Assembly: GCF_000620465.1 (NCBI RefSeq)
Contig: NZ_KK211140.1
Location: 437,964-501,963, forward strand
Direction: 5' to 3'
DNA: 64,000 bases
From: Ralstonia sp. UNC404CL21Col
Lineage (GTDB): Bacteria; Pseudomonadota; Gammaproteobacteria; Burkholderiales; Burkholderiaceae
The notes beneath the pieces are model-generated. The model was not told the DNA's origin, searched no databases, and saw only the letters and a list, made by a program, of their open reading frames with translations. Both the position numbers and the translations under genes were made by a program. Shown here in pieces: positions 1 through 64,000 of the stretch (positions within the stretch are counted from its first letter, which is position 1; every line of letters begins with the position of its first letter).

Positions 1-2466
1 GTTCATCTCGCCGCGCAGATTGCGGCAGGCATCGACCAACGCTTTCAACTGCTGAACCCACTGCTCGGCCTGCTCGTCGATCTTTGCCAGCGCGGCGCGC
101 GGGTATTCCTGCAGCGCGAGGCTTTCGGTGCCGTCGCCCTTGGCGCGGCCAGCCATCGGCGCAACCTTCTGCCAGAGTTCTTCGGTAATGAACGGAATGA
201 TGGGATGCGCCAGGCGCAGCACCGTTTCCAGCACGCGCAACAGCGTGCGGCGCGTGGCGCGCTGCTGCGCCGGCGTGCCGGTCTGGATCTGCACCTTGGC
301 CAGTTCCAGGTACCAGTCGCAGTATTCGTCCCAGACGAACTTGTAGATGGCGTTGGCGATGTTGTCGAAGCGGTAGTCGGCAAAGCCTTTTTCCACTTCG
401 GTTTCCACGCGCTGCAGCAGCGAGACGATCCAGCGGTCGGCCTGCGAGAAGTCCAGATGGCCTTCGGGGCCGCAGTCACCGACGCATTCCTGCATGCCGC
501 AGTCCTGGCCTTCGGTGTTCATCAGCACGAAGCGCGTGGCGTTCCAGAGCTTGTTGCAGAAGTTGCGATAGCCTTCGCAGCGGCTGGGGTCAAAGTTGAT
601 GCTGCGGCCGAGCGTGGCGAGCGAGGCGAACGTAAAGCGCAGCGCGTCGGCACCGAATGCCGGAATGCCGTCCGGGAATTCCTTGCGCGTGCGCTTCTCC
701 ACCTTCGGCGCGTCCTTCGGGCGGCGCAGGCCTGTTGTGCGCTTGGCCAGCAGCGGTTCCAGCGCGATACCGTCGATCAGGTCGACGGGGTCGAGCGTGT
801 TGCCTTCGGATTTGCTCATCTTCTTGCCTTCCGAATCGCGCACCAGGCCGTGCACGTAGACGGTGTGGAAGGGCACCTCACCGGTGAAGTACAGGGTCAT
901 CATGACCATGCGCGCCACCCAGAAGAAGATGATGTCGTAGCCCGTGACCAGCACGGTCGAGGGCAGGAAGTGCTTCAGTTCCGGCGTATCGGCCGGCCAG
1001 CCCAGCGACGAGAACGGCACCAGCGCCGACGAGAACCACGTATCCAGCACGTCGTCGTCACGCGTGAGCGCGCCGGTATAGCCCTTGGCGGCTGCTTGCG
1101 CTTTGGCTTCTTCTTCCGTGCGGCCGACGTACACATTGCCCGCGTCGTCGTACCACGCCGGAATCTGGTGGCCCCACCACAGTTGGCGCGAGATGCACCA
1201 GTCCTGGATGTTGTTCAGCCACTGGTTGTACGTGTTGACCCACTGCTCCGGCACCAGCTTGATCTTGCCGCTCTGCACCGCGTCCAGCGCCACTTCAGCG
1301 ATGGAGCGGCCCGGGAAGCGCGTGCCTTCCGGCGCCGGCTTGCTCATGGCAACGAACCATTGGTCGGTCAGCATCGGCTCGATGACCACGCCGGTGCGGT
1401 CGCCGCGCGGCACCATCAGCGTGTGCTTCTTCACCTCGGCCAGCAGGCCCTGCGCTTCGAGATCCTCGACGATCTTCTTGCGCGCGTCGAAGCGATCCAG
1501 GCCGGCATAGGCGGCGGGGGCATCGGCAACGATCTTCGCGTCGAGCGTCAGGATCGACAACTGCGGCAGCTTGTGACGCTGGCCAACCGCGTAATCGTTG
1601 AAATCGTGGCCCGGCGTCACCTTGACCACGCCGGTGCCGAATTCGCGGTCGACGTATTCGTCGGCAATCACGGGAATCTTGCGATCGGTCAGCGGCAGGT
1701 GGACAAACTTGCCGATGAGGTGCGCGTAACGCTCGTCCTCAGGGTGCACCATCACGGCCGTGTCGCCGAGCATCGTTTCCGGACGGGTGGTGGCCACCGT
1801 CAGGTGCGTCAGGCCATGCACGGCGTCCGGTTCGGCCAGCGGATAGCGGATGTGCCACAGCGAGCCTTCTTCTTCCTCGCTCACCACTTCCAGGTCGGAC
1901 ACAGCGGTGCCCAGCACCGGATCCCAGTTGACGAGGCGCTTGCCGCGGTAGATCAGGCCCTGCTCATACAGACGCACGAACACGTCGCTGACGGCGCGCG
2001 ACATCTTCGGGTCCATCGTGAAGTATTCGCGCTCCCAGTCGATCGAAGCGCCCATGCGGCGCACCTGGCGGGTGATGGTCGAGCCCGATTGCTCCTTCCA
2101 TTCCCACACCTTTTCGACGAACTTCTCGCGGCCCATGTCGTGGCGCGATACGCCCTGGGCATCCAGCTGGCGTTCGACGACGATCTGCGTGGCGATGCCC
2201 GCGTGGTCGGTGCCCGGTACCCACAGCGTGTTGGCGCCCGACATGCGCGCGTGGCGCGTCAGGCCGTCCATGATGGTCTGGTTGAACGCGTGGCCCATGT
2301 GCAGCGTGCCCGTCACGTTCGGCGGCGGAAGCTGGATACAGAAGTCGGGCTTGCCGGCTTCGAGCGTCGCGCGGGAGACGCCCATCGCTTCCCACGCCGC
2401 GCTCCACTTCTGCTCGATGGTGGCGGGTTCGAAGCTCTTGGCGAGGGACTGGTTTTGATCGGTCAT
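1..2466 (-). CDS. valS: Valyl-tRNA synthetase, C-terminus cut by window edge
   Basis: Class I aminoacyl-tRNA synthetase that charges tRNA-Val in the cytoplasm. The reverse-strand translation starts at the ATG ending at 2466 and gives the family N-terminus, the HIGH-type motif LHMGH in context [16 protein letters not shown], a long editing (CP1) insertion, and the KMSKS loop as KKMSKSEGN. The 822 codons present run off the left edge. The usual length is about 950 residues, so the end of the anticodon-binding domain and the C-terminal coiled coil lie outside the window. It is divergent from uvrD across a 150-bp spacer. The antisense strand carries a long open frame that reflects GC3 bias only. 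Identity is very secure. Confidence 0.97.
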
Positions 2467-2531
2467 GCTGACAGGGCGCAGTGGGCGCAAAAAGACGTTT
2501 GGCCCAGGAAAATGGCGGGCGAAAGCTTGGA

Positions 2532-2588
2532 ATTATACGGCGTGTCGATGTCCGGCACGGGCGAAGCGGCGAATGCGGCCGGTATAAT
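2532..2588. promoter_or_regulatory. Back-to-back -10 elements between valS and uvrD
   Basis: A TATAAT on the minus strand (2532-2537) points to valS and a TATAAT on the plus strand (2583-2588) points to uvrD, about 29 nt upstream of its ATG. Neither has a convincing TTGACA partner at 17 nt. The calls rest on the perfect -10 hexamers and their placement in a divergent spacer. Confidence 0.55.
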
Positions 2589-2616
2589 TTGAGGATTCTG
2601 CCGAGGCTCCTCCCGC

Positions 2617-4977
2617 ATGTCCGATCTGCTCGCCAATCTGAACCCCGAACAACGCGCTGCCATCACGCTTCCCGATGAATCGGCGCTGATCCTGGCGGGG
2701 GCGGGCAGCGGCAAGACGCGCGTGTTGACCACCCGCATCGCGTGGCTGATCCAGAGTGCGCGGGTGTCGCCGTCGGGTGTGTTGGCCGTCACGTTTACCA
2801 ACAAGGCGGCCAAGGAAATGACGGCGCGCCTGCAGGCCATGCTGCCGATCAACACGCGCGCCATGTGGATCGGCACGTTCCACGGGCTGTGCAACCGGTT
2901 GCTGCGCGCGCATTTCCGCGATGCCGGTCTGCCGCAGACATTCCAGATCCTGGATACGCAAGACCAGCTCTCCGCCGTCAAGCGCCTGCTCAAGTCGCTC
3001 AATATCGACGACGAGAAATTCCCACCCAAGAACGTCCAGTACTTCATCAACGGGGCCAAGGAGCAGGGCCTGCGCGCGGGCGACCTGGAAATCGCCAACG
3101 AGTACGACCGCCGCATGGCCGATCTCTACGCCGCTTACGACGCGCAATGCCAGCGTGAAGGCGTGGTCGATTTTGCCGAGCTGCTGCTGCGCTGCTACGA
3201 ACTGCTGCGCTACAACGATGCCATCCGTGCGCACTATCAACGGCGCTTCAAGCACATCCTGGTCGACGAGTTCCAGGATACGAACAAGCTGCAATACGCC
3301 TGGCTGAAGATCCTCGCCGGGCTGGGCGAGCCCGGTGTCACGCCCAACGCCATCTTTGCCGTGGGCGACGATGACCAGAGCATCTATGCGTTTCGTGGCG
3401 CGAACGTCGGAAACATGGTCGACTTCGAGCGCGAATTCCGCGTCGAGCACCGCATCAAGCTGGAGCAGAACTACCGCTCGCACGGCCATATCCTCGATAC
3501 CGCCAACCATCTGATCTCGCACAACACGCGTCGACTGGGCAAGAACCTGCGCACCGACGCCGGCCATGGCGAGCCGGTGCGCGTCTACCAGGCCGCGACG
3601 GATGGGCAGGAGGCCGGTTGGATCGTCGATGAGATCCGCGACCGCATTGCCACCGGCATGTCGCGCTCGGAAATCGCCATCCTGTATCGCAGCAACGCGC
3701 AGTCGCGGGTGATCGAGCATGCCCTGTTCTCGGCCGGCATCCCGTACAAGGTGTACGGCGGCCTGCGCTTTTTTGAGCGCGCGGAAATCAAGCATGCGCT
3801 TGCGTATCTTCAGCTTCTCGAGAATCCCGACAATGACGCGGCGTTTGGTCGCGTGGTGAATTTCCCGGCGCGTGGCGTCGGGGCGCGTTCGCTGGAGCAG
3901 TTGCAGGATGCAGCGCGACTCTATGGCATTTCGCTCGCGGCGGCGGTGCCGTATCTGACGGGCGCGGCGGGCACCAAGTTGTCGGCGTTTGTGCGCCTGA
4001 TCGAACAGATGCGTGCGGACACGCGTCAGATGACGCTGCCCGAAATCGTCCAGCACGTCATTCACGCCAGCGGCTTGATCACGCATTACCAGGGCGAGAA
4101 GGAAGGCCAGGACCGCATCGAGAACTTGCAGGAACTGGTGACCGCCGCCCAAGCCTTCGTCGCTGAAGAAGGCTACGGCGTGGATGCGATTGCGACCGCG
4201 CTGCCCGTGCGCCACGACGCCATGCTGCGCATCGAAGGCGGCGAGATCGATACCGCTTCTGAACTCGTCACCGACGAAACGCCTGCAGAGATGACGCCGC
4301 TCGTCGCGTTCCTCACGCATGCCTCGCTGGAAGCTGGCGACAACCAGGCCCAGGCGGGCCAGGATGCCGTGCAGATGATGACTGTGCATGCGGCGAAGGG
4401 GCTGGAATTCCACGTCGTCTTCATCACCGGGCTGGAAGAGGGGTTGTTCCCCCACGAAAACAGCCAGATGGAAAAGGACGGCCTGGAGGAAGAGCGTCGC
4501 CTGATGTACGTGGCGATTACCCGGGCCCGCGAGCGGTTGTATCTGTCGTTCGCGCAAAGCCGCGTGCTGCATGGTCAGATCCGCTACCACATCCGCTCAC
4601 GCTTCTTTGACGAGTTGCCCGAAGACACCTTGAAGTGGCTGACCCCGCAGCACGCCGGCTACCAGGCTACGCGCCGCGTGCAAGGTGATACCGCGTGGGG
4701 CAAGGATTGGTTCAAGCGCCCCGAGCGCGGCGATGACGATGCCTACACCGGCCGCCCGACCGGCGGCATGGACACCGGCAAGAACTACGCCGACGCCAAG
4801 CGCGCAGAGGCCACGGGCTTCCGCGTGGGCCAATCGGTGTTCCACAACAAGTTTGGGGAAGGCGTCATCACGACGCTGGAAGGCGAGGGCGCCGAGGCGC
4901 GTGCCCAGATCAAATTCAACCGCCACGGGGTGAAGACGCTGGCGCTGGGTATCGCCAAGCTCGACCCGATCAACTGA
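2617..4977 (+). CDS. uvrD: UvrD/Rep-family 3'-5' DNA helicase (DNA helicase II)
   Basis: SF1A helicase that unwinds DNA in nucleotide-excision and mismatch repair. All motifs are visible in the 786 residues: Walker A AGAGSGKT at 27-34, motif Ia TFTNKAAKEM near 59-68, Walker B LVDEFQDTN near 215-223, motif III GDDDQSIYAFRGA near 250-262, motif IV EQNYRS near 283-288, motif V TVHAAKGLEF and motif VI YVAITRARERLYL. The C-terminus has the UvrD-type Tudor-like segment (VGQSVFHNKFGEGVI). The length suits UvrD, and this C-terminal domain separates it from Rep, which lacks it. A TATAAT lies just upstream and the gene is divergent from valS. Confidence 0.94.
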   Translation: MSDLLANLNPEQRAAITLPDESALILAGAGSGKTRVLTTRIAWLIQSARVSPSGVLAVTFTNKAAKEMTARLQAMLPINTRAMWIGTFHGLCNRLLRAHFRDAGLPQTFQILDTQDQLSAVKRLLKSLNIDDEKFPPKNVQYFINGAKEQGLRAGDLEIANEYDRRMADLYAAYDAQCQREGVVDFAELLLRCYELLRYNDAIRAHYQRRFKHILVDEFQDTNKLQYAWLKILAGLGEPGVTPNAIFAVGDDDQSIYAFRGANVGNMVDFEREFRVEHRIKLEQNYRSHGHILDTANHLISHNTRRLGKNLRTDAGHGEPVRVYQAATDGQEAGWIVDEIRDRIATGMSRSEIAILYRSNAQSRVIEHALFSAGIPYKVYGGLRFFERAEIKHALAYLQLLENPDNDAAFGRVVNFPARGVGARSLEQLQDAARLYGISLAAAVPYLTGAAGTKLSAFVRLIEQMRADTRQMTLPEIVQHVIHASGLITHYQGEKEGQDRIENLQELVTAAQAFVAEEGYGVDAIATALPVRHDAMLRIEGGEIDTASELVTDETPAEMTPLVAFLTHASLEAGDNQAQAGQDAVQMMTVHAAKGLEFHVVFITGLEEGLFPHENSQMEKDGLEEERRLMYVAITRARERLYLSFAQSRVLHGQIRYHIRSRFFDELPEDTLKWLTPQHAGYQATRRVQGDTAWGKDWFKRPERGDDDAYTGRPTGGMDTGKNYADAKRAEATGFRVGQSVFHNKFGEGVITTLEGEGAEARAQIKFNRHGVKTLALGIAKLDPIN

Positions 4978-5002
4978 GCGCTGATCGGGTTGTGGGCCTC
5001 GA

Positions 5003-5800
5003 TCAGGCGGTCGTGTCAGTCGTCTGGCCGGCCGCTTGCGTCACGTTGAAGCAGCCGCGGTAGGTGGCGTAGAACGAGCAGTACAGCACGGCCATCACCA
5101 GAATCCGATACGGCGTGGCGATGATGGGGGCGATGTTGTTGGCACCGCTCGACGCGAACAACGCATCGATGAACAGCGGCACCGCGATCAGCAGGATTGC
5201 CACCAAGACGCCGTACGCGATGAACGCGGCGCGGTTGCGCCAGACGGCCATCCAGCTGAAGAACAGCGCCTTGCCCACGGGAATGCCGTGCCACGCCACC
5301 AGCAATGGCGCAAACCAGAACAGCACCGCCACCGGGATATACAGCACCGAGCCCATCACCATGGCGAGGTAGAACTCGCGGATGGCATCCGTGGTGAGCG
5401 GCTTGTCAGTGACTACCGTCATCAGCGTGTCGACATCCACCATGGTCATCAGCACGCCGCTGACCACCAGCACCAGCACGCCATAGATGCCGCCAAGCTT
5501 GAGCAGAGCGCGCATCGCATCCTTGCCGTACGCACGAAAGCCGGCGATGAGCGACGCGGGCCCGACGCGCTTGCCCGCCACCGTATCGCGGCAGGCCGAC
5601 ATGAAGCCGACGAAGATGGCTGGATTGACGAGCAGGATGGCGAACACACCAATCGGCGGCACCAGCAGCATCAGCAGGTTGACCGCAAACAGGTAGATGA
5701 ACAGCAGCAGCAAGAATCCGATCGGGTTCTTGCGAAACAGCCACGCACCCTGGCGTAGCCAGACGTAGCCTTGCTTGGCCGGTACTTCAATCAGTTGCAT
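5003..5800 (-). CDS. BPSS1780-family integral membrane protein
   Basis: A 265-residue polytopic membrane protein of unknown function. An N-terminal soluble stretch with the typical opening [17 protein letters not shown] leads into about six hydrophobic segments, including [17 protein letters not shown], a segment near 90-115, [19 protein letters not shown] and [16 protein letters not shown]. This matches the conserved Burkholderiales family named after BPSS1780. Its start overlaps the end of the homoserine kinase gene by 10 bp, so the two are translationally linked. No catalytic residues can be proposed. It converges on uvrD with only 25 bp between stops. Confidence 0.75.
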
Positions 5801-6795
5801 GGTTGGGGAAGATCCAGAGTCAGGCCACCCGCGCCAACCCGTTCGCGCAGCACGCGCTCGAAGTGGGCGGGGTCATGCGGCTTGAGCAGTTCGGCATCGC
5901 GCGGGAGATAGAAATCCCACAGGCGCGAGACCCAGAAGCGGTATGCCGCGGCACGCAGCATGTCTTGCCAGTGCCGCGCTTCCGTGTCGGTAAACGGGCG
6001 CACTGCGTGATACGCGCCCAGCATCGCACGTGCCCGCTCGGCGTCCAACACGCCGGTGGCCAGGTCGATGCACCAGTCGTTGACGGTGACGGCCACGTCG
6101 AAGAGCCACTTGTCGACACCGGCAAAGTAAAAGTCGAAGAAGCCGCCGAGGCGCTCCGGCTGGCCGTCCGCGGCCGGCTCGAACAGCACGTTGTCGCGGA
6201 AGAGGTCGCAGTGGCACGGGCCTTCGGGCAGCGCAGCGTAGTCGGCGCTGGCAAAGAAGCGTTGCTGATGTGCGAGTTCGCTTTCGAGCAGCGCGCGCGT
6301 GTCGCCGTGCACGAACGGTACGACATCCGGCACGACCTCGTTCCACCACGGGAGGCTGCGCAGATTTGGCTGATGGCGCGGATAGTCGCGTCCGGCCAGA
6401 TGCATGCGCGCGAGCATGTCGCCGACGATGGCGCATTCCGACACCGTCGGCGCCAGGTTCGACCGGCCCGCCAGACGTGTCACGATGGTCGCGGGCTTGC
6501 CGTTGAGGGTGCGCAGGATCTCGCCGTCGCGGCCGGCAATCGGCGCCGGCACGCTGATGTCGTGCTGCGCCAGATGCTGCATCAGATAGAGGTAGAACGG
6601 CAGTTGCTCGAGCGTCAGCCGTTCGAACAGGGTGACGACGTATTCGTGCGTCTGCCCGTCCTTTTCCGTGGTCAGGAAGAAATTGGAGTTTTCGATCCCG
6701 GAGGGGATGCCGCGAAATGCGCGCACGGCGCCCACATCGTATTGATCCAGCCAGAGAGCAATCTCGGCGTCGGAAACCGGGGTGAAAACAGCCAT
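5791..6795 (-). CDS. thrB: Homoserine kinase (ThrB, aminoglycoside phosphotransferase fold)
   Basis: Phosphorylates L-homoserine to O-phospho-L-homoserine, the step before threonine synthase. This is the pseudomonad/betaproteobacterial ThrB type, which uses the APH/choline-kinase fold rather than the GHMP fold of E. coli ThrB. The 334 residues open with the family signature [12 protein letters not shown], carry [11 protein letters not shown] (nucleotide loop) and the catalytic [13 protein letters not shown], where the H-x-D-x4-N pattern supplies the base Asp and the metal-binding Asn, followed by GFFDFYFAG (DFG-like). It overlaps the downstream membrane-protein gene by 10 bp. Other threonine genes are not in the window. 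Confidence 0.92.
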
Positions 6796-6880
6796 GCTTC
6801 AGGAACGGGAAACGGGTGGAGGGAAATGCAGCCGGCCCACCGTGGAGCCGGCTTGCAGGCGCCGCACTTGCGGCACGGGC

Positions 6881-7312
6881 TTAGAACTTCAGGACGTTGA
6901 CCGAGGGCACCCGGTCGATATCGCCGCGCTCGCGGATACGCGGCGAGCTGTCTTCAGGCTTGCTGAGGTTGTAGGACGTGCCCATGCCGGACTTGACATG
7001 GATATCCGGCGCCTGGCCCTTCTGGAACCGGTATTCCTCAACCTGCGTACCGTCGTTGTCGCGGTAGTCGAAGCTCGGCTTGACGCGCTCGTTGTGGATC
7101 GCGCCGCGGGTCGGCTTGGAAATCGGCTGATTGTTGATCGCCTTGACGTCGGGCAGATCCAGGCCGGCGCTGTCGGAAGTCACCTCGGCGTGCACGGGCA
7201 GGGCGAGGCAGAAAACGGCCCCTGCCAGCAGCCCAGCGCGGCACATCAGGCGTGCGGCGCTGGTAAAGCCGGAGTGGGCAGGGGTGGACGGGTGAAGCAG
7301 CGAATCCATCAT
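6881..7312 (-). CDS. Exported DUF2782-family protein
   Basis: A small exported protein of about 143 residues with no known biochemical role. A basic N-terminus is followed by a hydrophobic stretch (LLAGAVFCLALPVHA) and a clear Ala-x-Ala signal-peptidase I site. The mature part is polar and ends with the DUF2782-like segment (VEEYRFQKGQAPDIHVK and GTSYNLSKPED). Two adjacent ATGs (ending 7312 and 7309) are possible. The GGAG upstream sits 3 nt from the first and 6 nt from the second, so the second is better spaced. It lies just downstream of the LOG-family gene and upstream of thrB, an order often kept in Burkholderiales (recalled, not checked). Confidence 0.7.
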   Translation of the reverse strand: MMDSLLHPSTPAHSGFTSAARLMCRAGLLAGAVFCLALPVHAEVTSDSAGLDLPDVKAINNQPISKPTRGAIHNERVKPSFDYRDNDGTQVEEYRFQKGQAPDIHVKSGMGTSYNLSKPEDSSPRIRERGDIDRVPSVNVLKF

Positions 7313-7403
7313 GGACTCCGGCGGGTGATCTGGGACCCTACATTCTAGCAGTCCGGCCTCCCGCCATCGTCCGTTCGTCTGGCGCCGAATGTCACACCCG
7401 AGG

Positions 7404-8357
7404 TTACAGATAGAACATCTCTTCCTTGGGCGGAATCGGCGAGGTGCCTTCGCGCTTTTCGTAGAACTCGTAGACGGCGTCCAGCGCGTCCTTGGGTTCG
7501 TCGACGATGCGCATGATGTCGAGGTCGTGTTCCGCAATCAGGCCCATCGGTAGCAGGGTAAAGCGGAACCAGTCCAGCAGACCCTTCCAGAAATGGCTGC
7601 CGAACATGACGACCGGCACGCTGCGCGATTTGCCCGTCTGGACCAGTGTCAGCACTTCGGCCAGCTCATCGAGCGTACCGAAACCGCCCGGCATGACGAT
7701 GAACGCGTCCGAATTCTTCACGAACGTGACCTTGCGCGTGAAGAAATGGCGGAAGCGCATCGAAATGTCCTGATACCGATTGCCTTGCTGCTCGTGCGGC
7801 AGTTCGATGTTCAGGCCGACGCTGGCCGACTTGCCGGCGTGCGCGCCTTTGTTGGCCGCTTCCATGATGCCGGGGCCACCGCCGGAGATGACGGCGAAGC
7901 CCGCATCCGAGAACAGTCGGGCGATTTCGATGGTGCGTTCGTAGTACGGCGAATCCTCGCGCAGGCGCGCGCTTCCGTAGATCGAGACGGCTGGACGGAT
8001 CTCCGAGAGGTACTCCGTCGCCTCGATGAACTCTGCCATAATCGTGAACATCTGCCAGGAGGCGCGCGCTTTCTTCGCAGTAGCGCGTTCTTCGTCGGCG
8101 AGTGCCCGCAGGCTGGGGATCATCTTGCGATCGGTACGGCCATGTGACACGTCTGCTTTGGGCTCGTGTTCAACGCCCACTGTCACGTTGACGTCCATGT
8201 CGGCCGTGGTGGCCTGGCGCGAGGGGCTTACTCCGGTCAGTTCAGCCGCCGACACCTCGGCCGAGGAAGCGCCTGCAGCCTGCTTTGCCACGCCGCCTTC
8301 TGCGGAAGCGCCATTATCGGAAACGCCTTTTGGCGTTCCAGTCACTTTAGAGTCCAT
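7404..8357 (-). CDS. LOG-family (TIGR00730) Rossmann-fold protein
   Basis: Predicted cytokinin-riboside-monophosphate phosphoribohydrolase-like protein. The family cleaves nucleoside monophosphates to a free base and ribose 5-phosphate, but the bacterial substrate is usually unknown. The two signatures are GGGPGIMEA (159-167) and PGGFGTLDE (223-231), the latter holding the catalytic Glu. The first 75 or so residues are low-complexity (Ala, Ser, Val, Gly) and not part of the fold. The longest start used here overlaps the polA start region; internal Met codons at 8198 and 8123 are alternatives that would leave room for promoters. Function secure at family level only. Confidence 0.82.
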   Translation of the reverse strand: MDSKVTGTPKGVSDNGASAEGGVAKQAAGASSAEVSAAELTGVSPSRQATTADMDVNVTVGVEHEPKADVSHGRTDRKMIPSLRALADEERATAKKARASWQMFTIMAEFIEATEYLSEIRPAVSIYGSARLREDSPYYERTIEIARLFSDAGFAVISGGGPGIMEAANKGAHAGKSASVGLNIELPHEQQGNRYQDISMRFRHFFTRKVTFVKNSDAFIVMPGGFGTLDELAEVLTLVQTGKSRSVPVVMFGSHFWKGLLDWFRFTLLPMGLIAEHDLDIMRIVDEPKDALDAVYEFYEKREGTSPIPPKEEMFYL

Positions 8358-8361
8358 GGGA

Positions 8362-11175
8362 ATGTCGGAAAGTCAAGAAACGCTGTTGCTCGTCGATGGC
8401 TCGAGTTATCTGTACCGTGCCTATCACGCACTGCCCGACTTGCGAAACGGAGAAGGGTTTCCTACGGGGGCCATCTACGGCATCGTGAACATGCTGCGCA
8501 AACTGCGCAACGACTACCCGGCCAAGTATAGCGCTTGCATTTTCGACGCCAAAGGCAAGACCTTTCGCGACGACCTCTATCCGGCCTACAAGGAGCACCG
8601 CGCGCCCATGCCCGACGACCTGCGCGCGCAGATCGAGCCGATCCACGAAGCCGTGCGGGCATTGGGCTGGCCCATTCTGGTGATCGAAGGTGTCGAGGCC
8701 GACGATGTGATCGGCACCCTGGCTGAACGGGCTGCTCGCGAAGGCGTTCGGACCATCGTCTCAACGGGTGATAAGGACCTCGCCCAACTGGTGAATGACC
8801 ATGTCACGCTGGTCAACACCATGACCAACGAAACGCTCGACCCGGCCGGCGTGCAAGCCAAGTTCGGCGTGCCACCCGAGCGCATCGTCGACTATCTCTC
8901 CCTCATTGGCGACACCGTGGACAACGTGCCGGGTGTGCCCAAGGTCGGCCCGAAAACCGCGGTGAAATGGCTGACGGAGTTCGGCTCGCTCGACAACGTC
9001 ATCGCGCGCGCAGGCGAGATCAAAGGCGTGGTGGGCGACAACCTGCGCAACACGCTCGAGTGGCTGCCCAAGGGCCGCGAACTGCTGACCGTGAAGCTCG
9101 ACTGCGACCTCAGCAAGGAGGTGCCGACATTCGACGCGCTGATCGACGGCGGCGAAGACAAATCCAAGCTCGTCGATTTTTTCTCGCGTTACGGTTTCAA
9201 GACGTGGCTGCGCGAGGCTTCCGGCGATGCGCTGCCCGATACGCGCAGCGTGGGCGCGGCGCGCAGGGCCGCCACGCCCGTGAAGAATTACGCCGGCGAG
9301 GCTGCACAACTGCAAGCCCAGGCCAACCTGTTCGACGTTGAGGCGCCGCCCGACGAAATCCAGTATGAGACGGTGACGACCGAGGCGCAGCTCGAATCGT
9401 GGATGCAGCGCCTGGACGAAGTGGATCTCGTCTGCATCGACACCGAGACAACGTCCATCGACCCGATGCTCGCGCAATTGGTGGGCATTTCGCTGTCCGT
9501 CAAGCCGGGCGAGGCTTGCTACATTCCGGTGGCGCATCGCGGCCCGGATGTGGCGGGGCTCGATGCAGCGGCGCAGCTTTCGCGCGACACGGTGCTCGCG
9601 CGCATGAAGCTGTGGCTCGAAGACGAATCGCGCAAGAAGGTCGGACAGCATCTGAAGTACGACGCGCATGTGTTAGCCAATCACGGCATCGCGTTGCGCG
9701 GCATCGAGCACGACACGATGCTCGAATCGTATGTGCTGGAATCCCACCGCAATCACGGCATGGATGCACTGGCCGAGCGCGTGCTGCACTTGAAGACGAT
9801 CACCTACGAATCGGTTTGCGGCAAGGGTGCATCGCAGATCGGCTTTGACGAGGTGCCGCTCGATCGCGCGACCGAATACGCGGCGGAGGACGCCGATATC
9901 ACGCTGCGTCTGCATCGCACGCTGTTCCCCAAGGTGTCCGAAGACGACAAGCTGCGCTACGTCTACGAGCAGATCGAAATGCCGACGTCCATCGTGCTGC
10001 AGAAGATGGAACGCAACGGCGTGCTGATCGACGCCGAGCGGCTGGCCAAGCAGAGCAACGAGCTGGGCTTGCGCCTGATCGATCTGGAAGCCGAGGCGCA
10101 CAAGCTTGCGGGGCAGCCGTTCAATCTCGGCTCACCCAAGCAGATCGGCGACATCTTCTTCAACCAGATGAAGTTGCCGATCATCAAGAAGACCGCGAGC
10201 GGTGCGCCGTCGACCGACGAAGAAGTGCTGCAGAAGCTGGCCGAAGACTACCCGCTGCCGAAGCTGCTGCTCGATTACCGGGGCCTGGCCAAGCTCAAGT
10301 CGACCTACACCGACAAGCTGCCGAAGATGGTCAACCCGCGCACTGGCCGCGTCCACACCACCTACGGTCAGGCGACGGCGGTGACGGGGCGTCTGGCCTC
10401 GACCGATCCGAACCTGCAGAACATTCCGGTGCGCACGGAAGAAGGGCGGCGCATCCGCGAAGCGTTCATCGCGCCGGAGGGCAGCGTCATCGTATCGGCC
10501 GACTACTCGCAAATTGAGCTGCGCATCATGGCGCATCTCTCGCAGGACGAAGGCCTGATGCGCGCATTCCGTGAGGGCCAGGACGTGCACCGCGCCACGG
10601 CCGCCGAAGTGTTCAACGTGACGCCGCTGGAAGTCACGCCCGACCAGCGCCGTGTGGCCAAGGTGATCAACTTCGGCCTGATCTACGGCATGAGCGCGTT
10701 CGGGCTGGCGAGCAACCTGGGCATTGGGCGCGATGCGGCCAAGCTGTATATCGACCGCTACTTCGCCCGCTACCCCGGCGCCGCGAGCTACATGGACGAA
10801 ACCCGGCAGAGTGCGCGCGAACGCGGCTACGTGGAGACGGTCTTCGGCCGCCGCCTGTGGCTGCCCGACATCAACGGCGGCAACGGCCCGCGCCGCCAGG
10901 CTGCCGAACGCGCCGCCATTAACGCGCCGATGCAAGGCACGGCGGCTGACCTCATCAAGCTGTCGATGCTGGCCGTGCAAGGCTGGCTCGAAGCGGAAGC
11001 GATGCGCTCGCGCCTGGTCATGCAGGTGCACGATGAATTGGTGCTGGAAGTCCCGCAGGACGAGCTTGCCGTGGTGCGCGAGCGCCTGCCCGAGTTGATG
11101 TGCAGCGTCGCAACGTTGCGCGTGCCGCTGGTGGCAGAAGTTGGCGTCGGCGCCAACTGGGAAGAGGCGCACTGA
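8362..11175 (+). CDS. polA: DNA polymerase I
   Basis: Repair and Okazaki-fragment-maturation polymerase of 937 residues, the usual length. The N-terminal 5'-3' exonuclease spans about 1-290 (LLLVDGSSYLYRA, STGDKDLAQL, IVDYLSLIGDTVDNVPG). The proofreading domain has an intact DEDD set, with DTET at 360-363 and YAAEDAD near 506-512. The polymerase domain carries motif A SADYSQIEL (712-720), the O-helix RRVAKVINFGLIYG (763-776) and motif C VHDE (889-892). ATG 8362 is preferred; ATG 8356 would add two residues and overlaps the opposing LOG start codon in a CCATGG palindrome. There is no strong Shine-Dalgarno sequence. Confidence 0.96.
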   Translation: MSESQETLLLVDGSSYLYRAYHALPDLRNGEGFPTGAIYGIVNMLRKLRNDYPAKYSACIFDAKGKTFRDDLYPAYKEHRAPMPDDLRAQIEPIHEAVRALGWPILVIEGVEADDVIGTLAERAAREGVRTIVSTGDKDLAQLVNDHVTLVNTMTNETLDPAGVQAKFGVPPERIVDYLSLIGDTVDNVPGVPKVGPKTAVKWLTEFGSLDNVIARAGEIKGVVGDNLRNTLEWLPKGRELLTVKLDCDLSKEVPTFDALIDGGEDKSKLVDFFSRYGFKTWLREASGDALPDTRSVGAARRAATPVKNYAGEAAQLQAQANLFDVEAPPDEIQYETVTTEAQLESWMQRLDEVDLVCIDTETTSIDPMLAQLVGISLSVKPGEACYIPVAHRGPDVAGLDAAAQLSRDTVLARMKLWLEDESRKKVGQHLKYDAHVLANHGIALRGIEHDTMLESYVLESHRNHGMDALAERVLHLKTITYESVCGKGASQIGFDEVPLDRATEYAAEDADITLRLHRTLFPKVSEDDKLRYVYEQIEMPTSIVLQKMERNGVLIDAERLAKQSNELGLRLIDLEAEAHKLAGQPFNLGSPKQIGDIFFNQMKLPIIKKTASGAPSTDEEVLQKLAEDYPLPKLLLDYRGLAKLKSTYTDKLPKMVNPRTGRVHTTYGQATAVTGRLASTDPNLQNIPVRTEEGRRIREAFIAPEGSVIVSADYSQIELRIMAHLSQDEGLMRAFREGQDVHRATAAEVFNVTPLEVTPDQRRVAKVINFGLIYGMSAFGLASNLGIGRDAAKLYIDRYFARYPGAASYMDETRQSARERGYVETVFGRRLWLPDINGGNGPRRQAAERAAINAPMQGTAADLIKLSMLAVQGWLEAEAMRSRLVMQVHDELVLEVPQDELAVVRERLPELMCSVATLRVPLVAEVGVGANWEEAH

Positions 11176-11195
11176 CGCAATCGCTTGCTCCGTGA

Positions 11196-11246
11196 GCGCC
11201 ACGCCGTAAACCCAGGCGTGGCGCGGGCTTGCCTGCCGAGGCAGGC
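11196..11246 (+). terminator. Two tandem GC hairpins after polA
   Basis: A perfect 10-bp stem (11196-11205 with 11215-11224, 9-nt loop) is followed directly by a 7-bp stem (11231-11237 with 11240-11246). There is no T-run, so this is not a textbook intrinsic terminator. It may stall polymerase, protect the polA 3' end, or act Rho-dependently. Confidence 0.4.
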
Positions 11247-11382
11247 TGCGGATTGCGTTGGCATGCGGTTGCCATGATTCGCCATATCCATGCGTCCGGG
11301 GTTGCGGCAGGTTTTGCGTTGCAGCAGACTGCACCTGACAGATCGAGTGATCGAAAAGATTCAACGGCTCCAGGAGAGGCAC

Positions 11383-12717
11383 ATGGCAGGGCAGACGGAT
11401 GGCGCAGGCGGAACGAACGGGCCGCGCATTGTGGTGGTCGGCGGAGGTGCCGGCGGGTTGGAACTTGCCACGCGGCTCGGTGACAAGCTCGGCAAGCGCG
11501 GCGCGGCCCGGATCGTTCTGGTCGACCGCAACCCCACACACATCTGGAAACCGCTGCTGCATGAAGTTGCTGCCGGCAGCATGGATCCGAATACCCATCA
11601 GCTCGAATACGCTGCGCAGGCGCGGTGGCATGGCTTCGAGTTCCAGCAGGGTGAACTGAAGGGCCTCGACCGCGTCGCCAAATCCATCATCGTGTCGGGA
11701 TGCGTTGATGCGGACGGCACCGAGGTGCTGCCTGAGCGTGCCATTTCGTACGACACGCTCGTGCTGTCCATTGGCAGCGTGACCCATTTCTTTGGCGTGC
11801 CGGGCACCGCTGAGCACGCCATTGCACTCGACACCGCATGGCAGGCAGAGCGCTTTCGCCGCAAGCTCATTGCGGCATGCATGCGCGCACAGAATGGCGT
11901 GGCCGATGCGCGTCCGCAGGTCGACATCGCCATCGTCGGTGCGGGTGCCACGGGCGTGGAACTGTCGGCGGAACTGCGCAACACCGCCCACGTGCTGGCG
12001 GCTTACGGTCTGCATAAGCTGGACCCTCGCCACGACATCCGCATCCACCTGATCGAAGGTGGTCCGCGCATTTTGCCGGTGCTCAAGGAGCGCATTTCGG
12101 CGGCCACCACGGAGCTGCTGCACAAGCTCGACGTGGACGTCATCACCAGCGAACGGGTGACGGAAGTCACCGCCAGCGCCGTCAACACGGCCAGCGGCAA
12201 ATCCATTCCGGCAGACCTGACCGTGTGGGCCGCAGGCATCCGCGCGCCGTCGGTGCTGGGCGAGCTGGGGCTGCCGGTGAACAAGCTGGGGCAGGTGATC
12301 GTTTCGCGCACGCTGCAGGTGGAGGGTGACGATTCGATCTACGCCTTTGGCGATTGCGCGAGCTGCCCCTGGCCGGAGGCGTCGTCCAGCGTGCCGCCGC
12401 GTGCCCAGGCCGCGCATCAGCAAGCCACGTATCTGTTCGATGCGCTGCGCAAGCGCATGGACGGCAAGCCGGTCCAGCCTTTCGCGTTCAAGGACCTCGG
12501 CTCGCTGGTGTCGCTCGGCCATTTCAGCGCAGTCGGCAGCCTGATGGGCGGGCTGATCGGCGGTTCGATGTTCATCGAAGGGCTGATGGCGCGGCTGATG
12601 TACACGTCGCTGTATCGCATGCATGTGCTGGCGCTCCATGGTTGGGTGCGCATGTCGGTCGATACGGTCATGCACTGGCTGCGCAGCAAAACGAATCCGC
12701 GCGTCAAGCTGCACTAG
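11383..12717 (+). CDS. ndh: Type II NADH dehydrogenase (NAD(P)/FAD-dependent oxidoreductase)
   Basis: Non-proton-pumping NADH:quinone oxidoreductase on the inner face of the membrane. The 444 residues have the FAD dinucleotide fold VVVGGGAGGLELA near 17-29, the quinone-site-like segment WKPLLHEVAAGSMDP, the NADH-binding fold IAIVGAGATGVELSAEL, and the second FAD motif IYAFGDCA. The C-terminal amphipathic region (GGLIGGSMFIEGLMARLMYTSLY, shown here in part as GGLIGGSMFIEG) matches the membrane anchor of Ndh proteins. The start at 11383 is set by an AGGAG six nucleotides upstream; a longer frame from 11290 lacks support. Confidence 0.88.
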   Translation: MAGQTDGAGGTNGPRIVVVGGGAGGLELATRLGDKLGKRGAARIVLVDRNPTHIWKPLLHEVAAGSMDPNTHQLEYAAQARWHGFEFQQGELKGLDRVAKSIIVSGCVDADGTEVLPERAISYDTLVLSIGSVTHFFGVPGTAEHAIALDTAWQAERFRRKLIAACMRAQNGVADARPQVDIAIVGAGATGVELSAELRNTAHVLAAYGLHKLDPRHDIRIHLIEGGPRILPVLKERISAATTELLHKLDVDVITSERVTEVTASAVNTASGKSIPADLTVWAAGIRAPSVLGELGLPVNKLGQVIVSRTLQVEGDDSIYAFGDCASCPWPEASSSVPPRAQAAHQQATYLFDALRKRMDGKPVQPFAFKDLGSLVSLGHFSAVGSLMGGLIGGSMFIEGLMARLMYTSLYRMHVLALHGWVRMSVDTVMHWLRSKTNPRVKLH

Positions 12718-12826
12718 GCCGGTCCTGGTACTCGGGCCGGATGCCTGGCTCGGCAGCAATACATCTGCTTCGGTAGACTAGCCGCTTCGTTCACCGTAAC
12801 CGCCCGCGGGGCGCGAGGAGAGTGCG

Positions 12827-13705
12827 ATGCAGCTTGATGCAGAAGTGGAGAGTCTGGTACCCGGCCGCAGCTTTGATCGTCGCGGCTTCATGAAGACGGC
12901 GCTGGGCTCGGCCTTTGCGGCGGCGGTGCTGCCGGTGTCGGCGCAGACCGTCCATACCGATTTCAATGGGCTGACGGCGGGCGAAGTGACCGTGCCCGTC
13001 GGTGATTTCAAGATGCCGGCCTACCGCGCCCAGCCCGAAGGCAAGACGCAGCTGCCGGTGGTCATCGTCGTCAGCGAGATCTTCGGCGTGCACGAATACA
13101 TCGCCGATATCTGCCGGCGCTTTGCCAAGCTCGGTTATCTGGCGATCGCGCCTGAGCTGTTTGTGCGACAGGGGGATCCCCAGTCAATCGGCACCATCGC
13201 TGAGCTGCAGGAAAAGATCATTTCGAAGGTCCCGGACGCGCAGGTCACGGGCGATCTGGACGCAACGGTGGCGTGGGCCAAGCAGAACGGCGGCGATGCG
13301 GCGCGCATCGGTATCACCGGGTTCTGTTGGGGCGGTCGCCAGACGTGGTTGTTTGCCGAGCACAGCCCGGATATCAAAGCCGCTGTCGTGTGGTACGGCC
13401 ATGTAAAAGGCAATCCGACCGCGCTGCAGCCCGCTTTTCCGATCGATAAAGTGGACGATCTCAAGGCGCCGGTGCTGGGCATGTATGGTGCAAAGGACAC
13501 TGGCATTACGCAGGATGCCGTCAATGCGATGAAGCAAACCTTGGAAAAATCCAAGAACCCCAAGGCGCACGCGTCGCGCATCATCGTCTACCCGAATTCC
13601 GGCCACGCATTTCATGCCGATTACCGCCCCAGCTATGTCAAGGCCGACGCGGAAGACGGCTGGAAGAAGTGCCTCGCCTGGTTCAAGGACCACGGCGTGG
13701 TGTAG
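12827..13705 (+). CDS. Exported dienelactone-hydrolase-family protein
   Basis: Alpha/beta hydrolase of the dienelactone hydrolase family, 292 residues. The N-terminus has a Tat-type signal (twin Arg in SFDRRGFMKTAL, hydrophobic core, cleavage after VSA near 39), so a folded enzyme is probably exported to the periplasm. The catalytic set is visible: nucleophile Cys167 in GFCWGG, Asp224 in YGAKD and His260 in GHAFH, with the family Glu in VSEIFGVHE. The natural substrate is unknown; classic DLH acts on chlorocatechol-derived dienelactone, but no such pathway genes are adjacent. GAGGAG lies upstream of the ATG and an intrinsic terminator follows. Confidence 0.85.
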   Translation: MQLDAEVESLVPGRSFDRRGFMKTALGSAFAAAVLPVSAQTVHTDFNGLTAGEVTVPVGDFKMPAYRAQPEGKTQLPVVIVVSEIFGVHEYIADICRRFAKLGYLAIAPELFVRQGDPQSIGTIAELQEKIISKVPDAQVTGDLDATVAWAKQNGGDAARIGITGFCWGGRQTWLFAEHSPDIKAAVVWYGHVKGNPTALQPAFPIDKVDDLKAPVLGMYGAKDTGITQDAVNAMKQTLEKSKNPKAHASRIIVYPNSGHAFHADYRPSYVKADAEDGWKKCLAWFKDHGVV

Positions 13706-13726
13706 CAGCGCGACGCGCTCAACGCG

Positions 13727-13762
13727 AAAGGCTCTGGGGAGTCGCCCCGGGGCCTTTTTCTT
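13727..13762 (+). terminator. Intrinsic terminator after the hydrolase gene
   Basis: A GC-rich stem with GGGG (13736-13739) pairing CCCC (13745-13748), extended by GGC/GCC and an A/T-run base, is followed by a T-rich tail. It ends transcription before the ZIP transporter promoter. Confidence 0.85.
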
Positions 13763-13772
13763 TTGTCTGCAC

Positions 13773-13801
13773 TGGCAAAGGTTGATAAAGCGGCATACAA
13801 T
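13773..13801 (+). promoter_or_regulatory. Probable sigma70 promoter for the ZIP transporter
   Basis: TGGCAA (13773-13778) and TACAAT (13796-13801) are 17 nt apart, just downstream of a terminator and 55 nt before the ATG. The -35 match is modest and the -10 is strong. Confidence 0.5.
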
Positions 13802-13855
13802 TCGCCCTTCTTGCAACTCTGTTGCGTTTATCGGCTTCCGCTGCGTTACGTCCGC

Positions 13856-14662
13856 ATGACCTTCGATACCACCCTGTTAGGCATTCTCCTAGCCACCGCG
13901 CTGTCTGGCATCGGCAGCATGGCAGGCGCTGCCGTGCTGTCGCTGACGGTGTTGTCGCGCATGGTCGATCGGATGGTCAGTTTTTCGGTGGGCGTGCTGC
14001 TGGCCACGTCGCTGTTGCATTCGTTGCCCGAGGCATTCGAAGCGCATCGCGGCATCGAACCCAATACGCATGCGCTGTTCGCCACGTTGCTGGCCGGGCT
14101 GCTCGGTTTTTTCTTGCTGGAAAAGATCTCGCTGATCCGCCACTCACATCACCACGAGGGCGATGGACACGGCCATCACCACGGCCACGACCGGCAGGAA
14201 GCGGGGCGGAGCGGCCTGATGATCCTGGTGGGCGATGGACTGCATAACTTCTCGGACGGCATCGTGATTGCCGCGGCGTTCCTGGCGGACACCAAGGTTG
14301 GCATTGTCACGGCGCTGGCGATTGCAGCACACGAGATTCCGCAGGAAATCGGCGATTTCATGGTGCTGCTCAACGCCGGGTTCTCCAAGACGCGCGCCTT
14401 CGTCTACAACCTGATCTGCAGCGTCTGCGCGCTGGTGGGTGCGGTGCTGGGTTACTACCTGCTGGACCGTCTGACGTCTTGGATTCCGTACGTGCTCGTG
14501 GTGGCGTCGAGCAGCTTCATCTACATCGCGGTGTGCGATCTGATGCCGCAAATGAAACGCCGGCCGCGCTGGCAGGAATCGGCGGTGCAGGTCGCATTGA
14601 TTGCTGCAGGCATCGCGATGATCTTTTTGCTGACCGAAGGTCTGCACGGCCACGCGCACTGA
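13856..14662 (+). CDS. ZIP-family divalent metal transporter
   Basis: Inner-membrane permease of 268 residues for zinc or related divalent metals, importing toward the cytoplasm in this family. It shows the expected eight-helix hydrophobic pattern with a His-rich cytoplasmic loop between TM3 and TM4 (residues 96-111, HSHHHEGDGHGHHHGH) and the transport-site motifs HNFSDG (130-135) in TM4 and HEIPQEIGD (159-167) in TM5. The HEIPQE variant is typical of the GufA/ZIP5-like branch. The start at 13856 follows a plausible promoter. No Zur or Fur box was identified with confidence. Metal specificity cannot be read from the sequence. Confidence 0.9.
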   Translation: MTFDTTLLGILLATALSGIGSMAGAAVLSLTVLSRMVDRMVSFSVGVLLATSLLHSLPEAFEAHRGIEPNTHALFATLLAGLLGFFLLEKISLIRHSHHHEGDGHGHHHGHDRQEAGRSGLMILVGDGLHNFSDGIVIAAAFLADTKVGIVTALAIAAHEIPQEIGDFMVLLNAGFSKTRAFVYNLICSVCALVGAVLGYYLLDRLTSWIPYVLVVASSSFIYIAVCDLMPQMKRRPRWQESAVQVALIAAGIAMIFLLTEGLHGHAH

Positions 14663-14675
14663 GGTGCCGCATCGC

Positions 14676-14707
14676 TAAAAAAAAGCCCGGTCGATGCCGG
14701 GCTTTTT
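14676..14707. terminator. Bidirectional terminator between converging genes
   Basis: The stem GCCCGG/CCGGGC (14685-14690 with 14697-14702) is flanked by an A-run on the left and a T-run on the right, so it can end both the ZIP transcript and the opposing sulfurtransferase transcript. Confidence 0.88.
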
Positions 14708-14728
14708 GCTGCGCGCTGGATTTGCAGA

Positions 14729-15616
14729 TTACGGGTTCGGCCCCGTCGCCACCGGGCGCGACGGATCGCTGCACCATTCGCTCCATGAGCCGGCGTAGAG
14801 CGCGGCGCCCGTGAGGCCAGCGATCTCCATGGCCAATGCGTTGTGGCAGGCGGTCACGCCCGAGCCGCATTGCAGCGTCGCGTCTTGGGGCTTGGCGCCG
14901 GCCAGCACGGCCGTAAAGTCGGCGCGCAGTTGGTCTGCCGGCTTGAACGTGCCGTCGGCCTGCAGGTTGTCCCGGAAGAAACGGTTGCGCGCGCCAGGGA
15001 TGTGGCCGCCCACGGGATCGAGCGTTTCGTTTTCACCGCGATAACGGTCGGGGGCGCGGGCATCGACGACGGGCTTGTCGGCGTGGCCGAGGTATTTCTG
15101 CACGATATCCGCCGTCACCATTTGCACGAGCGAGGGTTTGCGCGTGATATTGCCGGGCGTGGCGTTGAGCTGCGGTTCTTCCGGCACGATCTGGTCGACG
15201 GGAAAGTGCGCGGCTTCCCACGCCTGCACGCCGCCATCGAGCACCGCCACATCGGCATGACCGACCCAACGCAGCAGCCACCACAGGCGCGCCGCATACA
15301 TGCTGCCCTGGCGGTCATACGCGACGACCTGCGTGTCGTCATTCACGCCCAGCGCCTGCAGGCGCGCGACGAGTGCCTCTGCGTCGGGCAGCGGGTGCCG
15401 GCCATTGGTGCCGGTTTTGGGGCCTGACAGTTCGTTGTCGAGGTGCATGTAGAACGCGCCCGGCACGTGGCTGGCGTGATACGCGTCGCGCCCCGCAGCG
15501 GGGTTGGCGAGGTCAAAGCTGCAATCGATGACGACGAGCGCCTCGGGCGCGCTCTGCTGCAGCGCGGCCAGTTGCGGCGCGGTGATGAGGGTGGCGTAGT
15601 GAGCGCGTTCGCTCAT
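14729..15616 (-). CDS. sseA: 3-mercaptopyruvate/thiosulfate sulfurtransferase
   Basis: Two-rhodanese-domain sulfurtransferase that moves sulfane sulfur from 3-mercaptopyruvate or thiosulfate to thiophilic acceptors, normally in the cytoplasm. The 295 residues contain an inactive N-terminal rhodanese repeat (VVIDCSFDLANP to VAVLDGG) and an active C-terminal one (PVVDARAPDRYRG) with the six-residue active loop CGSGVTAC. Its nucleophile is Cys250. A CG[S/A]GVT loop points to mercaptopyruvate preference, whereas rhodaneses have CRKGVT. It is followed downstream by a bidirectional terminator and preceded by the DMT exporter gene on the same strand. Confidence 0.87.
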   Translation of the reverse strand: MSERAHYATLITAPQLAALQQSAPEALVVIDCSFDLANPAAGRDAYHASHVPGAFYMHLDNELSGPKTGTNGRHPLPDAEALVARLQALGVNDDTQVVAYDRQGSMYAARLWWLLRWVGHADVAVLDGGVQAWEAAHFPVDQIVPEEPQLNATPGNITRKPSLVQMVTADIVQKYLGHADKPVVDARAPDRYRGENETLDPVGGHIPGARNRFFRDNLQADGTFKPADQLRADFTAVLAGAKPQDATLQCGSGVTACHNALAMEIAGLTGAALYAGSWSEWCSDPSRPVATGPNP

Positions 15617-15637
15617 GGCAGCAATCTCCAGGGTCGA

Positions 15638-16627
15638 TCAAACTTCCGGGTGAATCTCCGCTTCGGGGCCAGATACGGCGGTCTGCGGCGTCGGATGCTC
15701 GTTGCCCGACTGGCGGGCGCGCATGACGGTGGTCACGATACCGCTGCCGATGATGAGCGCCATGCCCGCCCACGACAGCGCATTCAGGTGATCATTCCAC
15801 AGCAACATACCCCAGCCGCTCGCAAAGACGATGCCGGTGTATTGCAGGTTCGCAGTCAGCAGCGTGTTGCCGCGCTTATAGGCGCGCGTCATGGCGGTCT
15901 GGCCGAGCGTGGCGAGAAGCCCGACCGCCAGCAGCAGGCCGGCGCTATGCCACGTATGCGACTGGGCGCCGCCAATCAGCATCCACACGCCGCCGGCAAT
16001 TGCGCTCACCAGAGAAAAATAGAACACGATGCGTGCTTCGTTCTCGCCCAGGTCGCCCAGTTGGCGGACCTCCACATAGGCGAGCGCCGTGAACACGCCG
16101 GAGACCAGCCCGACCATGCCGCCGGCCAGTTGCGATGGCCCGCTGCCCACGCTCGGTTGCAGCAGGCACAGCACGCCGACGAACGACATCAGGATCGCGG
16201 CCACCATTTTCTTGTCGGCGCCCGCGGCCTTGCCGGCCATTGCTGCACCTGCGCCGATGATCAACGCAATCCACACCGGCGACATGTAGTTCAGCGTCAT
16301 GGCTGTCGCCAGCGGCAGCAGGCTGATCGACGTGAACCACAGCAGCAGCGACGTCACCCCGAACACGCTGCGCTTGATGTGCGCCGTGAGGTAGGGCGTG
16401 CGGATGCCCGCGCCCGTCTTGGCGAGGATGGCGCCCATCACGGTCATGCCGATCACGCTGCGGTAGAAGACGATCTCGCCCGTGCTGTAGTACGCCGAGG
16501 CCAGTTTCACGCACACGCCCATCGCCGAGAAGGCGAACGCAGCGAGGATCATCCACAGCGATTGGCGGGAGGAGCTTTCAGCCGTCTGGGTGGCAGTCGG
16601 GGCGGCGGTTGCAGTGTGGGCGGGCAT
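15638..16627 (-). CDS. DMT-superfamily (EamA) transporter
   Basis: Ten-helix drug/metabolite transporter of about 329 residues with two EamA repeats (one from SLWMILAAFAFSAMG, the second from GGMVGLVSGVFTALAY). Members export amino acids or other small metabolites; the substrate here cannot be inferred. The start at MPAHTATA is chosen because a longer frame reaching 16678 would run through the intrinsic terminator of the upstream gene. The upstream Shine-Dalgarno is weak. It ends 21 bp before sseA, so the two may be co-transcribed. Confidence 0.82.
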   Translation of the reverse strand: MPAHTATAAPTATQTAESSSRQSLWMILAAFAFSAMGVCVKLASAYYSTGEIVFYRSVIGMTVMGAILAKTGAGIRTPYLTAHIKRSVFGVTSLLLWFTSISLLPLATAMTLNYMSPVWIALIIGAGAAMAGKAAGADKKMVAAILMSFVGVLCLLQPSVGSGPSQLAGGMVGLVSGVFTALAYVEVRQLGDLGENEARIVFYFSLVSAIAGGVWMLIGGAQSHTWHSAGLLLAVGLLATLGQTAMTRAYKRGNTLLTANLQYTGIVFASGWGMLLWNDHLNALSWAGMALIIGSGIVTTVMRARQSGNEHPTPQTAVSGPEAEIHPEV

Positions 16628-16647
16628 GGCGAGGGGGCGGGCGGGCG

Positions 16648-16682
16648 AAAAAAAACGGTGCGGCCCGTGGGGCTGCACCGTT
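16648..16682 (-). terminator. Intrinsic terminator of the Rieske oxygenase gene
   Basis: An 11-bp stem (16656-16666 with 16670-16680, 3-nt loop) is followed in the minus-strand direction by eight T residues. It separates the Rieske gene from the DMT transporter and rules out the longer transporter start. Confidence 0.85.
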
Positions 16683-16728
16683 CCTATTGTGACGCGGAAG
16701 GGGGCGGATGCCTACCTTCCGTTGTTGC

Positions 16729-17826
16729 TTAGTAGTGCATCACGCGTCGATACCACTCGTGGAAGTGCTGCATGCCGTCCTCCATGGGGGACTGGTACGG
16801 GCCGACCTCGCTCGTGCCGCGCTTGAGCAGCGCCAGGCGCCCGGCGTCCATGCGCTCGGCGATCTCGTCGTCCTCGATGCACGTTTCCATATAGGCGGCG
16901 CGCTCGGCTTCAACGAATTCACGTTCGAACAGCACGATCTCTTCCGGGTAGTAGAACTCGACTACGTTGCGCGTTTTGGTCGGGCTCAGCGGGTGCAGCG
17001 TCGAGACCACCAGCACGTTCGGATACCACTCGACCATCACGTTCGGGTAGTACGTGAGCCACACCGCGCCGTACTTCGGCATCTCACCGTTGTTGAAGCG
17101 GAGCACGGCGTCGTGCCACTTCTGGTAGGCCGGTGTGCCGGGCTTGCGCAAATTGGCGTGGATGCCGACGGTCTGCACGCTGTGCCACTCGCCAAACTCC
17201 CATTCCAGGTCGTCACACGAGACGAACTGGCCGAGGCCTGGGTGGAACGGCACGACGTGGTAGTCCTCGAGGTACACCTCGATGAAGGTCTTCCAGTTGT
17301 AGTTGCAGTCGTGCACCTCGACGTGATCCAGCATGTAGCCGGAAAAATCGAGGTCGCGCGCCACGCCCAGGCGGGCGAGGTCTTCGCGTACATCGCGCTT
17401 GCCTTCGAACAGCAGGCCGTTCCAGTTCTGCAGCGGCGAGCGCGACAGATGCACGCACGGCTGCCTTTCGAAGTGCGGCGCGCCCAGCAGGTCGCCCTTC
17501 AGGTCGTACGTCCAGCGATGCAGCGGGCAAACGATGTTCTGGGCATTGCCGCGCCCATTGAGCATGATGGCCTGCCGATGCCGGCACACGTTGGAAAGCA
17601 GTTCGACGCCGTTCGGATTGCGCACCAGCACGCGGCCCTCGGCCTCGGCGGCAAGCGTGTGATAGTCGCCGATTTCCGGAACCATCAGCTCATGGCCGAC
17701 GTAACCGGGGCCATGTTTGAACAGACGTTCGATTTCAGTTTGATACAGCGCCTCGTCGAAGTAAGCAGAGACGGGCAGCTGGGTTTCAGACGGCACCAGA
17801 TTCAGTGCGGCGCTGAGATTGGACAT
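16729..17826 (-). CDS. Rieske-type aromatic-ring-hydroxylating oxygenase, alpha subunit
   Basis: Catalytic oxygenase subunit of a Rieske non-heme iron system, 365 residues. The [2Fe-2S] site is complete: C81-x-H83 (CRHR) and C100-x2-H103 (CPLH). The mononuclear iron ligands lie in EVYLEDYHVVPFHP, with His190 and His195. The bridging Asp in this stretch (Asp188) should couple Rieske and iron centres between subunits. No ferredoxin or reductase gene is adjacent, so electrons must come from elsewhere. The substrate is unknown; small single-component members act on choline-like, stachydrine-like or aromatic substrates. Start at 17826 with GGGAG upstream; a terminator follows. Confidence 0.85.
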   Translation of the reverse strand: MSNLSAALNLVPSETQLPVSAYFDEALYQTEIERLFKHGPGYVGHELMVPEIGDYHTLAAEAEGRVLVRNPNGVELLSNVCRHRQAIMLNGRGNAQNIVCPLHRWTYDLKGDLLGAPHFERQPCVHLSRSPLQNWNGLLFEGKRDVREDLARLGVARDLDFSGYMLDHVEVHDCNYNWKTFIEVYLEDYHVVPFHPGLGQFVSCDDLEWEFGEWHSVQTVGIHANLRKPGTPAYQKWHDAVLRFNNGEMPKYGAVWLTYYPNVMVEWYPNVLVVSTLHPLSPTKTRNVVEFYYPEEIVLFEREFVEAERAAYMETCIEDDEIAERMDAGRLALLKRGTSEVGPYQSPMEDGMQHFHEWYRRVMHY

Positions 17827-18240
17827 TATCCCCACTCCCAATAACGGTGAAAGCAGTGAACAACCCAACCATCGACAAGATCGATTTGGGAAAGGACGCC
17901 ATCGGCAGGTGGCCTAGGGTCTGTTGAGGTAGGAAACGAGCGCTTGCTGGCCCCCGCTTGGGCCAACGACCATACGTTCAATGGGCCAACAGACCCAAAC
18001 CATCGTGCGGAGCGGCGTACGCCGGCCCGGCCTTTGGAGGAAAGGGGGGGATTGTACCCCAGGGAAATTGATAAGTCCCTGATTTTCGAACCCTTTCCGC
18101 CGCCGGCTATTTGACCGTCAGATGGGCGCTGCCTCGCGTCGCGACCACGAATCGTCATCTCGCACCCTGTGGGATGTGCGCAGAACGCACGCGGAATTGC
18201 CGTAAAATGCCGGATTGTCCTTTTCTGATTCGCAACCGGC
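17827..18240. other. Gene-free divergent spacer between the Rieske gene and xseB
   Basis: About 410 bp with no convincing coding sequence. It contains an 80-bp element bounded by inverted repeats (17917-17996), a G-run near 18047-18053, and a TAAAAT -10-like hexamer at 18203-18208 placed correctly for xseB. A minus-strand open frame crosses the stretch but has no Shine-Dalgarno sequence and ends inside the Rieske start region. Confidence 0.6.
17917..17996. mobile_element. Candidate MITE-like element with 10-bp terminal inverted repeats
   Basis: The perfect inverted repeat GGGTCTGTTG (17917-17926) and CAACAGACCC (17987-17996) bounds exactly 80 bp in a non-coding stretch. GGGTCTGTT-type termini resemble the ends of some IS5-group elements (from memory). 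A CTA sits outside the left end, but the right flank reads AAA, so no clear target duplication is visible. It could instead be a hairpin RNA or a regulatory dyad. Confidence 0.4.
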
Positions 18241-18528
18241 ATGCCCCGTGCCTCAAACGACGCCTCCAGCAGCGCGTCCGCCACGCCCTCCGCTACGCCG
18301 GCTTCCTATGAAGCGGCCATGGCCGAACTCGAAACCCTTGTCGCCAGCATGGAATCCGGTGAATTGCCGCTGGAGGCCTCGCTTGCGGCGTATCGACGCG
18401 GGGCTGAGCTGGTCAAGTACTGCCAGCAGGTGCTGGAACGTGTCGAGCAGCAAGTGCGTGTGCTGGACGGCGATGCCCTGAAGCCGTTGGGCGACGACTC
18501 CAACGCGAACGAGCAGGGCGACGCATGA
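18241..18528 (+). CDS. xseB: Exodeoxyribonuclease VII small subunit
   Basis: Small subunit (95 residues) of exonuclease VII, which degrades single-stranded DNA from both ends and acts in repair; several XseB chains bind one XseA. The helical core is typical: YEAAMAELETLVASMESGELPLEASLAAYRRG followed by a coiled-coil-prone segment (shortened here as SYEAAMAELETLV and LPLEASLAAYRRG). A Ser/Ala/Pro-rich N-terminal tail precedes it. It overlaps ispA by 4 bp (ATGA), the usual xseB-ispA-dxs order, and xseA is not in the window. Confidence 0.93.
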   Translation: MPRASNDASSSASATPSATPASYEAAMAELETLVASMESGELPLEASLAAYRRGAELVKYCQQVLERVEQQVRVLDGDALKPLGDDSNANEQGDA

Positions 18529-19424
18529 GCGATTTCGCCCAATGGATGGCGTCCGTGGTCGCGCGGACGGAAAGCGCGCTCGAGCACACGTTGCCAGCCG
18601 AAACCGTCGCGCCGCAACGTCTGCATGCCGCCATGCGCTATGCCACGCTCGGGGCGGGAAAGCGCGTGCGTCCGCTGCTGGCCCACGCTGCCGGTGCGCT
18701 GGGCGATGCATCGTTGGAGGCGCTTGACGGCGTGAGCTGCGCGGTGGAAATGATCCACGCCTATTCGCTCGTCCACGACGACATGCCTTGCATGGACGAC
18801 GACGACCTGCGCCGCGGCCGACCGACCGTGCATCGCGCCTATGATGAAGCGACGGCTCTGCTTGTCGGCGACGCCTTGCAGACGCAGGCGTTCATCGTGC
18901 TGGCCGAGTTGGGTGCCCTGAGCCCGGCGACGCGGGCCGTGCTGGTCGGTGAATTGGCGCGTGCTTCGGGCTCGCTGGGGATGGCGGGCGGTCAGGCTAT
19001 CGATCTGCAAAGCGTGGGCATCGCGCTGTCGCAGGACGAGCTGGAGGCGATGCACCGCATGAAGACCGGAGCGTTGCTACGGGCGAGTCTGCGGATGGGC
19101 GCGCTGTGTGCTGGCGTGAATGCCGCTGCCTTGGAGCATGTCGATGCATATGCGGGTGCTGTCGGCCTCGCGTTCCAGGTGGTCGACGACATCCTCGACG
19201 TGACGGCCGATACTGCAACGCTGGGCAAAACCGCCGGCAAGGACGAGGCCAACGACAAGCCGACTTACGTGTCCATCCTCGGGTTGGACAAGGCCCGGGC
19301 GCTGGCCGATGAGCTGCATGCTGCGGCGGGAGCGGCGGTCGCAGAACTGGCCCGCGAACTGGGCAAGGCCCGTACCGTCCGATTGGCCGAGATGGCCGAC
19401 CTGATCGTGCGGCGTGGCCACTGA
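18525..19424 (+). CDS. ispA: Farnesyl diphosphate synthase (polyprenyl synthetase family)
   Basis: Condenses isopentenyl diphosphate with DMAPP and GPP to give C15 farnesyl diphosphate for quinones and undecaprenyl carriers. The 299 residues have the first Asp-rich motif DDMPCMD (85-91, the bacterial two-residue-insert type), GKRVRPLL near 45-52, GQAIDL, the K-T-G-A motif MKTGALL near 179-185, and the second Asp-rich motif DDILD (221-225). The length and the motif spacing suit short-chain (C15) synthases. It is translationally coupled to xseB and followed 56 bp later by dxs. Confidence 0.93.
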
Positions 19425-19480
19425 ACAACATTGCATCGACGTTAGAAGTCTTTGCCAAAACGCCTGAGCGGCGGTCCCAC

Positions 19481-21391
19481 ATGACGTACGAACTTCTGAA
19501 CACCATCGACGATCCGGCCGACCTGCGCCGACTGGACCGCCGCCAGCTCGGGCCGCTGGCCAACGAGTTGCGCGCTTTCGTGCTCGATTCCGTCTCGCAA
19601 ACGGGCGGTCACCTGTCGTCGAACCTGGGCACGGTCGAACTGACGATCGCACTGCATTACGTTTTCAACACGCCGGAAGACCGCATCGTGTGGGACGTCG
19701 GCCACCAGAGCTATCCGCACAAGATTCTGACCGGGCGCCGCGACCAGATGGGCTCGCTGCGCCAGCTGGACGGCATCTCCGGCTTCCCGCGCCGCAGCGA
19801 AAGCCCGTACGACACGTTCGGCACCGCACACTCCTCCACGTCGATTTCGGCCGCGCTGGGCATGGCTCTGGGCGCCAAGACCAACGGTGAAGACCGCGTC
19901 GCCATTGCCGTGATCGGCGACGGTGCGATGAGCGCCGGCATGGCGTTCGAGGCGATGAACAACGCGGGCGTCTATAAAGACCTGCCGCTGGTGGTGGTGC
20001 TGAACGACAACGACATGTCGATCTCGCCGCCGGTGGGAGCGCTGAACCGCTATCTGGCGCGGCTGATGAGCGGCCAGTTCTACGCGGCCACCAAGAAGGG
20101 CGTGGAAAAGCTGCTGTCGGTGGCGCCGCCGGTGCTCGAGTTCGCCAAGCGCTTCGAGGAACACACCAAGGGCATGTTCGTGCCGGCCACGATGTTCGAG
20201 GAGTTCGGCTTCAACTACATCGGCCCGATCGACGGGCACGATCTTGAATCGCTGGTGCCGACGCTGCAGAACATCCGCCAGCGCGCGCGCGAAGGCGGCG
20301 GCCCGCAATTCCTCCATGTCGTCACCAAGAAGGGCCAGGGTTACAAGCTGGCCGAGGCTGATCCGATCCTCTATCACGGCCCGGGCAAGTTCAATCCGCA
20401 GGAGGGCATCAAGCCTTCGGGGCGCCCCGCCAAGGTCACGTATACACAGGTGTTCGGCCAGTGGCTGTGCGATATGGCGGCCGCCGACAAGCGCCTGGTG
20501 GGTATCACGCCCGCCATGCGCGAAGGCTCCGGGATGGTGGAGTTCGAACAGCGCTTTCCCGACCGCTATTACGACGTCGGCATCGCCGAGCAGCACGCCG
20601 TCACCTTTGCCGGCGGCCTGGCATGCGAGGGGCTCAAGCCGGTCGTCGCCATCTATTCGACGTTCCTGCAGCGCGGCTATGACCAGCTGATTCACGACGT
20701 GGCGCTGCAGAATCTGCCGGTGGTCTTCGCGCTGGACCGCGCAGGCCTGGTCGGGGCAGACGGCGCCACGCACGCGGGTGCGTACGACATCGCCTACCTG
20801 CGCTGCATCCCCAACATGATGGTGATGACGCCGGCCGACGAGAACGAATGCCGCCAACTCCTGAGCACGGCCTTTGCGCAGGATTGCCCGACAGCGGTGC
20901 GCTATCCGCGTGGTGCCGGCACGGGCGTGGCGGTGCAGCCGACGCTGGAGCCGCTGCCGTTGGGCAAGGCCGAGGTGCGCCACGCTTCCGCGGCCCCGGC
21001 TGGCCAGCGTGTGGCGATTCTTGCGTTTGGCTCGATGGTGGCCCCGGCGTCGGCAGCGGCCGAGCGTTTGGACGCGACCGTCGTCAATATGCGCTTCGTC
21101 AAGCCGCTCGACGTGGCCTGCGTGCTGGAAATGGCCCGCACGCACGATTACGTGGTCACCGTAGAAGAAGGCTGCGTGATGGGCGGGGCAGGTAGCGCCT
21201 GCCTGGAAGCGCTGGCCGCCGCCGGTATCGCCACGCCGGTGCTGCAGCTGGGCTTGCCTGACCGCTTCGTCGATCACGGCGACCATGCGGCGCTGCTGGC
21301 GCAATGTGGTCTGGATGCCAACGGCATCCTGGCCTCCATCCGCGAGCGTTTTGCCGTACAGCCGCGCGCTGCGGCCCCGCGCGTCGCCTGA
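19481..21391 (+). CDS. dxs: 1-deoxy-D-xylulose-5-phosphate synthase
   Basis: Thiamine-diphosphate enzyme that joins pyruvate and glyceraldehyde 3-phosphate, the first step of the MEP isoprenoid pathway. The 636 residues show [10 protein letters not shown] (41-50), [17 protein letters not shown] (catalytic His75 region), the ThDP motif beginning [18 protein letters not shown] (cited in part: [12 protein letters not shown]), the central [15 protein letters not shown] and the C-terminal transketolase domain ending with [11 protein letters not shown]. Position directly after ispA places both MEP entry and FPP synthesis in one operon with xseB. Confidence 0.96.
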
Positions 21392-21650
21392 AGCATGAAG
21401 CACTTCTGGCGCTACCTCATAGGCAGAATCAATCACCCGTATTGCGGCTGCGGGTTTGAGTAGTTGACTGCAAAGGTAGGAAATTTCTTTTACACTCCGC
21501 CAGTCCTATTTCTGAATTTTGTGTGCGCAGTCGCGGGATGGGCCGATTCGATCACTTGAGGGGTGGTCAGCATCAGCCAGGTTCCGCGGTTTCACACTCG
21601 TTGCGTGCCGGCCGACTGCGATGGCCGGGCGACCGTAAAGGAAACCGATC

Positions 21651-22457
21651 ATGAACGATATGAACCCGGCTTTCGCGATGCCGGACGTGCAGTCCAGCCA
21701 CGATACCCGCCAGATTCCCATTCAGCGTGTTGGCGTGCGTGGCGTGCGTTACCCGATGTCGCTGCAGACGCCTTCGGGCGTGCAGAACACCGTCGGCACC
21801 TACAACCTCGACGTGCATCTGCCGGCCGACCAGAAGGGCACGCACATGTCGCGCTTCGTCGCGCTGCTTGAAGAAGAGCGCGAGCCGCTGAACCTGGCGC
21901 AGTTCCAGCTGCTGCTGGAAAAGATGCTGGAGAAGCTCGAAGCCGACGCCGGCCGTATCGAAGTCCACTTCCCGTATTTCGTCAGCAAGACGGCCCCGGT
22001 GTCGGGCGTGCAGTCGCTGATGGACTATGAAGTGACGATGATGGGCGAAGTGCGCGACGGCCACACGAAGGTCCGCGTCAAGGCGCTGGTGCCGGTGACG
22101 AGCCTCTGCCCGTGCTCGAAGAAGATCTCGCAGTACGGCGCGCACAACCAGCGTTCGCACATCACGATCGACGCCGAGCTGGCGGCCGATACGCCGGTCG
22201 AATCGCTGATCCGCATGGCCGAAGAAGAAGCCTCGTGCGAACTGTGGGGCCTGCTCAAGCGCCCGGACGAGAAGTTCGTGACCGAGCGTGCGTACGAAAA
22301 CCCGAAGTTCGTGGAAGACCTGGTGCGCGATATCGCCATGCGCCTGAACCAGGACGACCGCATCGTCGCCTACACGCTGGAAGCGGAAAACTTCGAGTCG
22401 ATTCACAACCACAGCGCCTATGCGCTGATCGAGCGCGACAAGCGCACCGATAAGTAA
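21651..22457 (+). CDS. folE2: GTP cyclohydrolase FolE2 (type IB)
   Basis: Converts GTP to 7,8-dihydroneopterin triphosphate, the first step of folate and queuosine synthesis. It belongs to the metal-promiscuous type IB family, which is unrelated in sequence to FolE. The 268 residues include GTHMSRF (63-69), SLCPCSK with the likely metal/catalytic Cys153, and the C-terminal [13 protein letters not shown]. The 259-bp upstream region (21392-21650) holds an AT-rich block near 21479-21500 but no clear Zur box or riboswitch was seen. A bidirectional terminator follows, shared with the opposing tsaD. Confidence 0.94.
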
Positions 22458-22475
22458 TCGACGCACCGCTCCAAG

Positions 22476-22505
22476 AAAAAGCCGCTCAACCGAGCGGCTT
22501 TTTTC
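22476..22505. terminator. Bidirectional terminator between folE2 and tsaD
   Basis: GCCGCTC (22481-22487) pairs with GAGCGGC (22492-22498) across an AACC loop, with an A-run before and a T-run after. The T-run touches the tsaD stop codon. Confidence 0.88.
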
Positions 22506-23547
22506 ATGCTTGGTGGATGCGGATGTCTTCGAGGTCCCAACGCGGCGTCACGCCGTAGCCGTAGCCGTCCTGCACTTGGGCGGGGTCAGCCTGCAGCCGC
22601 ATCGCGCCGGCAAAGGCGATCATGGCGCCGTTGTCGGTGCAGAACTGCAGATCGGGGTAGTAGACGCGCAGGCCACGCTTTTTGCCCTCGGCGTTCAGCC
22701 CTTCGCGCAATTGGCGATTGGCGCCCACGCCGCCGGCCACGACGATGCGCTTGAGGCCATGCTCGCGTGCGGCGCGCAGCGTCTTCTTGACGAGCACTTC
22801 GACGATGGCGTCGACAAACGCCCGGGCAAGATCCGCGCGCGGCTGGTGGCAGGCCTGGCTGTCGGTCAGGTTGAGCTTGCGCACCTGGGTGAGCACCGCC
22901 GTTTTGAGGCCCGCGAACGAGAAATCGAAATTGCCCGAATGCAGCATCGGTCGGGGCAGGTCGAACACGCCCGGGTTACCGAACTCGGCGAGCCGCGAAA
23001 CAGCAGGGCCGCCCGGATAGCCTAGGCCGAGCAGCTTGGCAGTCTTGTCGAAGGCTTCGCCGGCGGCGTCGTCGAGCGTCTCGCCGAGCAGCGTGTACTG
23101 GCCGACGGCATCGACGCGCATCAACTGCGTATGCCCGCCCGAGACGAGCAGCGCCAGAAACGGAAACTCCGGCCGGTCCGCCTCCAGCAGCGGCGAGAGC
23201 AGGTGCCCCTCCAGGTGATGCACGCCTACGAGCGGTTTGCCGAGCGCAAACGCCAACGCATTGGCCACCGAAGCGCCAACGAGCAGCGCGCCGGCCAGCC
23301 CCGGGCCTTTCGTGTAAGCGATCGCGTCGATGTCCGCGCGCGTCGCACCCGCTTTGGCCAGCACCTCTTCCAGCAGCGGAATCACGCGGCGGATGTGATC
23401 GCGCGAGGCCAGCTCGGGCACCACACCGCCGTATTCGCGGTGCATGGCGATCTGCGAATACAGCGCATGCGCGCGCAGACCGGCATGGGTGTCGTACAGG
23501 GCGACGCCGGTTTCGTCACAGGAGGATTCGATGCCGAGGACCAGCAT
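22504..23547 (-). CDS. tsaD: tRNA N6-adenosine threonylcarbamoyltransferase
   Basis: Transfers threonylcarbamoyl from TC-AMP to A37 of ANN-decoding tRNAs, working with TsaB and TsaE in the cytoplasm. The 347 residues open with [19 protein letters not shown] and contain the iron-binding HHLEGH (110-115), LVSGGHTQL and the Asn-Gly segment [13 protein letters not shown]. The start at 23547 gives the standard N-terminus; a 17-residue upstream extension in the same frame has no support. It is divergent from the flavoprotein gene. In many Burkholderiales rpsU lies beside tsaD, but not here. Confidence 0.95.
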
Positions 23548-23644
23548 GGCAAGCGGGGCGTGAGGAATGTGCAATGGGAAGGCCGCCGAAGATAGCACAA
23601 GTTAAAATGCGCGGTTTCTTCAAGAATAGGGCGGCGCAGCGATC

Positions 23645-24868
23645 ATGATGCGGTGCGATGTAGCGGTGATCGGCGCAGGCGCGGCCGGGATGATGTGCGC
23701 GGCCGTGGCCGGGCAGCGCGGCGCACGCGTGGTGCTGCTCGACCATGCCACGAAACTGGCCGAGAAGATTCGCATCTCCGGCGGCGGCCGCTGCAATTTC
23801 ACAAACGTCAACGCGGGTCCCGCCAACTACCTGTCGAACAACCCGCACTTCAGCCGTTCAGCACTGGCGCGGTACACGGCGCAGGACTTCATCAGCCTCG
23901 TCTCCAGCTACCGCATTCCGTATCACGAGAAACACAAGGGCCAGCTTTTCTGCGACGACAGCGCGGAAGACATCATCCGCATGCTCGAAACGGAATGCGA
24001 GCGCGGCAATGTGATCTGGCGCACCGGCTGCTCCATCGCTGAAATCGGCAAGGACGGCGAGGCCTATCGTCTGTCGACCAGCGCAGGCGAGATCGTCGCC
24101 AACAAGGTGGTGATCGCCACGGGCGGCCTGTCGATTCCGAAGATCGGTGCGACGGATTTCGGGTATCGCATTGCGCGGCAGTTCGGCTTGAAGATCGTTG
24201 AGACGCACCCGGCATTGGTGCCGCTCACCTTCAATGCTGAGCATTGGGCTCCGTTTTCGGCGTTGTCAGGCGTGTCGATGGAAGTGGACGTGACCGTTGC
24301 GCAGCCCCCGGGCAAGGGCGGTCGCAAGGGGAGCGCGACGACGTTCCGCGAAGATCTGCTGCTCACCCATCGCGGGCTGTCGGGTCCGGCGGTGCTGCAA
24401 ATCTCCAGCTTCTGGAATGCCGGCCAGCCGCTTCTCATCGATCTGCTGCCCGACACCGATGCCGGGCAGTGGCTGTGCGACGAGAAATCCGGCTCGCGCA
24501 AGCAACTCGGTACGGTGCTGGCGCAGCGCCTGCCGGAACGCGTCGCGCAGGCCTGGTGCGCCACGCACGGTGCCAACCCGCAGGCCCCGATTGCCGAGTT
24601 GCCCGACAAGGTGCTTCGCACCCTTGGCGTGGCGCTGAACCGCTGGGAACTGACTCCGTCGGGCAGCGAAGGGTATCGGAAGGCCGAAGTGACGCGCGGC
24701 GGGGTCGATACGCGCGCGCTGTCCTCCGCCACGATGGAAGCCCAATCGGCGCCCGGCCTGTACTTCATCGGCGAGGTGGTCGACGTGACGGGCTGGCTTG
24801 GCGGCTACAACTTCCAATGGGCGTGGGCTTCGGCCGTCGCGGCGGGAGAGGCTGCCTCCGCCCGCTGA
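23645..24868 (+). CDS. BaiN/HI0933-family FAD-dependent oxidoreductase
   Basis: Flavoprotein of 407 residues in the HI0933/BaiN-like family, whose physiological substrate is unsettled. The N-terminal FAD site is VIGAGAAGMMCAA (about 8-20), followed by the family signature KIRISGGGRCNFTN. ATGGLSIPKIG and the closing GLYFIGEVVDVTGWLGGYN (cited in part) complete the fold. A TAAAAT -10-like hexamer lies at 23603-23608, about 37 nt upstream. A strong terminator follows before yqeY, so it is probably monocistronic. Confidence 0.83.
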   Translation: MMRCDVAVIGAGAAGMMCAAVAGQRGARVVLLDHATKLAEKIRISGGGRCNFTNVNAGPANYLSNNPHFSRSALARYTAQDFISLVSSYRIPYHEKHKGQLFCDDSAEDIIRMLETECERGNVIWRTGCSIAEIGKDGEAYRLSTSAGEIVANKVVIATGGLSIPKIGATDFGYRIARQFGLKIVETHPALVPLTFNAEHWAPFSALSGVSMEVDVTVAQPPGKGGRKGSATTFREDLLLTHRGLSGPAVLQISSFWNAGQPLLIDLLPDTDAGQWLCDEKSGSRKQLGTVLAQRLPERVAQAWCATHGANPQAPIAELPDKVLRTLGVALNRWELTPSGSEGYRKAEVTRGGVDTRALSSATMEAQSAPGLYFIGEVVDVTGWLGGYNFQWAWASAVAAGEAASAR

Positions 24869-24939
24869 TCCCCCACGGATCGGTTCTGGAACTGTCCAGG
24901 TTCTGTGCTACGATCAGTGATCCATTTTTCCAAGTTTGC

Positions 24940-24970
24940 AACCCGCTGGACCACCGTCCAAGCGGGTTTT
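24940..24970 (+). terminator. Intrinsic terminator upstream of yqeY
   Basis: AACCCGCT and GGAC (24940-24951) pair with GTCCAAGCGGGTT (24956-24968) around a CACC loop with one bulge, then a short T-run. It lies only 20 nt before the yqeY ATG, so it may also regulate entry into the yqeY-dnaG-rpoD operon. Confidence 0.8.
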
Positions 24971-24990
24971 GCCGTTTATCGGAGTTCGGA

Positions 24991-25449
24991 ATGTCGCAGT
25001 TGTCCCTCAAGGCCCAGATCACGGAAGACATGAAGGCGGCCATGCGCGCCAAGGAAACGGATCGTCTCGGCACGATCCGCCTGCTGCAGGCTGCCATCAA
25101 GCAGCGCGAAGTGGATGAGCGCATCGAGCTGGATGACGCTGCCGTGCTGGCCGTGATCGACAAGATGCTCAAGCAGCGCAAGGATTCCATCACCGCATTC
25201 CAGCAAGCCGGCCGTGACGACCTCGTTGCCAAGGAAGCGGCAGAAGTGGCTGTGCTGCAGGTCTATATGCCCGCGCAGCTGTCGGAAGCCGAAGTCGACG
25301 CGGCGGTGCGTGACGCCGTGGCCAAGGTCGGTGCCTCGGGCCCGCAGGACATGGGCAAGGTGATGGGCGTCCTCAAGCCGGCGCTGGCCGGCCGTGCCGA
25401 CATGACGCAAGTCTCTGCACGCGTGAAGGCCGCCCTGACCGGCGCCTGA
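24991..25449 (+). CDS. yqeY: GatB/YqeY-domain protein
   Basis: A 152-residue helical protein related to the tail domain of the GatB subunit of tRNA-dependent amidotransferases; the stand-alone role is unknown. It begins MSQLSLKAQITEDMKAAMR and has the family block ARLGTIRLLQAAIKQ-like (here DRLGTIRLLQAAIKQREVD) and the C-terminal GKVMGVLKPALAGRADM. GGAG six nucleotides upstream fixes the start; a longer open frame running through the flavoprotein end is not coding. It leads into dnaG and rpoD, the macromolecular-synthesis operon, in which rpsU normally precedes it. Confidence 0.93.
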   Translation: MSQLSLKAQITEDMKAAMRAKETDRLGTIRLLQAAIKQREVDERIELDDAAVLAVIDKMLKQRKDSITAFQQAGRDDLVAKEAAEVAVLQVYMPAQLSEAEVDAAVRDAVAKVGASGPQDMGKVMGVLKPALAGRADMTQVSARVKAALTGA

Positions 25450-25495
25450 ATCCCCTCCACACTCGCCGCATCCACATCCAAGGGGCGCACCCCGC

Positions 25496-27307
25496 GTGAT
25501 CCCGCAGCCGTTCATTGACGACCTGCTCAACCGCGTCGATATCGTCGACGTGGTGGGCCGTTACGTGCAGTTGAAGAAGGGCGGCGCCAACTTCATGGGG
25601 CTGTGCCCGTTCCATAACGAGAAGTCCCCGTCGTTCTCGGTCTCGCCCACGAAGCAGTTCTATCACTGCTTCGGGTGCGGCGCGCATGGCTCGGCGATCG
25701 GCTTCCTGATGGAGTTTTCCGGGCAGTCCTACGTCGAGGCCATCAAGGACCTCGCGCAGTCCGTCGGCATGGTGGTGCCCGAAGAGCGCGGTGGCTTGCC
25801 GCCTGCAGCCCGCGCCGAACAGCAAGCCAAGACCGTCGCGCTCGGCGACGTCATGGCCCGCGCCTGCGAGCACTACCGCAAGCAGCTGCGCAGCGCTCCC
25901 AATGCCATCCAATACCTCAAGGGCCGCGGCCTGACCGGCGAGATTGCCGCGCACTTCGGTCTCGGCTACGCGCCGGACGACTGGCAATCGCTCGAAGCCG
26001 TGTTCGGTCCGTATCGCGAAGACGCCACTGCGGCACCGCTCATTGAAGCCGGGCTCGTCATCGAAAGCGAGAAGACCGGCGCCGATGGCTCGCACCGCCG
26101 CTACGACCGCTTTCGCGATCGCATCATGTTCCCGATCCGCAATACCAAGGGCGTGGTGATCGGTTTCGGCGGCCGCGTGCTGGGGCAGGGCGAGCCGAAA
26201 TATCTGAACTCCCCCGAAACGCCGTTGTTCAGCAAGGGCACAGAACTGTACGGCCTGTTTGAGGCGCGCAACGCCATCCGCGAGTTCGACTACGTGCTCG
26301 TCGTAGAAGGTTATATGGACGTCGTCGCGCTGGCGCAGCTGGGGTTTGCCAATGCGGTGGCCACGCTGGGCACGGCCTGTACGCCCGTCCACGTGCAGAA
26401 GCTGCTGCGGCAGGTCGACACCGTCATCTTTTCGTTTGACGGCGATAGCGCCGGGCGCCGCGCCGCCCGTCGTGCGCTCGAGGCCTGCCTGCCGCACGCG
26501 ACCGACAACAAAACGATCAAGTTCCTCTTCCTGCCCTCCGAGCACGATCCCGACAGCTTTGTGCGCGAAGAGGGCACCGAGGCCTTCGCCCGTGAAGTGC
26601 ACAATGCGATGCCGCTGTCGCGCTTCCTGCTGCAGGCAGTGACCGAAGACCTCGACCTGCGCCAACCCGAGGGCCGTGCGCGCGCCCAATATGAGGCCAA
26701 GCCGCTGCTGAACGCCATGCCGGCCGGCGGCCTGCGCCTGCAGATCGTGCGCGGCCTGGCCGAAATGACTGGAACCACGCCCGCCGACATCGAGGCGCTG
26801 TGCGGCCTTCGCAGCGACCCTGCGCAAGCGGGGCGGATGACGCAGAAGCGCCCACGCGTGGCCCGCACCGCACCCACGGCGCTTGAGCAGAAGGTGCTGC
26901 GGCTGCTGATGCGCTACCCCGCGCTGGCCGCCCGGCTCGATGCCGATGCCCGTACCCAGTTGACAGCGCCCCATTTGCCCCAAGGTGAGGTATTGGCGGC
27001 GCTGCTGGCCGAATGCGATGCTGCGGGGCCGGAAGTGCACTTCGGCGCCTTTGTTGAGCGCTTGGGCCAGACGCCCTACGCCGAAGCCTTCGCCGGATTG
27101 CGTACGGCTGTGCTCCAGGACGACATCGAACTGGAGCCGGCCATGTCCGAATTCGACGCCGCCGTACAAAAGATGCTCGCCGAGCCGCTGAAGCGCGAGC
27201 TGGAGATGTTGCAGCGCAAGATGGAAGCCGGTCATGCCGGCGACGACGACAAGGAGCGCATGCGCTGGCTGGTAGGCGAAATCAGCCGCCGCCGGCAGCT
27301 CGTGTAG
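25496..27307 (+). CDS. dnaG: DNA primase
   Basis: Makes RNA primers at the replication fork with DnaB helicase. The 603 residues start at a GTG codon. The zinc-binding domain is intact (C37-x2-H40 in CPFH and C58-x2-C61 in CFGCG). The TOPRIM core has Glu271 in VVEGYMDV and the metal-binding DGDSAG (315-320). The C-terminal helicase-interaction domain follows from about residue 460, with lower conservation. It lies 46 bp after yqeY and upstream of rpoD, with rpoD also having its own promoter. Confidence 0.96.
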   Translation: MIPQPFIDDLLNRVDIVDVVGRYVQLKKGGANFMGLCPFHNEKSPSFSVSPTKQFYHCFGCGAHGSAIGFLMEFSGQSYVEAIKDLAQSVGMVVPEERGGLPPAARAEQQAKTVALGDVMARACEHYRKQLRSAPNAIQYLKGRGLTGEIAAHFGLGYAPDDWQSLEAVFGPYREDATAAPLIEAGLVIESEKTGADGSHRRYDRFRDRIMFPIRNTKGVVIGFGGRVLGQGEPKYLNSPETPLFSKGTELYGLFEARNAIREFDYVLVVEGYMDVVALAQLGFANAVATLGTACTPVHVQKLLRQVDTVIFSFDGDSAGRRAARRALEACLPHATDNKTIKFLFLPSEHDPDSFVREEGTEAFAREVHNAMPLSRFLLQAVTEDLDLRQPEGRARAQYEAKPLLNAMPAGGLRLQIVRGLAEMTGTTPADIEALCGLRSDPAQAGRMTQKRPRVARTAPTALEQKVLRLLMRYPALAARLDADARTQLTAPHLPQGEVLAALLAECDAAGPEVHFGAFVERLGQTPYAEAFAGLRTAVLQDDIELEPAMSEFDAAVQKMLAEPLKRELEMLQRKMEAGHAGDDDKERMRWLVGEISRRRQLV

Positions 27308-27393
27308 CGCATGAGCCGCAGAGCCAAGCTCCAAGCGGGGCGGGCAATTGCGGGTAGCCCCTTGATTTTTCAGGCGAAAACCCGATTTTCGTT

Positions 27394-27422
27394 TAGACCG
27401 GCTGGGTCTGGCGTGCTAGAAT
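27394..27422 (+). promoter_or_regulatory. Probable promoter for rpoD
   Basis: TAGACC (27394-27399) and TAGAAT (27417-27422) are spaced by 17 nt, with TG one base before the -10 (extended -10). Four of six bases match TTGACA and five of six match TATAAT. It lies between dnaG and rpoD. Confidence 0.6.
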
Positions 27423-27470
27423 AGCCGGTTTGGATTGCAAGTCCTTTTTCCCATTTTTGGGGGAGTGAGC

Positions 27471-30113
27471 GTGCCCATGGTGAAGGTGAAGACCTCCGCG
27501 AAGGCCGGTTCCAAGGCCAGTCCTGCTTCTGATTCTGCCAAGCGATCCTCATCGGCGCGCGGCTCGGGAGGAGGAAAGCCACCAGCGGGAACGGCGAAAG
27601 TCGCGAATGGTCGGACCCATGTAGGGCAGGCGGGATCGACAGGAGTGAAGGCCACTGCGCCGGCAAAGACGGGGAAAACCCAGCCGCGCCAGACCGCCGA
27701 TATCACCGTCACCGCCAAGACTGTCAAACCGACAGCGCGCACAAAGGGCGCGATCCAATCTTCAACCTCAGGCAAGGTCTCGACGTCGATGAGCACGAGC
27801 GCCAGACCTGGCGGCACAGCCGCTTCCGTCGCACTCAAGGGCAAGACAACCACCGTGGCGAAATCGAAAGTTACCGAAGTCGAGAGCAAGCAGACCACTG
27901 CCAGCGCAAGCGCAACCAAGACGGGTACCGCTCGTACCAGCACCGCAGCCAAGCCAGCCAAGGCAACCGCGGAAGACACCAAGCGCACCGCCCAGGCAGG
28001 GGCCACCCCCACAACTCCTCCCGCGCCCCGCGCCGAGGTCGCAGCCGAGCCCAAGAAGCGCGGCCGCAAGCCCAAGGCAGAGACGCAGGCAGACGATGAC
28101 AGCAGCACGGACGTGACTGAAGAATTTGACACCCCCGCCGCTCCGGCACCGAAAACCGAAAAGCTGAAGGCCCGTGACCGCAAGGCCAAGGAAAAAGCCC
28201 TGCTCAAGGAATTCGCTGCTTCGCAGCAAGGCGGTTCGGAAGAAGAGCTTGAGGCCCGCCGCCAGAAGCTCAAGGCGCTGATCAAGCTGGGCAAATCGCG
28301 CGGCTACCTGACCTACGCTGAAATCAACGACCACCTCCCCGACGACATGGTCGACGTGGAGTCGATGGAAACGTTGGTTGCCACGCTCAACGACATCGGC
28401 GTTGCCGTGTACGAGCAGGCTCCGGACGCCGAAACGCTGCTCCTGAACGACAACGCGCCTTCCGTGACCACGGAAGAAGAGGCTGAAGAAGAAGCCGAAG
28501 CCGCGCTGTCGACGGTTGACTCCGAATTTGGCCGTACGACTGACCCGGTCCGCATGTACATGCGTGAAATGGGCACGGTCGAGCTGCTCACGCGCGAAGG
28601 CGAAATCGAAATCGCCAAGCGCATCGAAGCCGGCCTGAAAGACATGGTCATGGCCATCTCGGCCTGCCCGGTCACCATTTCGGAAATCCTCGCCATGGGC
28701 GAGCGCGTGGCCAACGATGAGTCCAAGATCGACGAATTCATCGACGGCCTGATCGACCCGAACGCTGAAGCCGAGGCCGCTGCCGCCGCCGAGGAAGAAG
28801 AGGAGTTCGAGGAAGAAGACGCCGAAGAAGAGGGCGACGAAGAGGAAGACGAGGACGACGAAGGTGCCGGCGCTGCCGCAGCTTCGGCCCGTCAACTCGA
28901 AGAACTCAAGCAGGCTGCACTGGTCAAGTTTGGTGTGATCGGCGAGCAGTTCGACAAGATGCGCCGTGCGTTCGAGAAGGAAGGCTACAAGTCCAAGCCT
29001 TACGTGAAGGCGCAGGAAGCCATCCAGGCCGAACTGATGACGATCCGCTTTACGGCACGCAACGTCGAGCGTCTGTGCGACACGCTGCGCGGCCAGGTGG
29101 ACGAAGTGCGCAAGCTTGAGCGTGCCATCCTGAACATCGTGGTCGACAAGTGCGGCATGCCGCGCGGCGATTTCGTTGCGCGCTTCCCGGGCAACGAGAC
29201 GAACCTGAAGTGGATCGAGACCGTGGTGGCTGACGGCAAGCCGTACAGCACCATCGTCGAGCGTAACGTGCCGGCCGTCCACGAACTGCAGCAAAAGCTG
29301 ATCGACCTGCAGGCGCGCGTGGTGCTGCCGCTGACCGAGCTGAAGGACGTCAACCGCAAGATGTCGGAAGGCGAGCGCCGCGCCCGTGAGGCCAAGCGTG
29401 AGATGACCGAGGCCAACCTGCGTCTGGTGATCTCGATCGCCAAGAAGTACACGAACCGCGGTCTGCAGTTCCTCGACCTGATCCAGGAAGGCAACATTGG
29501 CCTGATGAAGGCGGTGGACAAGTTCGAATACCGTCGTGGCTACAAGTTCTCGACGTACGCCACGTGGTGGATCCGTCAGGCCATTACGCGTTCGATCGCC
29601 GACCAGGCGCGCACCATCCGTATTCCGGTGCACATGATCGAGACGATCAACAAGATGAACCGCATCTCGCGTCAGATCCTGCAGGAAACCGGCAACGAAC
29701 CGGATCCGGCAACGCTGGCCGAGAAGATGGAGATGCCGGAAGACAAGATCCGCAAGATCATGAAGATCGCGAAGGAGCCGATCTCCATGGAAACGCCGAT
29801 CGGTGACGACGACGATTCCCATCTGGGCGATTTCATCGAGGATACGAACACGCTGGCCCCGGCCGAAGCAGCGCTGCATGGCTCCATGCGCGGTGTGGTG
29901 AAGGACGTGCTCGATTCGCTGACGCCGCGCGAAGCCAAGGTGCTTCGCATGCGCTTCGGTATCGAAATGAGCACCGACCACACGCTGGAAGAAGTCGGTA
30001 AGCAGTTCGACGTGACCCGCGAGCGTATCCGTCAGATCGAGGCGAAGGCACTGCGCAAGCTGCGCCATCCGAGCCGCTCCGACAAGCTGAAGAGCTTCCT
30101 TGAGGGAAGCTGA
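27471..30113 (+). CDS. rpoD: Housekeeping RNA polymerase sigma factor RpoD (sigma70)
   Basis: Primary sigma factor directing RNA polymerase to -10/-35 promoters. At about 880 residues it is much longer than E. coli RpoD (613). Roughly 230 N-terminal residues are Lys/Ala/Thr/Ser-rich, then come region 1.1 ([20 protein letters not shown]), an acidic Glu/Asp non-conserved region with long E/D runs, regions 2.1-2.4 ([19 protein letters not shown]), region 3 and region 4.2 ([18 protein letters not shown]). GTG 27471 has GGAG five nucleotides upstream; ATG 27477 is the alternative. Ends with [11 protein letters not shown], the usual C-terminus. Confidence 0.95.
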
Positions 30114-30177
30114 TTCTAGCGAAGCAGGCGATTTTCCGAGTGGGCTTGCGCCCACTTTCGGGTAAAATCCCGCACCA

Positions 30178-30209
30178 GGCCCGGCCTAAGCGCCGGGTCT
30201 CTTTTTTTC
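30178..30209 (+). terminator. Intrinsic terminator after rpoD
   Basis: CCCGGC (30180-30185) pairs with GCCGGG (30192-30197) and is followed by TCTC and seven T residues. A second hairpin (30140-30155, GTGGGC/GCCCAC) lies just upstream without a T-run. A TAAAAT hexamer sits between the two hairpins at 30163-30168. Confidence 0.85.
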
Positions 30210-30219
30210 CTGTTTGACA

Positions 30220-30307
30220 GGGCCGGACGCCGTGCTGGTTGCAGGCAGCGGACTCATAATCCGCCTCCGAAAGGACACCGTGGGTTCGAATCCCACCCGG
30301 CCCACCA
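30220..30307 (+). tRNA. Unusual class II tRNA-like gene with CAU anticodon
   Basis: A full cloverleaf folds by hand: 7-bp acceptor (30220-30226 with 30297-30303), 3-bp D stem (30229-30231 with 30244-30246), 5-bp anticodon stem (30248-30252 with 30260-30264) and loop CTCATAA with anticodon CAT at 30255-30257, a 15-nt variable arm containing TCC-GAAA-GGA (30266-30275), 5-bp T stem with TTCGAAT loop, discriminator A and encoded CCA. CAU tRNAs (Met, initiator Met, Ile2) normally have short variable loops, and long arms belong to Leu, Ser and Tyr. Position 8 is A and position 14 is U, the reverse of the near-universal U8/A14. The amino acid cannot be assigned. It starts 11 nt after the rpoD terminator. 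Confidence 0.8.
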
Positions 30308-30516
30308 TCCTTTCCCTCCTGCCTTTTTCGCTCCCTTCATCCGCGTTTGCGCGCCATGTTATGTGGCGGCTTTCTCCTGTCTTGCGCGCCTTATTGTTTC
30401 GGGAGCGTATTTTGCTACCGCCTTCGCTTTCGGCGAAATATATTCATTTCGACATAATTGAATAACCCGCATTGCACCCACATTCCCCCCAATCGGAGGG
30501 GAGGGGTTTAAAACGC

Positions 30517-30549
30517 TTCAAACGAAACGGTTTCATTCCCTCGTTTGAA
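30517..30549. repeat. Compound palindrome, candidate operator
   Basis: TTCAAACGA (30517-30525) and TCGTTTGAA (30541-30549) form a perfect 9-bp inverted repeat. Inside it lies a second palindrome, GAAACGGTTTC (30524-30534). There is no T-run, so a protein-binding site is more likely than a terminator. Confidence 0.5.
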
Positions 30550-30614
30550 AAGTCGCCAAACCGCGCCGTGCCTGCTTGCGCGAGAGATTGCGGGAGTTGT
30601 TTTGAATGAAATCT

Positions 30615-30671
30615 CTATTTACTTCATACTCTGACCGGACCATAGTTTCGGCCATAACGATAAGTAAATAG
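30615..30671. repeat. 10-bp inverted repeat with 37-nt spacer
   Basis: CTATTTACTT (30615-30624) and AAGTAAATAG (30662-30671) are perfect reverse complements in an AT-rich block. It could be a pair of operator half-sites or the remnant of a small element. Confidence 0.4.
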
Positions 30672-30920
30672 CCAGTAGCGTACCCTTCGGAGACACAGGA
30701 TGTTACGCATTCAAAACGGGCCCTTCCAGCATTCCGCTTTTGCGCGTGCCCACGCGCGTCATCGCCATCGTCACCACTGCAGCAGCGGTGGCGAGGTGCG
30801 TCCACGCTAGCAGCATTACCTCGATTGTTCTTGGGATCGGCACCTCGCCGATCTGCGTGATACCGGCCGACCGTCGGTAACGCGACCAAAGCACGCCCGT
30901 CGTTTTTGACGTTTGCAAGT

Positions 30921-30971
30921 CGATCTGCCGACGGGGCAGATCGTGCGCTGCCGGCTGTCGTTTGCCGGCAG
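30921..30971 (+). promoter_or_regulatory. Two adjacent strong hairpins in the leader of the first lipoprotein gene
   Basis: CGATCTGCC/GGCAGATCG (30921-30929 with 30935-30943, 5-nt loop) is followed four nucleotides later by CTGCCGGC/GCCGGCAG (30948-30955 with 30964-30971). They lie 75-126 nt upstream of the ATG at 31047 and are not followed by a T-run, suggesting a structured 5' leader. Confidence 0.5.
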
Positions 30972-31046
30972 ACGGGGTATTGACCGGCTGTCGCACACAT
31001 TCGCCGGCCCAAAACACAACAAGTTTCAAAACGTGAGGAGACAACC

Positions 31047-32642
31047 ATGGGTAGTCGACGTCATCTTTTTGTTGTCATGGCAACCAGTTGCATAGTGGCC
31101 ATGCCGTTTATTGGCGGGTGCGGCGGGGCGGATGATCCCGGCTCGTCGGACGTTGCGCAGTGTTCGGGCAGCTCTTGCCCGCCTAGCGGAGCGGTTACCA
31201 CGCCCAGCACGCCGACCAGTCTGTGCCCGGCAGCGCTTGACTACACGACGACGTACACGGGCGGCTCGGGTAGCGGCGAGTACATCAAGGTCAAGTTCGA
31301 CACGAGCAAGAACACGTACCAGATGCAGTTTCTGGAATCGTCGGTGCCGACGTCGGCGGGCCAGGTCAATACGACGCGCAAGGGGTTGACCATCAACGGC
31401 ACGTTCGTCCATCCGACCAACTTGCCGACGCCGGAGCAGAACCGCTGTGCTTTCGTGCTGCAGTCGGGCAGGACGGCGGACAACAGCTACGCGATCACGG
31501 TGAATCCACAAGACCCGCCGATGCTGTTTGTCGGCCAGGGCATTGTGGGGGGCGGCATTCCCGGCGCGACCATCCAGTTCGACGGCATCCAGCCGATTCC
31601 GGGGGTCGTGATTGGCGCGGTGCCCTCGCGCACGTTTGATTTCTATCCGTTCCTGGGCTTTTCCGAGACGGTGACGGATTTCTCGCAGGTGGCGGGGCGC
31701 TACAACCAGCTCGGTGTGCATGTCACGCCAACGGGTTCGGGCAGCCAGACCTCGGCGCCGCAAGGCTGGCAACCTGATGCCGTCAACTGGACGCAAACGT
31801 TGAATGCCGATGGCACGTGTACGGCGGAAGGGATCGACTATTCCTGCCACACGACGGGTACCCCGTGGACGCTGCGTCAGAACGCCGATGGCTCGCAAGA
31901 CAACGTGTTTGTCAGCAACCCGACCAGCAGCAGCGTGCCGTATCCGTATGTGGGCCAGGTCTCGCCGCTGGTGCTGCTGGCGCCAAGTCAGGCCAAGGGC
32001 ATTCTGATTGCCGGCAAGCTCAACGGGCAGGTGGTGCCGGTGGTGATCCGTGTCGGCTACTCGCATAGCGATCCGGCGAACCTTCTGGCTTCGGTGGCGG
32101 ATGATCAGATCGGCATCTCGATCCTCTCGCCCGCAACCGCTATCCCGGCCAACGCACTCAAGGGTGGCTATGTCGGGGCGACCAGCGGCTCGGCATGCGG
32201 CGTGGTCACCAACAACGGCCCGAGCGGTGCGCCTGCCAGCGGCAACGGCTTGAACGCGACGATTGATCACCCGGAACTGTCAGGCTCCTATAGCGGTGGC
32301 TTCTTCCACGCCAACGCCGGCAACTGCAACGACGGCACGGCTGTATCGACGCTGGCCGCCAACTACACCTCCACGCTGTTCCAGAACGGCACCGCCGCCT
32401 TCATCAACCCGCTCACGTCGCGTGTGACGGCGCAGTTCGGGCTCGACTACACGCAAAGCTCGCCAGGCAAGTTGATCGTGACCGCGCAGAACGACTTCAA
32501 CGCGAAGGGCGCCAGCGGCAACGTTGCGCTGTTCAAGGCCGGCGACACCGGCGTGGCCGTCAAGGTGGGCAACGTGTACGCAATGCTCATGAACAACAAC
32601 AAGTACAACCCGTTCTTCACGGTCGGCGCATTCGTCCAGTGA
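31047..32642 (+). CDS. DUF2957-type outer-surface lipoprotein, long paralogue
   Basis: A 531-residue predicted lipoprotein of unknown function. The signal peptide ends in a lipobox (FIGGC, Cys25), followed by an acidic/Ser linker. Shared blocks with the next gene include DYTTTYTGGSGSGEYIKV near 65-82, GGGIPGATIQFDGI, and the exact C-terminal pattern NPFFTVGAFVQ, with a central QVAGRYNQLGVH. These repeats of sequence identify tandem paralogues. The family resembles DUF2957, described in Ralstonia and Burkholderia; this name is given from memory. No catalytic motif was recognised. The structured leader upstream may control expression. Confidence 0.75.
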   Translation: MGSRRHLFVVMATSCIVAMPFIGGCGGADDPGSSDVAQCSGSSCPPSGAVTTPSTPTSLCPAALDYTTTYTGGSGSGEYIKVKFDTSKNTYQMQFLESSVPTSAGQVNTTRKGLTINGTFVHPTNLPTPEQNRCAFVLQSGRTADNSYAITVNPQDPPMLFVGQGIVGGGIPGATIQFDGIQPIPGVVIGAVPSRTFDFYPFLGFSETVTDFSQVAGRYNQLGVHVTPTGSGSQTSAPQGWQPDAVNWTQTLNADGTCTAEGIDYSCHTTGTPWTLRQNADGSQDNVFVSNPTSSSVPYPYVGQVSPLVLLAPSQAKGILIAGKLNGQVVPVVIRVGYSHSDPANLLASVADDQIGISILSPATAIPANALKGGYVGATSGSACGVVTNNGPSGAPASGNGLNATIDHPELSGSYSGGFFHANAGNCNDGTAVSTLAANYTSTLFQNGTAAFINPLTSRVTAQFGLDYTQSSPGKLIVTAQNDFNAKGASGNVALFKAGDTGVAVKVGNVYAMLMNNNKYNPFFTVGAFVQ

Positions 32643-32732
32643 GGCGCGCACCAACGAAACCCCATGCGGCGGCGTGCGTGACCTGTGCACGCTGCGCCGC
32701 CGCGACGGAACAACAACACGGAGGAAACGCAA

Positions 32733-33992
32733 ATGCAATGGCGTAAATGGTTGGTCGTGCTCGCTTGCGCACCGATGGTGACAGCGTGCGGAGGCGGCGG
32801 TGATGATTCGCCCGCTCCGGTGATCCAGCGCCTGTGTCCGCAGGCCATCGACTACAACACCGTCTTCACTGGCGGGTCGGGTTCGGGCGAACTCGTGAAG
32901 GTGCAGCTCGACACGACGAAGATGACGTACCAGATCACGTATCTGGCCTCGCCGATTCCGGTCAAGACGGGCACCGTGGCGCCCACCCGCGATACGGCGC
33001 CCAATAACGTGCAGACCGGCACGCTCACGCAAGAGACGGCGCTGCCGACCGAGAAACTGAACCAGTGCGCGTTCCGCCTGAATAATGCGAGCCTCGATCC
33101 GAGCCGTCCGGCGCGGTTCTTCCTGGGGCAGGGCGTGCTGGGCGGCACGATTCCGGGCGCGACGATCCAGTTCGACGGCATCGTTGGCGTGGGCAGGATT
33201 CCGCAAACCACGTTCCCGTATTACCCGTTCATCAGCTTCTCGAACACCGAGACCGATCTGAACAAGATTGCGGGCAACTACAACCAGCTCGGCTATCACC
33301 AGGTGCCGTCGCAGAACTTCTCGCAGCAGGCGGTCGATGCGCGGTTCACCATCAATGCGGATGGCACCTACACCGAGTGCGACAACCTCGGCGTGAAGAA
33401 CGGCGGGGCGTGCCTGACGTCAAGCGCGACGGTCAACCAGAAGCTGACGCTGCGCGGCGATGCGCCGGCCTTCACCACGCTGAACTATCAGCCGCAGGTG
33501 CCGGCAACGGTGTCGTCGCTCGACCCGGCCAAGGCGGGCAAGGGCGTGATGATCGTGGGCAAGCTGTATGGCCAGCTCGTGCCGATCTTCATCCGCGTCG
33601 GTGCGGCCAATTCCGATCTGACGGCCGGCCCGCCGGTGGCAGATGACGAGTCCGGCATTTCGATCATGGCACCGGTCGGCAACATCGCGCAGGGCTCGCA
33701 AGACGGCGAATACACGGGTGTGGACAGCACGTTCAACTACCGTGCCACGGCGCTGGTGGGAGCGCAGGCCACGATGCTCGATCCGTTCAACGCATCGCAG
33801 GCAGCGCTGGCGCGACCGCTGAATCTCGACTTCACGCAGAGCGTCCCGGGTGTGATCCGCACCACGCAGACCAGCGCACCGGCCGGCTCAGCCCCGACGG
33901 GCAAGCTGATCTTTACCGGCAAGACCTTCGGCTTCCTGGACATGAGCGATACGAAGAACCCGTACTTCACCGTGGGCGCCTTCGTGCAGTGA
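32733..33992 (+). CDS. DUF2957-type lipoprotein, short paralogue
   Basis: A 419-residue predicted lipoprotein paralogous to its upstream neighbour. Signal peptide with lipobox MVTAC (Cys19) followed by a Gly-rich GGGGDD, which the Lol rule would not hold in the inner membrane, so outer-membrane sorting is likely. Shared blocks are DYNTVFTGGSGSGELVKV, GGTIPGATIQFDGI, KIAGNYNQLGYH and the ending NPYFTVGAFVQ. It lacks about 100 residues of the longer copy, mainly the N-terminal linker and a segment before the C-terminus. GGAGG sits seven nucleotides before the ATG. The two genes are 90 bp apart and followed by ompW. Confidence 0.75.
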   Translation: MQWRKWLVVLACAPMVTACGGGGDDSPAPVIQRLCPQAIDYNTVFTGGSGSGELVKVQLDTTKMTYQITYLASPIPVKTGTVAPTRDTAPNNVQTGTLTQETALPTEKLNQCAFRLNNASLDPSRPARFFLGQGVLGGTIPGATIQFDGIVGVGRIPQTTFPYYPFISFSNTETDLNKIAGNYNQLGYHQVPSQNFSQQAVDARFTINADGTYTECDNLGVKNGGACLTSSATVNQKLTLRGDAPAFTTLNYQPQVPATVSSLDPAKAGKGVMIVGKLYGQLVPIFIRVGAANSDLTAGPPVADDESGISIMAPVGNIAQGSQDGEYTGVDSTFNYRATALVGAQATMLDPFNASQAALARPLNLDFTQSVPGVIRTTQTSAPAGSAPTGKLIFTGKTFGFLDMSDTKNPYFTVGAFVQ

Positions 33993-34066
33993 CGTTTCCG
34001 GAATAACACGCCACGGGGCGCGGCACAGACCACCGCGCTCCGCTCAGAACAACAGGAGGAAGCATC

Positions 34067-34891
34067 ATGAAGAAACTGACTGTCGCATTGATGGCGGCCT
34101 GCGCATCCGCAGGTGCCATGGCGCAGCAGGCCGGTGACAACGTGGCGACGGTGGGCTGGTTCCACATCATGCCGCAGGACTCGAGCAACAACCTGACCAC
34201 GAGCGTGATCAACGCGCCGATCAATGATCCGCTGCGCTTGCCCGGCAGCTTCACGTCGCCCAACAGCGGGCTGCGTGTGAGCAACGCCAACACGCTGGGC
34301 CTGACGCTTACGCATTTCTTTACCGACAACATTGCGCTGACCACGATTGCCGGCGTGCCGCCCGAATTCAAGCTGACCGGGCATGGCGTGATCCGCGCGC
34401 CCGGGCCCGCAGGGGCGCTCGGCCACGTCGATCTGGACGACCCGTCCAACCAGCCGGCCGTGCGCAAGGCGCGCCAATGGAGCCCCGGGGTCATTCTGCA
34501 GTGGTACTTCGGGCACGCGCAGTCGACGTTCCGTCCGTTCGTGGGCGTGGGTGTCGTCTACAGCTTCTTCACCAACATCGAGCTGAATCCGTACTTTGCG
34601 GCGGCCGTGAATCGCGAACTGGGCAGCGTCCTGGCAGCGGGGGCGGGCAAGCCTGGGCCGACGTATGTCGAGGGGAAGTCGTCCTCGTCGTGGGCGCCGA
34701 TCTTCAACCTCGGGGCGAGCTACGCGATCAACAAGCAATGGGCCTTGACGGCAACGGTGTCGTACCTGCCGCTCAAGACCGAAGCGGCGACCGTCATCAA
34801 GGCATCGGACGGCACCACGCTGGCCACTACGAAGACCACGCTCAAGGCCAATCCGATCATCACGTTCGTTGGGGTGTCGTACAAGTTTTAG
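34067..34891 (+). CDS. OmpW-family outer-membrane protein
   Basis: Predicted eight-stranded outer-membrane beta-barrel of 274 residues with a cleavable signal (MKKLTVALMAACASAGAMA). The mature protein contains OmpW/AlkL-type features: GWFHIMPQDSS at the start, NTLGLTLTHFFTDNIALTTIAGVPP, FRPFVGVGVVYSFF, and a terminal aromatic strand ending VGVSYKF with the C-terminal Phe expected for BAM recognition. OmpW relatives form a hydrophobic lateral channel for small apolar molecules. AGGAGG lies before the ATG. It follows two lipoproteins and precedes a small exported protein, suggesting a shared envelope role. Confidence 0.85.
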   Translation: MKKLTVALMAACASAGAMAQQAGDNVATVGWFHIMPQDSSNNLTTSVINAPINDPLRLPGSFTSPNSGLRVSNANTLGLTLTHFFTDNIALTTIAGVPPEFKLTGHGVIRAPGPAGALGHVDLDDPSNQPAVRKARQWSPGVILQWYFGHAQSTFRPFVGVGVVYSFFTNIELNPYFAAAVNRELGSVLAAGAGKPGPTYVEGKSSSSWAPIFNLGASYAINKQWALTATVSYLPLKTEAATVIKASDGTTLATTKTTLKANPIITFVGVSYKF

Positions 34892-35003
34892 CCGGGTGTC
34901 GGCTGTCTGCGCCTGGCTAATCGGCGCGGCGTGAATCGAGCGGGAACTGGTTTGCGCCGCATTCTTAAGGCGGTTTCTACCGTCAGTTCTAGTGAGGCAA
35001 TAA

Positions 35004-35495
35004 ATGAGCACACGTAAAGTCGTATCTCTTGCAGTTGCACTCGCACTTGCCACCGTAGCAGCCACACCCGCACTTGCCGTCACCGTTTCGCGTGTCGATG
35101 GTCAACCGATGAACCCGAATGGCGAGCCATTCTCGGTCACCGGCCAGACCACGCTGTCCAAAGGCTCCATCAGCGCCAATTGCACAGCGACCTTCACCGG
35201 CACGATCACGCCTTCGGGCATCGTCAACATCACGTCCACATCGTTTACCGGCGGCGGGACGTGCGGCCTCATCTCCGGCGCGACCCCGTGGACAGGCCAG
35301 GCCGACAGCACCACCCAGCTGTCGATCAACAATGCGGCGGTCAACGTGTTCCTGCTGGGCAGCTGCGGCCCCAGCAAGGTCGTGACCGCCTGGAACGATC
35401 CGAACTCGTCGCTCACGTTTACCAACGCACTGCTCACGCCGGACTGCACGGTGAGCGGCACGGTGGTATCGACGCCGAAGTTCCACGTGCAATAA
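35004..35495 (+). CDS. Small exported PraB-like protein
   Basis: A 163-residue exported protein: signal MSTRKVVSLAVALALATVAATPALA, then a Thr/Ser/Gly-rich beta-type domain with four Cys (including NCTATFTG, GGTCGLISG, GSCGPSK and DCTVSG), probably two disulfides. The layout resembles PraB, a small exported Pseudomonas protein linked to alkane oxidation and biofilm, and related Burkholderiales proteins; this comparison is from memory and the similarity is moderate. Proximity to an OmpW/AlkL-type barrel would fit a hydrophobic-substrate role. A terminator follows. Gene reality is firm, function is tentative. Confidence 0.65.
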   Translation: MSTRKVVSLAVALALATVAATPALAVTVSRVDGQPMNPNGEPFSVTGQTTLSKGSISANCTATFTGTITPSGIVNITSTSFTGGGTCGLISGATPWTGQADSTTQLSINNAAVNVFLLGSCGPSKVVTAWNDPNSSLTFTNALLTPDCTVSGTVVSTPKFHVQ

Positions 35496-35550
35496 GCACG
35501 TACCCGGTTGACGGGCGGTTGCGCAGCCGCCGTCGATTGGTCTGAAGCAT

Positions 35551-35580
35551 GGGCCCGGCATGTCGGGCCTTGTTTCTTTT
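35551..35580 (+). terminator. Intrinsic terminator after the PraB-like gene
   Basis: GGCCCG (35552-35557) pairs with CGGGCC (35564-35569), followed by TTGTTTCTTTT. It closes the lipoprotein-ompW-praB-like cluster. Confidence 0.75.
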
Positions 35581-35706
35581 GGGGCGCGTATTTCTCTCTG
35601 GGCAATACCCCTGTCGCCAATGGCGGCAATGCAATGTGCTGCGGCGATGGCATGATCCGGCTTTTGCCGCTGCACCGGGGCAGCGGCCTTTTACGGGAGC
35701 CAAGAC

Positions 35707-36702
35707 ATGCGTTTGCTTACTTCAGTCGCCGTGGCCGCAGCGATGGTGGCGTCCATCGGATCCGCCTATGCCCAGACGCCAGCATCTGCCGCCGCCGCGC
35801 CAACGCAACAACGCACCCAAGTGCCAGGCTATTACCGCATGGCGCTCGGCGACGATGTTGTGACCGCGCTCTACGACGGCTACACCGATCTGCCCGCCAA
35901 GACCTTGCTCGGCCTAAACGCGCAATCGGTGCAGAGCCTGCTAGCGCGGATGTTTATAGCAAACACGCCGGGCATGCAGACGGCTGTGAACGGCTTTCTG
36001 ATCGACACGGGTGCCAAACGCATCCTCGTCGACACGGGTTCGGGCACGTGCTTTGGTCCGACGATGGGCGGTCTGGCCGGCAATGTTCGCGCATCGGGTT
36101 ATCAGCCCGAGCAGATTGACGCCGTGCTGTTGACGCACCTGCATCCGGACCACGCATGCGGACTGCTGACGCCGCAGGGCCAGCCGGCCTTTCCGAATGC
36201 GCAGGTGTATGTGGCCGCCCCGGAAGCCGATTTCTGGCTGAGCGAAACGATCGCCGCTTCCAAGCCGAGCGACATGCAGCCGTTCTTCAAGATGGCGCGC
36301 GACTCCGTGGCGCCGTATGCGGCAGCGGGCAAGCTCAAGCAGTTCAAGCCGGGCGATGAGGTGGTGCCGGGCGTGCGCTCGGTCGTCGCCAACGGGCATA
36401 CGCCGGGGCACAGCGGCTATCTGTTCGCCTCGAAGGGACGCAGCCTGCTGGTGTGGGGCGACCTCGTGCACAGCCATGCCGTGCAGTTCCAGCACCCCGA
36501 GGTCGCGTTTGAATACGACGTCGACAAGAAGGCCGCCATCGCCTCGCGCCGCAAGCTGTTTGCGGAAGCAGCGCGCGACAAGCTGTGGGTGGCCGGCGCA
36601 CATCTGCCGTTCCCGGGCCTGGGCCACGTGCGCCGCGATGGCAATGCCTTCGCCTGGGTGCCCATCGAATACGGCCCGCTGCGCACGGACCGCGCTGATT
36701 GA
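35707..36702 (+). CDS. Exported MBL-fold metallo-hydrolase
   Basis: Metallo-beta-lactamase-fold enzyme of 331 residues with a cleavable signal (VAAAMVASIGSAYA), so it acts in the periplasm or outside. The dinuclear zinc site is intact: HLHPDH (144-149), a downstream GHTPGHSGY His, GDLVHSHA with the bridging Asp, and a late AHLPFPG His. Within the superfamily this arrangement occurs in lactonases and other hydrolases; substrate unknown. It has its own GGGAG, lies downstream of a terminator and converges on the binding-protein gene with 16 bp between stops. Confidence 0.85.
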   Translation: MRLLTSVAVAAAMVASIGSAYAQTPASAAAAPTQQRTQVPGYYRMALGDDVVTALYDGYTDLPAKTLLGLNAQSVQSLLARMFIANTPGMQTAVNGFLIDTGAKRILVDTGSGTCFGPTMGGLAGNVRASGYQPEQIDAVLLTHLHPDHACGLLTPQGQPAFPNAQVYVAAPEADFWLSETIAASKPSDMQPFFKMARDSVAPYAAAGKLKQFKPGDEVVPGVRSVVANGHTPGHSGYLFASKGRSLLVWGDLVHSHAVQFQHPEVAFEYDVDKKAAIASRRKLFAEAARDKLWVAGAHLPFPGLGHVRRDGNAFAWVPIEYGPLRTDRAD

Positions 36703-36718
36703 TTTTCGGCCTGACCGT

Positions 36719-37996
36719 TTAAGTGCCGGCCGGCCGCTTCATCTTGCAAGCGGTCGGCAGGTCCAGGTCTTTGGCCGCGGTTGTGCTCTCCGTCTTGTGG
36801 CCCCACTGGGTGCCGTCGTAGCCGACCTTGACGGTCTTTCCGTCCACCGGCGCGATCGTCGAGACCACCTGCGGAAGGAGCAACTGGTGGTCGACCTTGC
36901 GCATCGTGACGTCGCCGAGAAAGCTCTGCTTCTGCATACCTTCCAGCGCCAGCGCAATCTTCAGCGGATCGGTCGAATTGGCTTTGCGGATGGCGTCCGT
37001 GACCAGCTCGACGGACAACACGGTGCGCGGTGCGAAGTGCTCCCCGGCCGGCGTCTGCCGCACGCGCGCATCCATCTGCATCAGTTGGGCGTTGCCGTTA
37101 CCCGGCGTCCATTCCGACACCCAGGTCACCTTGCCGATCTTGGCCTGCGACACGGCCAGCACCGTTCCCGGCGCGCCCGCGCCGCTGTGGTTCAGATAAC
37201 GCACGTCGTAGCTCATGTCGCCGGCAGCCTTGATGAGCAGGTTCAGGTCTTGCCCCCAGTTGCCGGTGAGGAGCGTGTCTGCGCCCGTCGCCTTGGCCTT
37301 CGAGACGTAAGGCGCGAAGTCCTTCACCTTGCCGATCGGGTGCAGCGTTTCTCCGGTGAACTGCACGTCGGGCCGCGCGGCCGAGATCATCTGCTTGCCC
37401 AGCGACGCCCACAGCCGGCCGTGCGCGTAGTCCTGGTTCAGCGAATAGACCTTGCGGATATCGGGCTGCGTCTTCACGAAGTTGGCCAGCGCGCGCATCT
37501 TCATCGCGGTATTGGCCTCGGTGGCGAAGTGCCAGAAACTGCAATGCGCGCCGGTCAGGTCAGGGTCGATTGATGCGTAGTTGATGATCAGCACACGGCT
37601 GTTCGGATTGCGCTCGTTGTGCTTGGTGGCCGCATCCACCATCGCCGCCACCACTGACGAGCCCGAGCCGCCGGTGAAGACGATCTTCGCCCCGGCGTCG
37701 ATGGCGCTCTGCAGCGCCGACAGACTGTCTTGCGCCGAGAGCTTGTTGTCGTAGGTCGACAGCTCGTAGCGCGCACCGTTGAGCACGCCTTGCGGCTGCG
37801 CATTGGCATCGTCGATACCGAGTTTCAGATTCGCCAGAAACTGCTCGCCCACATTCGAGAGCGGCCCGCTCAGCTGATCAATGAACGCCACCTTGATCGG
37901 CGCCGGGTCTGCGGCATGGGCCAGCGGTGCGAACAGCAACGCTGCCGCACAAGCCGATGCGGACAACGGACGGGCAAAGCGGATCACTGCGAGCAT
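36719..37996 (-). CDS. Periplasmic LivK-type ABC substrate-binding protein
   Basis: Type I periplasmic binding protein (Peripla_BP_6) of 425 residues with a signal ending LLFAPLAHAAD. Characteristic parts are VAFIDQLSGPLSNVGE at the start of the mature chain, GSGSSVVAAMVDAA, and YSLNQDYAHGR. Such proteins normally feed LivHMGF-type ABC importers of amino acids or aromatic and fatty acids, but no permease or ATPase gene is here. It is the last gene of a three-gene operon after the carboxylase (25-bp gap), with a strong GGAGGAG Shine-Dalgarno. The ligand is probably the acid handled by that operon (inference). Confidence 0.87.
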   Translation of the reverse strand: MLAVIRFARPLSASACAAALLFAPLAHAADPAPIKVAFIDQLSGPLSNVGEQFLANLKLGIDDANAQPQGVLNGARYELSTYDNKLSAQDSLSALQSAIDAGAKIVFTGGSGSSVVAAMVDAATKHNERNPNSRVLIINYASIDPDLTGAHCSFWHFATEANTAMKMRALANFVKTQPDIRKVYSLNQDYAHGRLWASLGKQMISAARPDVQFTGETLHPIGKVKDFAPYVSKAKATGADTLLTGNWGQDLNLLIKAAGDMSYDVRYLNHSGAGAPGTVLAVSQAKIGKVTWVSEWTPGNGNAQLMQMDARVRQTPAGEHFAPRTVLSVELVTDAIRKANSTDPLKIALALEGMQKQSFLGDVTMRKVDHQLLLPQVVSTIAPVDGKTVKVGYDGTQWGHKTESTTAAKDLDLPTACKMKRPAGT

Positions 37997-38021
37997 GTCT
38001 CCTCCTTGTGTGGGTTCTCGG

Positions 38022-41000
38022 CTACCAGGTGTCGATGAAGCCGCGCGTGGCCGGGTCGCGTGTGTGCCTTGGCGGGGCGGGCGGCGCCGATTGCAACCCG
38101 CGCAGCAGCCAGCGGCGCGTATCGGCCGGGTCGATCACGGCGTCGATCTCCAGATAGCTGGCGATGTTGAGCGCGCGGCCTTCCTCGTAGGCGGCGTCGA
38201 CCATCTTGCGGAACAGGGCCTCGCGTTCTGCCGGGTCTTCCACGGCTTCCAGCTCTTTGCGGTAACCCAGGCGGATGGCGCCTTCGATGCCCATGCCGCC
38301 AAACTCGCCGCTCGGCCACGACGCGGTGAACAGCGGCGCGCGAAAACCGCCCGCCGCCATGGCCATCGCCCCAAGGCCATAGCCTTTGCGCAGCACGATG
38401 GTGAAGAAAGGCACGCGCAAGTTGCCGGCCGTTACGAACATGCGGCTGACGTGGCGGACGGTCGCGGTCTTTTCCGCCTCCGGCCCGACCATGAAACCCG
38501 GTGTGTCGCACAGCGAGACGATGGGCAGGTCGAATGCGTTGCACAGCTGCATGAAGCGCGATGCCTTGTCTGCCGCTGCAGAATCGATGGCGCCGCCCAG
38601 ATGGCGCGGGTTGTTGGCAATGCAGCCGAAGGCGCGGCCCTCGATGCGGATCAGCGCGGTAATGATGCCCACACCAAAGGCTTGACGCAGTTCCAGAACC
38701 GAATCCGTATCGGCCAATGCATCGATTACGGCGCGCATGTCATAGCTGCGCATGCGGTTTTCGGGAATCACGTGGCGCAGGTGGCGCACGTCGCCGGCTT
38801 CCCAGTCGGCGAGCGGCCCCTGGAAATAGCTCAGGTAGCGGCGCGCGGCGTCCACGGCTTCGGTTTCGTTTTCGACCAGCACGTCGATCACGCCATTCGG
38901 CGCCTGCACGTTGACGGGGCCGACCTCCTCGGGCGCGTAGACGCCAAGACCGCCGCCTTCGATCATGGCGGGGCCGCCCATGCCGATGGTCGCGTCGCGC
39001 GTGGCGATGATCACGTCGGCACAGCCCAGCAGTGCGGCGTTGCCTGCGAAGCAGCGGCCCGACACGATGCCGACGGTCGGCACCAGCCCTGAAAGACGCG
39101 CGAAGTGGATGAAGGTCGGGCAGTCCAGGCCGCTGACGCCACGCTTTTCAGTGTCGCCCGGCCGACCGCCGCCGCCTTCGGCGAACAGCACAACGGGCAT
39201 CTTCCATTGCTGCGCCAGCTCCAGTGCACGGTCGGTCTTCTTGTGGTTGAAGGTGCCCTGGGTGCCCGCCAGCACGGTGTAGTCATACGCGAGCACCATG
39301 CAGCGCGCGTCCTGATCGGGGAAGTGCGCGCCGTTGACGGTCCCGATGCCGGTGATGATGCCGTCGGCCGGCGTCGAGCGAATCAGGTCGGCGAGTGCGC
39401 GGCGCTGGCGTTGCGCTGCGATGGCGAGTGCACCGTATTCGATGAACGAGTCGGCGTCGCACAGGTGTGCGATGTTCTCGCGCGCGGTGCGCTGCCCGGT
39501 CTTGCGGCGGCGGGCAACGGCCTCCGGACGGTTCGCGTCGAGACCGAACGCATGGCGCTCGATGACGGCTTGCAGGTCGGGGCGAATGTGGTCGAGGTCG
39601 ATTTCGGCATTGGCGGCTGCGGTGTCATGTTGTGCGTCGGCGGGATGCAGCACGGCCAGCGGTTGGCCTTCGCGCACTGTGGCGCCCGATTGCGCGCAGA
39701 CCTGCAGCACACGACCAGCAGCCGGTGCGGTGACGACATGCTCCATCTTCATCGCTTCAATGACGGCCAGCACCTCGCCGCGCGCGACCGCGGCACCGGC
39801 TTGCGCGGTGATCTGGATCAGTGCGCCATCCATTGGCGCGGTGAGCACTTCGGCGTCGTCAGGAAGCTCGTCGAGGAATGACGTAGCGGGCGTCAGGTCC
39901 GGGGTGGCGACCGACGTGGCGTGCAGTGCGGGATGCGCTTCGCCGTTGCCGGCGGCCAGGTCGGCGAGCTTCGCATCGAGAAACTGCGTGTGCACGGCGT
40001 TGGCCTGCACGTCAGCATCGCGCAGCAGGTCTTGCAGCAGCCGCTTGTTGGTGGCGAGCCCTTCGATGCGGAATTCGCACAGCGCGCGGTACGTCTGTGT
40101 CAGCGTCTGCGCATACGTGCCGTGCGGCGCGTGGACGATCAGTTTGGCCAGCAGTGAATCGAAGCGCGGGTTCGGACGGTAGCCCGCATAGCCGCAGGTG
40201 TCGACGCGCACGCCGGGGCCGTTGGGCGGCTCGAAGGCGGTCAGCATGCCGGTGGACGGGTGCGGCTGACCGCTTGCATCGAGGGTCTCCGCATTGATGC
40301 GCACCTGCACGGCGTGGCCGCGCGGCGCGATCGGCTGAGCAAGCCCGACATCTGCGAGCGACGCACCCTGTGCCAGCGCCAGCTGGGTCACGACCAAGTC
40401 GATACCCGTCACCATTTCCGTGACCGTGTGTTCGACTTGCACGCGCGGGTTGGCCTCCATGAAGTAGAAGGTGGTGTGCGGCGTGCCTGCCCCTTCCACG
40501 AGGAATTCGAAGGTGCCGATGCCGCTGTAGCGTGCCGCCTTGGCCAGCGTGACGGCAGCCTCGGCAATGCGTGCACGCAGCGCATCGTTCAACGCGGGGC
40601 TGGGCGCGATCTCGATCAGTTTCTGGTGACGGCGCTGCAGGCTGCATTCACGCTCGCCGAGGTGCGCAACGTGGCCGTGCGCGTCTGCAACGATCTGGAT
40701 TTCGATATGGCGCGGCGCGGGCACCAGCGCTTCTACGTAGACGTCGCCGCCGCCACCCGCGGCGGTCGCTTCAGATATGCAGCGCGCGTACGCGTCGGCA
40801 ATCGCCTGCGCATCGTGCACGGCGCGCATGCCGCGTCCGCCGCCGCCGGATACGGCCTTGATCATCATGCCGTGCGAGGGCGGCAGCGTGGCGAAGAAGG
40901 CGCGCGCCTCTTCCAGCGTGGTCGCGCCTTGCGTGCCGCTGACGATGGGAATGCCGGCCTCGTGTGCAAGGGCCCGCGCGCGTGCCTTGTCGCCGAAGAG

Positions 41001-41333
41001 TTCGAGCACGCGCGGCGGTGGCCCGATGAACTGCACGCCGGCCTCTGCGCACTGGCGCGCGAAAGCCGCGCCCTCGCTCAGGAAGCCGTAGCCCGGGTGA
41101 ACAGCATCGGCACCGACTGCGCGTGCAGCGTCGAGGATGGCCGCACCGTCGAGATACGCGCGCGGGCCGGTTCCAGGCAAGGGCACGGCTTCATCGGCGC
41201 GTAGCGGATGCAGCGCGTCGCGATCGTCTTCGGAATAGAGGGCGGCGGAGGGCAAGCCGATCGTGGCGGCTGCGCGGGCAATGCGAATGGCAATCTCGCC
41301 GCGATTGGCGATCAGCAGTTTGCGAAACGTCAT
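38022..41333 (-). CDS. Single-chain biotin-dependent acyl-CoA carboxylase
   Basis: Fused enzyme of 1103 residues that should carboxylate an acyl-CoA using ATP and bicarbonate. The biotin carboxylase domain spans about 1-450 (KLLIANRGEIAIRI; glycine loop SGGGGRGM at 162-169; FMEANPRVQVEHTVTE near 291-306). A biotinyl domain has biotin-Lys529 in EAMKM, and a carboxyltransferase with both beta and alpha halves runs from about 580 to 1080 (EKRGVSGLD, oxyanion-type Gly motifs SGRCFAGNAALLG and CDTPGFMVG). The linker between the first two domains is only about 40 residues, so no separate BT domain is apparent. ATG 41333 lies 13 bp after the synthetase stop. Confidence 0.88.
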   Translation of the reverse strand: MTFRKLLIANRGEIAIRIARAAATIGLPSAALYSEDDRDALHPLRADEAVPLPGTGPRAYLDGAAILDAARAVGADAVHPGYGFLSEGAAFARQCAEAGVQFIGPPPRVLELFGDKARARALAHEAGIPIVSGTQGATTLEEARAFFATLPPSHGMMIKAVSGGGGRGMRAVHDAQAIADAYARCISEATAAGGGGDVYVEALVPAPRHIEIQIVADAHGHVAHLGERECSLQRRHQKLIEIAPSPALNDALRARIAEAAVTLAKAARYSGIGTFEFLVEGAGTPHTTFYFMEANPRVQVEHTVTEMVTGIDLVVTQLALAQGASLADVGLAQPIAPRGHAVQVRINAETLDASGQPHPSTGMLTAFEPPNGPGVRVDTCGYAGYRPNPRFDSLLAKLIVHAPHGTYAQTLTQTYRALCEFRIEGLATNKRLLQDLLRDADVQANAVHTQFLDAKLADLAAGNGEAHPALHATSVATPDLTPATSFLDELPDDAEVLTAPMDGALIQITAQAGAAVARGEVLAVIEAMKMEHVVTAPAAGRVLQVCAQSGATVREGQPLAVLHPADAQHDTAAANAEIDLDHIRPDLQAVIERHAFGLDANRPEAVARRRKTGQRTARENIAHLCDADSFIEYGALAIAAQRQRRALADLIRSTPADGIITGIGTVNGAHFPDQDARCMVLAYDYTVLAGTQGTFNHKKTDRALELAQQWKMPVVLFAEGGGGRPGDTEKRGVSGLDCPTFIHFARLSGLVPTVGIVSGRCFAGNAALLGCADVIIATRDATIGMGGPAMIEGGGLGVYAPEEVGPVNVQAPNGVIDVLVENETEAVDAARRYLSYFQGPLADWEAGDVRHLRHVIPENRMRSYDMRAVIDALADTDSVLELRQAFGVGIITALIRIEGRAFGCIANNPRHLGGAIDSAAADKASRFMQLCNAFDLPIVSLCDTPGFMVGPEAEKTATVRHVSRMFVTAGNLRVPFFTIVLRKGYGLGAMAMAAGGFRAPLFTASWPSGEFGGMGIEGAIRLGYRKELEAVEDPAEREALFRKMVDAAYEEGRALNIASYLEIDAVIDPADTRRWLLRGLQSAPPAPPRHTRDPATRGFIDTW

Positions 41334-41346
41334 GGAGCAGGGTGGG

Positions 41347-43056
41347 TTAGAGCTGTTCAGCGAGTGGAGCGAGATCCTGCTTGCGCACCTTGCCGGTGGC
41401 CGTGAGCGGCAGTGCATCGACAATGCGCACGATGGGCACCTTGTAGACGGCCATGTTCTCGCGGCACCAACCGGTGAGCGTGGCGCTGTCCAACGTGCCG
41501 ACGGCCTCGGGGCGCAGCATCACGAAGGCGACGGGCAGCTGGCCGCGTTGCGCGTCGGCGCGGCCGACCACGGCAGAGCCCAGGATGGCCGGATGCTTGC
41601 CGAGCATGGCTTCGATCTCCGCCGGGAATACGCTCATGCCATTGACCTTCAGCATCTCTTTGCGGCGGCCGAGATAGTGCACGTAGCCCTGTTCGTCGAT
41701 GCAGCCGATGTCGCCGGTGTGGAACCAGCCGTTGCGCAGCGTCTGCGCGGTGGCGTCCGGCTTGTTCCAGTAGCCCTTCAGCAACGTTGGCGTGCGCACG
41801 CAGAGTTCGCCTTCGGCGCCGATCGGCATGAGTTCGTGCGTGTCAAAGTCGCAGATCTTGAAATCGGTGCCGGGCACCGGCAGGCCCACGAAAATCGGCT
41901 GCGAGCGCAGATCGAAATCATCGTCCTGCATGCCGACCGTGAAGCTGTTGCAGGTCTGCGTTTCCGTCATGCCCCAGGCGCTCTCGGCCATCATCGAGCC
42001 GGTCAGTTCGCGCCACGCGCGCCGGTATTCCGGGTTCAGCTTCTTCACGAAAGACGACACGCCCGTGTGCCGCAGCGAACGCAGGTCGTACGCATGCACA
42101 CGCGGATGCGCCATCACCTCCGCCGCGCTGTCGACCAGCATCGAACCGTTGGTCACGCGGTAGCGCTGCACGCCCGCCATGAAGGCTTCGGCGTCCCAGC
42201 GGGCGAGCAACACCAGCGGCACGCCAAGGAAAGCAGGGAAGATCAGCCCGGTGTTCTCGCCCGCAATCCAGAATTGCGGATAGAAGCTGAGCAGGACGGT
42301 GTCGGCATCCGCGCGCAGCGACACGGCCGAGAACGCAGCCGCCATGTCGACCATGTCCCCTTGCGTGTGGATGCAGCCCTTCGGTAGCCCCGTCGTGCCG
42401 CCGGTGTAGTTGAGCGCGGCAACCGCATCGAGCGAACCCGGCGGCAAGGGGATCGGCGTGGTCTGCGCCAGTGCCGGCAACAAGTCGATGGCGTCTTCGC
42501 AGGGCAGGGCCGGCTCGGTCAGCATGGCCGGGAGCGGCAGCGTCGGCTGTGTGGGGAGCACATCTGCGTAACGTGTGACGAACACGTGCTCGATCGATGT
42601 TTCGGCGCGCACGTCACGCACCAGCGGCATGAGGCGGTCCAGCGTGACGATGGCGCGTGGTGTTGCGTCGCTCAGCGCATGCATCAGTTCGGCACGCTGT
42701 GACAGCGGACTGATCGGCACGTACACGGCGCCCAGCTTGAGAATGCCGAAGAACACTGCATTGAACTGCGGGCAATTCGACAGGAAGACCGCCACCCGGT
42801 CGCCTGCGCCAATGCCGTGTTGCGCGAGCAGCGCGGCAAAGCGGTCCGACAGATCGTCAAGCTGGGCGAACGTTGTGTCGTGCCCGTAGAAGTGGATGGC
42901 CGGCCTGTCTGGCGTGGTGCGCGCCCAGTGCCGCAGATAGTCGGTGAGGGCAACGCGCCCGATCGGGTAATGCGGCTCACGCGGGGTATCGACCGGCCAT
43001 GCGCGCGCCCAGAGCGCGCGAACGCGGCCGAGATACTCGGACTCGTCCATCGCCAA
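41347..43056 (-). CDS. AMP-forming acyl-CoA synthetase
   Basis: ANL-superfamily ligase (569 residues) that activates a carboxylic acid to its CoA thioester. Motifs are complete: P-loop NYTGGTTGLPKG, AESAWGMTETQ (A5), WFHTGDIG (A7), YLGRRKEMLKVNG (A8) and the catalytic Lys in LTATGKVRK (A10). A TTG start at 43056 has GGAG seven nucleotides upstream and is preferred; ATG 43050 is the alternative. First gene of the operon, followed by the carboxylase that presumably uses its product. Divergent from a TetR regulator. The chain length of the acid cannot be told. Confidence 0.87.
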   Translation of the reverse strand: MAMDESEYLGRVRALWARAWPVDTPREPHYPIGRVALTDYLRHWARTTPDRPAIHFYGHDTTFAQLDDLSDRFAALLAQHGIGAGDRVAVFLSNCPQFNAVFFGILKLGAVYVPISPLSQRAELMHALSDATPRAIVTLDRLMPLVRDVRAETSIEHVFVTRYADVLPTQPTLPLPAMLTEPALPCEDAIDLLPALAQTTPIPLPPGSLDAVAALNYTGGTTGLPKGCIHTQGDMVDMAAAFSAVSLRADADTVLLSFYPQFWIAGENTGLIFPAFLGVPLVLLARWDAEAFMAGVQRYRVTNGSMLVDSAAEVMAHPRVHAYDLRSLRHTGVSSFVKKLNPEYRRAWRELTGSMMAESAWGMTETQTCNSFTVGMQDDDFDLRSQPIFVGLPVPGTDFKICDFDTHELMPIGAEGELCVRTPTLLKGYWNKPDATAQTLRNGWFHTGDIGCIDEQGYVHYLGRRKEMLKVNGMSVFPAEIEAMLGKHPAILGSAVVGRADAQRGQLPVAFVMLRPEAVGTLDSATLTGWCRENMAVYKVPIVRIVDALPLTATGKVRKQDLAPLAEQL

Positions 43057-43131
43057 AGCTTGTCTCCGTTGGGTTGTGCAGCGCGTGCGCAGCGTGGCGC
43101 CGCACTATCTATACTGAGAAGTAACTTTTTA

Positions 43132-43143
43132 TACCAACGGGTA
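43132..43143. promoter_or_regulatory. Candidate TetR operator
   Basis: TACC-AACG-GGTA is a palindrome within an imperfect longer dyad (about 43126-43150) in the 193-bp divergent spacer between the synthetase and the TetR gene. The position fits autoregulation and operon control. Arms beyond four bases match only partly. Confidence 0.4.
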
Positions 43144-43249
43144 AGAATATAGAAAGCGTTCTTTGATGCGTCAAGCATCGAAGCGAAGATGTCGCCAAGA
43201 TGCGCGCATGCCACGACGCATCTGCGGGCGACATGCGAAAATATGTGTC

Positions 43250-43960
43250 ATGTCCACCGTCCGCAAATCTGCCGTTTCCGACGTGCACCCGTCTGCTGAA
43301 ACCGAGGCCGCCGAGGCCCCCGGCGTCACACCGCCGGCCACGCGCCCGCACATCGCCGAGCGGCAGGAGGCCCGCCGCCGGCAGATTCTCGACACGGCCG
43401 CGCAGCTCTTCTTCACCAAAGGGTATGCCGGCATGACGATGAGCGACCTGTGCAACGCGCTCGGCGTGACCAAACCGGCGGTGTACTACTACTTCACGGA
43501 CAAATACGAGATCTTTGACATCCTGTGCCGCGAGGCCGCGCAGATCTGCCTGTCGGCCATCCGGGAAACCGCCGATCCGGCCCTGCCCGTGCGAGAGCGC
43601 CTGCAGGCCTGCCTGCTGGAAATGGCGCGCCGGTGCATCGACTGCCACTACGCTGCGGCACTGACGTATCGCGATCGGCAATACCTGCGCCCGGAAACGG
43701 TGGAATGGCTGCACGGCATGTCGCGGGCGTATTACCGCGATCTCTATGCGCTGCTCGACGAGGGCAAGCGCGCCGGCGTGTTTGACTTTGGCGATGCGCG
43801 CGTCGCGGCGCACTCGATGGGCGGCGTGATGGGGTTCATGTATACGTGGCACGACCCGTCGCGCATCGACGCCGGGGTGCTGGCGCACGAGCTGTCGAGC
43901 GCCATGATGAAGATCATCCTGCCGGCTGCCCCGGCTTCTGGCGCTACGCGCGCGTCTTGA
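43250..43960 (+). CDS. TetR/AcrR-family transcriptional regulator
   Basis: A 236-residue repressor-type regulator. The HTH domain is clear: RRRQILDTAAQLFFTKGYAGMTMSDLCNALGVTKPAVYYYF (key parts ILDTAAQLFFTKGY and GVTKPAVYYYFTDK), preceded by a variable Pro/Ala-rich tail of about 45 residues. The C-terminal ligand domain includes LLEMARRCIDCHY and GFMYTWHDPS. The start at 43250 removes an Arg/Cys-rich non-conserved extension. It is divergent from the acyl-CoA synthetase operon and probably senses an acyl-CoA from it (family-based inference). Its end overlaps the converging MBL gene by 17 bp. Confidence 0.88.
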   Translation: MSTVRKSAVSDVHPSAETEAAEAPGVTPPATRPHIAERQEARRRQILDTAAQLFFTKGYAGMTMSDLCNALGVTKPAVYYYFTDKYEIFDILCREAAQICLSAIRETADPALPVRERLQACLLEMARRCIDCHYAAALTYRDRQYLRPETVEWLHGMSRAYYRDLYALLDEGKRAGVFDFGDARVAAHSMGGVMGFMYTWHDPSRIDAGVLAHELSSAMMKIILPAAPASGATRAS

Positions 43961-44759
43961 TCGTTGCGCCGGCTGCCGCCTTCGGCAGGGCGGGCAGGCG
44001 GAAGATCTCCGGCGTCATCAGGTCGATGCCGCAGTCGAGCGTCTCGACCCAATCGATGAACCGGTTGACCATGGCTTTGCCGCGAAACGCCTGGCCGTGC
44101 TGCGGCACGATCCATTCAATATCGAGCCCCCGCACCATCTGTGCCCACAGCCGGCATACCCGGTTGCCGCTCATGTAGCGACGGTGGAAGGGCGCCATGA
44201 GCGGCAGGTGCGCATCAAAATCGCCCACGGGCTTGGCCGCAACGTTGGCATGCACCATCGATGCACCCAGATCGCCCGAGAACAGGATCCGCGACACCGG
44301 ATCGTAGAACTGGAAATTGCCTTCCGAATGCAGGAAATGCGCGGGCACGGCCAGCAGATGCGACTGCCCCAGCGGAATCGCCATACCCGTATCCGGGATC
44401 GGCACGATGCGGCCTTCAGTCTTGCCGACGTTGCAGAAATGCGGCAGGAAGCGCTCCCACACGCGCGAGATCAGGATGTCGCAGCTGGAACTCGTAAGCC
44501 AACGTCCCGCCGAGGCGACGATGTCCGGGTCCGCATGCGAGGCCAGCACGTAGTCCAGCTGCTTGGGAGGAAAGTACCGGTTCATCGCCAGAAACAGCGC
44601 GTTATAGGTCATCTGACCGCCCGGATCGATCAGTGCGCCGTGGCCGTGATCGACGATGAGGAACTGGTTGGTCTGCACGGGCAGGTCGTCGTGATCGTCG
44701 ACCAGGTCGGAAAACATCAGGCAAACGTGCTCGGGCGATTCATAGAGCGTGGTGACCAT
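43944..44759 (-). CDS. MBL-fold protein of the ODP (di-iron oxygen-binding) type
   Basis: A 271-residue metallo-beta-lactamase-fold protein. The metal-site motif is HADPD (in LASHADPDIVAS) rather than HxHxDH, with VPAHFLHSEGNFQFYDP, LFSGDLG (bridging Asp) and VPQHG supplying later ligands. This pattern resembles the ODP/flavodiiron MBL module without a flavodoxin domain. The family name is inferred from the motif variant. Substrate unknown, oxygen or NO reduction possible but unproven. It is divergent from rhlE and converges on the TetR gene. The start at MVTTLYESPEH is chosen over a 77-residue unconserved extension. Confidence 0.7.
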   Translation of the reverse strand: MVTTLYESPEHVCLMFSDLVDDHDDLPVQTNQFLIVDHGHGALIDPGGQMTYNALFLAMNRYFPPKQLDYVLASHADPDIVASAGRWLTSSSCDILISRVWERFLPHFCNVGKTEGRIVPIPDTGMAIPLGQSHLLAVPAHFLHSEGNFQFYDPVSRILFSGDLGASMVHANVAAKPVGDFDAHLPLMAPFHRRYMSGNRVCRLWAQMVRGLDIEWIVPQHGQAFRGKAMVNRFIDWVETLDCGIDLMTPEIFRLPALPKAAAGATIKTRA

Positions 44760-44998
44760 GGGAGAGGGCAGGGCGCAGGTTGGAATGCCTGGATGGTGGC
44801 GCAGCGCGTGCCCGGCCCACTTGATCCGTGTCAAGGCAGCTGTGGCGCTGCCGTCGGCTGGTGTGGGCGGATCATCCGTCCCGGGCCGGTTCTCACGTGA
44901 TAAACTTTTGATTTTTAACGCTTTGCGCGAGCCGCACGCGGGTTTTCCGCCTGGGTTTGGCGCGCCGCCATGCCAACCGGCATGCCGCATCTCCCCCT

Positions 44999-46495
44999 AT
45001 GAATACTGCAACGATGTCTGAAGCGTCAGAAGCACCGGCCAATGAATCGGTGACGTTCGACAGCTTCGGCCTGCATCCGGACGTCCTCCGCGCGCTGACC
45101 GAAAGCGGTTACACCAAGCCCACGCCCATCCAGGCCGCCGCCATTCCGGTGGTGACCGCCGGCCGCGACGTCATGGGCGCTGCACAAACCGGCACCGGCA
45201 AGACCGCCGGTTTCTCGCTGCCGATCATCCATAACCTGCTGCCCGACGCCAATACGAGCGCGTCGCCGGCGCGCCACCCGGTGCGGGCGCTGATCCTCAC
45301 GCCCACGCGCGAACTGGCCGACCAGGTGTACGACAACGTTGCCAAGTACGCGAAGTACACGGCGTTGCGCAGCGCTGTCGTGTTCGGCGGCGTCGACATG
45401 AACCCGCAGACCGAGCAACTCCGCCGCGGCGTCGAAATCCTCGTGGCCACGCCGGGCCGCCTGCTCGACCATGTGCAGCAGCGCAGCGTGAACCTGTCGC
45501 AGGTGCGCATGCTGGTGCTCGACGAAGCCGACCGCATGCTCGACATGGGCTTCCTGCCCGACTTGCAGCGCATCATCAACCTGCTGCCGGCACACCGCCA
45601 GACGCTGTTGTTCTCGGCGACGTTCTCGCCGGAGATCAAGAAGCTGGCCGCCAGCTACCTGCGTCATCCGCAGACCATTGAAGTGGCCCGCAGCAACGCC
45701 ACGGCAGAGAATGTCCGCCAGGTCATCTACACCGTGCCGGACAACCACAAGCAGGCGGCGCTCGTACACCTGTTGAAGCAGCGTGCCGAGCAAGGCTTGC
45801 CGCGCCAGTGCATCGTGTTCTCCAACAGCAAGATCGGCTGCTCGCGGCTGGCGCGTGCGCTGGAGCGCGAAGGCATCAACGCCAACGCCATTCACGGCGA
45901 CAAGACGCAGACCGAGCGCATGCAGACGCTCGAAGCGTTCAAGCAAGGTACCGTCGATGTGCTGGTCGCCACCGACGTGGCAGCGCGCGGGCTCGACATC
46001 TCGCAGATGCCGTGCGTGATCAACTTCGACCTGCCGTTCAACGCAGAAGATTACGTGCACCGCATTGGCCGCACGGGTCGTGCCGGCGCTTCGGGTGACG
46101 CACTGTCGCTGTTCGCCCCGGGCGATGAACGTCTGCTGGCCGATATCGAAAAGCTGATCAAGCGCAATTTGCCGCGCGAGCAACTGGCCGATTTCGATCC
46201 GACCGGCGAACAGGCGCGTGACCGTGAACGCCGCGAGCGCGATGAAAAGCGTGCCCGCAGCGAAGTTCGTCGCGCCCGTGAGCGCGATGAGCGTAACGGC
46301 GCCCGCGTGCTCGATCACACGATCGTGCGCCCGGCGTTCCGCCCATCGGACGATCCGTTCTTCAACCGCCCGTACGAATCGTCTGTGCCGGCGGAATCGG
46401 CGGAGGCCGCCAAGCCGGCACAGCCCGCCGGACACCCGCGCACCGCCAAGCGGCCGATTGCGGCGCTGCTCGGTGGCGTGCCGCGCAAGCGTTAA
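44999..46495 (+). CDS. rhlE: DEAD-box RNA helicase RhlE
   Basis: ATP-dependent RNA helicase of about 498 residues involved in ribosome maturation and RNA turnover. The motifs are FDSFGLHPDVLRALTESGYTKPTPIQ (Q-motif; cited in part as GYTKPTPIQ), AQTGTGKT (62-69), PTRELADQ, TPGRLLDH, DEAD (175-178), SAT (206-208), ARGLDISQMPCVINFD and HRIGRTGRAG. A basic Arg-rich C-terminal tail (RDRERRERDEKRARSE and similar) is typical of RhlE. ATG 45014 is an alternative start; neither has a strong Shine-Dalgarno. A hairpin GGGCGGC/GCCGCCC follows the stop without a T-run. Confidence 0.9.
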   Translation: MNTATMSEASEAPANESVTFDSFGLHPDVLRALTESGYTKPTPIQAAAIPVVTAGRDVMGAAQTGTGKTAGFSLPIIHNLLPDANTSASPARHPVRALILTPTRELADQVYDNVAKYAKYTALRSAVVFGGVDMNPQTEQLRRGVEILVATPGRLLDHVQQRSVNLSQVRMLVLDEADRMLDMGFLPDLQRIINLLPAHRQTLLFSATFSPEIKKLAASYLRHPQTIEVARSNATAENVRQVIYTVPDNHKQAALVHLLKQRAEQGLPRQCIVFSNSKIGCSRLARALEREGINANAIHGDKTQTERMQTLEAFKQGTVDVLVATDVAARGLDISQMPCVINFDLPFNAEDYVHRIGRTGRAGASGDALSLFAPGDERLLADIEKLIKRNLPREQLADFDPTGEQARDRERRERDEKRARSEVRRARERDERNGARVLDHTIVRPAFRPSDDPFFNRPYESSVPAESAEAAKPAQPAGHPRTAKRPIAALLGGVPRKR

Positions 46496-46543
46496 GTCAG
46501 TCGACGGAAAGGGGCGGCGCTCCTGCCGCCCGGGTCAATTGCA

Positions 46544-47479
46544 TCAGGCCAGCTGCGCCAGGCGATTGGCCCATGCCGGGACGGCGTCCCGGTAGAACCC
46601 TTCCACATCCCCTGCACGGATTTCCAGCCCGAGGTGCTGTGCCGCTTCGGTGAGCGCCGCTAGCGGTTGACTGCGGTTGATGGCGCGCGCGCCGGTCTGC
46701 TTGCTGAGCTTTTCGCCGTCTGGGTTCACGACCACCGGCACGTGCAGGTAGCGCAACGCTGGCAAGCCCAGCAGCTGTTGCAGATAGATCTGGCGGGGCG
46801 TCGAGTCGAGCAGGTCGGCGCCGCGCACGACGTCCGTGATGCCTTGCGCGGCATCATCCACCACCACCGCAATCTGGTACGCCCACATGCCGTCGGCACG
46901 CTTGAGCACGAAATCGCCGACAGCCTCGGCCAGGTTCTGGCATTGCGTGCCTTGCCAGCGGTCGTCGAAGCAGACCGTGGCCGCGTCGGCGTCTGGCACA
47001 CGCACGCGCCATGCGCGCGCGGGGCGGCCGTGCAGCCCGTTGCGACACGTGCCGGGATAGATCAACGTCTGGTGACGCACGTGCCCGTTCGCGTCGATGC
47101 TGGTGACGGAATCCGCAATTTCGCGGCGCGTGCAGCCGCACGGGTAGAGGCGGCCGACGGCCTGCAACTGCTCAAGCGCCTGTTCAAAGCGCGGAAGGTG
47201 CGTGCTCTGCCATTGCGGGGCTTCGTCGGGATTGAGCCCGAGGGCTTCCAGCGTGGCAAGGATGTCGCGATCGGCGCCGGGCACATTGCGCTGGAAGTCG
47301 ATGTCTTCGATGCGCACGAGCCACGTGCCACCGTGTACGCGCGCATCCAGCCAGCTTGCCAATGCGGTGACCAGCGAGCCGATATGCAGCGGCCCCGTGG
47401 GCGAGGGCGCAAAACGGCCACGGTATTGGCCGCGCGACGAGTTGGCGGATTCCGGAAAATCGAGATTGGCTTGGGACAA
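46544..47479 (-). CDS. gluQRS: Glutamyl-Q tRNA(Asp) synthetase
   Basis: Paralogue of glutamyl-tRNA synthetase lacking the anticodon-binding domain; it attaches Glu to the queuosine base at position 34 of tRNA-Asp. The 311 residues contain [12 protein letters not shown] (HIGH-type), the Cys pair in YPCGCTRRE for zinc, and GEKLSKQTG (KMSKS-type). The start is a TTG with GGAG seven nucleotides upstream, read as [11 protein letters not shown]. No ATG upstream in frame gives conserved sequence. The adjacent LysR gene ends 62 bp upstream. Confidence 0.9.
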
Positions 47480-47541
47480 CGCAACGCTCCAGGCGCAGAG
47501 GTCGATGGCGCTATTGTGCGCGATTTGGCGGCCAGAGGCGC

Positions 47542-48444
47542 TTACTGCATCATCAAGGCCTGCCCCAGGCGCGGGTCTTCCAGCTTGTCGACCCACCATT
47601 GCAGCGCCTTGCCGCGCATGTTGTTGCGCCACGCCACCTGGAATGTGCCGGCGCGCTTGTCTTCGGTGGTTTCCTTGGCGATCAGCACGCCGGAATCGAG
47701 ATACGGTTGCGCCAACGGCACCGGCAGCCAGCCGCAGCCCAGGCCGCGAATCTGCGCTTGCACCTTGTCCGCCATCGAGGGCACCACGAGCGTGTCCTGT
47801 CCGGCCATCACGCCGATGGTGCGTGCGGGCAGGTTGCGCGACGTATCCCCCACGGCAACGATGCGATGCCGCGTAATGGCAGCGGCAGGCAAGGGCTCTT
47901 CCATCTGCGCAAGCGGGTGATGTGCTGCCACCGCAAATACGAAAGGAATGTTGCCCACCGTGCGCGTCTGAATGCCCTGCACCTGCATCACTTGCGCTGG
48001 TCCGATCAGCAAATCCGCGCGGCCCGAGAGCAGCGCGTCCCACGTGCCGGCCAGCACCTCACGGCAGAAGCGCAGGCGCGTGGCGGTGTTCTCAGCGTAG
48101 AAATCCTGGATGACGGGCATGAGTGCGCGGAAGTGCACGAGATCGTCGACTACGATGGTCAACGTGGCTTCCCATCCGGTGGCGAGGCGTTTGACGCGGC
48201 GGGCGAGTTCATCGGCAGCCTGCAGCAGGTGGCGGCCTTCGTCGAGCAGTGCGCGGCCGGCGGGTGTGAGTTCGGCCCGATGGCGGCGTCGGTCGAACAG
48301 CAGGACGTCGAGATCGTCTTCCAGCTTGCGCACCACATAGGTGAGCGCGGACGGTACTTTGCCGAGTTCATGCGCCGCGGCGGCAAAGCTGCCCTTGCGT
48401 TCGATCGCGTCCAGCACTTCCAAAGATTCCAGCGAGAGCGCCAT
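47542..48444 (-). CDS. LysR-family transcriptional regulator (pirin-linked)
   Basis: LTTR of 300 residues. The winged HTH is [38 protein letters not shown] (cited in part: [20 protein letters not shown]), with the effector domain from about residue 90 ([20 protein letters not shown]). It is divergent from pirin across a 106-bp spacer that contains a TTTGAT-N7-ATCAAA dyad, and LTTRs usually control the divergent neighbour, so pirin and the flavodoxin-like protein are likely targets. Effector unknown; redox or phenolic ligands are plausible given those neighbours. Confidence 0.9.
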
Positions 48445-48454
48445 ATTCAGAATT

Positions 48455-48473
48455 TTTGATGTATTGAATCAAA
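48455..48473. promoter_or_regulatory. Candidate LysR binding dyad
   Basis: TTTGAT (48455-48460) and ATCAAA (48468-48473) are a perfect 6-bp dyad with a 7-nt spacer, containing a T-N11-A core. It lies 11 bp upstream of the LysR start codon and overlaps a possible -35 of the pirin promoter. Confidence 0.5.
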
Positions 48474-48550
48474 GCTATACCGCGCAACTATAGCCAATCT
48501 GCGTACCATTCACACATCGACGCAGTAATTTGGATAGGAGATTCATCAAA

Positions 48551-49249
48551 ATGATTGAAATCCGCCCCTCTCAAGATCGCGGGTACGCAGACCACGGCTG
48601 GCTGAAGTCGTATCACAGCTTCTCGTTCGCCGATTACATGGACCCGGAGCACGTTCAATTCGGGCCGTTGCGCGTCATCAACGAAGACCGCGTCGCCGCC
48701 GGCATGGGCTTTGGCACCCACGGCCACCGCGACATGGAAATCATCAGTTACGTGCTGGATGGTGAGTTGGCGCACAAGGACAGCATGGGCAACGGCAGCG
48801 TGCTGCGCCGCGGCGACGTGCAGCGCATGACGGCTGGGACAGGCGTGCGTCACTCCGAGTTCAACCACGCGCAGGACCAGACCACGCATTTTCTGCAGAT
48901 CTGGGTGCTGCCGGCGCAGTTGAACCTGACGCCGGGCTACGAAGAACGCCATTTCGACGAGGCGGCCAAGCGCGGCAAGCTGGCGCTGATCGCCAGCGCC
49001 GACGGCCGTGACGGATCGGTGAAAGTGCACCAAGACATGGCGCTCTACGCCGGCAAGTTCGATGGCGCAGAAACTGCGTCCCTGCCGATCGTCGCAGGCC
49101 GCCGCGCTTATGTGCATGTCGTGCGCGGCAAGGTGAGCGTTAACGGTCGCACGCTGGTCGGCGGCGACGCAGCCAAGCTGACGCAGGAAGAGACGGTGAT
49201 GCTCTCCGGCGGCGAAGACAGCGAAGTGCTGGTGTTCGATCTGCCGTAA
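48551..49249 (+). CDS. Pirin-family protein (YhhW-like)
   Basis: Bicupin of 232 residues related to E. coli YhhW, which has quercetin 2,3-dioxygenase activity in vitro. Metal ligands are all present in the N-terminal cupin: His57 and His59 in GTHGHRDME, His101 and Glu103 in RHSEFNH. The start at 48551 has AGGAG ten nucleotides upstream; a TTG start seven codons earlier is less likely. Divergent from a LysR regulator, followed by a flavodoxin-like gene 78 bp later, probably in the same transcript. The in-cell substrate is unknown. Confidence 0.88.
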   Translation: MIEIRPSQDRGYADHGWLKSYHSFSFADYMDPEHVQFGPLRVINEDRVAAGMGFGTHGHRDMEIISYVLDGELAHKDSMGNGSVLRRGDVQRMTAGTGVRHSEFNHAQDQTTHFLQIWVLPAQLNLTPGYEERHFDEAAKRGKLALIASADGRDGSVKVHQDMALYAGKFDGAETASLPIVAGRRAYVHVVRGKVSVNGRTLVGGDAAKLTQEETVMLSGGEDSEVLVFDLP

Positions 49250-49327
49250 TGTGGGTGGCGCACGCTCTGTGCGCCATTTTTCTTTTCCGTTGTTCCCCGC
49301 CGTACCCCTAACCCCAAGAGGATTCCC

Positions 49328-49900
49328 ATGGCACGAGTTGCAGTCGTTTATCACAGCGGTTATGGCCACACCAAGAAGCAGGCCGAGGCCGTATTTGCAG
49401 GCATTCAAGGCGCCGGCGCCGAAGCACACCTGATCTCCGTCACGGACGTCAACGACGACACCTGGGCGCTGCTCGCCGGCGTCGACACGATCGTCTTTGG
49501 CGCGCCGACCTACATGGGCGGCGTGTCGGGCGACTTCAAGAAGTTTGCCGATGCATCGTCCAAGGCGTGGTTTACCGGTGCATGGAAGGACAAGATCGCT
49601 GCGGGGTTCACGAATTCCGCATCGATGAACGGTGACAAGTACGCGTCGATCCAGTATCTGTGGACGCTGTCGCAGCAGCACGGAATGATCTGGGTCGGCA
49701 CGGGCATGATGCCGGCCAACAGCAAGGCGGCCACGCGCAACGACGTGAACTACCTAGCTGGCTTTGGCGGCGCGCTGGCGCAATCGCCGTCGGACGCGAG
49801 CCCGGAAGAAGGTCCGCTGCCCGGCGACCTGGAAACCGCCAAGCTGTTCGGCGAACGTATTGTTGCCATCACGAACCAGTTCGTGCGCGGTCGCCAGTAA
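49328..49900 (+). CDS. Flavodoxin/WrbA-like NAD(P)H:quinone oxidoreductase
   Basis: A 190-residue flavodoxin-fold protein. The phosphate-binding loop is HSGYGHTKKQAEAV (about 9-22) and the isoalloxazine loops are GAPTYMGGVSGDFKKFAD and GTGMMPANSK. WrbA-type members reduce quinones with two electrons and protect against oxidative stress; the size is close to WrbA (about 198). The MGG loop and the shortened C-terminus differ somewhat from canonical WrbA, so no symbol is given. It follows pirin under the same LysR regulator and ends with an intrinsic terminator. Confidence 0.8.
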   Translation: MARVAVVYHSGYGHTKKQAEAVFAGIQGAGAEAHLISVTDVNDDTWALLAGVDTIVFGAPTYMGGVSGDFKKFADASSKAWFTGAWKDKIAAGFTNSASMNGDKYASIQYLWTLSQQHGMIWVGTGMMPANSKAATRNDVNYLAGFGGALAQSPSDASPEEGPLPGDLETAKLFGERIVAITNQFVRGRQ

Positions 49901-49914
49901 AACGGATCGCCCAA

Positions 49915-49945
49915 AGAAAAACGCCGGCATGTCCGGCGTTTTTTT
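49915..49945. terminator. Bidirectional terminator
   Basis: AACGCCGG (49920-49927) pairs with CCGGCGTT (49933-49940) with A-run before and T-run after. It serves the flavodoxin-like gene and the opposing trhO-lipoprotein pair. Confidence 0.88.
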
Positions 49946-49964
49946 GCTGGCGCGCTGCGAAAGG

Positions 49965-50090
49965 TCAGAAGCGCGTGCCGGCTCCGCAGAAGACGCCGCG
50001 GTTCGATCCGCCCTCGCAGCTCGCCGCGCAACCGCCCAATGCCGCAAGGCACAGCGCGGTGACGAGGAGGCGGGCGGCGAGGCGCTTCAT
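49965..50090 (-). CDS. Small lipoprotein coupled to trhO
   Basis: A 41-residue predicted lipoprotein: basic start MKRLAARLL, hydrophobic core, lipobox ALGGC (Cys21), then a short mature peptide with two more Cys that could pair (SCEGG and FCGAG). The start codon overlaps the trhO stop as ATGA, so it is translated by coupling. No family was recognised; size and composition recall small entericidin-like or YgdI-like lipoproteins, but without real sequence support. A terminator follows. The case for it being real is the complete signal, the 4-bp overlap and the bounded position. Confidence 0.65.
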
Positions 50091-50935
50091 GCGGCGGCGC
50101 GCGTTTGGTTGCCGGCGCAATGTGGGCAGCGCTGGCCGGGGATGTAGTCGGGGGACTGCTGCTCTTCCGGCGTCACCACGGCGCGGCAGGCAAAGCATTG
50201 CTTCGGGCCTGCCGGCAGCAATTCGGCATTGAGCGCTGTGCGGTGATCGAACACAAAGCAATCGCCGTCGTAATGCGCGCCGCCGACTTCCTCGAAATAC
50301 TTCAGGATGCCGCCTTCGAGCTGATAGACGCGCTCGATGCCGATCTCCTGCATGTGAATTGCCGCCTTTTCGCAGCGGATGCCGCCGGTGCAGAACGACA
50401 CGACGGTCTTGCCGGCAAAGTCGTCCTTGTGCGCGGCAATGGCGGGCGGGAATTCAGTGAACTTCTTGAGGTTGTATTCGACGACGTTCTTGAACGTGCC
50501 AACGGCGACTTCATAGTCATTGCGCGTGTCGAGCATCACCACGGGGCGGCCTTCGTCGTCGTGGCCCTGGTCGAGCCAGCGCTTGAGGTCCGGCGGTGCG
50601 ACCGACGGCGCGCGGCCTTCTTCGGGGCGGATCAGCGGATGGCGCATGGTGATGATTTCTTTTTTCATGCGCACCAGCAGGCGGCGGAACGGCTGGTGGT
50701 CGGACAGGCTTTCCTTCGGTGCCAAGTCAGCAAAACGGGGGTCGGCGCGCAGCCAGCCGACGATGCCGTCAATGGCCTCACGCGAGCCGGCCAGGAAGAT
50801 GTTGATGCCCTCGGGCGCCAGCAGCACGGTGCCCTTCAGCTCGCGCGCCTGGCACTCGGCCAGCAGGGCGGGGCGCAGGGTCTCGCGGTCATTGAGGGTG
50901 ACGAATTTGTAAGCGGAAATATTGACGATCTGCAT
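50087..50935 (-). CDS. trhO: tRNA uridine(34) hydroxylase TrhO (rhodanese family)
   Basis: Oxygen-dependent enzyme forming 5-hydroxyuridine at the wobble position of certain tRNAs, a step toward cmo5U/mo5U. The 282 residues have an N-terminal acylphosphatase-like domain ([18 protein letters not shown]), a rhodanese domain ([17 protein letters not shown]) with the catalytic Cys182/Cys188 pair in [10 protein letters not shown], and a C-terminal Cys-rich tail CFAC...CPHC that could bind zinc. It is the upstream partner of a tiny lipoprotein gene. The much longer frame continuing upstream opposite dnaE is not coding. Confidence 0.9.
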
Positions 50936-51073
50936 GTGCTGCCGCGCCGTTTTCCGGCGCCTTGGGTAACCCGTTGATTCGTAAGCCGAAATTATAGCCG
51001 CCCGCGCAGCCGTGCGGGGTTGCTGCAGGTCAATCGGGCACACCCGGAATGCTTTGCGGAAGGTGTCACCCGT

Positions 51074-51079
51074 TACAAT
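51074..51079 (+). promoter_or_regulatory. -10 element immediately before dnaE
   Basis: TACAAT ends seven nucleotides before the dnaE ATG (51086). The region 17 nt upstream gives only a weak -35. If used, the transcript would begin at or next to the start codon. Confidence 0.5.
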
Positions 51080-51085
51080 ACGCGG

Positions 51086-54000
51086 ATGAATTCGCCGCGC
51101 TTCGTCCACCTCCGTCTCCACTCCGAATATTCCGTCGTCGATGGCAACGTCCGTCTCGACGATGCCGTCAAGGCTGCCGCCAAAGATGGCATGGGCGCCT
51201 TGGCGCTGACCGATCTCGCCAACGCCTTCGGGCTGGTGCGTTTCTACAAGGAAGCGCGTGGCAAGGGCGTGAAGCCCATCGTCGGGGCCGACGTGTGGAT
51301 CACCAATCACGACGAGCGCGACAAGCCGACGCGCCTGCTGTTGCTGGTGCGTGACAAGCAGGGTTACCTGAACCTGTGCCAGTTGCTGGCCCGGGCGTGG
51401 CTCTCCAACCAGCATCGCGGCCGCGCGGAAATCGCCCCCGAATGGTTCGACGAGCCGGGTGTTGAAAACGCGCCGCTGGCCACCGGTCTGCTGGCGCTCT
51501 CGGGCGCGATGGCGGGCGATATCGGCATGGCGCTGGCCAACGGAAACGATGCGCTGGCGCGCAAGCTCGCGACGCATTGGTCGCGCGTGTTTCCGGGCGC
51601 TTTCTACATCGAGCTGCAGCGCGCCGGGCACGCCGGCACCGAAGCCTACATTCAGCAGGCCGTGAAGCTGGCGTCGGCCATGCAGTTGCCGGTGGTGGCA
51701 ACGCATCCGGTGCAGTTCATGACGCCGGACGATTTCACGGCCCACGAAGCGCGCACGTGCATCGCCGAGGGCGAGCTGCTCGCCAATCCGCGCCGCGCCC
51801 GTCGTTTCACGACCGAACAGTATTTCAAGACGCAGGACGAGATGTGCGCGCTGTTTGCCGACATCCCGTCTGCGCTGGCCAACGCGGTGCAGATCGCGCA
51901 GCGCTGCAACCTCAAGCTGGAACTGGGCAAGCCCAAGCTGCCGCTGTTCCCGACGCCCGATGGCATGTCGCTGGATGACTACCTCGTCCAGCTCGCCAAG
52001 GAAGGGCTGGAAAAGCGCATGGAAGTGCTGTTCCCCGACGAGGCCGTGCGCGAATCCAAACGCGCCGAGTACTACGCCCGCCTGGAATTCGAGACCGGCA
52101 CCATCATCAAGATGGGCTTCCCCGGCTACTTCCTGATCGTTGCAGACTTCATCAACTGGGCCAAGAACAACGGCGTGCCGGTGGGGCCGGGCCGGGGCTC
52201 GGGCGCAGGGTCGCTGGTGGCGTATGCGCTGGGCATTACCGATCTGGACCCGCTCAAATACAACCTGCTGTTCGAGCGTTTCCTGAATCCGGAACGTGTG
52301 TCGATGCCCGACTTCGACATCGACTTCTGCCAGCACGGCCGTGACCGCGTCATCCAGTACGTGAAGGAAAAGTACGGCAAGGACGCCGTCTCGCAGATCG
52401 CCACGTTCGGCACCATGGCCGCCAAGGCTGCGGTGCGCGACGTGGGCCGCGTGCTCGATCTCGGCTACAACTTTGTTGACGGCGTGGCCAAGCTGATCCC
52501 GTTCAAGCCGGGCAAGCTCGTCACGCTGGAAGAAGCGAAGAAGGAAGAGCCGCTGCTGGCCGAGCGCGAGGCCAACGAAGAAGAGGTCAAGCAGCTGCTG
52601 GAACTTGCCCAGCGCGTCGAAGGTATGACCCGTAACGTCGGCATGCACGCTGGCGGTGTGCTGATCGCCCCTGGCAAATTGACCGACTTCTGCCCGCTCT
52701 ACACGCAAGGCGGTGAAGACGCCGGCGTCGTCAGTCAGTACGACAAGGACGATGTGGAAGCCGTCGGCCTGGTCAAGTTCGACTTCTTGGGCCTGACCAC
52801 GCTGACGATCCTCGACTGGGCCGAGCGCTACATCCGCATGCTCGATCCGTCCAAGGCGGATTGGAACTGCAGCCACATTCCGCTGACGGACAAGAAGGCG
52901 TTCGACATCCTGAAGACGGCCAACACGGTCGCTGTGTTCCAGCTGGAAAGTCGCGGCATGCAGGGCATGCTGAAGGACGCCAAGCCTGACCGCTTTGAGG
53001 ACATCATCGCCCTCGTGGCGCTGTATCGCCCCGGCCCGATGGACCTGATCCCCAGCTTCTGCGCACGTAAGCACGGCCGCGAGAAGGTGGAGTACCCCGA
53101 CCCGCGCGTCGAGCCGGTGCTCAAGGAGACCTACGGCATCATGGTCTACCAGGAGCAGGTGATGCAGATGGCGCAGATCGTGGGCGGTTACTCGCTCGGC
53201 GGCGCCGACTTGCTGCGCCGCGCGATGGGTAAGAAGAAGCCCGAAGAGATGGCGCAGCACCGAGAGCTGTTCCGCGCGGGCGCTGCCAAGGACGGGCTCT
53301 CCACCGAAAAGGCCGATGAAATCTTCGACCTGATGGAGAAGTTCGCGGGCTACGGCTTCAACAAGTCGCACGCGGCCGCGTATGCGCTGCTGGCGTACTA
53401 CACGGCGTGGCTCAAGGCGCATCACCCGGCCGAATTCATGGCAGCCAACATGTCGCTCGCCATGGACGACACCGACAAGGTGAAGATCCTTTACGACGAT
53501 GCCCGAGGCAAGAACGGCCTGACCATCCTGCCGCCGGATATCAACGCCAGCCAGTATCGTTTTGCACCGACCGACGCCAAGACCATCCGCTACGGACTGG
53601 GCGGCGTGAAGGGCAGCGGCCAGGGCGCGATCGAAGACATCCTGCGTGCACGCGAAGACGGCCCGTTCAAGGACTTGTTCGACTTCTGCGAACGCGTTGA
53701 CCGCCGCCAGGTCAATCGCCGCACGATCGAAGCGCTGGTGCGCGCCGGCGCCTTCGACAGCCTCAACGCCAACCGTGCGCAGCTCCTCGCTTCGATCGGC
53801 CTGGCCATGGAAGCCGCCGAGCAGAAGGCGGCGGCTGCCAACCAGGTGTCGCTGTTCGACCTGATGAGCGGTGACGATGCCGAGCAGCATCGCCCCGAAC
53901 TCGTCGACGAACCGGCCTGGACGACCAAGCGCAAGCTGCAGGAAGAAAAGCAGGCGCTGGGTTTCTACCTTTCTGGTCACCTGTTCGATGAATACCGCGA

Positions 54001-54604
54001 CGAGGTGCGCCGCTTTGCACGCACGACGCTGGCCGATCTGGCTCGCGAAGTGACCGACAAGGGCAATGGCGGCGGCTACGGCAACCGCGATGCACGTAAC
54101 AAGACGGTGGCCGGCGTGATTGTCGGGCAGCGTACGCAGATGACGCAGCGCGGCAAGATGCTGATCGTCATGCTCGACGACGGCTCCGCCAGCGAAGCCA
54201 CCGAAGTGACGGTTTTCAACGAAGTTTTCGAAGCCAATCGCGCGCTGTTCAAGGAAGACGAAGTGCTGATCGTGCAGGGCAGCGCCCGCCACGACATGTT
54301 CACTGGCGGCGTGCGTGTGACGGCCGAATCCGTCATGGACATGACGCAGGCGCGCGCCAAGTTTGCGCGGGCGATTCGGCTGTCGATGAACGGCGATTCG
54401 ACAGCGGCCAAGCTGCGCGATCTGCTTTCGCCGCATGTGGCGGCAGATGGCAACGGCGTCTCGGTACGCATCAACTACGTTTGCGAGCAGGCCCGCTGCG
54501 AAGCCGTGCTTGGCGACGCGTGGCGCATTGTTCCGAGCGAAGCGGCAATCGCCGCGCTGCGTCAGGCGCTGGACGCCGAGAACGTAGCAACGGTGTACGA
54601 GTAG
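51086..54604 (+). CDS. dnaE: DNA polymerase III alpha subunit
   Basis: Replicative C-family polymerase of 1172 residues (E. coli 1160). The PHP domain begins [14 protein letters not shown]. The polymerase active site has the Asp pair in [16 protein letters not shown] near 409-411 and a third Asp in VKFDFLGL near 562. [19 protein letters not shown] is the P-x-G-R-G-S palm motif, with fingers motifs [10 protein letters not shown] and [14 protein letters not shown] helix-hairpin-helix, OB fold ([18 protein letters not shown]) and tau-binding C-terminus follow. The start at 51086 gives the family N-terminus. A TACAAT lies just ahead. Confidence 0.97.
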
Positions 54605-54687
54605 TTCGAAGATGGCGCGGGGGGCGCCATTGCCGGGCGGGCGCTCGGCTCGACTGCAGTCTCAATACGATTATTACTAGAGCATCC

Positions 54688-55755
54688 ATGAACGTCGGAA
54701 TCTCGTGCAACGCGCTGGGCTACAGCGGCGGCAGCGAGCGCTACGCGATGGACCTGGTGCGCGGTCTGCATGAGCGCGCCATCCGTCCTGTGTTCTTCGC
54801 CAAGATGGTGGACAAGGCGCTTCCCGAATACCGCCAGGTCAAGGCCGTTGCATTGCCCACGCGCAAGCTGCCCGGCAAATTGAATGACCACGCGTTCGGC
54901 TGGCTTGTGCGCTATCTGGCCAAGCGCGAGCACATCGATCTGATGATCGGCTGCAATCGCACGGGCGCTTCGGATATCGCTATTTGTGGCGGTACGCACG
55001 TCGGCTATCTGAAGAGCTTTTCAAAAGAGCCAGCCTTCTGGGATCGCCAGCAGATCGCCCTGGAGCGCCGCGACTATGTGCGCTCGCACGTTGTCGTTGC
55101 GCACTCGCGACTGATGGCGCAGGAAGTGCTCGACTACTACGACATTCCCGCTGACAAGGTAAAGACGGTGTACCCCCCCGTGAGTGAGACGAAGTTCTCG
55201 CCGGTGGATGAAGCGGAGCGTCAGCGCCTGCGCGATGAGCTTGGCTTCGCGAAGGACCGCGTCACGTTTGTGTTCCCGTCGTCGAGTCACAAGCGCAAGG
55301 GTTATCCGCTGCTGGAGGCGTTTTTCTCGAAGACGGATTTGCCTGTGCAGCTGGCGGTGATCGGGCGGCCGGTGTCGTCGTCCTCGCCCAACATCCGCTA
55401 CCTGGGATACCGCAAGGACATCGAGAACGTCTACCGCGCGGCGGATTACACGATCCTGGCTTCGCACTACGAGCCGTTCGGGCTGATTGGCGTGGAGTCC
55501 GTGCTGTGCGGCACGCCCGCCGTGCTCGCAGCCAATATTGCCTGCACCGAGGTGATCTCGGAAGACGGGGCGCCTACCTTCGATCTGGATGATCCGGCCA
55601 CGCTCGGGCGCACGATTGAGGCGGCTGTTGCGCGCGTGCACGCGGGGCAAGCGCGCCTGTCAAATCCGCGTGAGCACCTTCGCTATGACCCGGGCATCAC
55701 GGCGCACATCGACGCGCTCCTGGCGCTTGCCCCTGGCGCGGGGACATTGCGATGA
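54688..55755 (+). CDS. GT4-family glycosyltransferase
   Basis: GT-B fold sugar transferase of 355 residues that probably adds a sugar to the LPS core on the cytoplasmic face. The N-terminal half starts MNVGISCNALGYSGGSERYA, a donor/acceptor loop; the C-terminal half has the nucleotide-sugar signature SHYEPFGLIGVESVLCGTP (E-x7-E pattern). The nearest activity class is WaaG-like. First of four overlapping or closely spaced genes ending at 58647. Its stop overlaps the next start by 4 bp. Confidence 0.85.
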   Translation: MNVGISCNALGYSGGSERYAMDLVRGLHERAIRPVFFAKMVDKALPEYRQVKAVALPTRKLPGKLNDHAFGWLVRYLAKREHIDLMIGCNRTGASDIAICGGTHVGYLKSFSKEPAFWDRQQIALERRDYVRSHVVVAHSRLMAQEVLDYYDIPADKVKTVYPPVSETKFSPVDEAERQRLRDELGFAKDRVTFVFPSSSHKRKGYPLLEAFFSKTDLPVQLAVIGRPVSSSSPNIRYLGYRKDIENVYRAADYTILASHYEPFGLIGVESVLCGTPAVLAANIACTEVISEDGAPTFDLDDPATLGRTIEAAVARVHAGQARLSNPREHLRYDPGITAHIDALLALAPGAGTLR

Positions 55756-57032
55756 GCGGCTTGATGCAACGTGGCCGGACGCTGATAGCGAGCGCGCCGG
55801 CGGCGCTGGCCGTGTTCGGAATCTCCATCCTCCCGGCCTTCATGCTGTCGGTCCGTGGCGCAGCGTTCCTGTCGTTCTTGCTGCTGCTGGTGGCCGCGTT
55901 CTGGTCGATGCTCGCCGCGCCTGCAGAGGTGTTCAGCCGACTGCGGACGATGTGGCGCGAACATCGCTGGCTGATCCTGGCCATGGCCGCCATGCCAACC
56001 GCCATGCTGATCAGTGCTCAGTTGAACCCCGCGGCGCCGCGCAGCGTGCCATTTGCCTATGGCCGGCTCTGGCTGTTCGGGCTGGCGCTGTTTGCGCTGT
56101 TGCAATTGCGGCCTAAACAGCTGGAGAGCGTGCAGTGGGGATGTGTGGCGGGCGCGCTTGCCTCCGTCGTATGGGCTTATCTCGAATTGCGTATCGGACG
56201 GCCAGACAAGATCGGTGCATTCGCCAACACAATCCCGTTCGGCAATCTGTCGTTGCTGATGGGCTTGTTCTCGCTGATTTCCATTGGGTGGTCTAAAGAG
56301 GATGGGTGGCCCCTTATTGCGTTGCGTTTGGCAGGCGGGGGCGCTGGGCTCTTTGCCTCATACATGTCGCAGTCGCGCGGCGGCTGGGTTGCGATTCCTG
56401 TCCTGCTGCTGATCGCCGTGGCGACACTGCGTCACGTGAGCTGGAAAAAGCGAGTGGCAGCGTTGCTGGTCTTCTTTGCGCTGTTGGCAGCGGTATGCGT
56501 GTCGTCGAGTATGGTTCGTGCCCGTTTCGATCAGGCAGTCAGCGATTTGCACGCCTATCAAGCTGGTCAGACCAACACGTCGGTCGGTATCCGCTTCCAA
56601 CTCTGGAGAGCCGCGACCTTGATGCTGACGCGCCACCCGCTGGCCGGGGTGGGGCGAGGCCAATTCGAGCCCGCTCTCAAGGCAATTCACGCTGAAGGCC
56701 TGATCACACGGGAAGCGACTGCCTTCGAGCATGCCCACAACGAGTTTCTATACAATGGCGCCACGCTTGGCGTGCTGGGCATCGGCGCATTGCTGGCGCT
56801 GTACCTGGTGCCCGCCGCCTACTTTCTGCGCGCCGCGCTGTGCGACGACCGCATCTTGCGCACGACGGGCGCGATGGGCCTCACGTTGTGTGTCGGCTTT
56901 CTACTGTTCGGGCTGACCGAAGTGATGCTGATCATCGCGCAGACGGTCGTGTTCTACAGCGTGATGGTGGCCGTGTTCACCGCGCATATTCACCGGCGCC
57001 GGCAGCAGCTTGGTGCCGCTCCTGTTTTCTGA
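55752..57032 (+). CDS. O-antigen ligase (WaaL-like) membrane protein
   Basis: Polytopic protein of 426 residues with about ten to twelve hydrophobic helices and a large periplasmic loop near 280-340, the Wzy/WaaL (O-antigen ligase) fold. Its loop includes NTSVGIRFQLWRAA and the conserved H-x-HNEFL-type motif FEHAHNEFLYNGA, with the R and H residues typical of WaaL. It should move undecaprenyl-linked O-antigen to lipid A-core in the periplasm. Its start overlaps the upstream glycosyltransferase stop (ATGA). Wzy polymerases have similar sequences and remain an alternative. Confidence 0.8.
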   Translation: MSGLMQRGRTLIASAPAALAVFGISILPAFMLSVRGAAFLSFLLLLVAAFWSMLAAPAEVFSRLRTMWREHRWLILAMAAMPTAMLISAQLNPAAPRSVPFAYGRLWLFGLALFALLQLRPKQLESVQWGCVAGALASVVWAYLELRIGRPDKIGAFANTIPFGNLSLLMGLFSLISIGWSKEDGWPLIALRLAGGGAGLFASYMSQSRGGWVAIPVLLLIAVATLRHVSWKKRVAALLVFFALLAAVCVSSSMVRARFDQAVSDLHAYQAGQTNTSVGIRFQLWRAATLMLTRHPLAGVGRGQFEPALKAIHAEGLITREATAFEHAHNEFLYNGATLGVLGIGALLALYLVPAAYFLRAALCDDRILRTTGAMGLTLCVGFLLFGLTEVMLIIAQTVVFYSVMVAVFTAHIHRRRQQLGAAPVF

Positions 57033-57044
57033 GATTGTTTTCGC

Positions 57045-57818
57045 ATGCCTGCATCCAATCGAGCCACGCTCGCCGTCATCATCGTCGCCAAGAATGAAGC
57101 CGCTGATATCGGCGATTGCATCCGCTCGGTACGTGACTGGGCGGACGATGTCATCGTCTTCGACTCGGGCAGCACGGACGGCACGCAGGACATCTGCCGC
57201 CAGCTCGGTGCGCGCGTGTTCGAGACCGACTGGCCCGGCTACGGCGAGCAATCCAACCGCGCCTTGCGCGAGGCGCGCACCGACTGGGTGCTTTCGCTGG
57301 ACGCCGACGAGCGCATCAGCCCCGAATTGCGGGCCGAGATGATCGCCGTACTGGAATCGGGCAGCCCGCACACTGTCTACTCCATGCCGCGCAGCTCCAG
57401 TTTTTGCGGCCGCTTCATGAAGCATTCGGGCTGGTGGCCGGACCGCATTCGTCGCTTTTTCAAGCGCGAACAGGTGACGTTCTTCGATGCGCCGGTGCAC
57501 TCGCACTTGGTCTTCGAGGGTACGGTGGGCGACTTCCGCGCACCGATCATCCACTATTCGATTCCGGATCTGAAGGCTGCGCTGGACAAAGCCAACGATT
57601 ATTCGACCGCCGGTGCGGCCGCAGCTTATGCCAAGGGCAAGCGCGCGTCGTTGGGCAGCGCCATCGGTCACGGGCTGTGGGCGTTCATCCGTACGTACAT
57701 CATCCAGCGGGGCTTCCTCGATGGTGCGGAGGGCTTCATGCTGGCCGTGTCGAACGCCGAGGGCACGTATTACCGCTACGTCAAGCTGATGATGCTGCAT
57801 CGTCATGGCAAGCGCTGA
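57045..57818 (+). CDS. GT2 glycosyltransferase, WaaE/KdtX-like
   Basis: GT-A fold transferase of 257 residues. LAVIIVAKNEAADIGDCI and VIVFDSGSTDGT form the nucleotide-binding half, LSLDADERISPEL contains the D-x-D metal site, and PVHSHLVFEG (acceptor side) with the C-terminal KLMMLHRHGKR matches the WaaE-like LPS-core beta-1,4-glucosyltransferase group. It ends within the start of the following gene (14-bp overlap), so expression is coupled. Confidence 0.85.
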   Translation: MPASNRATLAVIIVAKNEAADIGDCIRSVRDWADDVIVFDSGSTDGTQDICRQLGARVFETDWPGYGEQSNRALREARTDWVLSLDADERISPELRAEMIAVLESGSPHTVYSMPRSSSFCGRFMKHSGWWPDRIRRFFKREQVTFFDAPVHSHLVFEGTVGDFRAPIIHYSIPDLKAALDKANDYSTAGAAAAYAKGKRASLGSAIGHGLWAFIRTYIIQRGFLDGAEGFMLAVSNAEGTYYRYVKLMMLHRHGKR

Positions 57819-58647
57819 GCCGCCGCGTCGCATCGCCCTCATCGTTACGACGTATAACCGCCCGGACGCGTTGGTTCGCGTACTGGCCGGCTGTGGCGCA
57901 CAGACCGATCGCGCATTCGATGTCATCGTCGCCGACGATGGTTCGCGCGATGACACACGCGTGGCGGTCGAAGCCGCTGCCAAGACTGCGCCGTATCCGC
58001 TGCGTCATGTCTGGCATCGCGACGACGGATTTCGCGCTGGTGAGATCCGCAACCGCGGCGTGCTGGCGACGGACGCCGACTACCTCCTTTTTCTCGATGG
58101 CGATTGCGTGCCGCGTCCGGATTTTGTGGCGCGGCATCGCGCGTTGGCCGAGCGGGGGCGCCTGCTGTCTGGCAGTCGCATCCTCCTGAATGAGGCGATG
58201 ACGCGTGAGGTCGTCACGCAGCAGATCGACATTCACCTGAAGGACCGCGCGTATTGGTTTGCCGCCTGGCGCGCGGGTCGAATCAACAAATTCTTGCCGC
58301 TGTTGGTGCCGGGTTTGCCGGTGCCGCGCACTTTCAAGGACACCAGCCTGCGCGGCATCAAGAGCTGCAACCTTGGCGTGTGGCGCAGCGATTTCGAGCG
58401 CGTAAACGGCTTCGATCAGAGCTTCGTCGGGTGGGGTCATGAAGACGCTGATCTGGCGGTCCGCCTGTACAACGCTGGTGTGCGGCGCAAACGTGGCTTC
58501 TGCGCGACCGAGGTCTTCCACCTATGGCATCGCGAACAATCGCGCGAGCAGGAAAGCCCCAACTATCAACGCATGATGGCTCGGCGCAATACCGACATCA
58601 TCCGCGCAGACGTTGGGCTTGCAGAGCTGCGAGAGCAGGGCGCCTGA
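57805..58647 (+). CDS. GT2 glycosyltransferase with galactosyltransferase-type C-terminus
   Basis: A 280-residue GT-A transferase: IALIVTTYNRPDALVRVL, VADDGSRDDT, and the D-x-D site FLDGDCVPR. The C-terminal ED-containing segment VNGFDQSFVGWGHEDADLAVRLYNAG belongs to the glycosyltransferase family 2/galactosyltransferase C-terminal type (cited in part: GWGHEDADLAVRL). Coupled to the upstream GT2 by a 14-bp overlap; converges on the GT25 gene with 15 bp between stops. Sugar and acceptor unknown, LPS core most likely. Confidence 0.82.
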   Translation: MASAEPPRRIALIVTTYNRPDALVRVLAGCGAQTDRAFDVIVADDGSRDDTRVAVEAAAKTAPYPLRHVWHRDDGFRAGEIRNRGVLATDADYLLFLDGDCVPRPDFVARHRALAERGRLLSGSRILLNEAMTREVVTQQIDIHLKDRAYWFAAWRAGRINKFLPLLVPGLPVPRTFKDTSLRGIKSCNLGVWRSDFERVNGFDQSFVGWGHEDADLAVRLYNAGVRRKRGFCATEVFHLWHREQSREQESPNYQRMMARRNTDIIRADVGLAELREQGA

Positions 58648-58662
58648 GCGCGCGCCGTCTGC

Positions 58663-59445
58663 TCACCAAGTCTTCTTCTGCTTAACGATGCCGAGAAACG
58701 GCCGCACGAAGATCTGATAGAGGAACTTGCGCACGAAGATCTGGCGGAGATGATGGCCGAGCCCCAGGCGGTCATCGGCTTCGCGGCTTTTGATGGCGCG
58801 ATCGGCTTCCAGGTTCGAGCCGCTATCGAAGTTCTGCACGCCAATCACATAAGGCACGACCGCACGCATCTGCACGATGCCTTCGCGCTCGAACTTGTAC
58901 CAGTAGTCTGCGGCCAGCCACACGGGATAGAGCTGCTCGACCATGCGCTTGGCCGCGGCGCGCGTGACGAAATAGCCATGAGCGAGCCACTGGTAGTTGG
59001 CGAGTTTGACCGTGCGGTGGTTCGCTGTCAGCGGCCGGGCACTGCGCTTGTAGTAACGGTCGATGTGCGTGAGCAGCGTGACAACGGGCTCGTCGGGTGA
59101 CACGCTCTTTGCCAGGGCGTCGAGTACGGCAGGCACCTCCGGCCCGAGTTTGGCGTCGTCTTCCAGAATGAGCGCGTAGGGCAGGTCCTGCTCGATCATT
59201 GCGCGGTAGACGCCGAGGTGGCTCAGCGCGCAGCCGACTTCGCCGACGGTCAATTCGCGGCTTTGGCTCGTAGCGCGTGCGTGGTCATAGTGGCGCGCAA
59301 GTTCGTCGGCGGGAAGTGTCTTGCCGTACACACCGGGGAAGCGGCGATGCGGCAGGCCCAACGCATCGAGTTGTCGCTCCAGGGCCTCGCGGCGCCCGGC
59401 GTCGTGGTCGAGATTGATGAAGAACGTGGGAACGCGCGAACTCAT
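58663..59445 (-). CDS. GT25-family LPS glycosyltransferase
   Basis: A 260-residue transferase of the LPS-type GT25 family. FFINLDHDAGRREALERQL is the characteristic opening, with GEVGCALSHLGVYR near 68-81 and the metal-binding ALILEDDAKLG. Members add galactose or related sugars to LPS core or lipooligosaccharide. It lies on the opposite strand from the rest of the cluster, between the GT2 gene and msbA, and is therefore separately transcribed. The C-terminus is strongly basic and hydrophobic (FVRKFLYQIFVRPFLG), possibly a membrane contact. Confidence 0.83.
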   Translation of the reverse strand: MSSRVPTFFINLDHDAGRREALERQLDALGLPHRRFPGVYGKTLPADELARHYDHARATSQSRELTVGEVGCALSHLGVYRAMIEQDLPYALILEDDAKLGPEVPAVLDALAKSVSPDEPVVTLLTHIDRYYKRSARPLTANHRTVKLANYQWLAHGYFVTRAAAKRMVEQLYPVWLAADYWYKFEREGIVQMRAVVPYVIGVQNFDSGSNLEADRAIKSREADDRLGLGHHLRQIFVRKFLYQIFVRPFLGIVKQKKTW

Positions 59446-59632
59446 TGCGGAAGCGTCAGGTGATCCGCCGGCCAGTCTGGACCGGGCATTGCGCAGCAGG
59501 ATGGGCCGGGTGGTGGATTGCCGCTAAAATGCCGGGTCGCCCGTCTGTCGGATGACAGCCGCTGCAACGCACTTTATGGCGGCCATGCGATCGCCATGCG
59601 ACGCAAGCTGCCCACCCTCATTTGAAAACGCC

Positions 59633-61402
59633 GTGAGTATACAAGCAAAGTCTGACCACCCAGCGCCCGCCAAGCCGATGCTCAAGCGGTTGTGGGGCTA
59701 CCTTCGCCCCGAATTGACCGCCTTCATCCTGGCAATGGTCGCCATGGGTGTGGTGGCGGCCACGGAGGGGATCATCCCCAAAGTCGTGAAGGATTTGCTG
59801 GATCAGGGCTTCGGCGGTGAATACGCCGGCAAGCTGTGGCAGGTGCCGGCCATGCTGGTGGGGATTGCCGTGGTGCGCGGCATTGCGCAATTCGCGTCGA
59901 CGTATCTGCTGAGCCTCGTCTCGAACAAGGTGCTGCTGAATCTGCGGATGAAGATGTTCGAACGGCTGCTGCAGGCGCCGGCTTCGTACTATCAGCGCAA
60001 TACGGCAGCGTCGATCATCAACGCGGTCATCTTTGAAGTGAACCAGGTGCTGCAGGTGCTGACCGGTGTGTTCATCACGCTGGTGCGCGACTCGATGACG
60101 GTGCTGGCGCTGCTGGTCTTCCTCTTCTATACCAACTGGCGTTTGACGCTGGTAGTGGCGGTGATCCTGCCGATCATCGGGCTGCTGATGTCGCGTATCA
60201 ACCGTCGCCTGCGCTCGCTCAACCGCGAGAGCCAGAACCTGACCAACCAGGCAGCCTATGTGGTGGAAGAAGCCGTGGGCGGCTACAAGGTCGTCAAGCT
60301 GCATGGTGGCGAGGCGTACGAATCGCTGCGCTTCAATGCCATGACGAACCGCCTGCGTGGTTACGCCATGCGCGTGGCCGTGGCGGGCGGCCTGAACCAG
60401 CCGGTGACGCAGTTCCTCGCGGCGCTGGCGCTGTCGGTCATCCTGGCCATTGCCATGTTGCAGGCGCAGGCCAACCAGACCACCGTCGGCGGCTTTACCG
60501 GCTTTGTGATGGCAATGCTGCTGCTGATCTCGCCGCTCAAGCACCTGACCGACGTGAATCAGCCGCTGCAGCGCGGCCTGACCGCCGCCGAATTCATCTT
60601 CGGCCTGATCGACACGCCGATCGAACCGCAAGAGGGCGGCAAGAAGATCGATCGCGCCCGCGGCGATGTCCGCTTCGACAACGTGACGTTCCGCTATGGC
60701 GAAGATGGCCGGGCAGCGCTCGACAACGTCAATCTGCACGTCAAGCCGGGCGAGGTCGTTGCGCTGGTCGGGCCGTCGGGTAGCGGCAAGACCACGCTGG
60801 TGAACCTGCTGCCGCGCTTCTTCGATCCGACCTCGGGCACGATCTCGCTCGACGGCGATGCGCTGGCGGATCTGGCCCTGCACGACCTGCGCCGGCAGAT
60901 CGCCTTCGTGAGCCAGGATGTGGTGCTGTTCAACGACACCATCGCAGCCAACGTGGCGTATGGCGCGCGTGACGCCTCCGAGATCGACATGGCGCGCGTG
61001 CGCCGCGCGCTCGAAGCGGCCTACCTGACCGATGTGGTCGACAACCTGCCCGAGGGCATCGATACCAATATCGGCGACAACGGCTCGAAGCTGTCCGGCG
61101 GACAGCGCCAGCGCCTCGCGATTGCCCGCGCGATCTACAAGGATGCGCCGATCCTGATCCTGGACGAAGCGACGTCCGCACTCGATTCGGAGTCCGAGCG
61201 CCAAGTGCAGGCCGCGCTCGAGCGGCTGATGGAGGGCCGTACGACGCTGGTGATCGCGCACCGCCTGTCGACCATCGAAAATGCCGACCGGATCATCGTG
61301 CTGGAGCACGGCAAGATTGCCGAAGCCGGCACGCATCGCGAACTCATCGAGCGCGATGGGTTGTATGCTGGACTCCATCGCATCCAGTTCGCCACCCAGT
61401 AA
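59633..61402 (+). CDS. msbA: Lipid A/phospholipid flippase MsbA
   Basis: ABC exporter half-transporter that flips lipid A-core across the inner membrane as a homodimer, here about 589 residues. The six-helix transmembrane domain (about 25-310) includes [18 protein letters not shown] (coupling region). The nucleotide-binding domain has Walker [11 protein letters not shown]-loop FVSQDVVLF, signature LSGGQRQR, Walker [13 protein letters not shown] and the H-loop IAHRLS. The start codon GTG 59633 gives the usual length; ATG 59552 would add 27 residues. A TAAAAT lies at 59525-59530. Position after the LPS glycosyltransferases fits the lipid A role. Confidence 0.88.
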
Positions 61403-61452
61403 GCCCTCCCGCTGGGGCGGCGCGCTCAGGATGCTCAATCAAAGGAGACATC

Positions 61453-62049
61453 GTGACGATCACCACGCCGCCCATCAGCCGGTTCCCCGTTCCTGAACTG
61501 GCCGACATTCCCGAAGACATTCGCGCGCGCATCCTCGAGGTGCAGGAGAAGAGCGGCTTTGTGCCGAACGTCTTCCTGGCGCTGTCGCATCGGCCCGACG
61601 AATGCCGTGCCTTCTTCGCGTACCACGACGCGCTGATGCTGCGCGAAGGCAGCAGCCTCACCAAGGGCGAGCGCGAGATGATCGTCGTCGCCACCTCCGC
61701 CGCCAACCAGTGCCTGTATTGCGTGGTCGCGCACGGCGCCATCCTGCGCATTTACGAGAAGAATCCGCTGGTGGCCGACCAGGTGGCCGTCAATTATCGG
61801 AAGGCCGACATCACGCCGCGCCAGCGGGCCATGCTCGACTTTGCGATGAAGGTCTGCACCGCCTCGCACACCGTCAATGACGCCGACTATGAAGCGCTGC
61901 GCGCGCACGGCTTCGATGATGAGGACATCTGGGACATCACCGGCATCACCGCCTTTTTCGGTCTGTCGAACCGCATGGCGAATGTGATTTCGATGCGGCC
62001 GAATGACGAGTTTTTCCTGCTCGGCCGCGTGCCGCGCGAAAAGAAGTAG
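61453..62049 (+). CDS. Peroxidase-related (AhpD/CMD-like) protein
   Basis: A 198-residue protein of the carboxymuconolactone decarboxylase/AhpD superfamily, uncharacterised peroxidase-related branch. The redox motif is C-x2-C followed by His in NQCLYCVVAHGA (about 91-102), the arrangement of the AhpD active site. The start is GTG with AAAGGAG upstream. It stands alone between msbA and a converging LysR gene (14 bp between stops). Disulfide-dependent hydroperoxide reduction is expected from the family; no partner AhpC is nearby. Confidence 0.82.
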   Translation: MTITTPPISRFPVPELADIPEDIRARILEVQEKSGFVPNVFLALSHRPDECRAFFAYHDALMLREGSSLTKGEREMIVVATSAANQCLYCVVAHGAILRIYEKNPLVADQVAVNYRKADITPRQRAMLDFAMKVCTASHTVNDADYEALRAHGFDDEDIWDITGITAFFGLSNRMANVISMRPNDEFFLLGRVPREKK

Positions 62050-62063
62050 GGTGCAGGCGGCGG

Positions 62064-62963
62064 CTACGCCGTCAGCTCGCGCAGCGCTTCAAGCAACTTG
62101 ACGGCGGGGCCGGGCAGGATGCCATGACGCCGCCGGAAGGCAGTGAGCGTGCGGCGCGCTGCCAAGCCCGGAATCGGCAGAGGTTCGATCACGCCGGCGC
62201 GGCGCTCGGCGTCGATCATCGGTTCGGCCATCCAGCTCAGGAAACCCGAGCGCGCCACCAGGCTCTTGAGCGCCGTCACCGAGCGCGTTTCCACCACGAT
62301 GTTCGGCAGACCCAGCCCGGCAGCCTCGAAGACCTGTCGCATGTGCTCGTACGGGCCGGTGCCGCGCGGTGGAACGGCCCACGGCGCCTCCAGCGTATCG
62401 GCCAGCATCAGGCCGCGTCGGTGGCGCAGCGGGTGCTCCGGTGATGCGACCACGAAACTCGCATCCTCCCACCGGCAATCCGCGATGGCGATGATGTCCT
62501 CGGTATCCGGCATCGCCATGGACAGCGCGAGGTCAATCTCGTGCTTGACGAGTCCCTCGGCCAGCCGGTCCCACACGCCCTCCAATATCTCCACGCGCAG
62601 GTTCGGCCAGCGCGCCACCACGTTGCCCACGGCCAGCGGCAGGACGTAGCTTGCGATGCTGCCGACTGCGCCGACGCGAATCGTGCCCTTGGCAAGCCCG
62701 CGCATGGCGTCGATCTCTTCCCGTGCGTAGTCCGCTTCGCGCTGCAGCAATGAGGCATGCGGCAGCAACGCCTGCCCGATAGCGGTCAGCTGCATGCCCT
62801 TGGAGTGCCGCTCGAACAGCGGCGCACCGACTTCGTCTTCCAGACGCTTGATGATGCGGCTCAGTGCAGGCTGGGTGACGTGCAGGACGTCCGCGGCACG
62901 CCCGAGGCTGCCGGCGGAAACGATGGTGGTGAAGGCGCGCAGTTGGCGCAGATCGAAGGCCAT
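62064..62963 (-). CDS. LysR-family transcriptional regulator divergent from mdlC
   Basis: LTTR of 299 residues. HTH: LRQLRAFTTIVSAGSLGRAADVLHVTQPALSRIIKRLE (key part SLGRAADVLHVTQPALSR). The effector-binding domain begins near residue 90 (GTIRVGAVGSIASYVLPLAV). It is divergent from the benzoylformate decarboxylase gene across a 92-bp spacer and is probably its activator, in the manner of LTTRs that control aromatic-acid pathways. Effector predicted to be an aromatic 2-oxo or 2-hydroxy acid, by context only. Confidence 0.9.
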   Translation of the reverse strand: MAFDLRQLRAFTTIVSAGSLGRAADVLHVTQPALSRIIKRLEDEVGAPLFERHSKGMQLTAIGQALLPHASLLQREADYAREEIDAMRGLAKGTIRVGAVGSIASYVLPLAVGNVVARWPNLRVEILEGVWDRLAEGLVKHEIDLALSMAMPDTEDIIAIADCRWEDASFVVASPEHPLRHRRGLMLADTLEAPWAVPPRGTGPYEHMRQVFEAAGLGLPNIVVETRSVTALKSLVARSGFLSWMAEPMIDAERRAGVIEPLPIPGLAARRTLTAFRRRHGILPGPAVKLLEALRELTA

Positions 62964-62980
62964 GCAAAAAGGTAATGACT

Positions 62981-62995
62981 TTGACAGAATAATTC
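62981..62995 (+). promoter_or_regulatory. Control region of mdlC
   Basis: TTGACA (62981-62986) is a perfect -35 hexamer but the -10 partner 17-18 nt on (GTTAAG/TTAAGA, 63004-63010) is poor, fitting an activator-dependent promoter. A GAATAATTC palindrome (62987-62995) overlaps the spacer and could be an LTTR contact. Confidence 0.45.
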
Positions 62996-63055
62996 AATAT
63001 CGCGTTAAGAACTACGGATTCCATACTGGCAGCCTGTTCCAAGGAGATGGCCCGT

Positions 63056-64000
63056 ATGACCCGCACCTCGCTCGCGCTGACTACCGTGCGCGACGCCACC
63101 ATCGAGCTGCTGCGCCGGCTCGGCATGACCCACGTATTCGGCAATCCCGGCTCGACCGAGCTGCCGATGTTTCGCGATTTTCCGGAGGACTTCCGCTACA
63201 TCCTGGGTTTGCAGGAAGCGGTGGTGGTGGGCATGGCAGACGGCTTTGCGCAGGCAACCGGCAACGCGGCGCTGGTGAACCTGCATTCGGCGGCGGGCGT
63301 GGGCAACGCCATGGGCAACATCTTTACGGCCTTCAAGAATCGCACGCCGCTTGTGATTACGGCGGGGCAGCAGGCGCGGTCCATCCTGCCGTTCGATCCA
63401 TTTCTCGCCTCCAACCAGGCGACGGAGCTGCCCAAGCCGTACGTCAAATGGAGCATCGAGCCGGCGCGCGCCCAAGACGTGCCGCTGGCGCTGGCCCGCG
63501 CGTATCACGTCGCGATGCAGGAGCCGCGCGGCCCGGTGCTGGTGTCGATTCCCGTGGATGACTGGGATCAGCCGACGGAGCCCGTCGCCGTGCATGAAGT
63601 CGCCTGCGAAGTACGGCCCGATCCGGTCACGCTGGCGCGCATCGGCGACCTGCTCGATGCGGCACAGCGGCCGGCGTTCGTGGTGGGCGCAGCGGTCGAT
63701 CGGGCTGGCGCCTGGGATGCCGTCGTGCAACTTGCCGAGACCCACAATGCGCGCGTGTTCACCGCACCGATGGCCGGGCGCGGCGCATTCCCTGAAGACC
63801 ACCGCCTGTTCGCCGGTTTCCTGCCCGCGATGCGCGAGAAGATCGTCAGCCTGCTGCAGGGGCACGACGTGGTGTTTGCACTCGGCGCACCGGCGTTTAC
63901 ATACCACGTGGAAGGGCACGGGCCGCACGCCCCGATTGGCGCGAAGCTCGTGCAGTTGATCGATGATCCGGCGACGGCTGCGTGGACACCCCAAGGCATT
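63056..64000 (+). CDS. mdlC: Benzoylformate decarboxylase, 3' end outside window
   Basis: Thiamine-diphosphate enzyme that decarboxylates benzoylformate to benzaldehyde in mandelate catabolism. The 315 codons present cover the PYR domain and most of the central domain. Residues matching the Pseudomonas putida enzyme are Ser33 in NPGSTELP, Glu54 in GLQEAVVVGM (ThDP-activating) and His77 in NLHSAAG, all offset by seven from S26/E47/H70. His284 in FTYHVEG may match the second active-site His. AAGGAG precedes the ATG. Other ThDP decarboxylases share parts of this pattern but the Ser/His set favours BFDC. Divergent LysR likely regulates it. Confidence 0.85.
   Translation, partial: MTRTSLALTTVRDATIELLRRLGMTHVFGNPGSTELPMFRDFPEDFRYILGLQEAVVVGMADGFAQATGNAALVNLHSAAGVGNAMGNIFTAFKNRTPLVITAGQQARSILPFDPFLASNQATELPKPYVKWSIEPARAQDVPLALARAYHVAMQEPRGPVLVSIPVDDWDQPTEPVAVHEVACEVRPDPVTLARIGDLLDAAQRPAFVVGAAVDRAGAWDAVVQLAETHNARVFTAPMAGRGAFPEDHRLFAGFLPAMREKIVSLLQGHDVVFALGAPAFTYHVEGHGPHAPIGAKLVQLIDDPATAAWTPQGI

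Follow-up and report, generated by a model that had tools for sequence, protein, structure and literature searches.

To our knowledge, long variable arms in bacterial tRNAs are confined to those for leucine, serine, tyrosine, or selenocysteine. The usual tRNA core contains a U8-A14 pair, and initiator tRNAs are marked by a C1-A72 mismatch together with a GGG/CCC anticodon stem. For tRNA-Ile2, the determinants of Escherichia coli TilS are reported to be C4:G69 and C5:G68, and the Burkholderia enzyme is reported to need G3:C70 with the D loop helping; the same article gives C:G as pair 3:70 of Burkholderia cenocepacia tRNA-Met (PMC12514573). A tRNA-Ile2 A79G mutant of B. cenocepacia has been reported, with lysidine measured (PMC10128029), and group I introns in the tRNA-Ile2 of Burkholderia and Acidovorax are described in PMC8450103. 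Among leucine tRNAs, A15-U48 is listed for those of E. coli (PMC9976931). On the viral side, a jumbo phage of Ralstonia, RsoM2USA, is reported to encode one TilS and 44 tRNAs that together cover every amino acid but isoleucine (PMC8504454).

We analyzed a tRNA gene downstream of rpoD in a 64,000-nt stretch of a Ralstonia genome (the window). ARAGORN returned exactly the interval given in Table 1, with the anticodon CAT at nt 36 and the label Met, and called no second tRNA in the window. Rfam family RF00005 matched 30220-30304 with 46.7 bits, well above its gathering score (29). The RNAfold minimum-energy structure (−42.6 kcal/mol, z = −3.2, with 0 of 200 shuffles equally good) was a cloverleaf whose variable arm has 3 bp (nt 47-49 with 54-56) and a GAAA cap. 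These results bear out a sequence-only reading that had described a complete class II cloverleaf with a CAU anticodon and had proposed tRNA detection and covariance scoring as a check; the encoded CCA, the A73 discriminator, the 15-nt GAAA-capped variable region, and the D arm of 3 bp plus G13/A22 are all as it described them.

Table 1. Positions of the tRNA gene, its structural elements, and its upstream neighbors in the window
Feature	Position	Strand	Basis
rpoD reading frame, 892 aa as listed	27435..30113	+	Open reading frame list; conserved upstream neighbor
Terminator-like hairpin and T run, between rpoD and the tRNA	30177..30207	+	Consensus scan
Class II tRNA, CAU anticodon, 88 nt with CCA	30220..30307	+	ARAGORN, Rfam, RNAfold
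5′ acceptor strand with G3:C70, C4:G69, and C5:G68 (3′ strand 30297-30303)	30220..30226	+	Sequence
D arm GCCGTGCTGGTTGCAGGC, signature common to viral tRNAs	30229..30246	+	Signature scan, alignment
Anticodon loop CTCATAA, CAU at 30255-30257	30253..30259	+	Sequence
15-nt variable region; stem 30266-30268 with 30273-30275, GAAA loop	30265..30279	+	Folding and covariation

The core of this tRNA is atypical, with A8 and T14 alongside G15-C48. Its CAU lies within a 7-nt loop with A37 and A38 present, as is usual for tRNA-Ile2. The variable region is long and has its own stem, as in class II tRNAs and not as in the short loop of the usual tRNA-Ile2, and G1-C72 and the GCGGA/TCCGC anticodon stem set the molecule apart from initiators. 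We consider it very probable, on sequence grounds, that the gene encodes a class II tRNA-Ile2 that serves as its source genome's sole tRNA for AUA, a rare isoleucine codon. The gene occupies the Ile2 locus, is a one-for-one replacement in Ralstonia, keeps the acceptor pairs tied to TilS, and is kept as a structured RNA. The host TilS would convert C34 to lysidine, IleRS rather than MetRS or LeuRS would charge the tRNA, and AUA would be decoded as isoleucine. Since it would work like tRNA-Ile2 but lacks the short variable loop, we regard it as a variant and not a typical member. The sequence-only reading had left three options for the amino acid, namely an Ile2 variant reading AUA, a Leu-type tRNA, and a non-translating tRNA. 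The first is strongly favored by the locus, the exclusivity seen in Ralstonia, the identity elements, the viral tRNA sets, and some viral TilS neighbors, and the other two fare poorly, as set out below.

Sixteen Ralstonia genomes were compared at this locus. Ten keep the class II form, found 3′ of rpoD where the earlier reading had proposed looking for it. As for absence or decay in relatives, which that reading had named as telling against the gene, five genomes have a short-armed Ile2 at the same site (79 nt in four, 76 nt in one), and in one (G144, 90% complete) neither form was found, nor was rpoD. Each of the 15 genomes in which rpoD was found has exactly one CAU tRNA just 3′ of it. By the CAU-tRNA pattern, the two Ile2 forms occur together in none of the 16, elongator Met is present in all 16, and fMet in 15 (not G151); the class II gene of G113 was missed by this pattern and counted from other searches. 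The 88-nt sequence is identical in nine of the Ralstonia genomes. As a separate observation, the G113 copy (L083) is without encoded CCA, and the other nine Ralstonia class II copies have it.

The surroundings of the two forms can be aligned. The 5′ flank of the window gene matches all five short-armed Ralstonia at 81-87%, up to 6-12 nt before the tRNA; on the 3′ side, an 81% match begins some 126 nt past the tRNA in three of the five and is absent in the other two. With the 5′ flank shared and the 3′ flank partly so, the exchange involved a short segment that includes the tRNA. In relatives, the C-terminal RpoD motif was found 5′ of the tRNA. A consensus scan of the 5′ region gave no tRNA promoter. 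By eye, the stretch 30140-30207 contains a GTGGGC/GCCCAC hairpin, a TAAAAT box, and the terminator-like hairpin, with a similar arrangement in genomes of both tRNA types; these elements are a possible promoter and leader.

Looking across the wider family, near full-length matches were present in 38 of 200 genomes. All 30 family-search loci lie 95-326 nt downstream of rpoD, as do 27 of the 31 signature loci of named genomes among the matches listed; the four exceptions are Cupriavidus, two of them with less than 800 nt of upstream DNA to inspect. In a further 28 family genomes, picked mostly because they failed the short pattern or had many copies, a CAU tRNA stood on the rpoD stretch in 27 (not G006), being short-armed in 16, class II in 2 (G230 and G065), and intron-split by ARAGORN in 9. 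Across the Burkholderiaceae that we examined, one CAU tRNA, whether short-armed, intron-split, or class II, is almost always present at the site 3′ of rpoD. Some other family genomes have two or three short-armed Ile2-type genes. The class II form is not widespread in the order: a pattern with CCA matched only G000 (the source genome) and G020 among 399 Burkholderiales genomes, of which 13, these two included, belong to the same family.

Several further Ile2 forms were seen at or near this site. The intron-split genes (L387, L388, L390, L392, L394, L397, L398, L399, and L400) are interrupted in the anticodon loop, and an Rfam group I intron scored above threshold in L400 and below threshold, with E < 0.01, in seven of the other eight (not L397). 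Sub-threshold matches to the cspA thermoregulator RNA family also appeared near rpoD in L398 (121-422) and L399 (3120-3509). In Caballeronia (L079, 4158-4234, and similar genes), a short variable loop and an unusual D arm are combined with an acceptor and T arm near-identical to those of the class II form; this odd Ile2 is possibly a derivative or a recombinant. The B. cenocepacia locus L078 has a 79-nt CAU tRNA downstream of rpoD. We infer that this corresponds to the gene mutated in the published work, which used another strain, in which case A79 would be the last base (PMC10128029).

On an rpoD tree of 46 rows, the class II label needs eight changes, three of them forced by well-supported branches. 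The tRNA of Cupriavidus G230 is the same as that of the window over 88 nt, and the relatives around G230 are short-armed. Four other Cupriavidus genomes (G123, G138, G171, and G183) combine a 79-nt Ile2 at the rpoD site with class II copies at other positions, so the long form there is an accessory copy.

We then considered the tRNA set of the source genome (5.09 Mb in 11 contigs), in which RF00005 found 46 tRNAs. With a CAU anticodon it has the class II gene, a single elongator Met, and two fMet, and no gene for Ile-UAU was detected. The tRNAs found in the assembly do not include Tyr-GUA, Gly-UCC, or Thr-GGU, and one contig end has a Trp gene close by. Neither RF00005 in the source genome, nor the CAU-tRNA pattern, nor the 79-nt Ile2 as query revealed a concealed short-armed or intron-split Ile2 in class II Ralstonia; the 79-nt query gave only a weak match in the source genome, to a tRNA-Lys, and no second copy or half in class II genomes. 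The class II tRNA is the only AUA reader found in this assembly, which is without three tRNA genes, so the absence of another Ile2 rests mainly on the relatives.

Identity elements were compared next. The pairs G3:C70, C4:G69, and C5:G68 are all present in the window tRNA, and its viral relatives vary at these pairs; its D loop is unlike that of B. cenocepacia Ile2. The TilS of the source genome is intact at 472 aa, with the catalytic, middle, and C-terminal TilS domains matched. AUA makes up 11 of 787 isoleucine codons in 40 likely window genes. In 159 orthologous pairs with the short-armed genome G137, 32 AUA codons faced Ile at 20 places, Val at 6, Thr at 3, Met at 2, and Leu at 1, with 17 of the 32 comparisons setting AUA against AUA and so carrying little information; in 43 pairs with G138, three AUA codons faced Ile twice and Val once. 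In this small sample, the AUA context is isoleucine-like as far as aligned codons can indicate, with no leucine drift.

These data bear on a leucine identity, in which LeuRS would be recruited by the long arm and A73 and leucine would be inserted, at least in part, at AUA or AUG codons. Both features are indeed there, a nematode V-arm tRNA-Ile(UAU) is reported to be leucine-charged in vitro (PMC4300185), and 12 of the 15 distinct viral-contig signature sequences have A15-U48, the pair listed for E. coli tRNA-Leu (PMC9976931). The window tRNA itself, however, has G15-C48 where all five Leu tRNA kinds of the source genome have A15 and U48. The single leucine among 32 aligned places speaks against reassignment of AUA to leucine, and the nematode tRNAs are described as coexisting with a normal Ile tRNA, whereas none was found in class II Ralstonia. 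We therefore consider leucine identity very unlikely. A second elongator Met tRNA, or an unmodified CAU tRNA reading AUG, would agree with the anticodon and with the ARAGORN label. It is hard to credit when an elongator Met gene is already present in every one of the 16 Ralstonia genomes, when pair 3:70 is G:C as against the C:G of B. cenocepacia tRNA-Met (PMC12514573), and when the class II gene replaces Ile2 at the Ile2 locus, which would leave AUA without a reader.

Selection on the structure was examined in an alignment of 37 distinct 88-nt gapless sequences, 24 bacterial and 13 from viral contigs, one of the latter (L355) being a provirus with a bacterial-type tRNA. Rows were picked by D-arm signature and 88-nt length, with shorter or longer relatives left out, so the D arm is invariant there by construction. 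Changes on both sides were found for 18 of 24 pairs, 99.4% of cells pair, and 0 of 500 shuffles scored as high. All three variable-arm pairs covary, in 18, 18, and 13 sequences, full inversions included, and the Levitt pair covaries as G-C in 25 and A-U in 12; one T-stem pair fails in 5 of the 37 sequences. Judged by these substitutions, the variable arm is under selection and the RNA structure is maintained, which says nothing on the amino acid.

The class II CAU form has relatives well beyond bacterial chromosomes. A pattern scan for CAU tRNAs with a long variable region matched at least 119 stretches of named genomes and at least 120 of viral contigs, and ARAGORN called CAU tRNAs of 84 nt or more in at least 126 of those loci (at least 41 genome and at least 85 viral). 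The D arm of the window tRNA is present in at least 31 of the at least 41 genome loci, all Burkholderiaceae by title, and the other 10 among the matches listed come from varied organisms, archaea among them. Scanning for the D-arm signature yielded 31 viral stretches; at least 27 viral loci have a signature-bearing CAU tRNA, which is bacterial-type in four (L244, L302, L355, and L361). The closest phage-type form among the matches listed, on a contig of 337 kb, shares 92% identity with the window tRNA. Of 10 neighboring viral proteins, some match phage DNA polymerase, helicase, and virion families, and others match unknown families or nothing. Among named phages, blastn of one viral form gave no match at E 1e-5, and the window tRNA and another viral form (E up to 10) gave only partial matches among those listed, the annotated ones being other tRNAs.

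Large viral tRNA sets give context for the class II gene. One contig with 20 tRNAs (L335) carries, besides the class II CAU tRNA, Ile-GAU and two more CAU tRNAs, one of elongator type and one of initiator type; two others (L254 and L356) have Ile-GAU, one other CAU tRNA, and the class II one. From their composition, the class II CAU tRNA appears to fill the Ile2 slot in these three sets; L310 is ambiguous, with an Ile-UAU call beside the class II tRNA. Ten plasmid records also matched, nine from Cupriavidus at full length and one from Paraburkholderia in the 3′ part only. Two of the nine are the same pHG1 of Cupriavidus necator H16 and one is a 1.6-Mb replicon, and 7 of the 10 records are typed conjugative. 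Carriage of the class II form on Cupriavidus plasmids accompanies a normal Ile2.

Long arms also occur on phage tRNAs with other anticodons, annotated as Lys in XacN1 and Ruegeria phage V10 and as Asn in phiKZ, and the tRNAs listed for Gly, Thr, Asn, and Cys in XacN1 measure 86-91 nt. This suggests class II bodies on other isotypes in phages, with clear long arms in the Lys and Asn sequences. In addition, C1 with A72, an initiator-like mark, was seen in the long-armed CAU tRNAs of L179, L236, L245, L289, and L327 (four viral contigs and one Bradyrhizobium contig), so long-armed initiator-like tRNAs may exist.

We also searched 50 viral records whole for TilS. A TilS N-domain gene above the curated cut-off was found in 3 of the 30 records with a class II CAU tRNA, many of which are fragments, and in 0 of 20 comparison records, which are pattern hits without an ARAGORN long CAU call and not a clean control; the difference alone is not significant. 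TilS is thus not present in most viral records with this tRNA, and tblastn over 139 viral loci returned the same three. The TilS gene lies about 12 nt (L239), 36 nt (L299), or 0.9 kb (L269) from the tRNA, and L269 alone among the three has the D-arm type of the window. Relatives of this small viral TilS-like PP-loop protein (about 200 aa) are common in viral contigs, with 333 stretches encoding one in a single scan. Among the best 80 of these 333 (L473-L552), a CAU tRNA lies 40-56 nt away in five, four of them near-identical with a short-armed 74-nt CAU tRNA and one class II, and the inspected stretch is free of tRNAs in the remaining 75, so in most cases viral TilS has no neighboring tRNA. 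Proximity to CAU tRNAs as a general rule was rejected on this count. All five tRNAs within 300 nt of a viral TilS are CAU tRNAs.

How the gene moved can be approached through displaced copies of its 3′ part, beginning at about nt 31, in several genomes. In G309 the intact class II tRNA adjoins an integrase gene (PF00589, 103 bits), and about 35 kb away lies a 3′ tRNA fragment bearing a variable arm of the other sequence type. The same two ends recur in a provirus contig (L268, L355). No integrase was found in the G143 element, where the two frames tested match a porin and, weakly, a transposase motif. On the simplest reading, integration would have given the resident gene a new 3′ half and displaced the old one. 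Such replacement explains exchange of the arm between class II genes and not the first arrival of a whole gene. That the gene is a relic with no role in translation, retained solely because integrative elements attach there, would suit these displaced copies, the integrase in G309, and the Ralstonia copy without CCA, and is most improbable because no other AUA reader was found in those Ralstonia genomes and structure-preserving, compensatory changes are abundant throughout, with nine Ralstonia copies identical.

Returning to a translating class II tRNA-Ile2, transfer may have run from phage to host. The 12 phage-type sequences are the more diverse, differing by 16.8 positions on average, against 7.5 in 25 bacterial-type ones; the tree of 88 nt is too weak to settle the direction, with three phage tRNAs grouping with the bacterial ones and nine apart. 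A lineage of class II genes might circulate in phages and plasmids and have taken the place of the resident Ile2 on more than one occasion, and integrases with the tRNA as attachment site might swap the 3′ half, variable arm included. The balance is even on the full form of this history: a mobile, virus-associated class II tRNA-Ile2 lineage, in some phages beside a dedicated minimal TilS, would have repeatedly displaced the essential host Ile2 at rpoD (in Ralstonia, Paraburkholderia, Trinickia, and at least one Cupriavidus), leaving it as the sole tRNA to decode AUA, with integrases then exchanging the 3′ half and the arm.

No description of a class II Ile2 was found in the open-access literature searched. 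By textbook account, a long arm in bacteria marks the tRNAs for Leu, Ser, and Tyr, and here an essential single-copy tRNA for another amino acid appears long-armed; if true, the mobile-lineage reading breaks the rule that bacterial long arms belong to Leu, Ser, Tyr, or Sec. The long-armed form occurs in many soil bacteria, where ARAGORN names it Met, and phage tRNA sets described without Ile may, this suggests, hold mislabeled Ile2. It lets one ask, in a naturally occurring molecule, which features TilS, IleRS, MetRS, and LeuRS actually recognize, and it is a likely case of an essential part of translation exchanged among bacteria, plasmids, and phages.

Set beside known systems, the window tRNA shares with the tRNA-Ile2 of B. 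cenocepacia the locus downstream of rpoD, the CTCATAA loop, A73, and the pairs G3:C70, C4:G69, and C5:G68, and differs from it in the 15-nt structured arm, the D arm, and the A8/T14 core. The intron-split tRNA-Ile2 is likewise an odd Ile2 at the same rpoD site, but it is a short-armed body interrupted in the anticodon loop (PMC8450103). With Leu, Ser, and Tyr tRNAs the window tRNA has in common the long variable arm and, with Leu, A73 and a 3-bp D stem with G13/A22; unlike them, it has CAU, C4:G69/C5:G68, and G15-C48 in place of the A15-U48 of the genome's Leu tRNAs. The phage class II tRNAs of XacN1, Ruegeria phage V10, and phiKZ also place a long arm on an isotype normally without one, though the Lys and Asn forms have other anticodons and D arms. 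The nematode V-arm tRNA-Ile(UAU) similarly joins an Ile anticodon to a class II body, but as described it is eukaryotic, extra to a normal Ile tRNA, and charged with leucine in vitro (PMC4300185), whereas the window form is the sole one in Ralstonia and would depend on TilS.
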